A stretch of 37,494 nt of DNA from Pseudonocardiales bacterium (GTDB lineage Bacteria; Actinomycetota; Actinomycetes; Mycobacteriales; Jatrophihabitantaceae): assembly GCA_025965875.1 (NCBI GenBank), contig JAOPWD010000516.1, positions 1 through 37,494 of the forward strand, written 5' to 3'. Under the pieces are notes generated by a model. The model was not told the DNA's origin and made no database searches. It worked only from the letters and a program-made list of their open reading frames with translations. The translations under genes were made by a program, and so were the position numbers. Positions 1-37,494 of the stretch are shown here, piece after piece (position 1 is the stretch's first letter; each line of letters begins with the position of its first letter).

Positions 1-5
1 GAGCC

Positions 6-1211
6 CTACCCGGTAAGGCTGATCTCGCGGCCGCGCGAGACGACCGCCCGCACCCGGCATAGCGCCGCGATGTCATGCATCGGGTCGCCGTCGACCATCA
101 CCAGGTCAGCGTCGAGGCCGGCCCGCAGTCGACCGGTGCGCTCGGTCAGCCCGCAGACGTCCGCAGCCCGGCTCGTCGCGGAGACGAGCGCCTCGTCGTT
201 CGGCATGCCGCATTCGGTGAGATTCCCGACGGCGATGGGGAGTACGCCGTGCACCTTGCCGGCGCTGATGCCCGCATCACTCCCGCTCACCATCGTCACG
301 CCCGCGCGGTACAGGTTGGCCACCTGGGCGAGTCGATCGTCCCAGCCCACGCCCATGCGCTCTATCAGCGCCTTGACTTGGGGCGACAGCTCGACGCCAA
401 GGACGCGGCCGAGTGTCGGACACACTGCTGTCCCGGCCGCGGCGATTCGTTCGGCGAGTTCTCGGGGCGTGTCGAAGCCGCTGAGCGACAAACAGCTGCA
501 GTGCTCGATTCCGTCGACTCCGGCAGCGACGCACAGCTCGACCGCCGGCAGGCCGTGCGCGTGCGCGGTGACGGGCAGGCCGACCCGGTGGGCCTCGTCG
601 ACCATGAGGCGCACCTCTTCCAGCGTGAATTGGCACAGCAGCACGTCGGTGCCAGGCGTCATCGCGCCGCCACTCGTCATGATCTTGACGACGTTCGCGC
701 CACGCTCGGCCCGTTCCCGCACTGCTCGCCGCAGCTCGTCGTTGCCGGCCGCCTCGCCGCCCATCGACCAGCAGTGGCCCTTCACGGACGTGATCGGCGG
801 GCCGGCCGCCACGATGGTCGGACCATCATGAGCGGTACGCGCCAGGTCAACGACAACCCAGCGGCGATCACCCAGGTCACGAACCGCGGTGACTCCGGCA
901 GCGAGCTGATCGAGCATCGCCGTAGCGATGACATCGTCGAGGTGGTCAGCGCTCATGTCGGGTAGCCGACCGAGGGCATCGTCGGCGCTGTCCGCGCACA
1001 GATGGACGTGGGCGTCGATCAGACCGGGCAGCAGCGTCGTGTCCGGCAGGTAGGTCACCTCGCACCCGTCCGGCGCTGCGGCGGTGCCAGGCTCGACGCC
1101 GAGAATCGTGGCGCCCTCGACGAGAACGAGGGCGCCGCCGGACAGCACCCGCTCGCCGTCGAACGCAGCGTCTGCTCGGTATCCGCGCACGCCTGCCCCT
1201 CGGACGCCCAT
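6..1211 (-). CDS. Amidohydrolase family protein (imidazolonepropionase/prolidase-like)
   Basis: A 401-residue metal-dependent hydrolase of the amidohydrolase superfamily, probably cytoplasmic; the substrate is not evident. It shows the family layout: an N-terminal beta-sandwich piece, then the first metal motif DAHVH (His68, His70), a likely metal-bridging Lys176 in VVKIMTSGG, TAHAHG (His217, His219), IEHCS (His237), the catalytic Asp312 in SGSDAGI, and a closing segment GLDADLVMVDGDP where the beta-sandwich is completed. All expected ligands are present and the length is normal, so the protein should be active. A TAGCGT hexamer lies about 20 nt before the ATG. It faces the DUF1003 operon divergently across 57 bp. 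Family assignment is firm; substrate (dipeptide, imidazolone or xenobiotic amide) is open. Confidence 0.85.
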   Translation of the reverse strand: MGVRGAGVRGYRADAAFDGERVLSGGALVLVEGATILGVEPGTAAAPDGCEVTYLPDTTLLPGLIDAHVHLCADSADDALGRLPDMSADHLDDVIATAMLDQLAAGVTAVRDLGDRRWVVVDLARTAHDGPTIVAAGPPITSVKGHCWSMGGEAAGNDELRRAVRERAERGANVVKIMTSGGAMTPGTDVLLCQFTLEEVRLMVDEAHRVGLPVTAHAHGLPAVELCVAAGVDGIEHCSCLSLSGFDTPRELAERIAAAGTAVCPTLGRVLGVELSPQVKALIERMGVGWDDRLAQVANLYRAGVTMVSGSDAGISAGKVHGVLPIAVGNLTECGMPNDEALVSATSRAADVCGLTERTGRLRAGLDADLVMVDGDPMHDIAALCRVRAVVSRGREISLTG

Positions 1212-1268
1212 CTGTGATCGATCGACAAGACGCTAGCAAGAGTCCGGGGCCCGGAGCATCCTTCGACC

Positions 1269-1685
1269 ATGACTGACACCCAACCCCACAAACAGCATCC
1301 GGCTATCGCGGCAGTGGCCGAGCGCCGAGCCGCCGACGTCCAGCTACGCATTGCTGACGCCATCACCGCATTCGCCGGCTCGATGAAGTTCGTGTACGTG
1401 CATGTCGTGCTGTTCGCGGTGTGGATGCTCGTGCTCGAGAAGAGCCCCTGGCCGACGTTGACCCTCGTGGTCTCGCTCGAGGCGATCTTCCTGTCGACGT
1501 TCGTCATGATCGGGCAGAACCGGCAGTCCGCGTACCAGCAAGCCAAGGCTGATCATGACTTCGTCGCGAACGAGCTGGAGCTGCACACCAACACCGACCT
1601 GACGAGGGCGGTTCACCAGCTGACCACCGAGATCCACGCCCGCCTGGTCCCGCCGCACGGTGCCCCGCAGGGGACGAGACCATGA
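1269..1685 (+). CDS. DUF1003 family small membrane protein
   Basis: A 138-residue protein matching DUF1003: a soluble N-terminus (HPAIAAVAERRAADVQLRIAD), two membrane segments (about residues 38-57 and 63-81, the second being LVVSLEAIFLSTFVMIGQN), then a charged cytoplasmic helix with the family-typical run DHDFVANELELHTNTDL. The function of the family is unknown. A CATCCT hexamer 6 nt before the ATG would fit a leaderless transcript; a GGAG further upstream is too distant for a good ribosome site. Its stop codon overlaps the ATG of the next gene in ATGA, so the two are probably translationally coupled and form an operon with the small protein that follows. Confidence 0.85.
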   Translation: MTDTQPHKQHPAIAAVAERRAADVQLRIADAITAFAGSMKFVYVHVVLFAVWMLVLEKSPWPTLTLVVSLEAIFLSTFVMIGQNRQSAYQQAKADHDFVANELELHTNTDLTRAVHQLTTEIHARLVPPHGAPQGTRP

Positions 1686-2062
1686 GCCGGTTCGTGCAGA
1701 TTGCCCAGCACGCCGACAATCTGGATCGCGCGAGTTCCTTCTACGGGCGACTGCTCGGCCAGCCCGCGGCCGCGCGGTTCGACCCGCCCGGACTGCTGTT
1801 CTTCGATGTCAGCGGTGTCCGGCTGCTGCTCGACAAGGGCGCGCCGTCGGCCTTGATCTACGTCGAGGTCGATGACTTGCACCGACGGGTCGACCAACTG
1901 CGCCAAGACGGCGTTGCCATCGAGTCCGAGCCGCACCTGATCTTCACCCACGACGACGACACGCTGGGGCCGGCCGGCAGCGAGGAGTGGATGGCGTTCG
2001 TGCGGGATTCCGAGGGCAATCTGGTGGGACTGGTCAGCTACGCCCACCCGGAGATTGAGTGA
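1682..2062 (+). CDS. VOC (glyoxalase/bleomycin-resistance) family protein
   Basis: A 126-residue vicinal-oxygen-chelate fold protein. It opens with a typical beta strand and helix (FVQIAQHADNLDRASSFYGRLLG), followed by the second beta-alpha unit (SALIYVEVDDLHRRVDQLRQDG) and the closing strand EWMAFVRDSEGNLVGLVSY, in which the family's C-terminal metal Glu would sit (D/E-GN pattern). VOC proteins use a metal to act on small molecules (methylglyoxal adducts, antibiotics, extradiol substrates); nothing here identifies the ligand. It is coupled by ATGA to DUF1003 upstream and by GTGA to the small membrane protein downstream. Confidence 0.85.
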   Translation: MSRFVQIAQHADNLDRASSFYGRLLGQPAAARFDPPGLLFFDVSGVRLLLDKGAPSALIYVEVDDLHRRVDQLRQDGVAIESEPHLIFTHDDDTLGPAGSEEWMAFVRDSEGNLVGLVSYAHPEIE

Positions 2063-2340
2063 GTTGGATGCCCGACTTGGGTACATCCCCGGGCATGACG
2101 ACATGGCGCAGTAGACGGAGCAGCGGAACCAGGTTGGGGCCATTGGTAATGACATTGGTGCTGGTCTGGCTGGTCATCGGTGCGGTCGCCGCGGGGCAGC
2201 GGCACTACTACGGCGGCAAGAGCAAGCCGACGTGTGCCAAGGTGAGCACGATCGCCGTCACCATCGTGGCCGGGCCGCTGAACTACCTCGGGGTCAACCC
2301 GAAGGTGAAGTGCCCCACGGTGCCGCAGCCCAGCAAGTAG
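2059..2340 (+). CDS. Small single-pass membrane protein, conserved actinobacterial type
   Basis: A 93-residue protein if translation starts at the GTG that overlaps the preceding stop (GTGA); an ATG at 2095 is an alternative and would remove 12 poorly conserved residues. One hydrophobic segment (LVMTLVLVWLVIGAVAAG, about residues 29-46) is followed by QRHYYGG, a short outer tail with two cysteines (PTCAKV and KVKC) that could form a disulfide, and the run STIAVTIVAGPLNY. I have an impression of similar hypothetical proteins in actinomycetes but no function is known to me. Its stop is 5 bp from the stop of the convergent PAP2 gene. Confidence 0.65.
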   Translation: MSWMPDLGTSPGMTTWRSRRSSGTRLGPLVMTLVLVWLVIGAVAAGQRHYYGGKSKPTCAKVSTIAVTIVAGPLNYLGVNPKVKCPTVPQPSK

Positions 2341-2345
2341 CGGCG

Positions 2346-3062
2346 TCAGTCAGTGAGATCGGGCCGCGGGAGGCGGTGCGCGACGAACGCAACGGTGATC
2401 CCCCAGGTGATACCGATCAGCATCCCGATCACCAGGTCGCTGAGCCAGTGGACGCCGAGGACCAGGCGAGTGGCGGCGACGCAGCCCGACACCAGGAGCG
2501 CGAGCAACCACGGCCAGGTTCGACGCTGGGCCAGCGCAACCATGCCGAGCACGGCGAACAGCACCGCGGTCACAGCCACGGCGTGACCCGACGGGTAGGA
2601 GTAGCTCGTCTCGTGCACCCCACGGACGGCATCATGCGCCGGGTAGTCGGCTGTCGGCGGCCGGTGCCGATGGATGATCTGGCGGACCGCGAACACCTGG
2701 AACTCGCCACCAAGGTAGGCCACCAACGGTACGAGCGCCCGGATCGAGCGCAGTCGGACAAACAGCGCGGCCGTGAGCACGACGCAGATGGCCCCGAGCA
2801 CGGGCGCGTCGCCCACCGTCGCCACGACCTTGGACACACCGGCGAACGGGCCGCGGTGATGGATGGCCCAGCGCCAGGCGCTGTCGTCCCAGCTCTGGAT
2901 CGGGCCGCCTCCGGTCCGTCCGACCAGGGTGAAACCCAAAGCGACTGTGACGACGAACAGACCGATAGCGCTGGCTATGAGCACTAAGACGGCGCGCGTG
3001 ACCGGCGGATGGCCGGGCTGGTGGCGGGTAGCCGGCTCAGCCTGGAAGGGGGCGTCGGTCAC
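2346..3062 (-). CDS. PAP2 family membrane phosphatase
   Basis: An integral-membrane lipid phosphatase-like protein of 238 residues with about six membrane helices. The three PAP2 motifs are intact: RQIIHRHRPP (127-136), YPSGH (156-160) and TRLVLGVHWLSD (198-209), supplying the Arg/His/Asp catalytic set. Likely substrates are undecaprenyl pyrophosphate or phosphatidate-type lipids, dephosphorylated on the outer face. The frame stays open to 3143, but I place the start at GTG 3062 because a strong AGAGGAG lies 8 nt upstream, while upstream candidates (ATG 3086, GTG 3143) lack a ribosome site. It is divergent from the ZIP gene; the iron-box-like operator lies about 120 bp upstream. Confidence 0.85.
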   Translation of the reverse strand: MTDAPFQAEPATRHQPGHPPVTRAVLVLIASAIGLFVVTVALGFTLVGRTGGGPIQSWDDSAWRWAIHHRGPFAGVSKVVATVGDAPVLGAICVVLTAALFVRLRSIRALVPLVAYLGGEFQVFAVRQIIHRHRPPTADYPAHDAVRGVHETSYSYPSGHAVAVTAVLFAVLGMVALAQRRTWPWLLALLVSGCVAATRLVLGVHWLSDLVIGMLIGITWGITVAFVAHRLPRPDLTD

Positions 3063-3181
3063 GCGGTGAACTCCTCTGGTCGACATGCCTGGATAGCTAA
3101 CAGAACCTGCCTTGGACTGGGCCGTGATTGCGGGCCAATTCACAGGTTTGGCTTATGACTTGCAAATTCGCCGAAGATTGG

Positions 3182-3200
3182 TGAGGGTAGGCATACCTAA
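3182..3200. promoter_or_regulatory. Iron-box-like operator (DtxR/IdeR/DmdR type)
   Basis: The 19 bp TGAGGGTAGGCATACCTAA match the classical actinobacterial iron-box consensus TTAGGTTAGGCTAACCTAA at 15 of 19 positions and keep the AGG/CCT symmetry. The site lies directly before the AGGAGG ribosome site (3203-3208) of the ZIP gene, where a bound repressor would block transcription. A TTGCAA at 3160-3165 may be part of the promoter. IdeR/DmdR bind such sites with Fe(II); an MntR-type regulator is an alternative. Confidence 0.7.
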
Positions 3201-3215
3201 CCAGGAGGGGATCCC

Positions 3216-4091
3216 GTGGATCTGTCCAAGACGTTGATTCTCGGCTTCATCGCCGGCGTCACGATCATAATCGGCATGCCCATCGGCCGCCTCAAGCGCC
3301 CGATGCCCTCCTTGCGACTGCTGCTCAACGCGGTCGCGGTCGGCGTGCTCATCTTCCTGGTATGGGATGTCCTGTCCGCAGCATGGGAACCGATCGACGT
3401 CGCTCTGGTCGGCGTCCACGAGCACACCGGCGGCCTCGCGCCGGTATTCGGCTACGGCTCGCTGTTCGCGGGCGGTCTGGCCGTCGGGCTGCTCTCGCTG
3501 GTGGCCTACGAGCGCTACATGTCCAAGGTGGCCGGCCGGTCGGCCAAACCGCGGTTCGGGCCGGGTGCGATGGCGGTCGGTGAAGTCCGCGCCCGCTCCG
3601 GGATGGCCGCGTGGTCACCCGCCCGCCGGCTCGCCCTGCTGATCGCGGTGGGAATCGGTCTGCACAACTTTGCCGAGGGGCTGGCCATCGGCCAGGCGGC
3701 CGCAACCGACCAGGTCGCGCTCGCGACTCTGCTCGTCGTCGGCTTCGCCTTGCACAACGCCACCGAGGGATTCGGCATCGTGGCGCCGCTCGCTGGTGAC
3801 ATGGACGCCGACGGCGTCGCGCGCCGGCCCAGCTGGCCGTTCCTGCTCGGCCTGGCGCTCATCGGCGGCGGGCCCACTTTCGTCGGCACGGCCATCGGCC
3901 ACGGCTTCACGAACGAAGCGATGAGCGTGGTTTTCCTCACTCTCGCGGCCGGCTCGATCCTCTACGTGGTCACCCAACTGCTCGGCATCGCCGCTAAGGC
4001 CAAGCGCTCCGACCTGCTGGCCTACGGCCTGCTCGCGGGCCTGCTTGCGGGCTTTGTCACCGACATGATCGTGACCGCCGCCGGGGTGTAG
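3216..4091 (+). CDS. ZIP family divalent metal transporter
   Basis: A 291-residue inner-membrane metal permease with about eight helices, importing Zn, Fe or Mn. The two ZIP signature helices are present: GIGLHNFAEGLAIG (HNFAEG 150-155) and GFALHNATEGFGI (HNATEG 180-185), whose His/Glu residues form the binuclear metal site. The loop before them (about 102-135) is basic rather than the usual His-rich stretch. Translation starts at GTG 3216 with AGGAGG 7 nt upstream. The iron-box-like site at 3182-3200 suggests Fe- (or Mn-) dependent repression and hence iron as a plausible substrate; this is inference. HMG-CoA lyase follows after 9 bp and may be cotranscribed. Confidence 0.85.
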   Translation: MDLSKTLILGFIAGVTIIIGMPIGRLKRPMPSLRLLLNAVAVGVLIFLVWDVLSAAWEPIDVALVGVHEHTGGLAPVFGYGSLFAGGLAVGLLSLVAYERYMSKVAGRSAKPRFGPGAMAVGEVRARSGMAAWSPARRLALLIAVGIGLHNFAEGLAIGQAAATDQVALATLLVVGFALHNATEGFGIVAPLAGDMDADGVARRPSWPFLLGLALIGGGPTFVGTAIGHGFTNEAMSVVFLTLAAGSILYVVTQLLGIAAKAKRSDLLAYGLLAGLLAGFVTDMIVTAAGV

Positions 4092-4100
4092 GAAGGACGG

Positions 4101-5030
4101 ATGCGTTCGCCCCAGCAGGTGCCCCAGCCCGGCCTGCCTGAGCACGTCACCATCTACGAGGTCGGTGCCCGCGACGGGCTGCAGAACGAGCAGACCACGG
4201 TGTCCGTCGAGGTCAAGGCCGAGTTCATCGCACGGCTGGCCGACGCCGGCCTGCGGGTGATCGAGGCCACCAGCTTCGTGCATCCCAAGTGGGTGCCCCA
4301 GTTGGCTGACGCCGAGGAACTGCTCGACATCCTCACCCTCGTCGACGGTGTGCGCTACCCCGTGCTCGTGCCCAACGAACGCGGCCTGGACCGCGCGCTG
4401 GCCAAGGGCATCCGCGAGATCGCGATCTTCGCCAGCGCGACCGAGACGTTCGCTCAGCGCAACCTCAACCGCAGCGTGGCCGAGTCGATCGCCATGTTCG
4501 CGCCGGTCGTCGCCCGCGCCCGGGCCGAGGGGCTGACGGTGCGGGGGTACGTTTCGATGTGCTTCGGGGATCCGTGGGAGGGCGAGGTGCCGATCGAGCA
4601 GGTCGTCGGCGTCGGCACCAAACTGCTCGAGCTCGGCTGCACCGAGCTGTCCCTCGGCGACACGATCGGCGTTGCCACACCCGGTCATGTCACTGCGCTG
4701 CTGGCCGCATTCGCCGGCGCCGGCGTCGGCTCCGACCGGCTGGCCGTGCACTTCCACGACACCTATGGCCAGGCCCTGGCCAACACGTTCGCGGCGCTGC
4801 GAGCCGGGATTACGACAGTCGACGCGTCGGCCGGCGGGCTGGGCGGCTGCCCGTACGCGAAGAACGCCACCGGCAACCTGGCCACCGAGGACCTCGTGTG
4901 GATGCTGCACGGCTTGGGCATCCAGACCGGCGTCGACCTCGAGAAGCTGGTCGAGACAAGCCGGTGGATGGCCGCGGAGCTCGGCCGGCCGAGCCCGTCG
5001 AATGTCGTCCGGGCGCTGTCGTCTAACTGA
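4101..5030 (+). CDS. mvaB: Hydroxymethylglutaryl-CoA lyase
   Basis: A 309-residue HMG-CoA lyase-like TIM-barrel enzyme cleaving 3-hydroxy-3-methylglutaryl-CoA to acetoacetate and acetyl-CoA, the last step of leucine breakdown. Visible family motifs are the metal/substrate segment EVGARDGLQNE (20-30), IEATSFVHPKWVPQLAD, the metal-binding HFHDTYGQ, and the catalytic-Cys loop GGLGGCPYAKNATGN. Length matches the bacterial enzyme. The start ATG has AAGGA immediately upstream and only 9 bp separate it from the ZIP gene. Its 3' end overlaps the convergent Pr6Pr gene by 8 bp. No other leucine-catabolic gene is visible here, so its pathway partners must be elsewhere. Confidence 0.92.
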   Translation: MRSPQQVPQPGLPEHVTIYEVGARDGLQNEQTTVSVEVKAEFIARLADAGLRVIEATSFVHPKWVPQLADAEELLDILTLVDGVRYPVLVPNERGLDRALAKGIREIAIFASATETFAQRNLNRSVAESIAMFAPVVARARAEGLTVRGYVSMCFGDPWEGEVPIEQVVGVGTKLLELGCTELSLGDTIGVATPGHVTALLAAFAGAGVGSDRLAVHFHDTYGQALANTFAALRAGITTVDASAGGLGGCPYAKNATGNLATEDLVWMLHGLGIQTGVDLEKLVETSRWMAAELGRPSPSNVVRALSSN

Positions 5031-5694
5031 CGCTGGTCGACACGCGCGGCGCCGGGAACAGTTCGCGGTCACCCCACCAGAACAGGGCGCTGACCGCGCC
5101 CAGCACGATCGTCACGAGCAACGCGTTCACCAGCACCGTCGGATAGCCGTCCGACACGACGTCGACGAAGGGATACGGGTACCAAGGCGTGATCTCGCCG
5201 CGGACGAGCGTGTAGCCGAGCCACCCGATCGGGAAGGCCAGCGACCACGCCACCACCGGCCCGTCGATCCGCGGCCGCGGCCCGAACAGCAGCCAGGCGA
5301 GCACCATCATGATCGGCACGACGTAGTGGACGACGGTGTTCGTGCTCCACTGCTGCCAACCCTTCGGCTGGTGGCTGGCCGCGAGCACGGCCGAGTAGAC
5401 GACCCCGGTAACCGAGATCCCGACCAGCGCGTTCAGGCGCACGACGCGCCAGACCGGGCCGTCGCGATCGGGCTTGCGGGCCAGCTGAGCCGATGTGACG
5501 GCAGCCAGAATATTGCTCTGGATGGTGAAGAAGCTGACCATTCGCAGGATGCGGCCGGCCAACGTGGCACCGGACAACGTGCCCACCTCGGTACCCGCCG
5601 GCGTCCCCGAAACGTGCACGGCGATCCACAGCTGCAGGGCGAGCGCTGCGAAGGCGAGCACCGCGATCGCCGCGTGCCAGATGCGGGGGAGCAC
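5023..5694 (-). CDS. Pr6Pr family membrane protein
   Basis: A 223-residue polytopic membrane protein with about six hydrophobic helices, resembling the Pr6Pr (FAR-17a/AIG1-like) family common in actinobacteria. Typical features are FFTIQSNILAAV after the second helix, the VTGVVYSAVL segment, STNTVVHYVVPIMMVLAWLLFGPRP, and the aromatic motif WLGYTLVRGEITPWYPYPFVDV near the C-terminus. Function is unknown; relatives include androgen-induced and hydrolase-like membrane proteins in which a conserved Thr/His pair is thought catalytic (here possibly the N-T and H of NTVVHY). It converges with and slightly overlaps mvaB and lies 18 bp downstream of the next minus-strand gene, so the two may form an operon. 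Confidence 0.8.
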   Translation of the reverse strand: MLPRIWHAAIAVLAFAALALQLWIAVHVSGTPAGTEVGTLSGATLAGRILRMVSFFTIQSNILAAVTSAQLARKPDRDGPVWRVVRLNALVGISVTGVVYSAVLAASHQPKGWQQWSTNTVVHYVVPIMMVLAWLLFGPRPRIDGPVVAWSLAFPIGWLGYTLVRGEITPWYPYPFVDVVSDGYPTVLVNALLVTIVLGAVSALFWWGDRELFPAPRVSTSVS

Positions 5695-5712
5695 GCGGTG
5701 AGCGTAGTGGGC

Positions 5713-6252
5713 CTAGATCAATTGCCGATGATCTTCGGGCACCGGATCGGGTGCGACCGGATCATCTTCGCCGCCACCGTCGCCGCCGCGGCACCACGGG
5801 CACCACGGCTGCAACCGGCGGTGTGTCGCGTAGGCGAGGATGAGGTAGATCATCGAGGTCTGGACGAGCGACCAGATGAGCAGTCCGCTCTTGCCCGGCA
5901 GGAAGCTCGAACCGATCAGTACCGCGAAGTAGGGGATCACATAGCGCGGTTGGGCACCGCTGTGCGACAGCCAGAACCGACGCTTGTACCGCACGGCCAA
6001 CTGTGACGGATTCAACGGCATCCCGGCCATGCAGTGCTCGCACAGCCCCCGGTCGTGCCGGCGCATCAGCAACCAGCTGGCCACCACGAACGTGATCAGG
6101 GCGACGGAGACGCCGAGCGCCATCATTGGATCGGTGGGCGGGTGCAGCCGGAGCAAGATCACGCCGACGATCGCGACGATCAGTGCCTGGGGGGCAAGAT
6201 GGCCCCAACGCTCGGCAACCCGCGCCGACCACGGATACGCCGCGTCTGCCAT
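5713..6252 (-). CDS. Hypothetical membrane protein with two CxxC motifs
   Basis: A 179-residue protein of unrecognised family. It has two hydrophobic segments after the N-terminus (ALIVAIVGVILL; VALITFVVASWLL), then CEHC in a short loop, a segment PSQLAVRYKRRFWLSH, two further hydrophobic segments (YVIPYFAVLIGSSFL; GLLIWSLVQTSMIYLILAYATHRR), and a tail beginning with CPWC followed by an acidic Gly/Asp-rich end. The paired CxxC motifs could bind zinc or be redox active. I start at ATG 6252 (preceded by a G-rich ribosome site) rather than upstream codons because the longer frame would run to the edge of the terminator hairpin of the next gene. Probably cotranscribed with the Pr6Pr gene. Confidence 0.65.
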   Translation of the reverse strand: MADAAYPWSARVAERWGHLAPQALIVAIVGVILLRLHPPTDPMMALGVSVALITFVVASWLLMRRHDRGLCEHCMAGMPLNPSQLAVRYKRRFWLSHSGAQPRYVIPYFAVLIGSSFLPGKSGLLIWSLVQTSMIYLILAYATHRRLQPWCPWCRGGDGGGEDDPVAPDPVPEDHRQLI

Positions 6253-6313
6253 TGCGTCACCCCCCCGCACGATCATCGCCCTCGACTCTTGGCTTCTCAA
6301 CCCCCGAAACACG

Positions 6314-6342
6314 CCGGCCCGTCTCGCGCGGAGACGGGCCGG
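6314..6342 (-). terminator. Hairpin terminator after the secreted-protein gene
   Basis: A perfect 12-bp stem (CCGGCCCGTCTC with GAGACGGGCCGG) and 5-nt loop lies 18 bp past the stop of the minus-strand gene ending at 6361. On the minus strand it is followed by a short GTGTTT stretch. This is a typical GC-rich actinobacterial terminator. Confidence 0.75.
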
Positions 6343-6360
6343 TCTGTCCGGCTTTGTCGA

Positions 6361-8037
6361 TCAGCGGGCGTGCCTACCGCGCAACTTCCAGGCAACCGTT
6401 GCGCCACCGGCCATCAGCAGCCCGACGATCAGCAGGACGAGCGGCGCGTCCGGGGACCCGGCCGGCTTGGCATACCCGGCCGGGACACCGGTCGGGATGT
6501 TGGTGTTGGTCGGGTTCACGGTCGCCGTGTCCGGCGGCGTCGTGGGGGTTGCCGGCGCCTGCGAACTCGGTCCGGCTGCGGCGTTGGCGAGTGCGATCGT
6601 CGCCAGTCCAGAGCTGCCAGCAGCGAGCGGGGCCGCGAGATTCGGCGCGCCCGGCAGGCCGGCGAGAACGTTGATCTCGAGTGCCCGGATCAGCGTCTGG
6701 TTGGCTACGACGGGCGTGGCCTGGTTCGGGGTCTTGGCCAGGGCGCTGGTGAACAGGAAGTCGGGGTTGCTCTGCACCGCCTGGATTCCCGGACCGGATT
6801 CGACGTTGATGCCGATGTCGATCAGCTGCTTGAGGCCGTCGGACAACGGCTTGAGCGGGTTGGTCCCGGCCGCGTTCTGCAGCGGGGTGAGGATGGCGGT
6901 GACGATCCCGGTGACCGTCGACTGGCCGCCCGCGAGCAGGTCGGACACGGACTTGACGACCCCGCCCAGCGGCGGCGGGAACGCCGCGGCGAAATCGGTG
7001 AGGCAGGTCGTGAACTTTGTCTGCAGCGGCGTGATGATGCTGGAGATCGTGCTCTGCAGGCCAGCCGCCAGGCCAGCCGGATCGGCCAGGTAGTTGAGCA
7101 GGTAGGCGAGCAGGTCGGTGTTCGCCGGCAGCGAGTTGATGTTCAGACCGAGCTGCGCCAGCAACGTGGCCAGGTTGACGGTGATCTTGGCGCTGGTCGG
7201 GTTGATCGTCACGGCTCCGCCGGCGAGCGAGATCGGCGAGAGCACCTGCGTCGAGAACGAACACGAAGCGGGCAGGCCGGGTAGGCCGGGCAGGCTCGGC
7301 GCCACCAGCGCGTCGCCGACCGTCTTCAGCACTCCGCCGAGCGCGGGGGAGGAGAGATCGAGCGTCAGCCCGGCGATGTTGTAGCTCGGTGGCGGAGCGA
7401 CGGCGCCGCCACTCTTGGTCTGGGCCAGGGCCGATACCGCACCGATGGTCGCAGTGACCGAGCCGAGTGTGGAGAGGTTGCCGACGCCGGGCAGCGGGAG
7501 CGAAGGCAGACCCGGGATTGCGGCTCCGCTGAGGTTGATCGTCCCGAAGGCGGGGAACGAACTGCTGTCGCCACCGACGTTCGCGCCGCCGGAGTTGCTG
7601 ACTGCACCCGCCGCGCCGTAGGAGAAGCCGTCGAGGTGGGCGACGGCGACCTGGTTGGCGGCGCCGGCAACGATCGCCGGGTCGGTCGGCAGGTCGATCA
7701 CGCCGGTCAGTGGGAGGTTGAGCTGGCCGAGCAGGGTCACGTCGAGCGGGTTCTGCACCGACTGCGTGCCCGGCGCGGTGGCGCGGGCGTCGGCAACGTC
7801 GGCGACCTGCTGGATCGGGTTGCCGCCGAGCGTGCCGTCGACGAGCCGGCCGACGGACTGGGCCTGGGGCAGCGATGCTGCGCCGGCGCTCTGGCCGCCA
7901 GTGACGGCAAGGCCGGCGACGGTGATGCCCGCGACCAATGTCCCCGCGATCACCCGGCCCGTGCGAGAACGCGCGCCGTGGGCGCGCTGGCTCTTCGGAG
8001 TGGTTTCTCCGAAGTTGGACCTGGAACTGTGGGACAT
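6361..8037 (-). CDS. Secreted, C-terminally membrane-anchored protein of unknown function
   Basis: A 558-residue exported protein. A basic N-terminus (RAHGARSRTGR) precedes a hydrophobic signal segment (VIAGTLVAGITVAGLAVTGG) with a plausible cleavage after SAGA. The body is rich in Gly, Ala, Leu and Thr with repeated ILTPLQ/ISPL and LLAQLGLNINSLP-like stretches, one Cys pair (ASCSFS and FTTCLTDF), and no catalytic motif I can recognise. A Pro/Thr linker (TPTTPPDTATVNPTNT) leads to a C-terminal helix (LVLLIVGLLMAGGATVAWKL) and basic tail RGRHAR. That is a sortase-substrate-like shape, but no LPXTG or LAXTG is visible, so it may simply stay in the membrane. Start ATG 8037 has GAGAGG 6 nt upstream. 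It lies downstream of choD on the same strand. Confidence 0.7.
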   Translation of the reverse strand: MSHSSRSNFGETTPKSQRAHGARSRTGRVIAGTLVAGITVAGLAVTGGQSAGAASLPQAQSVGRLVDGTLGGNPIQQVADVADARATAPGTQSVQNPLDVTLLGQLNLPLTGVIDLPTDPAIVAGAANQVAVAHLDGFSYGAAGAVSNSGGANVGGDSSSFPAFGTINLSGAAIPGLPSLPLPGVGNLSTLGSVTATIGAVSALAQTKSGGAVAPPPSYNIAGLTLDLSSPALGGVLKTVGDALVAPSLPGLPGLPASCSFSTQVLSPISLAGGAVTINPTSAKITVNLATLLAQLGLNINSLPANTDLLAYLLNYLADPAGLAAGLQSTISSIITPLQTKFTTCLTDFAAAFPPPLGGVVKSVSDLLAGGQSTVTGIVTAILTPLQNAAGTNPLKPLSDGLKQLIDIGINVESGPGIQAVQSNPDFLFTSALAKTPNQATPVVANQTLIRALEINVLAGLPGAPNLAAPLAAGSSGLATIALANAAAGPSSQAPATPTTPPDTATVNPTNTNIPTGVPAGYAKPAGSPDAPLVLLIVGLLMAGGATVAWKLRGRHAR

Positions 8038-8127
8038 GCCGTGCCTCTCTACGTTCTTGCGTAGGACGGGGAGGCGCCAGAGCACCGCCGTAGCCAGCGC
8101 GCCCAACACAGCGCCTATACATGTCAA

Positions 8128-8142
8128 CGACGATGATCGTCG
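8128..8142. repeat. Short perfect palindrome between choD and the secreted-protein gene
   Basis: Two 7-bp arms (CGACGAT and ATCGTCG) around a single central base, in the 144-bp gap. On the minus strand a TATAGG hexamer with preceding TG follows within about 20 bp, so the site could be an operator upstream of the secreted-protein promoter; the arms are too short and GC-poor to be a convincing terminator for choD. Confidence 0.4.
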
Positions 8143-8181
8143 CGAGTTGCGCCAGTCTTGGTAAAGCTTTGCTCGGCTCGG

Positions 8182-9903
8182 TCAGGCGGTGCGGATGCCG
8201 GGCATACCGAGCGGGGTCGGGCCGAACCTCAGTGCCGCGGGAGCGTCGTGCGGAACCATCGGACGGAGCGGAAATATGGGGTCGGTGCGCTCGTATGGCG
8301 CACCGAGCGTGGGCCGCAGGTCGGCCTCGCCCTTGTTGGGCCACAGCGCCATTGCGCGCTCGGTCTGCGCCGTGATCGTGAGGGACGGGTTGACGCCCAG
8401 GTTCGCGGACAGGGCCGAACCGTCGGCGACGTGCAGCCCGGGGTAGCCGTATAGGCGGTGATAGGGATCGATGACCCCGGTCTCCGAGGAATCGCCGATC
8501 GCGCAGCCACCGATGAAGTGCGCGGTCATCGGCACGTTCATCAGGTCGCCCCAGGTGCCCCCCGCCATGCCGTCGATGTTGTCGGCGAGTTGCCGCGCCG
8601 CGGCGTTGGCGGCCGGGATCCAGGTGGGGTTCGGTTCGCCGACGCCCTGTTCCGACGTGAGCATGGGCCGGCCGAAAGGCCCCTTCTTGCGCTTCACCGT
8701 GATGGAGTTGTTCAGCGACTGCATCACCAGGAGGATGATCACCCGCTCGGACCACTTGCGCGGGATGAGCAGCCGTAGCTGCAGCGGGTTGCGCAGCATG
8801 CCCACGGCGAACTGCAGCCAGCGGGCTCGGCGGGTGCCGCCGTCGGTGAGCAGCGTGTTCAGCAGTCCCATCGAGTTGCTGCCCTTGCCGTAGCGCACCG
8901 GCTCGATGTGGGTGTTCTCGTCCGGGTGCCACGACGAGGTGATCGCGACGCCCGCGGTGTAGTCGTACTTCGGCTTGGCCGTGCGCACGCCGAGAACCGC
9001 CTCGGAGTTGGTACGGGTGAGGTAGCCCAGTCGTGGCGAGAGCTTGGGCAGCGTGGTGTCGCGGAAGCGATGCAGCAGTTTCTGGGTGTTGTACGTGCCG
9101 GCGCTGAAGATGACCTGATCGGCGGTGAACGTGCGGTCGGGCTTACGGGTGGACCACTTGCCCGTGCGGACGGTGTCGATCGCGTAGCCACCGTCCTTCC
9201 GCGGACGCACGTTCGTGACCGTGGTCAACGGGTGCACGGTGGTGCCGCCGCTCTCGGCCAGGGCAAGGTAGTTGGCGGTGAGCGAATTCTTCGCGCCGTG
9301 CCGGCAGCCGGTCATGCATTCCCCGCACTGGATGCAGCCGGTGCGTTCGGGGCCGGCGCCGCCGAAGTAGGGGTCAGGAACGGTCTGGCCCGGTTCCTGC
9401 TTGCCGTCGCGGCCGAAGAACACGCCGACCGGCGTCATGTGGAACGTGTCGGACTTGCCGAACTGCGCCGCGAGACGCTGCATCTCGATGTCGCTGGGTG
9501 TGATCGTCGGGTTGGTGACGACACCGAGCATCTTCTTCGCCTGCTCGTAGTGCGGCGCCAACTCGGCGCGCCAGTCGGTGATGTGCGCCCACTGCGGGTC
9601 GTCGTAGAACGGCTGCAGCGGCTCGTACAGCGTGTTGGCGTAGTTCAGCGAGCCGCCGCCGACGCCGGCGCCGGCGATGATCAGGCAATCCTTGAGCAGG
9701 TGGATGCGCTGGATTCCGGTGCAGCCCAGCTTGGGCGCCCAGAAGAAGTCGCGGATCCGCCAGGACGTCTTCGGCAGGGTGTCATCGGTAAAGCGCCGCC
9801 CGGCCTCGAGCACGCCGACCCGGTAGCCCTTCTCCGTCAGGCGAAGCGCGCTGACGCTGCCGCCGAAACCAGACCCGATGACCAGGACGTCGTAGTCGGA
9901 CAC
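8182..9903 (-). CDS. choD: GMC family oxidoreductase, ChoD (cholesterol oxidase-like)
   Basis: A 573-residue FAD-dependent GMC oxidoreductase that closely resembles the mycobacterial protein annotated ChoD (Rv3409c) along its length as I remember that sequence. The FAD-binding Rossmann motif is VIGSGFGGS (8-16), followed by VLEAGRRF, AGAGVGGGSLNYANT, a cysteine cluster CIQCGECMTGCRHGAKNS that could suggest a metal or Fe-S site, and the C-terminal FAD/active-site region DGSALSANLGVNPSLT. The family oxidises sterol 3-hydroxyl groups or other alcohols; cholesterol oxidase activity of ChoD itself is debated, so the substrate is uncertain. Start is GTG 9903 with GGGAG 5 nt upstream. No KstR-like operator was seen upstream and no other sterol genes are in the window. 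Confidence 0.88.
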   Translation of the reverse strand: MSDYDVLVIGSGFGGSVSALRLTEKGYRVGVLEAGRRFTDDTLPKTSWRIRDFFWAPKLGCTGIQRIHLLKDCLIIAGAGVGGGSLNYANTLYEPLQPFYDDPQWAHITDWRAELAPHYEQAKKMLGVVTNPTITPSDIEMQRLAAQFGKSDTFHMTPVGVFFGRDGKQEPGQTVPDPYFGGAGPERTGCIQCGECMTGCRHGAKNSLTANYLALAESGGTTVHPLTTVTNVRPRKDGGYAIDTVRTGKWSTRKPDRTFTADQVIFSAGTYNTQKLLHRFRDTTLPKLSPRLGYLTRTNSEAVLGVRTAKPKYDYTAGVAITSSWHPDENTHIEPVRYGKGSNSMGLLNTLLTDGGTRRARWLQFAVGMLRNPLQLRLLIPRKWSERVIILLVMQSLNNSITVKRKKGPFGRPMLTSEQGVGEPNPTWIPAANAAARQLADNIDGMAGGTWGDLMNVPMTAHFIGGCAIGDSSETGVIDPYHRLYGYPGLHVADGSALSANLGVNPSLTITAQTERAMALWPNKGEADLRPTLGAPYERTDPIFPLRPMVPHDAPAALRFGPTPLGMPGIRTA

Positions 9904-9925
9904 AGTGGCTCCCGCTCTGCCGGCC

Positions 9926-9948
9926 GATCGCGTTATTTAGCAGCGATC
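9926..9948. repeat. Inverted repeat in the choD/asparaginase divergent region
   Basis: GATCGC and GCGATC arms, 6 bp each, separated by an 11-bp AT-rich spacer, about 25 bp upstream of the choD start. The geometry would suit a dimeric repressor, but the arms are short. No known regulator motif was recognised. Confidence 0.35.
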
Positions 9949-10012
9949 AATAGAGGAGCCAGTTTACGGGGGTGTTGCAGGCAGGTCAATGACGTGTCGA
10001 TACGGTGCTGGC

Positions 10013-10996
10013 GTGCCTCGGATCGCCGTCTTCTTCTTGGGCGGCACGATCAGCATGGCTGGCCATTACGGCGGCGTCGTTGCCTGGCATGGGGGCGCGG
10101 AGCTCGTCGCGGCGGTGCCACGACTTGGCGATCTCGACGTCACCCTGGACGTGCGCGACTTGCGCAGGGCGCCGAGCGCGTGCCTGACCTTCGACGACAT
10201 CCTCGAGTTGGCCGCCGAGGCCGAGGCGTGCGACGCCGACGGGGTCGTGGTTGTGCAGGGCACCGACACCCTCGAGGAGACGTCGTATCTGCTCGACCTT
10301 GTCTGGCAACTCGACACGCCGATCGTGCTGACTGGTGCCATGCGCAACCCGAATCTGGCCGGCGCGGACGGCCCGGCGAACCTGCTCGCGGCGGTGCTCG
10401 TCGCGGCCAGCGAACAGTTTCGCGGTTTGGGGGCTGTCGTGGTGCTCAATGACGAGATCCACGCGGCGCGCTATGTCCGCAAGACGCACAGCACGAGCCC
10501 GGCTGCGTTCGCGTCCCCGAACGCGGGCCCGATCGGGCACCTCGTCGAGGGCGCACCGGTGCTCGTCGCGCAGCCGCCGCCGAGGCTCCGGCTGGCCCGT
10601 CCTGTGCCGCCGATCGAAGTCGCCGTCGGGCTGGTGACGGTCACGCTGGACGACGACGGCGCGCTGTTGGCAGATCTCGACTCGCGGTGCGACGGTTTGG
10701 TGTTGGCGGGCTTCGGGGTGGGGCACGTGCCCGCGACGATGGCTCCGGCGATCGGTGTGCTCGCCACACGGATCCCCGTCGTTCTCTCCTCACGCATCGG
10801 GGCCGGGCCGGTGCTGAGCGCTACGTACGGCTTCACGGGGTCGGAGTCCGACCTGCTCGCCCGCGGGGTGATCGGCGCAGGGCTGCTCGATCCGTACAAG
10901 GCGCGGGTCCTGTTGCGGGTGTTGCTCGCCGGCGGTGCGGATCGGGAGGCGATCGCGGCGGCATTCGCGCAGGCCGGCGGCCTCGCGGCGGGGTGA
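10013..10996 (+). CDS. Asparaginase family protein
   Basis: A 327-residue L-asparaginase/glutaminase-type amidohydrolase, cytoplasmic (no signal peptide). The two nucleophile regions are intact: FFLGGTISM (GGTIS at 10-14) and VVQGTDTLEETSYLLDL (GTDT at 83-86), followed by PIVLTGAMRNPN. In this family the first Thr attacks the amide and the second Thr with Asp and a Lys completes the triad. The stretch after the first motif (AGHYGGVVAWHGG) is more divergent than in classic enzymes, so a related substrate is possible. I choose GTG 10013 because TACGGT lies 6 nt upstream, suggesting a leaderless transcript; an in-frame ATG at 9989 would place that hexamer inside the gene. Its end is 6 bp from the convergent Rieske gene. 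Confidence 0.85.
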   Translation: MPRIAVFFLGGTISMAGHYGGVVAWHGGAELVAAVPRLGDLDVTLDVRDLRRAPSACLTFDDILELAAEAEACDADGVVVVQGTDTLEETSYLLDLVWQLDTPIVLTGAMRNPNLAGADGPANLLAAVLVAASEQFRGLGAVVVLNDEIHAARYVRKTHSTSPAAFASPNAGPIGHLVEGAPVLVAQPPPRLRLARPVPPIEVAVGLVTVTLDDDGALLADLDSRCDGLVLAGFGVGHVPATMAPAIGVLATRIPVVLSSRIGAGPVLSATYGFTGSESDLLARGVIGAGLLDPYKARVLLRVLLAGGADREAIAAAFAQAGGLAAG

Positions 10997-11002
10997 CACG
11001 CG

Positions 11003-11341
11003 TCAGTCGACTACGAGGTTGTCCCCCTGTTGGGTGACGGTGCCGCGCGCCAATGGCAGGACGCTCGTCAATGCCTTGAAGGCTGTGCCCAGTCCCGGGA
11101 TCTTGGCGAACACGCCTTGCGGCCCCCGCACCATCCGTCCGGATCTCACGTCGTACTTCGCCCCGTGCCACGGACAGACCAGGCAGCCGTCGGCGTCGAT
11201 GCTGCCGCCGGCGAGGTCCGCGCGCAGATGACGGCACTTACGGCCGACCGCGAAGTACTCGCCGTTGTTGCCCAGGGCGTAGCTGCCGGCCCCGGTGACC
11301 GTTCCTTCGGGGACGTCAGCGGCTGGGACGGTCTGACTCAT
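11003..11341 (-). CDS. Rieske (2Fe-2S) domain protein
   Basis: A 112-residue single-domain Rieske ferredoxin. Cluster ligands are Cys36-x-His38 (in GRKCRHLRADLAGG) and Cys56-x-x-His59 (in CLVCPWHGAKYD), the standard spacing. The N-terminus is short with no transmembrane helix, so it is a soluble electron carrier or a small oxygenase-associated component. The C-terminal part (GLGTAFKALTSVLPLARGTV) is family-variable. The ATG at 11341 has GGGAG 5 nt upstream. The frame is open far upstream inside the opposite gene, but that part is a shadow. A partner oxygenase is not adjacent; choD and the AurF-like oxygenase are in the window but unlinked. Confidence 0.88.
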   Translation of the reverse strand: MSQTVPAADVPEGTVTGAGSYALGNNGEYFAVGRKCRHLRADLAGGSIDADGCLVCPWHGAKYDVRSGRMVRGPQGVFAKIPGLGTAFKALTSVLPLARGTVTQQGDNLVVD

Positions 11342-11437
11342 GAGAACTCCCACTTCACGGAGCCGTCGATGCGGACCTCGCCAGTGTGCCGCGGCGGGGT
11401 GCGGGCGGCGCGGTGAAGCACTCATAGGATGGCGATT

Positions 11438-12457
11438 GTGGGTTGGCCCGACGACGCCAATGACCTGCTGCTCGGCCCGCGCGGGCGGCGGCTGTGCTTC
11501 GAATTGCTGCACGACTCGCCCGGCTTGCTGGGCTGGCCGATGGCGGTGACCAGCCAGCTGCCGTCGGGGCTGCGGGCGGAGCTCGAGGCGGCCGTCGCGG
11601 CAGCCCTGCCCTCCGTCGGCGCGAACGTCTTCACGGGGCTGGTCGAGTCGGTCAACTGGGCCATGTACTGGCAGGAGGCCGACGAGACCGATCGGATGCT
11701 CGATCACCCCTTGGTGGCGGAGATTCTCGAGCCCATCGCACGAGCAGTTGCCCAGGTCCCGGGCGCGGCCTGGTGGGCCTCGCCGGTCGCACGGGACGAC
11801 CAGCAGTACGTGCAGTGGGTGAGCGAGTCGGAGCAGCCGCCGCCGACGATGTCCGGCTCGCAGGCTCGACTCTACGAGTGGCGTTCGACGGAGGCCGCCG
11901 ATGAGCGCCGGGCCCGGTCCGGACCGCTCGACCCGACGGCACCGATGACCGGATCTTGGTGGTCGACACCGGCGCAGGCATCGCTCGTGACCACGACTCG
12001 AGCGTTGCCCGACCTGGGTGCGGTCGGGCTGGCCTTGGTCGAGGATTCGGCGGGCCCGACGATGGCGCGGTGCTGGCCGCTGGCTGCCCAGCCGCGATCG
12101 CGCGTCTACGAGATCACCGGACCCGACGATTGGGTCGAGCTCGTCACGCGGTATCCGCTCGACGTCACCGGGACCCGACGCCACGACTGGTGGCGGGTGA
12201 CCGGCTGGGCCGACAGCTGGCTCATCCCGGACTGGGCTGACGTGGCGGCCGATTTCGACGGGGTGCACCTCACCGTCCTCGGGTATCTCACGAGTGCCGG
12301 CCGGACGCTGCGAGCCGGACAGGAGGCGACGATGCTCGCCGGCTGGAACCCCGACCAGACGTTCTGGCTGACCGACGTGCTCCGCGACGCCGGCCCCACA
12401 ACCCGCTGGCGACGCGAAGACAGCTCGACGTCGTGGACCCTCGACCCCTGCCCGTGA
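11438..12457 (+). CDS. Hypothetical protein, tryptophan-rich
   Basis: A 339-residue soluble protein that I do not recognise. It has no signal peptide or membrane helix. It is unusually rich in Trp and acidic residues, e.g. ESVNWAMYWQEADE, GAAWWASPVARDDQQYVQW, MTGSWWSTPAQ, HDWWRVTGWADSWLIPDWADVAADFDGVHLT and ATMLAGWNPDQTFWLTDV, so aromatic motifs recur through the whole length, suggesting a compact beta-rich fold. The start is chosen at GTG 11438 because TAGGAT lies exactly 7 nt before it, a leaderless arrangement; an ATG three codons earlier overlaps that hexamer. It is divergent from the Rieske gene by 96 bp and converges with pstB; neither neighbour tells its role. Confidence 0.75.
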   Translation: MGWPDDANDLLLGPRGRRLCFELLHDSPGLLGWPMAVTSQLPSGLRAELEAAVAAALPSVGANVFTGLVESVNWAMYWQEADETDRMLDHPLVAEILEPIARAVAQVPGAAWWASPVARDDQQYVQWVSESEQPPPTMSGSQARLYEWRSTEAADERRARSGPLDPTAPMTGSWWSTPAQASLVTTTRALPDLGAVGLALVEDSAGPTMARCWPLAAQPRSRVYEITGPDDWVELVTRYPLDVTGTRRHDWWRVTGWADSWLIPDWADVAADFDGVHLTVLGYLTSAGRTLRAGQEATMLAGWNPDQTFWLTDVLRDAGPTTRWRREDSSTSWTLDPCP

Positions 12458-12625
12458 GCGCTCAGAGCTGACGAAGTTGCGGTACTAGAGGTGACCACGA
12501 CGCGAGTGAGCGCTCGCGCGAAGAGCCGCCGCCGCGACGCGGCCGCGGCGAAGCCGCGAGTGGCGCGCGAGATCCCCCCGAGCGCCAGCGAGCGGGGGAG
12601 ATCGAGGGACACCTCGGCGGATAAG
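12458..12625. repeat. GC-rich structured intergenic segment between convergent genes
   Basis: This 168-bp gap holds several palindromic pieces: GAGCGCTC near 12456 and again near 12511, GCGGCCGC near 12537-12546, and a hairpin at 12571-12603 in which GATC/CCCCCG pairs with CGGGGG/GATC around a 12-nt loop with one bulge. The hairpin can serve as terminator for both converging genes. The composition and repeated GAGCGC-like words resemble dispersed intergenic repeats of high-GC genomes; copies elsewhere cannot be checked here. No coding signal was seen. Confidence 0.5.
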
Positions 12626-13405
12626 TCAGCCGAAGGCGCCGGAGATGTAGTCCTCGGTGCGCTTGTCGGTTGGGGTCGTGAACATCTTCGGCGTCTCGCC
12701 CATCTCGACGAGCTCACCCGGTTGGCCGGTGGCGCTGAGGTTGAAGAACGCGGTGCGCTCGGAGATGCGGGCCGCCTGCTGCATGTTGTGCGTGACGATG
12801 ACGATCGTGTAGTCCTTCTTCAGCTGTCGGATGAGGTCCTCGATCGCCATCGTCGAGATCGGATCCAGGGCTGAGCAAGGCTCGTCCATCAGCAGCACGT
12901 CGGGCTGGACGGCGATCGCGCGGGCGATGCACAGGCGCTGCTGCTGACCACCGGACAGGCCGGCGCCCGGCTTGCTCAGCCGGTCCTTGACCTCAGCCCA
13001 CAGGTTGGCCGAACGCAGCGACTTCTCCACGACGCCGTCGAGGTCCGCCTTGCGGGTGCGGCCGCTCTGCAGCTTCAACCCGGCCGCCACGTTGTCGTAG
13101 ATCGACATCGTCGGGAACGGGTTGGGGCGCTGGAACACCATGCCGATCGTGCGCCGGACCGCCACCGGGTCGATGCCGTCGTCGTAGATGTCCTCGCCGT
13201 CGAGCAGCACCTTGCCCTGCACGGTCGCGCCGGCGATCACTTCGTGCATGCGGTTGATGGTGCGCAGCACCGTCGACTTCCCGCAGCCGGACGGACCGAT
13301 GAACGCGGTGACCGAGTTGGGGGCAACGGTGAAGTTGACGTTGCTGACAGCGAGGAACTTGCCGTAGTAGACATTGAGATTCTTCGCTTCGATGCTCTTA
13401 GCCAT
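12626..13405 (-). CDS. pstB: Phosphate ABC transporter ATP-binding protein PstB
   Basis: A 259-residue ATPase that energises high-affinity phosphate import on the cytoplasmic side of the PstA/PstC channel. Walker A is GPSGCGKST (37-45), the Q-loop is VFQRPNPFP, the ABC signature is LSGGQQQR (150-157), Walker B is [12 protein letters not shown] (171-182) and the switch His is in [14 protein letters not shown]. The RPNPFP and [11 protein letters not shown] sequences are specific to PstB. Start ATG 13405 has GAGGA upstream and lies 12 bp after pstA. It is the last gene of pstSCAB and ends before a structured intergenic segment. No phoU is adjacent. Confidence 0.97.
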
Positions 13406-13417
13406 GGCGCGGCGTCC

Positions 13418-14386
13418 TCACTGGGCGATCTTGTTGAAGCGGGCGATGAAGCGGGCGAACACGTTCAGCAGCAGGATGATGGCGATCAGGGTCAACGCTG
13501 CGCCCCACATCCGGTCCGGGGCGTAGTTGACGACGGCACCTGCGACCCGGTTGCCGTTGGCGTCGAGGTGATACGCCGTGCCTCCGGTGGCGTGGTTGAG
13601 GTTGGCGAACTGGTCGTTGATCAGGGTCGGCAGCGAGCCCTGGAAATTGCTGAACAGGTCGGTGTTGGTATTGGAGGAGTAGCCGACCAGGATCAGCAGA
13701 GGCGCGGTCTCGCCGGCCACTCGGGCGATCCCCAGCACCACGCCGGTGACAATCCCGGTGAACGCAGTGGGCAGCACGATCTTCACGATCGTCTTCCACT
13801 TGGGGACGCCGAGCGCGTAGGAGGCTTCCCGCAGCTCGTTGGGGACCAGCTTGAGCATCTCTTCCGTGGTTCGGACGATGACCGGGATCATGAGGATGAC
13901 CAGGGCCAACGAGACCAGCCAGCCGGCGCGCGCGCCGTGGAACGTCGAGATGAACAGGGCGTAGATGAACAGTGCGGCGACGATCGACGGGATGCCGGTG
14001 AGGATGTCGACCGTGAACGTCGTGACCTTCGCGAACGCACCGCGGCCGTACTCGACAAGGTAGATGCCCACGAGGATTGCGATCGGCACCGAAATGATGC
14101 TGCAGAGCGCAACCTGCTCGACGGTGCCGACGATCGCGTGCCACGCGCCGCCACCAGCAGACTCGAAGGTCTTGCCGCGCTGGGACTCGGTCCACCACGA
14201 CGCGCTGGTGACCACGTGGTAGCCCTTACTGATCACCGTCCACAGCAGCCACACCAGCGGAATGAGCGCGACGAGGAACGCCGCGGTGACCAGCACAGTG
14301 GCCAGACCGTTCTTGAATCTGCGCGAGCCGGATGGCCCGGCGAAGTGCGACGCGGGCGCGGGCTTGGCCGTCAAGGTCGCGGTCAC
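13418..14386 (-). CDS. pstA: Phosphate ABC transporter permease PstA
   Basis: A 322-residue inner-membrane permease with about six helices, pairing with PstC. The start is GTG 14386, overlapping the pstC stop in GTGA, so the two are translationally coupled; upstream readable frame belongs to pstC shadow. The EAA-type coupling loop is ELREASYALGVPKWKTIVKIVLPTAFTGIVTGVVLGIARVAGETAPLL, ending in the PstA-typical GETAPLL. A periplasmic-side insertion (about residues 240-285: SSNTNTDLFSNFQGSLPTL ... HATGGTAYHLDANGNRVAG) is present before the last helix, as in actinobacterial PstA. N-terminal 20 residues are Ala/Thr/Pro-rich and cytoplasmic. Confidence 0.96.
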   Translation of the reverse strand: MTATLTAKPAPASHFAGPSGSRRFKNGLATVLVTAAFLVALIPLVWLLWTVISKGYHVVTSASWWTESQRGKTFESAGGGAWHAIVGTVEQVALCSIISVPIAILVGIYLVEYGRGAFAKVTTFTVDILTGIPSIVAALFIYALFISTFHGARAGWLVSLALVILMIPVIVRTTEEMLKLVPNELREASYALGVPKWKTIVKIVLPTAFTGIVTGVVLGIARVAGETAPLLILVGYSSNTNTDLFSNFQGSLPTLINDQFANLNHATGGTAYHLDANGNRVAGAVVNYAPDRMWGAALTLIAIILLLNVFARFIARFNKIAQ

Positions 14387-15546
14387 GTGAAGTCCTTCCG
14401 ACGGTTCACGATCATTCGGGCGGCAGCGTTGACGACAAACGTCAAGACGAACAACACGAGGCCGGCCGCGATGAAGGCACCGGTCGACTCCGGGTTGCTG
14501 AATTCGCTGGCACTGTTCGCGATCTTGGACGCGAACGTCTCGCCGCCGCTGAAGATGGAGGGCGAGAAATTGCTGACCTTGGAGAGGATCAAGAACACGG
14601 CGATGGTCTCGCCCAGCGCGCGGCCGAGGCCGAGCATCGCGCCACTGATCACCCCGCCGCGCCCGTACGGGAGCACCGCCATCCGGATCATCTCCCACTT
14701 GGTCGAGCCCAGGGCCAAGGCTGCCTCGATGTTCTCCCGTGGGGTGCGTTCGAAGACATCGCGGCTGATCGCGGTGACGATCGGCAGGATCATGATGGCC
14801 AGCACGACGCCGCCGTCGAATAGGCTTCCGGTTGGCACATTGCGGTCCTTGAACAGCGGAAAACCGCCCAGGTGGTAGAGCGCACGCTGCACGCCGGCCA
14901 GGTGCGGTGCGAGCACTGCCGCGCCCCAGATTCCGTAGATGATCGACGGGATCGCGGCGAGCAGGTCGATCGCGTAGGCGACCGGCCGAGCCACCCGCTT
15001 CGGGGCGTAGTGCGTGATGAACAGGGCGATACCGATCGCGGTCGGAACCGCCAGGATCATCGCCAGGACTGAGATGGCCACCGTCGTGTAGAGCAGCGGG
15101 GCGATGCCGAACCGCAGGTTGCCGGCGGTGGTCGACCACTCGCTCGACGTGAAGAAGTTGACCTTGTCGTCAAGGATCGACGGCAGCGACTTGACGACGA
15201 GGAAGATTGCGACGAGGGAGACAAGCAGCACCACAAACCCCGAGGCGCCCCTCGTCAGGGCGAGGAAGATCCGATCCCCGATGCGGACCTTGCCACGGGG
15301 CGAACCGACCGACGCTGACCCGGCGCCGAGCACGGGTGGCGCGTCACTCGGTGTGCCGGCACTGATGGCAAGGGGTTGGGACGAGCCGACGACTGATGGG
15401 TTTGCGTGCAGTGCGCGCGGTGCCGTCGGATCGAGACCGACACCATCGCCTCCCACACCGCGGGGAACGAACGGATTGCCGCCCCGGGCGGGCGCCGCAC
15501 CGTTCGTCGACCCCTCGGGCTGTGTCGCGGTGTCCCCGTCAGCCAT
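14383..15546 (-). CDS. pstC: Phosphate ABC transporter permease PstC
   Basis: A 387-residue permease, longer than the usual roughly 300-340 because about 95 low-complexity residues (Gly, Ala, Pro, Ser-rich, apparently disordered) precede the first membrane helix (GFVVLLVSLVAIFLVVKSLP). The core has about six helices and the coupling loop RENIEAALALGSTKWEMIRMAVLPYGRGGVISGAMLGLGRALGETIAV, ending in the PstC-typical GRALGETIAV. AAIPSIIYGIWG is another family hallmark. ATG 15546 has AAGGAG 11 nt upstream; I find no better internal start before the first helix. It follows pstS after 87 bp containing a strong hairpin. Confidence 0.95.
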   Translation of the reverse strand: MADGDTATQPEGSTNGAAPARGGNPFVPRGVGGDGVGLDPTAPRALHANPSVVGSSQPLAISAGTPSDAPPVLGAGSASVGSPRGKVRIGDRIFLALTRGASGFVVLLVSLVAIFLVVKSLPSILDDKVNFFTSSEWSTTAGNLRFGIAPLLYTTVAISVLAMILAVPTAIGIALFITHYAPKRVARPVAYAIDLLAAIPSIIYGIWGAAVLAPHLAGVQRALYHLGGFPLFKDRNVPTGSLFDGGVVLAIMILPIVTAISRDVFERTPRENIEAALALGSTKWEMIRMAVLPYGRGGVISGAMLGLGRALGETIAVFLILSKVSNFSPSIFSGGETFASKIANSASEFSNPESTGAFIAAGLVLFVLTFVVNAAARMIVNRRKDFT

Positions 15547-15579
15547 GAGCTGCCCTGCTCCTTCTCGAAGCGACAGCCC

Positions 15580-15604
15580 CGCCGGCCGCTGCCGGCGGCC
15601 GGCG
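15580..15604 (-). other. Strong hairpin in the pstS-pstC intercistronic gap
   Basis: A perfect 10-bp GC stem (CGCCGGCCGC with GCGGCCGGCG) and a 5-nt loop lies 30 bp after pstS, with no U-run. Such intercistronic hairpins typically protect the 3' end of the upstream message or partly terminate, allowing more binding protein (PstS) than permease. That role is inference. Confidence 0.65.
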
Positions 15605-15633
15605 AGGCATCGCTCACCTCGTGCTTTCGGTGA

Positions 15634-16767
15634 CTAGCTGATGGTCGCGACCGAGGCCTTGACCTTTGTTTGCAGCTCCGCTGGGAGCGGGGCGTAACCC
15701 AGTCCCGGCAGCAGTGCCTGTCCGGCGTCAACGGTGTAGTTGAGGAAGTTCTTGACGAACGTCCCCTTGGCTGCGTCCTTATACTTGGAGCAGACGACCT
15801 CGTAGGTCACCAGGATGATCGGGTAGGCCCCCGGCGCCTTGGTCGCGTAGTCGATCTTCAGGCTCAGGTCGCTGCCGGTGCCACTGACCGTCGCGGAATT
15901 GGCGGCAGCACTGGCGGTGTCCTTGGTCAGCTCCACCGCTCCGCCACCGTTGTCGACGGACGCTGTGCTCAGGCCGCTGCTGACGGCGAAGGAGAATTCG
16001 TCGTAGCCGACGCCACCCTCAACCGCGGCGATAGCTGCCGCAACACCCTGTGACTTAGCCTTGCCCTGCCCGGCGAAGCCGGCTTTCGACGAGTCCTTGT
16101 CCGGCTTCGAGGTGAAGACACTGGGAGCCGTGGCGGCCAGGTACCTCTCGAAGTTCTGCGTCGTGCCCGACGAGTCGGACCGGTAGAACACCGAGATCTT
16201 CGTGGCGGGCAGAGTCACCCCGGAGTTCACCGCCGCGATCGCCGGATCGTTCCAGGTGGTGATCTTGCCGAGGAAGATCTTGGCGATCAGATCGCCGTTC
16301 AGGACGAGCTTGTCGACACCCTTGAGCTTGTAGGCGATGGCGATGGGCCCGACAACCATGGGCAGGTCGAGCGGCGTGCTGCCGCACTGGGTCTGGGCTT
16401 TCGCCACCTCGCCCTTGGTGGGGTCCAGTGCCGAGTCCGAGCCGGCGAAGTCGACGAGGCCGGTGGTGAACGAGGTGATGCCCGCGCCCGAGCCGGTCGG
16501 GTTGTAGTTGATGGTCGCTCCGGGGCAGGCCTTCTGGTAGGCCGAGATCCACGCATTGATCGCGTTGGTCTGGGCGGTGGAGCCTTCTGCGTCCAGCTTT
16601 CCGGTGGAGCAGGTCGGGCCGCTAGGAGCGGGCGTGCTCGAGCCGCCTGCGGAGGCGGTGCTTGCCGGAGTCGTGGTGTCGGCGCTCTTCTTCGAACTCG
16701 AGCAAGCCGACAGCACAACTGCGCAAGCGATGAGTCCGGCGATGGCGCCAGCTCGGTACAGCTTCAC
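15634..16767 (-). CDS. pstS: Phosphate-binding lipoprotein PstS
   Basis: A 377-residue substrate-binding protein, exported and lipid-anchored: basic MKLYRAG, hydrophobic segment, and lipobox LSAC with Cys22 as the modified residue, followed by a Ser/Thr/Ala-rich linker. Phosphate-binding motifs typical of PstS are visible: AEGSTAQTNAI, NPTGSGAGITSFTTG, VDFAGSDSALD and YRSDSSGTTQNFERYL. Start is GTG 16767 with GAGGGGAA upstream. It is the first gene of pstSCAB; a PHO-type direct repeat lies 70-91 bp upstream, so PhoP-type induction on phosphate limitation is expected. Confidence 0.96.
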   Translation of the reverse strand: MKLYRAGAIAGLIACAVVLSACSSSKKSADTTTPASTASAGGSSTPAPSGPTCSTGKLDAEGSTAQTNAINAWISAYQKACPGATINYNPTGSGAGITSFTTGLVDFAGSDSALDPTKGEVAKAQTQCGSTPLDLPMVVGPIAIAYKLKGVDKLVLNGDLIAKIFLGKITTWNDPAIAAVNSGVTLPATKISVFYRSDSSGTTQNFERYLAATAPSVFTSKPDKDSSKAGFAGQGKAKSQGVAAAIAAVEGGVGYDEFSFAVSSGLSTASVDNGGGAVELTKDTASAAANSATVSGTGSDLSLKIDYATKAPGAYPIILVTYEVVCSKYKDAAKGTFVKNFLNYTVDAGQALLPGLGYAPLPAELQTKVKASVATIS

Positions 16768-16836
16768 GTTGAGTTCCCCTCGTCATTGGCTCTTCCAGAC
16801 GCGACGCTAAGAGGGGCAGGTGGCGCTTCGGGGCGA

Positions 16837-16858
16837 GCCAGATGAACGAGACATGAAC
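16837..16858 (-). promoter_or_regulatory. PHO box upstream of pstS
   Basis: Read on the minus strand, two adjacent 11-nt units, GTTCATGTCTC and GTTCATCTGGC, repeat the GTTCA(T/C) core that PhoP of Streptomyces and mycobacteria binds as 11-bp direct repeats. A further isolated GTTCACA lies about 50 bp upstream (16913-16907). Position and target (pstS) fit phosphate-starvation activation. Confidence 0.8.
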
Positions 16859-16924
16859 GACGGCCCCTTATGACATGACGAGCCGAAATGCTCAGCATGT
16901 CCGCAATGTGAACAGCGCGTCCTT

Positions 16925-17111
16925 GCGGTGGCTCGACGGCAGTGGCCAAAGCCATCGAGCGGGCGCTCGCCAGCAGGAACCCGCGGGCCGGCTACGTGGT
17001 GACCCGGCGGCGAAGTTCCTTGTGCACACCCGTCGGATACTGGGCGCACGCTTCTTCGACAGCTACCTGTCCAAGCAGTTGCGCGCCCGCATATCGCAGG
17101 CAGACCGCTAG
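16925..17111 (+). pseudogene. Frameshifted 3' remnant of a short-chain dehydrogenase (SDR) gene
   Basis: The reading from about 16925 gives TAVAKAIERALASRNPRAGYVVT, which resembles the C-terminal segment of SDR-family oxidoreductases; after 17002 the homology continues one frame away as PAAKFLVHTRRILGARFFDSYL through to the TAG at 17109. A single lost C in the run at 17003-17005 (CCC where CCCC would keep the frame) explains the shift. The N-terminal Rossmann part is absent because the pstS promoter lies directly upstream. The fragment is therefore dead. Its stop and the mshD stop are supplied by the same CTAG (17108-17111). Confidence 0.7.
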
Positions 17112-17959
17112 GACCCGTTGCGCCGCCACTGGGTGTCGGCGTCATGGCTGTGGAACCCCAGCCGTGCGTAGAGACCCATCGCGGCGCCGTTGTCGTCGTC
17201 GACATAGAGCAGCACTTCGTCGCACCCACGGCTGGCGAGGTAGGCCAGGCCGCGTACGAGCAGTGCCGTCCCGAGCTTCAGCCCCTGGGCCGACGGGTCG
17301 ATGCCGAGGACGTAGACCTCACCAGTCCCGTCGGCGTGGATCTTCGTCCAGTGAAAGCCGAGCAGTTCCCCGTCGCGCTCGGCGAGAAGGAACCCGGCCG
17401 GGTCGAACCACGGCTCGGCTTCGCGCGCCTCGAGATCGGCCAGCGTCCAGCGGCCCTGCTCGGCATGCGTGGCGAAGGCCGCGGCGTTGACCCGCAGCCA
17501 TGCCTGTTCGTCCTGCCCCGGCTCGAACGCGCGGACGGTGACGCCGTCGGCCACCGCGATCTCGGGCAGCGGTCCGGCCAGGTTGCGGCGCAGCTGGTGC
17601 AGCACGCGCATCTGCGCATAGCCACGCGATGCCAGTACCCCGCCGACCGGGCTGCGCTTCCCGTGCGACCAGACCAGCAGATCGGCGTCGCCCCGGGCCT
17701 CGACGGTGTCCAGCAGGGCGGCGACCGCCGTGGCGTCGCCGGCCAGTTCGAGCGATGTGCCATCCAATTGCGCGTAGCCGACCAGCCGATCGCCGTCGTG
17801 TGCGACGACATGGACGACCTCCGACGCGCCGAGCTGCGTCAACGCCTGATCGGACAGCGGTGGCTCGCCGTCGCTGGCTTCGATCGCATCGGCGAGCGAC
17901 TGGACCTCTGCGCGGGTGGACGCGTCAAGCAACGGCAGGAGCGCGGTCGACAAGGCCAT
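17108..17959 (-). CDS. mshD: Mycothiol synthase MshD
   Basis: A 283-residue acetyltransferase that transfers acetyl from acetyl-CoA to Cys-GlcN-Ins in the last step of mycothiol synthesis, the main low-molecular-weight thiol of actinomycetes. It has the tandem-GNAT layout: a degenerate N-terminal half (VVHVVAHDGDRLVGYAQLD ... RGYAQMRVLHQLRRNL) and an active C-terminal half with GFLLAERDGELLGFHWTKIH, GEVYVLGIDPSAQGLKLGTALLVRGL (acetyl-CoA loop) and VLLYVDDDNGAAMGLYARLGF. Length is normal. It lies 21 bp downstream of glnR, the same pairing as in mycobacteria, and is probably cotranscribed with it. Confidence 0.93.
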   Translation of the reverse strand: MALSTALLPLLDASTRAEVQSLADAIEASDGEPPLSDQALTQLGASEVVHVVAHDGDRLVGYAQLDGTSLELAGDATAVAALLDTVEARGDADLLVWSHGKRSPVGGVLASRGYAQMRVLHQLRRNLAGPLPEIAVADGVTVRAFEPGQDEQAWLRVNAAAFATHAEQGRWTLADLEAREAEPWFDPAGFLLAERDGELLGFHWTKIHADGTGEVYVLGIDPSAQGLKLGTALLVRGLAYLASRGCDEVLLYVDDDNGAAMGLYARLGFHSHDADTQWRRNGS

Positions 17960-17980
17960 CCCCGAACGCTATCGGGGTGC

Positions 17981-18730
17981 TCAGCGGGTCTGGTCGAGCA
18001 TCTCGCTCTCGGTGACCGAGTCCACGACGTTCACCGCACCGGCGCGGGTGGCGTCCGGGTCGGCGGCCGGGCGCACGAACTTGTACCCGACGTTGCGGAC
18101 GGTGCCGATCAACGCCTCGTGCTCCGGCCCGAGCTTGGCCCGCAGCCGCCGCACATGGACGTCGACGGTTCGAGTGCCGCCGAAGTAGTCGTAGCCCCAG
18201 ACCTCCTGCACCAGGTGGGAACGGGTGAAGACCCGCCCCGGGTGTTGGGCGAGGAACTTCAGCAGCTCGAACTCCTTGTAGGTGAGGTCGAGCGGATTGC
18301 TGCTCAGCCGAGCGGTGTACGTCGTCTCGTCGATCGTGAGATCGCCGATGTCGACGTGTTCCGGCGTGGGGTCGGCGGCGGCGGAGTGACGCTCGATCGC
18401 CAGCCGTAGCCGGGCGTCCAGCTCAGCCGGGCCGGCCGTGTCGAGCACGATGTCGTCGACCACCCATTCGGCCGACAGCGCGATCAGTCCGCCCTCGGTG
18501 AGCACCGCGACCACTGGGACGGCGATGCCCATAGCCGCAAGGACCCGGGTGAACGTGCGGGCACCGGCCAGCTCGCGCCGCGCATCGACCAGGATGACGT
18601 CGCCCATGCGGCGATCGACGAGTACCGACGCGTCAAGAGCCAGCACGGTGACGTTGTGAGGCAGCAGGCCGAGCGCAGGCAGAACCTCGGTCGTGGCCTG
18701 CGGGGCCGCGGTGAGCAGCATGAGCTCCAT
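17981..18730 (-). CDS. glnR: Nitrogen response regulator GlnR (OmpR-type winged helix)
   Basis: A 249-residue orphan OmpR-family regulator, the global nitrogen regulator of actinobacteria. The receiver-like domain ([15 protein letters not shown]-type start, here [16 protein letters not shown], then [11 protein letters not shown] and [14 protein letters not shown]) lacks the full acidic phosphorylation pocket, as in known GlnR. The C-terminal winged helix [70 protein letters not shown] is nearly identical to remembered GlnR sequences. Start ATG 18730 has GGGAGG just upstream (4 nt); a second ATG two codons in would have GGAG at 3 nt. The frame runs further upstream without a start signal. mshD follows. 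Confidence 0.95.
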
Positions 18731-18832
18731 AGCGCCTCCCAGATAGAGAACGGTGGTCTCCGGGGGTGGCAAGACTGCCCAAACCCGGCGGGCGGCGCTG
18801 CCCTGTCATGAGTCTGCGACAAGAATAGCAAC

Positions 18833-19606
18833 GTGACCAACCCGCAAACCGTCGTGTTGACCACAGCCGACGGGATCGACCTGCGGGCGGCGTTCTGGCG
18901 AGCGCCGGACCACCGGCTGGCCTGCGTGGTGGCCCACGGCTTCACCGGGTCGTCGCGGCACGCTCCGGTCCGGCGGATCTGCGCCGCACTCGCGGCCGGT
19001 GGGGCGGCAGTCCTGGCGCCGGACCTGCGCGGGCACGGCGCCTCCGGCGGGGTCAGCACGGCCGGGGACCTCGAGGTGCACGACGTCGCAGCCGCCGTGG
19101 CCTGGTTGCGTGCGGCGGGCTACCAGCGGGTCGCCGTCCTGGGCTGGTCGATGGGCGGCTCGATCGTCCTGCGCTATGCCGGCCTCGGCGGGGACGCCGA
19201 TGCGGTCGTCAGCGTCAGCTCACCCGGCGAGTGGTACGAGCGGGGCACTCGGGCCATGCGGATCGTCCACTGGCTGTGCGAGACACGCAGCGGGCGGGTG
19301 GCTTGCCGCGTCGTCCGGCGCACCCGGCTGTCGCCTGCGGGATGGGTCCAGGTCCCGGAATCGCCCGCCGAGCTCGTCGGCCGGATCGCCCCGACGCCGC
19401 TGCTCATCGTGCACGGGGACGCCGACCACTACTTCCCGCTGCGGCACGTCGACGTCCTGGCCGCTGCGGCTCCGGAGGCCACCGTGTGGGTGGAGCGCGG
19501 CATGGCACACGCCGAGACCGCCACCACGCCGGACCTCGTCCGCCGGATCGGCGCCTGGGTTCGGGCCGGGGCCGAACCCGTCCGTCTGAGACGATGGCGC
19601 CCGTGA
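18833..19606 (+). CDS. Alpha/beta hydrolase
   Basis: A 257-residue cytoplasmic alpha/beta-hydrolase-fold protein, esterase/lipase-like. The oxyanion region is VVAHGFTGSSRHA, the nucleophile elbow is GWSMGGS (Ser107), the acid is Asp198 in HGDADHYFP, and the catalytic His is His226 in RGMAHAE, so the triad is complete. The substrate is unknown. There is no good ribosome site; AAGAAT 6 nt before GTG 18833 fits a leaderless message. It is divergent from glnR by 102 bp and its stop overlaps the next gene's start. Confidence 0.88.
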   Translation: MTNPQTVVLTTADGIDLRAAFWRAPDHRLACVVAHGFTGSSRHAPVRRICAALAAGGAAVLAPDLRGHGASGGVSTAGDLEVHDVAAAVAWLRAAGYQRVAVLGWSMGGSIVLRYAGLGGDADAVVSVSSPGEWYERGTRAMRIVHWLCETRSGRVACRVVRRTRLSPAGWVQVPESPAELVGRIAPTPLLIVHGDADHYFPLRHVDVLAAAAPEATVWVERGMAHAETATTPDLVRRIGAWVRAGAEPVRLRRWRP

Positions 19607-20439
19607 GCGACGCCGTGGTGGACGAGGTCGAGCTCAACCACCTCGGCAGCCTGGCCGTTACCGTGCTGGCCGGCGCACTGCTCATCGGAGCGGCCCGGAC
19701 GAGCGCGGTTGCGCTGCTCGTCGCCATCGCGGTGGTGCAGGCCGTCCTGGCCGTGGCCTGGGTGTTCGGCACCAGCGTGCCCGGCCGTAAGGGCGCCCTG
19801 GTGATCGCCGCGCTGGCCGCGGCTGGCGCCGACGTCACGGTCTCCGTCTGGCCCGCGGGGCGGCTGGGCACGCTGGTCCCCGTCTTTGCGCTGGCCATCC
19901 CTGCCATGTTCGTCCACCAACTCATGCGCGGCGCCGCCCGCGTGCGCGTGGTGGAATCGCTCGGCGGGGTCGCCTTGATCGTCGTGGCGATGGCGGCATT
20001 GCCCGCCCTGCTCCAACTGCGGCACGAGTTCGCCGGCCCCACGCTCGGCGGCCGGGTAGTCGGCGGCGTCGTCGCGGCGGCTGCCGGTGCCCTGGTGGTC
20101 GGCTACCTCGTGGACTTGATGCTGGCCGCGCCGCGCTTCGACCCGTCGGTGTCGCGCGGGCTGCTCGCGGTGGTTGCCTCGACCGGGCTGGGTGGGTCGA
20201 TCGGCCATTTGATGTTGCGCTCGGACGCCGAATTCCTCAATGGCCGCGGCGCGTTCACCGGCGCGGCGCTCGGTGCGCTCGTCGCGTTCTTCGCCGTCGG
20301 GGTCGCGTTCATCGAGCGCTCGTCACCGCTGCCGACAGCCAGCTTCGCCCGCCGCACGCGCCCGATCCTCAGCGCGCTGATGCCGTTGAGCCTGCTGGCG
20401 CCGGTCGCATTCGTGCTGTGCCTGGCCATCCGCGTCTGA
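19603..20439 (+). CDS. Polytopic membrane protein, unknown function
   Basis: A 278-residue integral-membrane protein with seven to eight hydrophobic helices (for example SLAVTVLAGALLIGAARTSAVALLVAIAVVQAVLAVAWVFG broken by short loops, VALIVVAMAALPALLQL, VVGGVVAAAAGALVVGYLVDLMLA, PILSALMPLSLLAPVAFVLCLAIRV). I do not recognise a family motif. The start GTG 19603 overlaps the hydrolase stop (GTGA), implying coupling; ATG 19594 is an alternative that adds three residues. The LmeA-like gene follows after 12 bp, so hydrolase, this protein and LmeA form an operon. The block resembles the mycobacterial glnR-lmeA neighbourhood, so a role in envelope lipid handling is possible but unproven. Confidence 0.7.
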   Translation: MSDAVVDEVELNHLGSLAVTVLAGALLIGAARTSAVALLVAIAVVQAVLAVAWVFGTSVPGRKGALVIAALAAAGADVTVSVWPAGRLGTLVPVFALAIPAMFVHQLMRGAARVRVVESLGGVALIVVAMAALPALLQLRHEFAGPTLGGRVVGGVVAAAAGALVVGYLVDLMLAAPRFDPSVSRGLLAVVASTGLGGSIGHLMLRSDAEFLNGRGAFTGAALGALVAFFAVGVAFIERSSPLPTASFARRTRPILSALMPLSLLAPVAFVLCLAIRV

Positions 20440-20451
20440 GCCCGCGCCGCG

Positions 20452-21159
20452 GTGATCACTGTTGTCGTCGTCCTCGTGCTGCTGCTCCTGCTCTGCGTGA
20501 GTGCCGTGGTCGCCGACCGCATGTGCGCCGGGCTGGCCGAACGGAGGGCGTCGGAGTACCTGTCGGAGCCGTTCGGCCGGCCACCGACGGTTCGCGTCCA
20601 CGGCACGCCATTCCTGACCCAGGCGCTGCGCGGCCGGTACCGCGACGTCGAGGTGTCCGGGGACGGGCTGCGGCTCGGTGAGATAAGCGACGCGACCCTG
20701 ACCGCGCACCTCTATGACGTGGACCTGCCGCCGCGCGAACTTCTCGGCGGGCGCATCACGTCGCTGCCGTGCGCGCACGTCGACGGCCGGATCGTGCTGC
20801 CGTACGGCGAAGTGGCCCGGATCAGCCGGATCCCCGGCCTGACACTCAGCTTCGAGAAACAACGACTGGTCGCCACTGCGGCCCTGCCGGTGCCCGGCGT
20901 GAGTCAGCTCGCGCGGGTGAGCGGCGAGGCGCGGCTGACTGTGGTGGGCGGAGCGGTCTGGCTGCGGGTGCGCGGTCTCTCGGTGGCCGGCATCAGCCTG
21001 CCGAGCCTGGTGCTCAGCCAGCTGATGCCGAGCCTGAACGTGCCGATCCCGCTCTCGGCACTGCCGTTCGGCCTACGCCTCGAGGAGCTGAGGCCGGAGG
21101 CGGCCGGGCTGTTGGTGTGTGCCCGCGCCGACGACGCGGTCTTCACTGCCGCACCCTGA
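20452..21159 (+). CDS. lmeA: LmeA family phospholipid-binding protein (DUF2993)
   Basis: A 235-residue protein with an N-terminal signal anchor (TVVVVLVLLLLLCVSAVVA) and an exported DUF2993 domain: LSEPFGRPPTVRVHGTPFLTQALRGRYRDVEVSGDGL is the family's opening, then LTAHLYDVDLPPRELLGG, and the closing LPFGLRLEELRPEAAGLLV. In mycobacteria LmeA (Rv0817c) binds phosphatidylinositol-type lipids in the periplasm and is needed for elongation of lipomannan; the same role here is inference from domain and synteny. Start GTG 20452 lies 12 bp after the membrane-protein gene. The Cys leader peptide and sulfurtransferase follow as a separate transcription unit. Confidence 0.82.
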   Translation: MITVVVVLVLLLLLCVSAVVADRMCAGLAERRASEYLSEPFGRPPTVRVHGTPFLTQALRGRYRDVEVSGDGLRLGEISDATLTAHLYDVDLPPRELLGGRITSLPCAHVDGRIVLPYGEVARISRIPGLTLSFEKQRLVATAALPVPGVSQLARVSGEARLTVVGGAVWLRVRGLSVAGISLPSLVLSQLMPSLNVPIPLSALPFGLRLEELRPEAAGLLVCARADDAVFTAAP

Positions 21160-21227
21160 TCCCAGTCCGCGGGACAGATGTCTCACGTGGTGGCGGGGTT
21201 GGGTAGCGAGACTGCCGCCCTGCCGAC

Positions 21228-21233
21228 TACTGT
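21228..21233 (+). promoter_or_regulatory. -10 hexamer of the Cys-leader transcript
   Basis: TACTGT lies exactly 7 nt before the ATG at 21241, the spacing expected if the first base of the leader peptide's ATG is the transcription start (leaderless). No convincing -35 was found. Confidence 0.55.
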
Positions 21234-21240
21234 CTGCCCC

Positions 21241-21336
21241 ATGAGCATCGCGCTCTTCGCAGTGAGCACTCGGCTCATCACCCGCCGCACGGTCGACCTG
21301 TGCCGTGTGGGCAGCTGCCTCTGTCGTATGCGCTGA
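21241..21336 (+). CDS. Cys-rich leader peptide upstream of the sulfurtransferase
   Basis: A 31-codon frame ending in VDLCRVGSCLCRMR, with three Cys codons near the end. It matches the actinobacterial family of short leader peptides (R-R-x-V/I-D-L-C-R-V pattern), such as mycobacterial Ms5788A upstream of the thiosulfate sulfurtransferase gene. There, ribosomes pausing at Cys codons when cysteine is scarce change the mRNA fold and relieve attenuation of the downstream gene. ATG 21241 has a -10 7 nt upstream; an in-frame GTG at 21262 would give a 24-residue peptide closer to the family length. Codons TGC CTC TGT contain CCTCT, which is complementary to AGAGG in the sulfurtransferase ribosome site. 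Confidence 0.8.
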   Translation: MSIALFAVSTRLITRRTVDLCRVGSCLCRMR

Positions 21337-21451
21337 CCGGGTAGCCCTTGGCCGCCGCCCCGCGGCGCTGTTGCTTCCCGCTTTCCCCGCCACCAAATCC
21401 GGGTGCGCTCGCACGCCATCAACCTGTGCACTATCAATAGAGGAGACGATC
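21337..21451 (+). promoter_or_regulatory. Attenuator/leader region of the sulfurtransferase mRNA
   Basis: The 115 nt between leader peptide and sulfurtransferase include a small hairpin GCCGC/GCGGC near 21352-21367 and end in the ribosome site GAGGAG (21440-21445), 6 nt before the ATG. AGAGG at 21439-21443 can pair with CCTCT at 21318-21322 inside the Cys codons, a long-range interaction that would hide the ribosome site unless a paused ribosome covers the Cys codons. The pairing is only 5 bp and untested. Confidence 0.5.
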
Positions 21452-22285
21452 ATGAGTCGCGAAGACGCGCTCGTCACGGCCGACTGGGCCGAGCAGAACC
21501 TGAACACACCGGGTGTGGTGTTCGTCGAGGTCGACGAAGACACCAGCGCCTACGACGGGGGCCACATCGAGGGCGCCGTCAAGCTCGACTGGAAGACCGA
21601 ACTGCAGGACCAGGTCCGACGCGACTTCGTCAACAAGGAGCAGTTCGAGCAGTTGGCCTCCGAGAAGGGCATCAGCAACGACGACACAGTCGTCCTGTAC
21701 GGCGGCAACAACAACTGGTTCGCCGCCTACGCCTACTGGTACTTCAAGCTCTATGGCCACGACGACGTGAAGCTGCTCGACGGCGGTCGCAAGAAGTGGG
21801 AGCTCGACGGCCGTGAGCTCTCGAAGGACACCGTGTCCCGCGAGCACACCACCTACACCGCCAAGGACCAGGACCTCTCGATCCGCGCTTTCCGCGACGA
21901 GACCATCGCCGCGATCGGGCAGAAGAACCTGATCGACGTCCGCTCGCCCGACGAGTTCTCCGGCAAGCTGCTCGCACCTGCGCACCTGCCCCAGGAGCAG
22001 TCCCAGCGCGGCGGGCACATCCCGACCGCCCTCAACGTGCCGTGGAGCAAGGCCGCCAACGAGGACGGCACGTTCAAGTCCGACAAGGACCTGCGGCAGC
22101 TGTACTCCGAGGTCGGCCTGGACGACGCCAAGGACACGATCGCGTACTGCCGCATCGGGGAGCGCTCCAGCCACACCTGGTTCGCGCTGCACGAGCTGCT
22201 CGGCCACGACAACGTCAAGAACTACGACGGTTCGTGGACCGAGTACGGCTCGCTGGTCGGCGTCCCGATCGAGAAGGGTGCCTGA
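21452..22285 (+). CDS. cysA2: Thiosulfate sulfurtransferase (tandem rhodanese, CysA2/SseA type)
   Basis: A 277-residue two-domain rhodanese that moves sulfane sulfur from thiosulfate to a thiol or cyanide acceptor. The inactive N-terminal domain contains VVFVEVDEDTSAYDGGHIEGAVKLDW and YGGNNNWFAAYAYWYFKLYGHDDVKLLDGGRKKWE (in two runs), very close to mycobacterial CysA2/CysA3. The active C-terminal domain starts LIDVRSPDEFSGK and carries the active-site loop CRIGERS with Cys233. ATG 21452 has GAGGAG upstream. It follows a Cys leader peptide, so expression is probably cysteine-responsive, and DUF1416 follows after 1 bp in the same transcript. Confidence 0.95.
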   Translation: MSREDALVTADWAEQNLNTPGVVFVEVDEDTSAYDGGHIEGAVKLDWKTELQDQVRRDFVNKEQFEQLASEKGISNDDTVVLYGGNNNWFAAYAYWYFKLYGHDDVKLLDGGRKKWELDGRELSKDTVSREHTTYTAKDQDLSIRAFRDETIAAIGQKNLIDVRSPDEFSGKLLAPAHLPQEQSQRGGHIPTALNVPWSKAANEDGTFKSDKDLRQLYSEVGLDDAKDTIAYCRIGERSSHTWFALHELLGHDNVKNYDGSWTEYGSLVGVPIEKGA

Positions 22286-22286
22286 G

Positions 22287-22586
22287 ATGTGCGGCGCCCC
22301 TGCGCAGACCCCGTCACTGCCCGCCGGTGTCGACCTCGAGAAGGAGACCGTCATCTACGGCGTCGTCTCACACGGTGACGCGCCGGTGCCCGGTGCGTAC
22401 GTGCGACTGCTCGACTCGACCGGTGAATTCACCGCCGAGGTCGTGACGTCGGCGACCGGCGACTTCCGGTTCTTCGCCGCGCCCGGCGACTGGACGCTGT
22501 CGGTGCTGCACCGCGACGGCAAGGCCACCGCGCCCGTGTCGGCGACCGGCCCCGGCCTGGTGGAAGCCTCGCTGACCCTGCATTGA
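22287..22586 (+). CDS. sseC: DUF1416 protein (SseC-like)
   Basis: A 99-residue DUF1416 protein, the usual partner gene of CysA-type sulfurtransferases in actinobacteria (mycobacterial SseC). It begins MCGAPAQ with an N-terminal Cys, then a small carboxypeptidase-regulatory-like beta domain: TVIYGVVSHGDAPVPGAYVRL, FTAEVVTSATGDFRFFAAPG and WTLSVLHRDGKA. Biochemical function is unknown; a role in handling sulfane sulfur is inferred from invariant linkage. ATG 22287 is 1 bp after the sulfurtransferase stop, so it is coupled. A large hairpin follows its stop. Confidence 0.88.
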   Translation: MCGAPAQTPSLPAGVDLEKETVIYGVVSHGDAPVPGAYVRLLDSTGEFTAEVVTSATGDFRFFAAPGDWTLSVLHRDGKATAPVSATGPGLVEASLTLH

Positions 22587-22593
22587 GCTACCG

Positions 22594-22649
22594 CCCCCGA
22601 TTGTGCAACTTCGACCCCGCCAGGGCCGCGAAAATTGCACAATCGGGGG
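22594..22649. repeat. Perfect 15-bp inverted repeat between convergent genes
   Basis: CCCCCGATTGTGCAA at 22594-22608 is mirrored exactly by TTGCACAATCGGGGG at 22635-22649 across a 26-nt loop, which itself has TTCG/CGAA and CC/GG partial pairing. It can terminate both the sulfurtransferase operon and the dsrE-like gene, but the arms are unusually AT-containing and there is no U-run; a dispersed palindromic repeat inserted here is equally possible. Confidence 0.7.
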
Positions 22650-22651
22650 TT

Positions 22652-23026
22652 TCAGTAGACGAGGGCCTGCGCGTTGTCGGCCAGTACCTCAGCCACGAAT
22701 GACGTGCTGCCGGCGATCACTGCCCCCTGCACCAGGTCGGTCTCGGCAATGTCTCGACGCGCGGCGCACTGGGTGCAGACGGTCAGCGTGCCGCCCGCCA
22801 GTACGGCGTCGCGCAGGTCGCTCAGCGGTGCCGAATGCGGCAAGTCGAACGCCTCGGCACGTCCCGGCACCGCCAACCAGGTAGCCTCCCCCGTCAGCCA
22901 CAACGAGACCTCGGCCCCGGCCGCCAAGGCGGTCGCGGCCACGGTGAAGGCCTGGGCGCAGCGCTCGGGATCCTCGATTCCGGCCGTGCATTTCACGACG
23001 AGCTTGCGCGGGGAAGTGGCGGTCAT
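22652..23026 (-). CDS. DsrE/DsrF-like family protein
   Basis: A 124-residue protein with the DsrE fold pattern: KLVVKCTAGIEDPERCAQAFTVAATALAAGAEVSLWLTGEAT (in pieces), LSDLRDAVLAGGTLTVCTQCAARR with Cys84 and Cys87, and the closing AGSTSFVAEVLADNAQALVY. DsrE-like proteins are sulfur carriers or peroxiredoxin-like; the CTQC pair could carry persulfide. Placement beside the sulfurtransferase/SseC operon supports a sulfur role, though it is transcribed convergently. ATG 23026 is 18 bp from the divergent start at 23045; the -10 elements of both overlap. Confidence 0.8.
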   Translation of the reverse strand: MTATSPRKLVVKCTAGIEDPERCAQAFTVAATALAAGAEVSLWLTGEATWLAVPGRAEAFDLPHSAPLSDLRDAVLAGGTLTVCTQCAARRDIAETDLVQGAVIAGSTSFVAEVLADNAQALVY

Positions 23027-23031
23027 GCCGA

Positions 23032-23038
23032 TATCCTG
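23032..23038. promoter_or_regulatory. Overlapping bidirectional -10 elements
   Basis: On the plus strand TATCCT (23032-23037) is 7 nt before ATG 23045. On the minus strand CAGGAT (23038-23033) is 6 nt before ATG 23026. The same seven base pairs would thus serve two divergent leaderless starts only 18 bp apart. A ribosome-site-like AGGA on the minus strand is an alternative reading for the dsrE side. Confidence 0.5.
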
Positions 23039-23044
23039 CCTGTC

Positions 23045-23143
23045 ATGGAAGCGGCCTACCTCGTCATCCTCGTTGTGACCTTCCTCGGCATCGCCGCCGT
23101 CGCCGCGTACGTCCTACGCAAGATGTTCGCCGCTCAGTCGTGA
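23045..23143 (+). CDS. 32-residue single-pass membrane microprotein
   Basis: A 32-codon gene: short acidic N-terminus MEAAY, one hydrophobic helix (LVILVVTFLGIAAVAAYVL) and a basic tail RKMFAAQS, so the tail should face the cytoplasm. Support comes from a -10-like TATCCT 7 nt before the ATG and from the GTGA overlap of its stop with the nitrobindin start, a typical coupled gene pair. Function is unknown to me. Confidence 0.65.
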   Translation: MEAAYLVILVVTFLGIAAVAAYVLRKMFAAQS

Positions 23144-23664
23144 CCGAGCCGGTACCGGACACGGCCGACCTGCGCTCCGGGCCGCCGATCCACGACAACC
23201 TGCTCGCGCTGCTGCCGCTCGTCGGCAACTGGCGCGGGTCCGGCACCGGCGTGGTGGCCGCAACCGGCGCCGAGTTCAGCTACGGCCAGCAGCTCAGCTT
23301 CGTCCACGACGGGCGCCCGTTCCTCGCTTACGAGTCGCGCAGTTGGCTGTTGGACGCTGACGGTGGCGTGATCCGGCAGGCCTGGCGCGAGTCGGGCTTC
23401 TGGCGCCCCGGCGCCGGCCAGGATGACATCGAAGCCGTGATCGCGTCCAACACCGGCCAGGCGCTGCTGTTCACCGGCGTCGCCGCAGACGTGCGCTGGG
23501 AGCTGGCCACTGCCGTGGCTGCGCCGACGCCGACCGCCAAGCCCGTCGACGGCGAGCGGCGGCTCTACGCCCTGCTCGACGGCGACCTGGTCTATGCGAC
23601 CGAGCTCGCCCCGGCCGCACAGCCCTACGCCGCGCACCTGAACGCGCGGCTCACCCGGACCTGA
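23140..23664 (+). CDS. Nitrobindin-family heme/fatty-acid-binding-like protein
   Basis: A 174-residue beta-barrel protein of the FABP-like DUF1794 (nitrobindin) family. The hallmark GNWRGSGTG occurs at 29-37, followed by FSYGQQLSFVHDGRPFLAYESRSW and the C-terminal YAAHLNARLTR, where His166 is in the position of the heme axial ligand of nitrobindins. These proteins bind ferric heme and react with NO or peroxynitrite; mycobacteria encode one (Rv0813c) in the same neighbourhood. The GTG start overlaps the microprotein stop. The gene ends inside a triple CTGATCAGGG repeat. Confidence 0.88.
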   Translation: MTEPVPDTADLRSGPPIHDNLLALLPLVGNWRGSGTGVVAATGAEFSYGQQLSFVHDGRPFLAYESRSWLLDADGGVIRQAWRESGFWRPGAGQDDIEAVIASNTGQALLFTGVAADVRWELATAVAAPTPTAKPVDGERRLYALLDGDLVYATELAPAAQPYAAHLNARLTRT

Positions 23665-23690
23665 TCAGGGCTGATCAGGGCTGATCAGGT
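23661..23690. repeat. Three tandem 10-bp repeats spanning two convergent stop codons
   Basis: CTGATCAGGG occurs three times head to tail (last copy ends in T), each containing the palindrome CTGATCAG. The first copy contains the nitrobindin TGA and the last the TetR stop, leaving only 20 bp between the genes. Slippage duplication is likely; the repeats can fold alternative small hairpins and may act as a weak terminator. Confidence 0.8.
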
Positions 23691-24353
23691 TAGTGCGGGC
23701 AGGGACACGTCCGGGTCGATCGTCACGCCGAGGCTGCGCGCGGTGTGGTCGATGATCAGCCAGACCTGCTCGGTCAGCGCCGCGGTCAACTCGGCCCGCG
23801 GCACGTCGTGGTGTTCGAGCCACCACGCAGCGGTCGCGTCGACCATCCCCACCACGCCGACGACCACGCGTTCGGCGGGCGTCGTGTCCATGTCGAACAG
23901 GCGCATGTAGCCGGCCAGCAGCGCGCTCAGCTCGCCGGCGAAGGCGGCCTTCGCGTCGTCGACCGCGGGCGAGCCCGTCGCGTTCACGGCATAGGCGTGC
24001 TGGGCCAGGAAGCGGTAGAGGTTGGGGTGGGCCTCGATCCAGCCCAGGTGCTGGCTGATCGAGGCACCGATGATGTCGCGCGGAGAGCCTTGGGTGGCCA
24101 GCCCGGCCCGGATCTGCTGGCCGATCTGCAGGGCGACGTGGCGCGACACCGCAAAGTCCAGCGCCTGCTTGCCCTCGAAGTGCCGATACACGTGGGTGCG
24201 CGGCACGCCCGCCTTGTCGGCGATCTGTCCGGTCAGGGCGTCTGGCCCGAAGTCCTCGATTGCCGCGATTGCGGCGTTGATGATCGCCAGCCTGCGCTCG
24301 CGGCGGTGCGGGTCCCAGCGGGTCGACCGCCCGTCGCGCAACTGCTCGGTCAT
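23685..24353 (-). CDS. TetR family transcriptional regulator
   Basis: A 222-residue TetR repressor: N-terminal helix-turn-helix AIINAAIAAIEDFGPDALTGQ, IADKAGVPRTHVYRHFEGKQ (about residues 23-66) and a ligand-binding C-terminal domain with GWIEAHPNLYRFLAQHAYA and VVGMVDATAAWWLEHHDVPR, as in many actinobacterial lipid/redox TetRs. ATG 24353 has TAGGCT 6 nt upstream, indicating a leaderless transcript. It is divergent from the AurF-like oxygenase across 156 bp, its likely target; I did not find an unmistakable palindromic operator there. Confidence 0.88.
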   Translation of the reverse strand: MTEQLRDGRSTRWDPHRRERRLAIINAAIAAIEDFGPDALTGQIADKAGVPRTHVYRHFEGKQALDFAVSRHVALQIGQQIRAGLATQGSPRDIIGASISQHLGWIEAHPNLYRFLAQHAYAVNATGSPAVDDAKAAFAGELSALLAGYMRLFDMDTTPAERVVVGVVGMVDATAAWWLEHHDVPRAELTAALTEQVWLIIDHTARSLGVTIDPDVSLPALT

Positions 24354-24509
24354 GCCGGGAGCCTAGCCCCGACGGGCCCGAGGCCGATGTACCTGTGACA
24401 GTTTGTCCGGCGAAGATGTAAGTGCTACACCTTGTGCTAGTTATCGCACGACGTCATCTCGAGTATCGGGTACTGCGGTCACCGGCCGCCCGGCAGATCG
24501 GACAGACAC

Positions 24510-25406
24510 ATGACCGCCCTGGCAGCGTCCAACACTCGGGACAAGACCGCGACCCGGCTGCTCGGCTCGTCGTCGAAGAACTCCTACGACCCGCACCTGG
24601 ACATCGACTGGGACGCGCCGGTGGTCGAGGACCTCGCCTACCTGCCCTTCGAACGGGTGTCGCTATACGGCACGGCGATGTGGGATGAGATGACGCCCGA
24701 GCAGCGCATCGCCCTGTCCAAGCATGAGTTGGCGAGCGTGGCCAGCACCGGGCTGTGGTTCGAGATCATCCTGATCCAAATGCTGACGCGTTACGTCTAC
24801 CACCAGGACCCCCAGGCAGCGCACACCCACTACGCGCTCACCGAGATCGGCGACGAGACGCGGCACGTGATCATGTTCGCCAAGGCGCTGTCGCGGCTGG
24901 GGCTCACCGCGTATCGGCCGCCCGCCTACCTCCACCACCTCGCGCGCGTGTACAAGGCCACCGCACGGGGACCGGCGCTGTTCGCACCAGTCCTGGTCGC
25001 CGAAGAGGTCACCGATCGGCTGCAGCGGGCGACCATGAACGACGAGTCCATCAACCCGCTGGTGCGGATGGTCAACCGGATCCACGTCGTCGAGGAGGCC
25101 CGGCACGTTCGCTTCGCCCGCGAGGAGATCGCCCGCATCCGGCCCGGGCTCGGTCGGGTCGCCACGTTCGTGAGCAACTCGGTCTCGGCGCTCGTCGCGG
25201 CCTTCGTGGTGCACACCCTGATAAATCCCGCGGTGTACGACGCGGTGGGGCTCGATCGCAAGGCCGCAGTCAAGGCGGCCCGCCGCAACCCGCACAATCG
25301 GGCGACCCGCCGCTGGCTCGGCGAGAAGATCATGGCGTTCCTCGACGAGCAGGGCATGGTCACCTGGTCGGCCCGGCCGATCTACAAGCTCGTCCACCTC
25401 ATCTGA
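24510..25406 (+). CDS. AurF-like diiron oxygenase
   Basis: A 298-residue helical protein with the diiron ligand pattern of the AurF (p-aminobenzoate N-oxygenase) family: Glu73 in SKHELAS, TEIGDETRHVIMFAK (Glu112/Glu116/His119), LVAEEVTD (Glu165/Glu166) and IHVVEEARHVRFAREE (Glu195/Glu196/His199). All ligand positions are filled. Family members oxidise aryl amines or act as fatty-acyl desaturase-like enzymes; in mycobacteria similar orphan genes sit next to TetR regulators. There is only a weak ribosome site before ATG 24510. The divergent TetR suggests inducible expression by its substrate. A soluble electron donor is not adjacent. Confidence 0.82.
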   Translation: MTALAASNTRDKTATRLLGSSSKNSYDPHLDIDWDAPVVEDLAYLPFERVSLYGTAMWDEMTPEQRIALSKHELASVASTGLWFEIILIQMLTRYVYHQDPQAAHTHYALTEIGDETRHVIMFAKALSRLGLTAYRPPAYLHHLARVYKATARGPALFAPVLVAEEVTDRLQRATMNDESINPLVRMVNRIHVVEEARHVRFAREEIARIRPGLGRVATFVSNSVSALVAAFVVHTLINPAVYDAVGLDRKAAVKAARRNPHNRATRRWLGEKIMAFLDEQGMVTWSARPIYKLVHLI

Positions 25407-25415
25407 GCCGGCCGG

Positions 25416-26228
25416 TCACGCGTCGCGCACCGCGGTCAGGACGAAGCCGACGACCAACGCAGCCGCGGCGTAGAGGCAGAAGACGCCCAGGCCTGCCCAG
25501 GGGCCGAGAGCGCCGTTGACGTTGTCGGTGGTGAAGATCTGACTGCCGGCGTTCGCAGGCATGTAGTTGATGAGGTCGTTGCGCCAGTCAGTCGGCAGCA
25601 GGTCCACGATCGCGCTCGGCGCGAACAGGAGCCCGAAGAACGCCGACAGACCGCCGGCCGGGTGGCGGATCGCCGCGCCGAGACCGAAGCCCAGCAGGGC
25701 CGCCGCCGTCAGGTACAGGCCCGCGCCGACCACGGAACGCAGTGCTCCCGGGTCGCCCAGCGAGACTCCGACGCCCTTGTTCGCGAGCAGCGCCTGGCAG
25801 CTGACGAACGCAACGAAGCAGACCGCTTCGGCCACCACGAGAGTGCCGAGGGCGAGGACGACGGCCTTCGCCGCCAGCAGGGTCCGGCGCTGCGGCACGG
25901 CCGAGAACGTCGCGCGGATCATGCCGGTGGCGTACTCGGAGGTGATCGTCAGCACGCCGAGGGCCCCTACGATGAGCTGGGCGATGTAGGTGCCGCTCAG
26001 GCTCGTGTTCGTCGCGTCGAACCCGGGCGGAATCGGCCCGCTCTGGTGGGCCCACCGCGCGCCCATGAAGATGCCCAGCCCGACCGTCGCCAGCACGACA
26101 AATGCAGCAGACCAGCACGTCGAGCGCAGCGACCGGAGCTTGGTCCACTCCGAGCGCAACACGTTGCCGAAGCCGACGGTCGTCGGCGGCGCTGCAGCGC
26201 ACATTTCGGGGCTCAGCCTGGCGGTCAC
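25416..26228 (-). CDS. ABC-2 type transporter permease
   Basis: A 270-residue membrane permease: cytoplasmic start VGFGNVLRSEWTKLRSLRST (the RSEWTKLRS motif is typical of actinobacterial ABC-2 permeases), then about six helices including STCWSAAFVVLATVGLGIFMG and IAQLIVGALGVLTITSEYATGMIRATFSAVPQR, the last stretch being the family's conserved first periplasmic/cytoplasmic loop. The GTG start overlaps the ATPase stop (GTGA), so the two are coupled and form an exporter. Substrate is unknown; such pairs often export peptides, lipids or drugs, or confer self-resistance. Confidence 0.9.
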   Translation of the reverse strand: MTARLSPEMCAAAPPTTVGFGNVLRSEWTKLRSLRSTCWSAAFVVLATVGLGIFMGARWAHQSGPIPPGFDATNTSLSGTYIAQLIVGALGVLTITSEYATGMIRATFSAVPQRRTLLAAKAVVLALGTLVVAEAVCFVAFVSCQALLANKGVGVSLGDPGALRSVVGAGLYLTAAALLGFGLGAAIRHPAGGLSAFFGLLFAPSAIVDLLPTDWRNDLINYMPANAGSQIFTTDNVNGALGPWAGLGVFCLYAAAALVVGFVLTAVRDA

Positions 26229-27136
26229 GATGCCTCCTCGACGCGGAAGTCGACGCTGTCATGGGTGAGTTCGAGGAACGCGGCCTCGAGCGACGCTTGG
26301 CGCGGGGTGAGCTCGTGCACTCGCAAGCCGTGCTCGGCGGCCAGGTCGCCGATCCGGTCGCAGGGCAGGCCGACCACCTCCAGTCCGCCGTCGGCGTGGG
26401 CACTGGTCGTCGCACCGGCCTTGTGCAATACCGCAGCCAACCGTGTCGCGTCCGGGGTACGGACCAGCGCGAAGCTGCGCGCCCCGCTGGCGAGCAGGTC
26501 CGCCATGCTCGCGTCGGCAAGCAGCCGGCCCCGGCCCACGACAATGACGTGGTCGGCCATCAACGCCATCTCACTCATCAGATGGCTCGACACGAAGACC
26601 GTGCGTCCTTCGGCCGCCAGCGCGCGCAGGGTCGTCCGGATCCACCGGATGCCCTCCGGGTCGAGGCCGTTGACCGGTTCGTCGCACAGGACCACGGCAG
26701 GGTCGCCGAGCAGGGCCGCGGCGAGCCCCAGGCGCTGGCTCATGCCGAGGGAGAAGGCGCGGGCGCGCCTGCCGGCGACGTCGCTCAGCCCGACGAGCTC
26801 GAGCACGTCGTGCACCCGCCGCTCGGCGATGCCGTTGCTCTGCGCGAGACAAAGTAGATGGTTGTAGGCGCTGCGGCCCCCATGCACCGAGCGCGACTCC
26901 AGCACGGCGCCGATCTCGTGCAGCGGCCGGTGGTGCTCGCCGAAAGGTCGGCCGAGCACGGTCACCGTGCCGCTAGTCGGCCGGTCCAGCCCGAGGACCA
27001 TGCGCATCGTCGTGGATTTGCCGGCCCCGTTCGGGCCGAGGAACCCGGTTACTCGCCCGGGTAAGACATCGAAGGAAAGATCGTCCACCGCGAGGGTGGA
27101 CCCGTACCGCTTTGTCAGCCTGCGCGCTTCGATCAT
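26225..27136 (-). CDS. ABC transporter ATP-binding protein
   Basis: A 303-residue DrrA/CcmA-type ATPase. Walker A is GPNGAGKST (34-42), the signature is FSLGMSQR (128-135), Walker B is AVVLCDEPVNGLDP (147-160), and the switch His lies in VFVSSHLMSEM. The signature LGMSQR differs from canonical LSGGQ, as usual in this subfamily. A C-terminal regulatory part follows (ALVRTPDATRLAAVL ... LTPRQASLEAAFLELT). I start at ATG 27136; a longer frame exists upstream but its translation looks non-coding and it crosses structured DNA. GACGAT lies 6 nt before the ATG. Two 11-bp direct repeats lie 41-62 bp upstream. Confidence 0.9.
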   Translation of the reverse strand: MIEARRLTKRYGSTLAVDDLSFDVLPGRVTGFLGPNGAGKSTTMRMVLGLDRPTSGTVTVLGRPFGEHHRPLHEIGAVLESRSVHGGRSAYNHLLCLAQSNGIAERRVHDVLELVGLSDVAGRRARAFSLGMSQRLGLAAALLGDPAVVLCDEPVNGLDPEGIRWIRTTLRALAAEGRTVFVSSHLMSEMALMADHVIVVGRGRLLADASMADLLASGARSFALVRTPDATRLAAVLHKAGATTSAHADGGLEVVGLPCDRIGDLAAEHGLRVHELTPRQASLEAAFLELTHDSVDFRVEEAS

Positions 27137-27176
27137 GTGCTGATCGTCGCGGGGCGGCCCCACGCGCGCATCAGGT

Positions 27177-27198
27177 GCTGACCCTGACCTGACCCTGA
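27177..27198 (-). repeat. Two 11-bp direct repeats upstream of the ABC ATPase
   Basis: Plus-strand units GCTGACCCTGA and CCTGACCCTGA are adjacent and differ at one base. An 11-bp period places the same face of the helix twice, as in OmpR-family regulator sites. They end 41 bp before the ATPase ATG, an activator-like position if the message is leaderless. Confidence 0.55.
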
Positions 27199-27221
27199 AT
27201 TCGTGCCCGGACATGGGTCGA

Positions 27222-27276
27222 CCCCCGAGTCTTGTCCGCCATGGCGGGCCGGCTGGACGGGCCGACGACTCGGGGG
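27222..27276 (-). repeat. Hairpin with 10-bp perfect arms in the pabC-ABC gap
   Basis: CCCCCGAGTC (27222-27231) and GACTCGGGGG (27267-27276) pair across 35 nt that contain a further GTCC/GGAC pairing and GCCATGGC. No U-run follows on either strand, so a structural or attenuator role is more likely than a simple terminator. Confidence 0.65.
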
Positions 27277-27358
27277 CCGGGTAGCTGCCAGGTATTACTC
27301 GCCGCCGCGCAGCGCGCGACGCGGGCATTGGCCCTGCAGGTCCGTTGCATTGCAGCGG

Positions 27359-27397
27359 CTAGCGGTCAGCCACCTCACGTGTCCGAGGAATACTCAA
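27359..27397 (-). CDS. Candidate 12-residue peptide behind a very strong ribosome site
   Basis: Frame TTG to TAG encoding MSIPRTREVADR, with AAAGGAGGTG (complementary to the 16S tail over ten bases) ending about 8-10 nt upstream. The start codon is weak and the peptide is short, so coding status is uncertain; it may act as a leader whose translation affects the hairpin downstream. Confidence 0.35.
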   Translation of the reverse strand: MSIPRTREVADR

Positions 27398-27466
27398 CTC
27401 TGGACCACCTCCTTTCGCGTGTGATCACACCGTACGGCGCTCGTCGCGCGCCTGCAATGGGTTTCG

Positions 27467-28324
27467 TCACGAGCCGAATCCGCTTAGCATGCGCACCTCT
27501 TCGATCGCCCCGGCATCGCGGTTTCGGGAGCGTCCGTCGAGGTCGACGACGTCGACGGGCCCGCGGACGCTGCCGGTCAGCCACAGCATGTCGGCGGCGT
27601 GCAGGTCGTCGACGGAGGCGGTCGTGACGCACGTGCGCCAGCCGGCTGCCGGTGCCCGAGCGAACAGGACCTCCTGGACGGTGCCGCCGAGAATTCCGCT
27701 CTCGCCCAGCGGCGTTGTATGCAGCGTGCGCCCGCTGGACCAGACGACCGAACTGACCGTGGACTCGAGCACTCGTCCGTCGGCGCTGACGAACAGGACG
27801 TCGTCGGCACCGCGACGGGCGGCCTCGCGCTGTGCGGCCATGTTCACCGCGTAGGACAGCGTCTTGACCCCGCCGAGCAGCCAGGGCGCATCAGCGAACG
27901 CGTCGCTTGCCGTGCCGCGGGTCAGGGTGATGACCCGCAACCCGTCGCGGCGTTGCCGTGGGTAGTCCGGCGGCAGCGGGCTGATCGTCAACACACCGGT
28001 CGGCATCCCGGTTGACGGACGGCCCCGCGTGAGCACGAGCTTCATCGCCGCCTCGCCCGGCTCCGGCCACGCCGCTACGGCCAGCGCGACGAGTCCGCGC
28101 CACGCCGGCTCGTCGAAGGCGATGTCCAGCGCCGCGGCCGAGCGCGACATCCTGGCCAGGTGGGCGTCGAGTTGGTCTACGGTGCCCATCCCGCCTGTCG
28201 TGACGAGCCGGCAGCCCTCGAAGCAGCCGTCACCACGGGTCAGGCCGGGGTCATCGGCGTGCACGACGGGTGTGTCAGGGTCGACGAGGCCGACACCCAG
28301 AATCGCCAGCAGCCCCACCGTCAC
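27467..28324 (-). CDS. pabC: Aminodeoxychorismate lyase-like class IV aminotransferase
   Basis: A 285-residue PLP enzyme of fold type IV. Family motifs: GLTRGDGCFEGCRLV near the start, KLVLTRGR, the PLP lysine Lys154 in GGVKTLSYAVNMAAQREA, RGADDVLFVSADGRVLESTVSSVVW, and the phosphate loop TPLGESGILGGTVQEVL. It most resembles actinobacterial PabC, which converts 4-amino-4-deoxychorismate to p-aminobenzoate and pyruvate for folate synthesis; branched-chain or D-amino acid aminotransferase activity cannot be excluded. GTG 28324 has TAACCT 6 nt upstream (leaderless). It is divergent from the Nur-like gene, with 27 bp between starts. Confidence 0.85.
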   Translation of the reverse strand: MTVGLLAILGVGLVDPDTPVVHADDPGLTRGDGCFEGCRLVTTGGMGTVDQLDAHLARMSRSAAALDIAFDEPAWRGLVALAVAAWPEPGEAAMKLVLTRGRPSTGMPTGVLTISPLPPDYPRQRRDGLRVITLTRGTASDAFADAPWLLGGVKTLSYAVNMAAQREAARRGADDVLFVSADGRVLESTVSSVVWSSGRTLHTTPLGESGILGGTVQEVLFARAPAAGWRTCVTTASVDDLHAADMLWLTGSVRGPVDVVDLDGRSRNRDAGAIEEVRMLSGFGS

Positions 28325-28330
28325 GGCGCC

Positions 28331-28344
28331 AGGTTACCTAGACT
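28331..28344. promoter_or_regulatory. Back-to-back -10 elements of pabC and the Fur-family gene
   Basis: Minus-strand TAACCT (28336-28331) lies 6 nt before the pabC GTG; plus-strand TAGACT (28339-28344) lies 7 nt before the regulator ATG. Two base pairs separate the hexamers, so each promoter's -35 region would sit inside the opposite gene's coding sequence. Confidence 0.6.
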
Positions 28345-28351
28345 GGCGATA

Positions 28352-28822
28352 ATGACCGGACAACGGACCGATGCCGCGGTGCCGGACCTCGCTGCGGCCC
28401 TGCGCACCCGCGGGCTGCGGGTCACCGCGCAGCGCGAGCACGTCTTCGATGCGGTGCGCCGGCTCGGGCATGCGACGCCGGAGCAGATCAGCGAGGCCGT
28501 GCCGGGTGTCGACGTGACGACCGTCTACCGCACGCTGGAACTGCTCGAGGAGCTTGAACTGGTCAAGCACGCGCACCTGGGGCACGGCGCGCCCGCCTAC
28601 CGCCCGGCCGACGACGACCACATCCACGTGGTCTGCCACGTGTGCGGGAGCGTGGTCGACGCGCCCGACGATCTCGTCGATGCGCTGGCCCAGCGGCTGC
28701 ACGACGAACAGGGCTTCACGCTCGACCGATCGCACTTCACCGTGTTCGGGCGGTGCGCAACCTGCCTGGCCGGGGAACAAAAACCGCCTGCCCAGCGATC
28801 CAGTCATCACCATGACCACTGA
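28352..28822 (+). CDS. nur: Fur family metalloregulator, Nur-like
   Basis: A 156-residue Fur-family repressor. The winged helix is RGLRVTAQREHVFDAVRRLG ... VDVTTVYRTLELLEELELV, then the hinge metal segment KHAHLGHGAPAYR, which closely matches Streptomyces Nur (nickel uptake regulator) as I remember it. HIHVVCHVC (Cys96, Cys99) and CATC (Cys135, Cys138) form the usual structural zinc pairs, and a His-rich tail HHHDH closes the protein. Nickel is the likely co-repressor; Zn or Fe are alternatives. ATG 28352 has TAGACT 7 nt upstream. It overlaps the YgfZ-like gene by 11 bp. Confidence 0.85.
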   Translation: MTGQRTDAAVPDLAAALRTRGLRVTAQREHVFDAVRRLGHATPEQISEAVPGVDVTTVYRTLELLEELELVKHAHLGHGAPAYRPADDDHIHVVCHVCGSVVDAPDDLVDALAQRLHDEQGFTLDRSHFTVFGRCATCLAGEQKPPAQRSSHHHDH

Positions 28823-29822
28823 ACTCGACAGCGCCGTGCCCGCTCCGGGAATCGACTCAGCCATTCCTTGGCACTATGGCGATCCCCTGCGCGAGCAGCG
28901 CGTCCTGTCGACCCGAGCCGGCGTGATCGACCGCAGCAATCGCGACGTGCTCACCGTGTCAGGCGAGGACCGGCTCAGCTGGCTGCACACGATCTGCTCG
29001 CAACATGTGGCAGCACTGGGCGACGGGGACTCGACCGAATCGCTCGTGCTTTCTCCGCACGGGCATGTCGAGCAGCACTGGCAGGTCACCGAGCTGGATG
29101 GCGTCGTCTGGATCGACACCGAGCCCGGCGCGGCCCCGACAGTGCTGGGTTACTTACAGATGATGCGGTTCCTCAAGCGCGTCGAGCCGGCGGAGGTTTC
29201 CGACGCCTGGGCCGTCGTGTCGCTGGTCGGCCCGGCCACCGCGGACGTGCTGAGCGCCGCCGGCCTACCGATTCCCGAGACCGGCCACGCCGCCGCACTC
29301 CCCGGCGGGGGGTTCGTCCGCCGCATGCCGTGGCCGGGGGACGACGCGGCCGATCTGATCGTGCCGCGCGCCGACTCCGCCGCCACCATCGAGACGCTGC
29401 AGGCCGCCGGTGCCGAGCGGGCCGGGGTATGGGCGTTCGAAGCCTTGCGCGTCGAGGCTCGCCGGCCGCGGCTGGGTTTCGAGACCGACCATCGCACGAT
29501 CCCGCACGAGGTCGAGTGGATCGGCCCCGCCGTGCACCTCGACAAGGGCTGCTACCGCGGGCAGGAGACCGTTGCGCGGGTGCAGAACCTCGGCAAGCCG
29601 CCGCGTCGGCTGGTGTTGCTGCATCTGGGCGGCGAGTCTGACGTGCTGCCGCCCGCGGGCACGCCCGTCGAGTTGGCCGGCGGCCGGGCCATCGGCTTCC
29701 TCGGTACGGCCGCGCATCACTACGAGCTCGGCCCCATCGCGCTGGCCGTGATCAAACGCTCGCTGCCCGACGACACCGCGCTGACCGTCCTCGGCTCGCC
29801 GGTGTCCATCGACGCCGGCTGA
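28812..29822 (+). CDS. ygfZ: YgfZ/GcvT-like folate-binding protein
   Basis: A 336-residue protein of the COG0354 family (YgfZ/Caf17), a tetrahydrofolate-binding factor that supports assembly or repair of certain Fe-S enzymes. The family signature KGCYRGQE occurs at 245-252 with the conserved Cys247, and the N-terminal GcvT-like part has GVIDRSNRDVLTVSGEDRLSWLHTI. The start ATG 28812 lies inside the end of the Fur-family gene (11-bp overlap), so the two are coupled. Linkage of a metalloregulator, an Fe-S factor using folate and pabC (folate precursor) is functionally consistent. Confidence 0.9.
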   Translation: MTTELDSAVPAPGIDSAIPWHYGDPLREQRVLSTRAGVIDRSNRDVLTVSGEDRLSWLHTICSQHVAALGDGDSTESLVLSPHGHVEQHWQVTELDGVVWIDTEPGAAPTVLGYLQMMRFLKRVEPAEVSDAWAVVSLVGPATADVLSAAGLPIPETGHAAALPGGGFVRRMPWPGDDAADLIVPRADSAATIETLQAAGAERAGVWAFEALRVEARRPRLGFETDHRTIPHEVEWIGPAVHLDKGCYRGQETVARVQNLGKPPRRLVLLHLGGESDVLPPAGTPVELAGGRAIGFLGTAAHHYELGPIALAVIKRSLPDDTALTVLGSPVSIDAG

Positions 29823-29826
29823 TCCA

Positions 29827-30189
29827 TCAGGGGATTGCCCAGCCGAGCGCGGCCAGTCCCACGCCCAGCCCGACGCTGGTGAGCACGTAGCTCACGGCGC
29901 GGATGGTGAGCTTGCTCTGGAGCAACTCGATCGTCTCTACCGAGAACGTCGAATAGGTGGTCAACCCGCCGCACAGCCCGGTGCCGAGCAGGGCCTGCAC
30001 GTCACTGGACCAGCCGGCCTGGGCCACGCCGCCCGCGACCACTCCGGCGACAAAGCAGCCGACGAGATTCACGATCAGCGTGCCGAGCGGGAAACGCAGT
30101 ACGTGGTGGGTCTGAACCCAACGGTCGGTGAGGTAGCGCAGTGGGGCACCCACCGCCCCGCCGACGAACACCAGCAGGACGGTGATCAC
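29827..30189 (-). CDS. crcB: Fluoride exporter CrcB/FluC, second of pair
   Basis: A 120-residue, four-helix fluoride channel subunit. Family motifs: VGGAVGAPLRYLTDR, LIVNLVGCFVAG (the pore Asn) and GLCGGLTTYSTFSVE with the Na+/phenylalanine-box region. The GTG start overlaps the stop of the upstream crcB in GTGA. Actinobacteria often encode two Fluc paralogues that form one dual-topology channel; expulsion of F- protects cytoplasmic enzymes. No fluoride riboswitch motif was seen upstream. Confidence 0.92.
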   Translation of the reverse strand: MITVLLVFVGGAVGAPLRYLTDRWVQTHHVLRFPLGTLIVNLVGCFVAGVVAGGVAQAGWSSDVQALLGTGLCGGLTTYSTFSVETIELLQSKLTIRAVSYVLTSVGLGVGLAALGWAIP

Positions 30190-30650
30190 GGCAGGTCCGG
30201 ATCGAACGGATCGACGAACTCGTGTGCACTCGCCGCCACCAGTCGAGGTTCGATGCGCCGAACCGCAGCCATGCCGGCCAGAGCGAGCAGCAGCCCACCG
30301 ACGACCGTCGCCGCCACAAAGCCGCCCGCCGCCGGCAGAGCGAGGCCGCGCACGTCGACCGCGAACGTCGAGAACGTCGTGAAACCGCCCAGCAGGCCGG
30401 TGCCGAGAGCTGGCCGCAGCAGCCGGTGCGGTCGCCAGACCTCGGTCACGGCGACGACCAGCGCCCCGAGCAGTAGCGAACCGAGCAGGTTGGTGATCAG
30501 CGTGGCGACAGGGAAGTCGCCTGGCGCCGATGGCACTGCGCGCGCGAGGCCGTAACGCAGGACCGAGCCGATGCCGCCGCCGACGGCGATCACGCCGACG
30601 GCGGGCAGATGGGCACGGACGCGGTCGGCCGTAACAGGTTGTGCTGGCAT
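30186..30650 (-). CDS. crcB: Fluoride exporter CrcB/FluC, first of pair
   Basis: A 154-residue Fluc subunit with a short N-terminal extension and a Pro/Asp-rich C-terminal tail (EFVDPFDPDLP). Motifs: VGGGIGSVLRYGLAR, LITNLLGSLLLG and GLLGGFTTFSTFAVD. ATG 30650 has GAGG 8 nt upstream; the frame extends further without a better start. The second crcB is coupled to it by GTGA. A 21-bp inverted repeat lies just upstream. Confidence 0.9.
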   Translation of the reverse strand: MPAQPVTADRVRAHLPAVGVIAVGGGIGSVLRYGLARAVPSAPGDFPVATLITNLLGSLLLGALVVAVTEVWRPHRLLRPALGTGLLGGFTTFSTFAVDVRGLALPAAGGFVAATVVGGLLLALAGMAAVRRIEPRLVAASAHEFVDPFDPDLP

Positions 30651-30655
30651 GGCGG

Positions 30656-30676
30656 CTACCTCGAGCGCTGAGGTAG
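30656..30676 (-). repeat. Inverted repeat at the crcB ribosome site
   Basis: CTACCTC and GAGGTAG, 7 bp each, flank a 7-nt core, 6 bp upstream of the crcB ATG and covering its GAGG ribosome site. As RNA this hairpin would mask the ribosome site; as DNA it could be an operator. Confidence 0.45.
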
Positions 30677-30829
30677 GGACCGTTGGCGCACCGGCGGTTG
30701 CTCGGCTGTCGCGGTTTCGGCGAGCCCCTCCGCCGTCGCCCGCTAGCCTAGCGATTCGGATCGTGGCATATGTCGCGAACTCGGGGTAAACCTGGTGGGG
30801 AGAACCGAACCACCGATCGGGGGATGGAT

Positions 30830-32119
30830 ATGACGGTGGCCGACATCGTGCAGCCATTGGTGCACGCCACGCTGGGTGACGGCGTCGCGATCAGGGTCCG
30901 CTGCTGGGACGGCAGCGAGGTCGGCCCGGCTGACGCGTCGTTGTTGCTGAGGATCGAGAACCGGCGGGCCTTGCGTCGCCTGCTGTGGTCGCCCAACGAG
31001 CTCGGGTTCGCTCGGGCCTACGTTTCCGGCGACATCCAGATCGAAGGTGACGTCTTCGCCGGGCTCGACGAGATCGCTCGGGCTGCGGTGCCCGAACAAG
31101 GTCCCGGGGTCGTGGTCGACGCCGCCACGAAGCGGGCGTTGGTCAAGGCGGCGCTCACCCTGGGCCTCATCGGGCTGCCGCCCACGCCGCCGCCCGAGGA
31201 GGCGCGCCTGGGCGGACGACGCCACACCAAGGTTCGCGATGCCGACGCGATCGCGCACCACTACGACGTGGGCAACGACTTCTACCGGATCGTGCTCGGC
31301 GAGTCGATGACGTACTCCTGTGCGTACTGGGTGCAGCCGCCCGGGCCGGACTTCGACCTCTCCGACGCCCAGGTCGCCAAGTGTGATCTGGTTGCCCGCA
31401 AGCTCGGCCTGGAGCCCGGGATGCGGGTGCTCGACGTCGGCTGCGGCTGGGGCACGTTCGCACGGCACGCCGCACAGACCTATGGCGCACACGTCGTCGG
31501 CGTGACGATCTCGCGCGAGCAGGCCGACTACGCGACGAAGCGGATGGCCGACGAGGGACTATCCGACCTCGTCGACATCCGCGTGCAGGACTACCGCGAT
31601 GTCCGCGACGGTCCCTTCGACGCGATCTCCAGCATCGGCATGGCCGAACATGTGGGCGCCGCGATGCTGCCGGTCTACGCCGCGGACCTCTTCGCGTTGC
31701 TGCGCCCTGGTGGGCGACTGCTGAACCACGCGATCTCGCGGCGGCCAGGTCAGCCGACAACGTTCTCGAAGACGTCCTTCATCGACCGGTACGTCTTTCC
31801 CGACGGCGAACTGCTGCCGATGGCGACGATGATCGAGGCCATCGAATCCGTCGGCTTCGAGGTGCGCGACGTCGAATCGTTGCGCGAGCACTACGCATTG
31901 ACGCTGCGCGCCTGGGTGGCCAACCTCGAGGCGGGGTGGGACGACGCCGTGGCCGCCACGACTGCGGCGCGGGCCCGGATCTGGCGGCTCTACATGGCCG
32001 GCTCGGCACTCGCTTTCGAGGGCAACCGCATCGGCGTCAACCAGGTGCTCGCGGTCAAGCCAGCCCGCGCGGGCGCGAGCGGCATGCCCCGCACCCGCGC
32101 TGAGTTGCTGGCCGATTAG
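30830..32119 (+). CDS. Cyclopropane-fatty-acyl-phospholipid synthase family methyltransferase
   Basis: A 429-residue SAM-dependent lipid methyltransferase. An N-terminal lipid-binding (SCP2-like) part with LLWSPNELGFARAYVSGDIQIEGD is followed by the family stretch HHYDVGNDFY, LGESMTYSCAYW (143-167), the SAM motif VLDVGCGWGTF (200-210), VVGVTISREQADYA and SSIGMAEHVG (the bicarbonate/active-site Glu-His). It modifies unsaturated acyl chains in membrane phospholipids (cyclopropane or methyl-branch). I start at ATG 30830 because GGGGGA lies 5 nt upstream; ATGs at 30824 and 30770 are alternatives. It overlaps the convergent MMPL gene by 4 bp. Confidence 0.87.
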   Translation: MTVADIVQPLVHATLGDGVAIRVRCWDGSEVGPADASLLLRIENRRALRRLLWSPNELGFARAYVSGDIQIEGDVFAGLDEIARAAVPEQGPGVVVDAATKRALVKAALTLGLIGLPPTPPPEEARLGGRRHTKVRDADAIAHHYDVGNDFYRIVLGESMTYSCAYWVQPPGPDFDLSDAQVAKCDLVARKLGLEPGMRVLDVGCGWGTFARHAAQTYGAHVVGVTISREQADYATKRMADEGLSDLVDIRVQDYRDVRDGPFDAISSIGMAEHVGAAMLPVYAADLFALLRPGGRLLNHAISRRPGQPTTFSKTSFIDRYVFPDGELLPMATMIEAIESVGFEVRDVESLREHYALTLRAWVANLEAGWDDAVAATTAARARIWRLYMAGSALAFEGNRIGVNQVLAVKPARAGASGMPRTRAELLAD

Positions 32120-34344
32120 ACCGGCGCGAGTTCCTTGTCGGGTTCCGGCCGCGGCTGACCGTCGTCGGCCGGTTCGACCGACACCTGCGGCGTGATCCGA
32201 TCCAGCCACTTGGGGAAGTACCAGTTCGCCTTGCCGAACACGTGCATCAGCGACGGCACGAGCACGGTGCGCAGGATGAACGCGTCGAGGAAGATCGCGC
32301 CACCGAGCCCGATGCCGATCAGCTTGATGGCGCGGGCGTCGCCGAGGATGAACCCGCCGAACACCGCGATCATGATGAACGCAGCAGCCGTGATGATGCC
32401 GCCTGTCTCGGCCTGCCCGACGCGGATAGCGCGCCCGTTGTCGCCGGTGTGCACCCACTCCTCGTGCATGCGGCTGACCAGGAACACCTGGTAGTCCATC
32501 GACAGGCCGAACAGGATCGCGAAGAACAACACGGGCAGGAACGCGTCGATCGGCCCGCCGGTGCCGATGCCGAGGGCCTGCGAGCCCCAGCCCCACTGGA
32601 AGATCGCCACGACGATGCCGAAGGATGCGCCCGCCGCGAAGAGGTTCATCACGGCTGCGGTCGCGGGGATGAGCAGGCTGCGGAACGCCAACATGAGTAG
32701 CAGGAATGACAGGCCGATGATCGCGATAAAGAACAACGGCATCTTCGCTGACAGCACCTTCGAGAAGTCGACGAACACGGCTGTCTGGCCGAAGACGTAC
32801 GCCTGGTTGGGCGACGTCCTCTCCAGTTCAGGCGTGAGGTCGCGCCGCAGCGTCTTGACGAGCGCGGTGGTCTTCGGGTCCTGCGGCGACGTCGTCGTCT
32901 TGAACTCGACGAACGTCAGGTTCTTGGCGATCGGCGTCGAGTGCACGCTGCTGGGGTCGACGCCGGAAACCGCCTTCAGCCGTGCCGCAACCGACGCGAG
33001 GTAGCTCGGGTCGGTTGCGGTCGGCCCATTGACCACCAGCTCGAGCGTCGAGTTGTAGCCCTGGCCGAATGCCTGACTGATCAGGTCGTAGCCCTTGCGG
33101 GTGGTGCTGCCGGCCGGGTCGGTGCTCTCGTCGGCGTGGCCGAGCCGCATCGAGAAGAACGGGATGGCGAGCACCACGATGATGCCCGCCGCGATCGTGC
33201 CCAGCACCAGCTTGTTGGCGGAGACAAACTCCGACCACGACGCCCAACGGGTCTTGTGTTCGTCGTAGCTGTAGGTGCCGGCCTTGATCGCCTTGCGCGT
33301 CTTACGCGGCAGCACCCGGTAGCCGAGCAGTGACAGCACCGCGGGCAGCAGGGTGAGCGAGGCGATCATCGTCAGCGCGACGGCGATCGCCGTGCCCACG
33401 GCCACGCCGTACAGGAAGCTGACGCCGAGGGCGCACAGGCCGAGCATGGCCACACAGACCGTCGCGCCGGCGAACAGCACCGCGCGTCCGGACGTGTTGA
33501 TCGACAGGGCGATCGACTCGGCGACCGGCATGCCGCGCAGCAGGTTGCGCCGATGCCTGGTAACGATGAACAGTGCGTAGTCGACGCCAACGCCGATCAC
33601 CATCAGTTGTGCCAGTTGGGTGGCGAAGGTGGCGACGTTCATGGTGTGGCTGAGCAGCGAGATGAGTGCGAGGCCGCTGCCGAGCGCAGCCGCCGCGCTG
33701 ATCAGCGGGGTGACGGCCGCGCCGAACGTCCGGAACACCAGACCCAGGATGATCAAGGCCGCGATGAACCCGAGCACCTCGGGCGGGATGCCCTTCTGCT
33801 GCGCGGCCAGATTGGCGAAGGCGCCACCGGTGTACTCGTACTGGGTGTCCGTGGTGGGCAGGTTCTGGAGGGCGTCGTGCACGCCCGTGAAGTTCTTGAC
33901 GTCGTTCTGGTTGCCCTCCCACGCGATGTTGACGATGCCGACCGTGCCGTCCTTGCTCAGCAGCGTGCTGGTGCCGGCCTGCTGAGCCGTCGGCTTCGCG
34001 CAATCGATCGACTGCCAGGGCGAGGTGATCGTCGCGACGTGAAAACCGCCGTTGCAGAGTTTCTCGAGCGCGGGCGCCAAGCCCGCGGGCGCCTGCTTCG
34101 CGTCGAGCGTGCCGGACTTGGCGTGCACCGCAACAGCGCCGACCTGGCCGGTCTGGCCGGTCTGGCCGTTGGCCCGCAGCAGGTCGAGCACCTTCTGCGT
34201 CTCGGTGTGCGGCAGCGTGAAGACGTCCTTGTACGCTGCGCCCCCCGCTGCCCCAGCGATCAACTGCGCGCCGACGATGAAGATGATCCACCCGGCGATG
34301 ACGTACCAGCGCTTCTGGATGGCGAGGCGCGCGAGGATCTGCAT
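32116..34344 (-). CDS. MMPL family RND transporter
   Basis: A 742-residue membrane transporter with the RND/MMPL layout: helix 1, a large outer domain (about 40-185), helices 2-6 ending in GVGVDYALFIVTRHRRNLLRG, a second outer domain (about 400-520), and helices 8-12 with GLSMDYQVFLVSRMHEEW. The two D-Y pairs are the proton-relay/pore residues of MmpL proteins. Expected cargo is a lipid or siderophore, or a drug. A short tandem 9-bp repeat near 34141-34165 encodes QTGQTGQVG in the first outer domain. ATG 34344 has GGAG 5 nt upstream. Confidence 0.9.
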   Translation of the reverse strand: MQILARLAIQKRWYVIAGWIIFIVGAQLIAGAAGGAAYKDVFTLPHTETQKVLDLLRANGQTGQTGQVGAVAVHAKSGTLDAKQAPAGLAPALEKLCNGGFHVATITSPWQSIDCAKPTAQQAGTSTLLSKDGTVGIVNIAWEGNQNDVKNFTGVHDALQNLPTTDTQYEYTGGAFANLAAQQKGIPPEVLGFIAALIILGLVFRTFGAAVTPLISAAAALGSGLALISLLSHTMNVATFATQLAQLMVIGVGVDYALFIVTRHRRNLLRGMPVAESIALSINTSGRAVLFAGATVCVAMLGLCALGVSFLYGVAVGTAIAVALTMIASLTLLPAVLSLLGYRVLPRKTRKAIKAGTYSYDEHKTRWASWSEFVSANKLVLGTIAAGIIVVLAIPFFSMRLGHADESTDPAGSTTRKGYDLISQAFGQGYNSTLELVVNGPTATDPSYLASVAARLKAVSGVDPSSVHSTPIAKNLTFVEFKTTTSPQDPKTTALVKTLRRDLTPELERTSPNQAYVFGQTAVFVDFSKVLSAKMPLFFIAIIGLSFLLLMLAFRSLLIPATAAVMNLFAAGASFGIVVAIFQWGWGSQALGIGTGGPIDAFLPVLFFAILFGLSMDYQVFLVSRMHEEWVHTGDNGRAIRVGQAETGGIITAAAFIMIAVFGGFILGDARAIKLIGIGLGGAIFLDAFILRTVLVPSLMHVFGKANWYFPKWLDRITPQVSVEPADDGQPRPEPDKELAPV

Positions 34345-34479
34345 GGAAGCTCCGTGACGTGATCGAGCGCGGCATGGGTGGTTGCTGCGGTGTTAGCTGC
34401 CGCCCAGAGTGCCTGCTTCAGGTCTCGTGATCATTGCCGGTCTCAGTCGGCTGACAGACGTGACACAGGTCGCTAGCAG

Positions 34480-34501
34480 AGTGCTTGCAATTGCTAGCAC
34501 T
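34480..34501. promoter_or_regulatory. 22-bp near-perfect palindrome over the regulator's promoter
   Basis: Left half AGTGCTTGCAA and right half TTGCTAGCACT match as inverted repeats at 20 of 22 positions. It contains TTGCAA (34485-34490), which with AACAAT (34509-34514) and an 18-bp spacer makes a -35/-10 pair whose start would be the GTG of the HTH gene. A second GCTAGCA lies at 34472-34478. This is where a repressor would block the promoter, most simply the HTH protein itself. Confidence 0.65.
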
Positions 34502-34520
34502 AATCGGCAACAATGGACAC

Positions 34521-35003
34521 GTGATAGCCGAGAAGCCGAAAGAGCAGGCGAAGCGGGCCGGCGCCACGATCGGAGAATTCATCCGGGAGCAGCGCGAACA
34601 GGCCGAAGTCTCGATGCGTCAGCTCGCCCGGCTCGCCGGAGTTTCCAATCCGTACCTCTCGCAGATCGAACGTGGGCTGCGCAAGCCGAGCGCCGACATC
34701 CTGGCCCAGATCGCCAAGGGACTGCGGATCTCCGCGGAGCAGCTCTACATCCGCGCCGGGATCCTCGAGTTCCGCGAGGGCGATCCCGAGCTGGTGGCCG
34801 CGATCCTGGCCGACGACGGCCTCGGGGAGCGGCAGAAGCAGGTCCTCATCGACATCTACGAGTCGTTCCGGCGAGAGAACGCCCAGCTTCTGGCCAATGG
34901 GGCCGCATCCGCGACCGCAGCAGCCACCCCGGCCGGCGACAGTCAGAGCACGCCAGCCGCCCCGCACCGCAACCAGTCCTATCCGACACAAGCAGGGAAG
35001 TGA
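34521..35003 (+). CDS. XRE/HTH transcriptional regulator (Rv0474-like)
   Basis: A 160-residue DNA-binding protein. The Cro/C1-type helix-turn-helix occupies about residues 17-75 (GEFIREQREQAEVSMRQLAR, LAGVSNPYLSQIERGLRKPS, ADILAQIAKGLRISAEQLYI), followed by a short conserved segment (LEFREGDPELVAAILADDGLGERQKQVLIDIYESFRRE in pieces) and an Ala/Pro/Ser tail. Mycobacterial Rv0474 has this form and also precedes hbhA. GTG 34521 follows AACAAT by 6 nt, so the message is probably leaderless; the 22-bp palindrome overlaps its -35. hbhA begins 5 bp after its stop. Confidence 0.87.
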   Translation: MIAEKPKEQAKRAGATIGEFIREQREQAEVSMRQLARLAGVSNPYLSQIERGLRKPSADILAQIAKGLRISAEQLYIRAGILEFREGDPELVAAILADDGLGERQKQVLIDIYESFRRENAQLLANGAASATAAATPAGDSQSTPAAPHRNQSYPTQAGK

Positions 35004-35008
35004 CACTC

Positions 35009-35614
35009 ATGTCGATCACCAAGGACATCCGGTCCTATGCCGACAACGCAGTCGAGCAGGGCAAGCAGGTTCTCGACCAGGCCCAGGCGCAGCTGCACGA
35101 CGTGACCGGGCAGGCCAACGGCCTGGTCGGCAAGGTCACCGGCACCGCCAAGGACAACGTCGCCGAGTTCACGACTAAGGCGACCTACGCCGTCCACGAC
35201 TTGCGCACGCAGGCTGAGAAGGCCGTCAACGTCGACGCGATCAAGGCCGCCGTCGAGCCGTACGTCGCGCAGGCCAAGGGTTACTCGACCACGGTCACCG
35301 ACCGCGCCGAGGAGCTGTTCACGACCGTGAAGAGCGACAAGCGCGTCGCGAAGCTCGTGAGCACCGCCGAGTCGGTCACCGGCATCGTCGTCGAGACGGT
35401 GCAGGAGCGCGTCGTCAAGCCGGTGCAGTCCCTCACCGGCCGCGGCGGCGTGCCGATCGCGAAGGCCCCGGCGGCAGCCAAGCCCGCAACGGCCAAGCCC
35501 GCCACGGCCAAGCCGGCCACGACCAACGCTGCCCCGAAGCCGGCCGCCGCGGCCACCACCCGCAAGGCCACGACCCGCAAGGCGCCGGCCAAGAAGGCCG
35601 CCACCAAGGCCTGA
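35009..35614 (+). CDS. hbhA: HbhA-like heparin-binding hemagglutinin homologue
   Basis: A 201-residue protein with a long amphipathic/coiled-coil N-terminal part (SITKDIRSYADNAVEQGKQV, QAQAQLHDVTGQANGLVGKV, AEKAVNVDAIKAAVEPYVAQ) and a C-terminal Lys/Ala/Pro/Thr repeat tail (AKPAT units in tandem, then TRKAPAKKAATKA). This is the architecture of mycobacterial HbhA, whose basic tail binds sulfated glycans and which is also linked to lipid inclusions. In a non-pathogen, a storage-lipid or envelope role is more likely (inference). ATG 35009 has AGGGAAG upstream. A strong terminator follows 52 bp after the stop. Confidence 0.85.
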   Translation: MSITKDIRSYADNAVEQGKQVLDQAQAQLHDVTGQANGLVGKVTGTAKDNVAEFTTKATYAVHDLRTQAEKAVNVDAIKAAVEPYVAQAKGYSTTVTDRAEELFTTVKSDKRVAKLVSTAESVTGIVVETVQERVVKPVQSLTGRGGVPIAKAPAAAKPATAKPATAKPATTNAAPKPAAAATTRKATTRKAPAKKAATKA

Positions 35615-35666
35615 TCGCGGCATCGACCAGGCGCAACCGCCGGTCTCTCAACGAAAAACGCACCCA

Positions 35667-35697
35667 GCCCCGCCCCGGTATTTCACCGGGGCGGGGC
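35667..35697 (+). terminator. Strong hairpin terminator after hbhA
   Basis: A perfect 13-bp GC stem (GCCCCGCCCCGGT with ACCGGGGCGGGGC) and 5-nt loop ATTTC, followed by GTCGTTGTGC. It separates the HTH-hbhA unit from DUF2516. Confidence 0.85.
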
Positions 35698-35763
35698 CGC
35701 GTCGTTGTGCGCCGATTCTTATCGCACCGGCGCGATGGCGGTCACGTCGGTAGTCTGGTGGCC

Positions 35764-36060
35764 ATGGCGGTCCTCGATGTGGTCTATCTATGGACCGACC
35801 GCGTGCTGTTCTGGGGGCTGGCCGCGCTGCGAGTGTGGGCGATCGTCGACTGCGCCACCCGCAAGGCGGCCGCTTTCCCGGCCGTCGACAAGCTGACCAA
35901 GCCCGCCTGGCTCGCCATCCTCGTGGTGTCCGGGCTGTTCGGCATCTACTTGGGACCGCCGATAGGGATGATCTCGCTGATCTCCGTGGTGGTTGCGGCT
36001 GTGTACCTGGCCGACGTCCGCCCGGCCGTACGCGAGATCTCCGGCGGCAAGGGCCGCTAG
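35764..36060 (+). CDS. DUF2516 family small membrane protein
   Basis: A 98-residue membrane protein matching DUF2516 (mycobacterial Rv0476 type): two to three hydrophobic helices (VLFWGLAALRVWAIVDCATR; PAWLAILVVSGLFGIYLG; GMISLISVVVAAVYLADV) with the family-typical AVDKLTKPAWLAIL and VYLADVRPAVREI. Function is unknown. TAGTCT lies exactly 7 nt before the ATG, indicating its own leaderless promoter after the hbhA terminator. Its position after hbhA repeats the mycobacterial gene order. Confidence 0.87.
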   Translation: MAVLDVVYLWTDRVLFWGLAALRVWAIVDCATRKAAAFPAVDKLTKPAWLAILVVSGLFGIYLGPPIGMISLISVVVAAVYLADVRPAVREISGGKGR

Positions 36061-36660
36061 CTACTCAGCTGTCGGAAACGACGCGGCCCAGATGGTCGCC
36101 AGTCCCGCCATCAGCTCCTCGCCGCTCGGTGACTGCTCAGGATCCAGCAGCCACTGCACCGACAACCCGTCGCAGACGGCGATGACGAATGTGGCGATAG
36201 CCCGGCACCGCGGGTCGTCGGCGGACGTGCCGTCGGCCAATGACTCGGCCACGAGCTTGGCCACCCGGGCCCGGGCCCGGCGGTAGTGCTCGGCCAGCTG
36301 TTCGCGCAGCTCCGGTTCGCGCTGGGCCTGCGCCAGCGCCTCGACATAGGACTGCACGATGGGTCGCCGGGCCGGCAGGTTGTCGAGCACGGCAACCCAC
36401 GTGGCTGCGCCACGCTGAATCGGGGTCGCGGCCGGATCGGCCATCACCAGCGCGGCGAGCTGATCGGTCCAGTCCTCGAAAGACGCCTCGATAGCGGCGT
36501 TCAACAGCGCCGCCTTCGAGCCGAAGTGGTACCCGATGCTGGCCAGGTTCGTGTCGGACTCGGCCACCAGGTCCCGCGCGGTGATGTGGGCGTACCCACG
36601 CTGCTCGAGCAGCCGGCGCGCGGCGGCGAGCAGCTGTTCGCGATGGCCCACGGTCCGCAT
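36061..36660 (-). CDS. TetR family transcriptional regulator
   Basis: A 199-residue TetR repressor with HTH residues about 6-50 (REQLLAAARRLLEQRGYAHI, TARDLVAESDTNLASIGYHF, GSKAALLNAA) and an all-helical ligand domain with AIATFVIAVCDGLSVQWLLDPE. The frame is open to 36705, but that start would lie inside the operator palindromes, so ATG 36660 is preferred (GTG 36672 possible). It ends 1 bp after the DUF2516 stop and is divergent from the P450, which it probably represses together with itself. Confidence 0.87.
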   Translation of the reverse strand: MRTVGHREQLLAAARRLLEQRGYAHITARDLVAESDTNLASIGYHFGSKAALLNAAIEASFEDWTDQLAALVMADPAATPIQRGAATWVAVLDNLPARRPIVQSYVEALAQAQREPELREQLAEHYRRARARVAKLVAESLADGTSADDPRCRAIATFVIAVCDGLSVQWLLDPEQSPSGEELMAGLATIWAASFPTAE

Positions 36661-36678
36661 CGTAACCAGCACGTCTAG

Positions 36679-36706
36679 ACATCCGTCATATACGGATGTA
36701 TACATC
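36679..36706. promoter_or_regulatory. Overlapping TetR operators between TetR and P450
   Basis: ACATCCGT and ACGGATGT (8 bp each, 5-nt spacer CATAT, 36679-36699) form one perfect inverted repeat. Its right arm is shared with a second perfect 12-bp palindrome, GATGTATACATC (36695-36706). Three half-sites in 28 bp would allow two overlapping dimers. The site lies 19 bp from the TetR start and 38 bp from the P450 start. Confidence 0.75.
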
Positions 36707-36743
36707 GGGAAGACCGCAATCAGCCCAGAGCGGAGATCCCGAC

Positions 36744-37494
36744 GTGGCCGTCACCGATTTCGTCACCCACCGCGAGCACGTCGACCCGAGCACTCTGCCG
36801 CCCGGTCCACGCTTGCCGACCGGGTTGCAGACCCTGCTTTTCATGACGGCACGGACCTGGATCGGCCCGCGCTGGCACCGGCGCTACGGCGACGTCTTCT
36901 CGGTGCATCTCGCGCCGGCCGGCCGGGGCGTCGTGCTCACGAAGCCCGAACACATCCGCGAGGTGTTTGCCGGACCGGCCAGCACGTTCCACGCCGGCGA
37001 GGGCAACGCGATCCTGGGCCCGATCATGGGCGAGCATTCCGTGCTGCTGCTCGACGAGGAGGCCCATCTGGCCGCCCGCAAGCGGGTCATGTCGGCGTTC
37101 CACGGCGAGGCGATGCGCGGCTACGGCGAGGTCGTCGAGAAGCTGGCGGCCGAGCAGGTCGAGCGATGGCCGGTGGGCAAGCCGTTCGCCGTGCACCCGT
37201 TCATGAACGACATCAGCCTCGAGGTGATCCTGCGGATCGTCTTCGGGGTCACCGAAGAGGCCCGGCTCGTCGAGATGCGGCCGTTGTTGCGTCGCCTGGT
37301 AAAGATCGGCCCGCTGGTCTTCCTCGGCTGGCTCTATCCGCGACTCGAGGCCGTCGGTCCGTGGCGACGCTTCCGCAAGCTCAAGGAGACGACCGACGCG
37401 CTGATCTATGCCGAGATCGCCGACCGGCGTCAGGTGCCCGACCTGGCCGGGCGAACCGACGTGCTATCCAAGCTGCTGGTCGCCGATCCGACGC
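36744..37494 (+). CDS. Cytochrome P450, N-terminal part (cut by window end)
   Basis: The first 250 residues of a P450. It begins with the proline-rich PPGPRLPTGLQTL, then WHRRYGDVFSVHLAP, the B-C region HAGEGNAILGPIMGEHSVLLLDEEAHLAARKRVMSAFHGE (in pieces; the L-x-x-R-K-x-x-x-x-x-F helix C motif that contacts heme propionates), and DISLEVILRIVFGV. The I-helix, ExxR and heme-Cys motifs lie beyond the window. There is no membrane anchor. GTG 36744 has GGAG 8 nt upstream. Divergent TetR and the operator indicate inducible expression. Substrate unknown. Confidence 0.9.
   Translation, partial: MAVTDFVTHREHVDPSTLPPGPRLPTGLQTLLFMTARTWIGPRWHRRYGDVFSVHLAPAGRGVVLTKPEHIREVFAGPASTFHAGEGNAILGPIMGEHSVLLLDEEAHLAARKRVMSAFHGEAMRGYGEVVEKLAAEQVERWPVGKPFAVHPFMNDISLEVILRIVFGVTEEARLVEMRPLLRRLVKIGPLVFLGWLYPRLEAVGPWRRFRKLKETTDALIYAEIADRRQVPDLAGRTDVLSKLLVADPT

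Follow-up and report, generated by a model that had tools for sequence, protein, structure and literature searches.

We lean toward reading the short open reading frame (ORF) that begins at position 21,241 of the window (the whole stretch of 37,494 nucleotides analyzed here) as a translational attenuator that responds to cysteine, belonging to the Ms5788A leader family and carried by a Jatrophihabitans-like actinobacterium; in it, a ribosome stalled at the last Cys codon would free the SD of the downstream sulfurtransferase gene. For the sensing step this is the most likely interpretation given strong comparative evidence, and for the output step (SD unmasking) it is the most likely one given the fold predicted for the window and analogy. 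That the leader controls the ribosome site of the next gene in a Cys-responsive way is supported by its homology to experimentally studied Ms5788A-type leaders, together with this predicted fold. The assembly consists of 549 contigs; among the genomes in the collection, Jatrophihabitans-like and Pseudonocardiales MAGs are the closest relatives that bear a name. The features discussed below are presented in Table 1.

Table 1. Features of the leader region and the adjoining operon (positions within the window).
Feature	Position	Strand	Basis or remark
-10-like hexamer TACTGT	21229..21234	+	sequence; 6 nt spacer to leader ATG
Leader ORF, 31 aa, MSIALFAVSTRLITRRTVDLCRVGSCLCRMR then stop	21241-21336	+	sequence; conserved in 102/105 loci
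Codons of conserved peptide core RRTVDLCR	21283..21306	+	synonymous sites vary, amino acids fixed
Cys21 codon TGC, +6 from first R of RR	21301..21303	+	Cys in 100/102 cysA2-type and 0/30 other family leaders
Cys26 codon TGC, +11	21316..21318	+	Cys in 78/102 homologues
CCTCTGT, proposed anti-SD over last Cys codons	21318..21324	+	predicted pairing with 21437-21443, about 0.9-0.96 per bp
Cys28 codon TGT, +13	21322..21324	+	invariant Cys, rare UGU; proposed sensing codon
ATAGAGGAG, sulfurtransferase SD and bases pairing with leader	21437..21445	+	sequence, predicted fold
CysA2-type sulfurtransferase, 277 aa, two rhodanese domains	21452-22285	+	Pfam PF00581, 5.4e-36, two stretches
DUF1416 (SseC-type) gene, next in operon	22287-22586	+	Pfam PF07210, 1.5e-39

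An earlier sequence-only reading of this DNA had described a Cys leader ending in LCRVGSCLCRMR with the codons TGC CTC TGT, and this ORF was borne out; these codons (C26, L27, and C28) occupy positions 21316-21324, with CCTCT at 21318-21322, and the three Cys residues of the peptide (21, 26, and 28) are non-contiguous. The leader is not a product of chance, as LTxRR[AT][VI]DLCRVxxCxC or a close variant of it was found at 102 of 105 homologous actinobacterial sulfurtransferase loci (those with upstream sequence). Only three related Saccharothrix species (L075, L094, and L107) lacked the motif in the 1.5 kb preceding the sulfurtransferase gene. A longer leader from the ATG at 21178 (52 aa) was ruled out, as conservation and the -10 spacing favour 21241, and so was a sulfurtransferase start at the GTG at 21305, given that the homologues begin at an ATG equivalent to 21452. 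The gap between the leader and this ATG is 115 nt, and the SD of the gene is AGAGGAG. Directly 5' of the leader lies a gene for an LmeA-like phospholipid-binding protein (PF11209; 20452-21159, plus strand). An Rfam search for known structured RNAs gave only sub-threshold chance matches, none of them credible.

The last T of TACTGT lies 7 nt 5' of A21241, which would place the transcript start at or next to this nucleotide, and a leaderless mRNA is to be expected. The predicted leaderless initiation at the window leader is well supported because a TAnnnT hexamer occurs within 15 nt upstream of the start codon in 100 of the 102 homologous leaders, nearly all at leaderless spacing. The earlier reading had placed the leader start exactly at the predicted transcription start. 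A consensus sigma-70 scan requiring a -35 element found no match upstream of the leader. In leaders preceding sirA (e.g., L129, L130, and L131), nACCAT or a similar hexamer, not TAnnnT, occupies the -10 place, with the leaderless spacing unchanged.

The window leader matches the NCBIfam profile NF042933 ("Ms5788A family Cys-rich leader peptide") with E=3.6e-7 and 29.7 bits (cut-off 45), residues 8-30 aligning with positions 3-25 of the 27 in the profile, and NF042934 (cis_reg_atten, "putative leader peptide") with E=2.2e-5 and 24 bits (cut-off 27). We place the leader in the Ms5788A family as a divergent member, its homology being clear from the alignment although both scores lie under the curated cut-offs. 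In Mycobacterium smegmatis, leaderless ORFs with contiguous Cys codons (Canestrari et al. 2020) are described in citing papers as Cys-dependent translational attenuators (PMC9031893, PMC13236596, PMC9094748), and the SD-masking Cys-leader model is therefore not new, being in essence the published mycobacterial one. The window leader resembles the Ms5788A family of the same work in being a short ORF, here with a putative leaderless start, in the core LTxRR[AT]VDLCRVxxCxC (in register over 23 residues), and in its location upstream of a cysA2-type sulfurtransferase operon (in the window, PF00581 twice and then PF07210). It differs in its three Cys codons, which stand apart and form no run, in its longer N-terminal part, and in adjoining the sulfurtransferase gene directly. 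Leaders with a long gap directly precede a DUF4395 gene; in Mycobacterium, Nocardia, and Pseudonocardiaceae (among L036-L117, gap 459-727 nt), this membrane-protein gene, absent in the window, stands between the leader and the sulfurtransferase.

Other described leaders share some of these features. Members of NF042934 and NF042936 (Ms4527A family) have the same 19-residue core as the window leader, but many of them are single-Cys, whereas the window leader has three Cys residues. Cys leaders were predicted before mycobacterial cys operons already in 2005 (Seliverstov, PMC1262725), likewise as short ORFs whose Cys codons lie close to the stop codon, with no clear terminator; in that work, however, Rho was suggested, and the cases came from Mycobacterium, Propionibacterium acnes, and Bifidobacterium. 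The uORFC-8-2 motif upstream of cysS in Rhodobacterales (PMC8632094) is also a leader ORF with Cys codons as the sensor, but its Cys codons are tandem and mostly UGC, it has an intrinsic terminator, and it belongs to another phylum.

The strongest signals, missed by the sequence-only reading, are the conservation of the peptide itself and a fixed UGU Cys codon. Among 79 distinct core sequences, pN was 0 at D+4 (pS 1.45) and C+13 (pS 0.62), numbered from the first R of RR, and 0.01-0.06 at R+7, L-3, R0, and R+1, while the non-Cys core positions pooled gave pN/pS of 0.15. The comparison of these sequences indicates that the peptide RRx[VI]DLxR is under selection beyond its Cys codons, because the amino acids stay the same although synonymous sites change. 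This finding is new, and a search of the available literature for the peptide motif yielded no relevant paper.

The residue C+13 is present in all 102 cysA2-type leaders and in all 30 leaders of another set, composed of leaders at sirA loci, which were picked through the SirA protein and independently of the leader, and of other NF042934 leaders located before genes of cysE, apsK, alkanesulfonate monooxygenase, and a transporter. Each of these 30 carries RR[HAY][VI]D[LFH]xR with C+13, none has C+6, most contain one Cys only, and in eight of them C+13 is the last residue. The genome of the window encodes a second leader of the family, MQRRARIALTARRHVDLQRVTAAACRLST (G000:C243:26371-26424, minus strand, L121), with a single Cys at +13, located 62 nt upstream of a sirA-type (sulfite/nitrite reductase) gene. 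It was also observed that RRx[VI]DLxR leaders (L158-L214), many of them single-Cys and annotated only as "putative leader peptide", occur across the class in 1-10 copies per genome; the genes that follow them are cysE, apsK, and those of alkanesulfonate monooxygenase, ABC transporters, and LLM monooxygenases. At three loci (L151, L155, and L157), a leader of the family lies on the strand opposite to sirA and probably serves the neighbouring divergent gene.

The codon for C+13 is TGT in 62/62 cysA2-type leaders devoid of a CCC run, in 29/30 of the other leaders, and in all 23 readable leaders of a later class-wide sample (loci of 55-74% G+C), found with a profile that spans the C+13 residue, though not its codon. 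Among the Cys codons of the sulfurtransferase genes at the same loci, TGT accounts for 0 of 101, and among those of sirA genes for 17 of 258 (7%); the background comprises these two genes only, and the related sequences counted here are not independent of one another. No other position of the motif shows so consistent a use of a rare codon, and C+6 is TGC in 57 of the same 62 leaders. The window leader obeys this rule, with TGT for Cys28 and TGC for Cys21 and Cys26, whereas leaders with CCC runs have TGC at +13 in 25 of 40 cases (Nocardia). The near-invariant UGU at this fixed Cys is new, as no earlier description was found, and, taken with the conserved peptide and Cys, it suggests that sensing takes place at a single codon, within a fixed context of the nascent peptide. 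Pairing with the SD was ruled out as the general reason for UGU at +13 by the sirA leaders, whose own pairing between the +13 codon and the SD is not above that of swapped controls.

These observations bear on a reading in which the nascent peptide assists stalling, i.e., RRx[VI]DLxR, while inside the exit tunnel, would slow the ribosome at the invariant Cys codon (UGU, +13), so that one hungry codon suffices. We give it less than an even chance of being correct; it is compatible with the attenuator proposed here, which would then cover the output step only, the output being SD unmasking or something else. In TnaC-type arrest peptides, conserved residues stand at a fixed distance from the stall codon, and stalling occurs on an abundant free amino acid and controls Rho. 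The fixed distance between peptide and codon is common to TnaC and the window leader, and selection acting on the peptide, not only on its codons, at such a distance from the presumed stall site was found here; in our case, however, scarcity is expected to switch expression on, and the arrest would have to be supposed. The peptide-assisted reading is favoured by pN near 0 combined with pS of 0.4-1.4 at L-3, R0, D+4, R+7, and C+13, by the universal C+13 in leaders most of which, outside the cysA2-type, are single-Cys, and by UGU at this site in genes that otherwise use UGC. Against it, CCC-bearing Nocardia leaders use UGC at +13, which implies that UGU is unneeded where Cys codons repeat, and in some cysA2 leaders UGU could be kept because it pairs with the SD, which does not hold for the sirA leaders taken together. 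As an extension, we tentatively suggest that actinomycete sulfur genes (cysA2, sirA, cysE, apsK, and alkanesulfonate monooxygenase) may share one design, RRx[VI]DLxR with a single Cys at +13, nearly always UGU, in which sensing would take place at that wobble-read codon, aided by the nascent chain inside the tunnel, and not at a Cys run; the polycysteine forms found in Mycobacterium and Nocardia would then be derived.

Returning to the output step of the proposed attenuator, the complementarity of CCTCT to AGAGG (21439-21443) of the sulfurtransferase ribosome site was confirmed and extends to 7 bp (CCUCUGU at 21318-21324 with AUAGAGG at 21437-21443); the two 5-nt elements had been placed 117 nt apart, but 116 nt separate them. 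In the predicted fold, bases 21318-21323 of the leader and 21438-21443 of the SD form pairs with a probability of about 0.95, and the predicted cost of opening the SD is 5.7 kcal/mol with the leader free versus 2.9 kcal/mol if the leader is covered up to its last Cys codon. A ribosome decoding UGU 21322-21324 in the A site would occlude the entire anti-SD. Taken as a whole, the leader RNA does not exceed its shuffles in stability (z=+0.29). Bare complementarity of 7 bp is not rare, since a match of equal strength to the window SD arises in 24% of synonymous recodings of the leader tail and in 2.4% of random 24-mers of the window, but the pairing in the complete predicted fold is unusual, its window level being reached by 0/100 synonymous recodings and by 12/100 shuffles of the intergenic gap. 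These predictions make SD masking by Cys codons plausible in the window.

Conservation of the pairing is a different matter. In a same-genus relative (L040), the leader keeps CCTCTGT, the SD region reads TTGAGGAG, and no pairing is predicted. Across short-gap loci, pairing of the Cys codons with the SD is predicted in only 3 of 41 (the window itself, L019, and L038), covering the leader to free the SD has a mean effect of 0.06 kcal/mol over 43 loci, and equilibrium SD masking by the Cys tract was thus not found as a conserved family feature over these 41-43 loci. The SDs of short-gap relatives mostly pair with gap sequence in the predicted folds. At the long-gap loci, where the DUF4395 gene comes next, the terminal Cys codons again match the SD region strongly, with other letters than in the window. 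In Mycobacterium, CUGUUGU is complementary to ACAACAG or GCAACAG of the SD region in 9 of 10 cases, and in Nocardia CCUGUGC is complementary to GCGCAGG or GCACAGG in 23 of 25. When leader tails and SDs were swapped over 20 clades, own pairs exceeded swapped ones at p=0.052, a result driven by these two genera, and the covariation of tail and SD sequences across clades is suggestive only. A plausible picture from these sequences is that SD masking by Cys codons is well patterned in Mycobacterium and Nocardia, while in the window's own family the pairing is not conserved. The Cys-responsive SD-masking model of the sequence-only reading is supported in part, with Ms5788A homology and the change in opening cost in the window speaking for it, but its CCTCT/AGAGG pair is not conserved among the relatives.

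It may also be that the leader is a Cys sensor whose 7-bp complementarity to the SD in the window is coincidental, the SD being masked, if at all, by gap sequences, an account that we regard as a serious, if minority, candidate. The frequency of equally strong helices among synonymous recodings, the preference of the relatives' SDs for gap sequence, and the absence of pairing in L040 agree with it, whereas the failure of every recoding to attain the predicted pairing in the whole fold and the drop of 2.8 kcal/mol in SD opening energy once the leader is covered do not.

We consider it unlikely that the output is transcription attenuation dependent on Rho or a hairpin, in which the finished leader would expose the C-rich gap (21337-21430) to Rho and a stalled ribosome would prevent this. 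Such a mechanism would accord with the proposal of Rho for mycobacterial cys leaders mentioned above, with the C-rich gap and a stem with a weak T tail at 21353-21367, and with the lack of conservation of SD masking. However, the gap is conserved neither in sequence nor in length even within the family (52-171 nt in the alignment), the mycobacterial case is described as translational, and a search for an intrinsic terminator between the leader and the gene found only stems without a T run (21351-21367). Finally, it is very improbable that the peptide acts in trans or is a mere by-product of the leaderless start, since, despite the conservation at the peptide level and the example of the leader peptide peTrpL, which acts in trans elsewhere (PMC7298713), the leader always lies just upstream of sulfur/Cys genes and selection at the codon level on one fixed Cys codon argues for a role in decoding.

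Under the translational attenuator favoured here, the mRNA would begin at the leader ATG and the leader would be translated. With too little charged tRNA-Cys, the ribosome would wait with UGU 21322-21324 in the A site, sitting on CCUCUGU, and would thereby free the sulfurtransferase SD, otherwise paired with the Cys codons, so that the gene could be translated. When cysteine is ample, the ribosome would finish and leave, and the long-range helix would mask the SD. The leaderless start, the stalling, and the control of expression by the helix are all parts of the model that we infer.

The window thus extends the known family of Cys attenuators to a Jatrophihabitans-like lineage, with the sulfurtransferase as the first controlled gene. 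The tiny gene at the start of this sulfur-metabolism message is probably a cysteine gauge, the next gene being made when cysteine is short. The comparison also raises the question of why one Cys codon, at a fixed distance after a conserved peptide, is nearly always UGU in genomes that otherwise use UGC; if sensing by a single codon with the help of the nascent peptide is true, it would represent a new way to set sensitivity in amino-acid attenuation.
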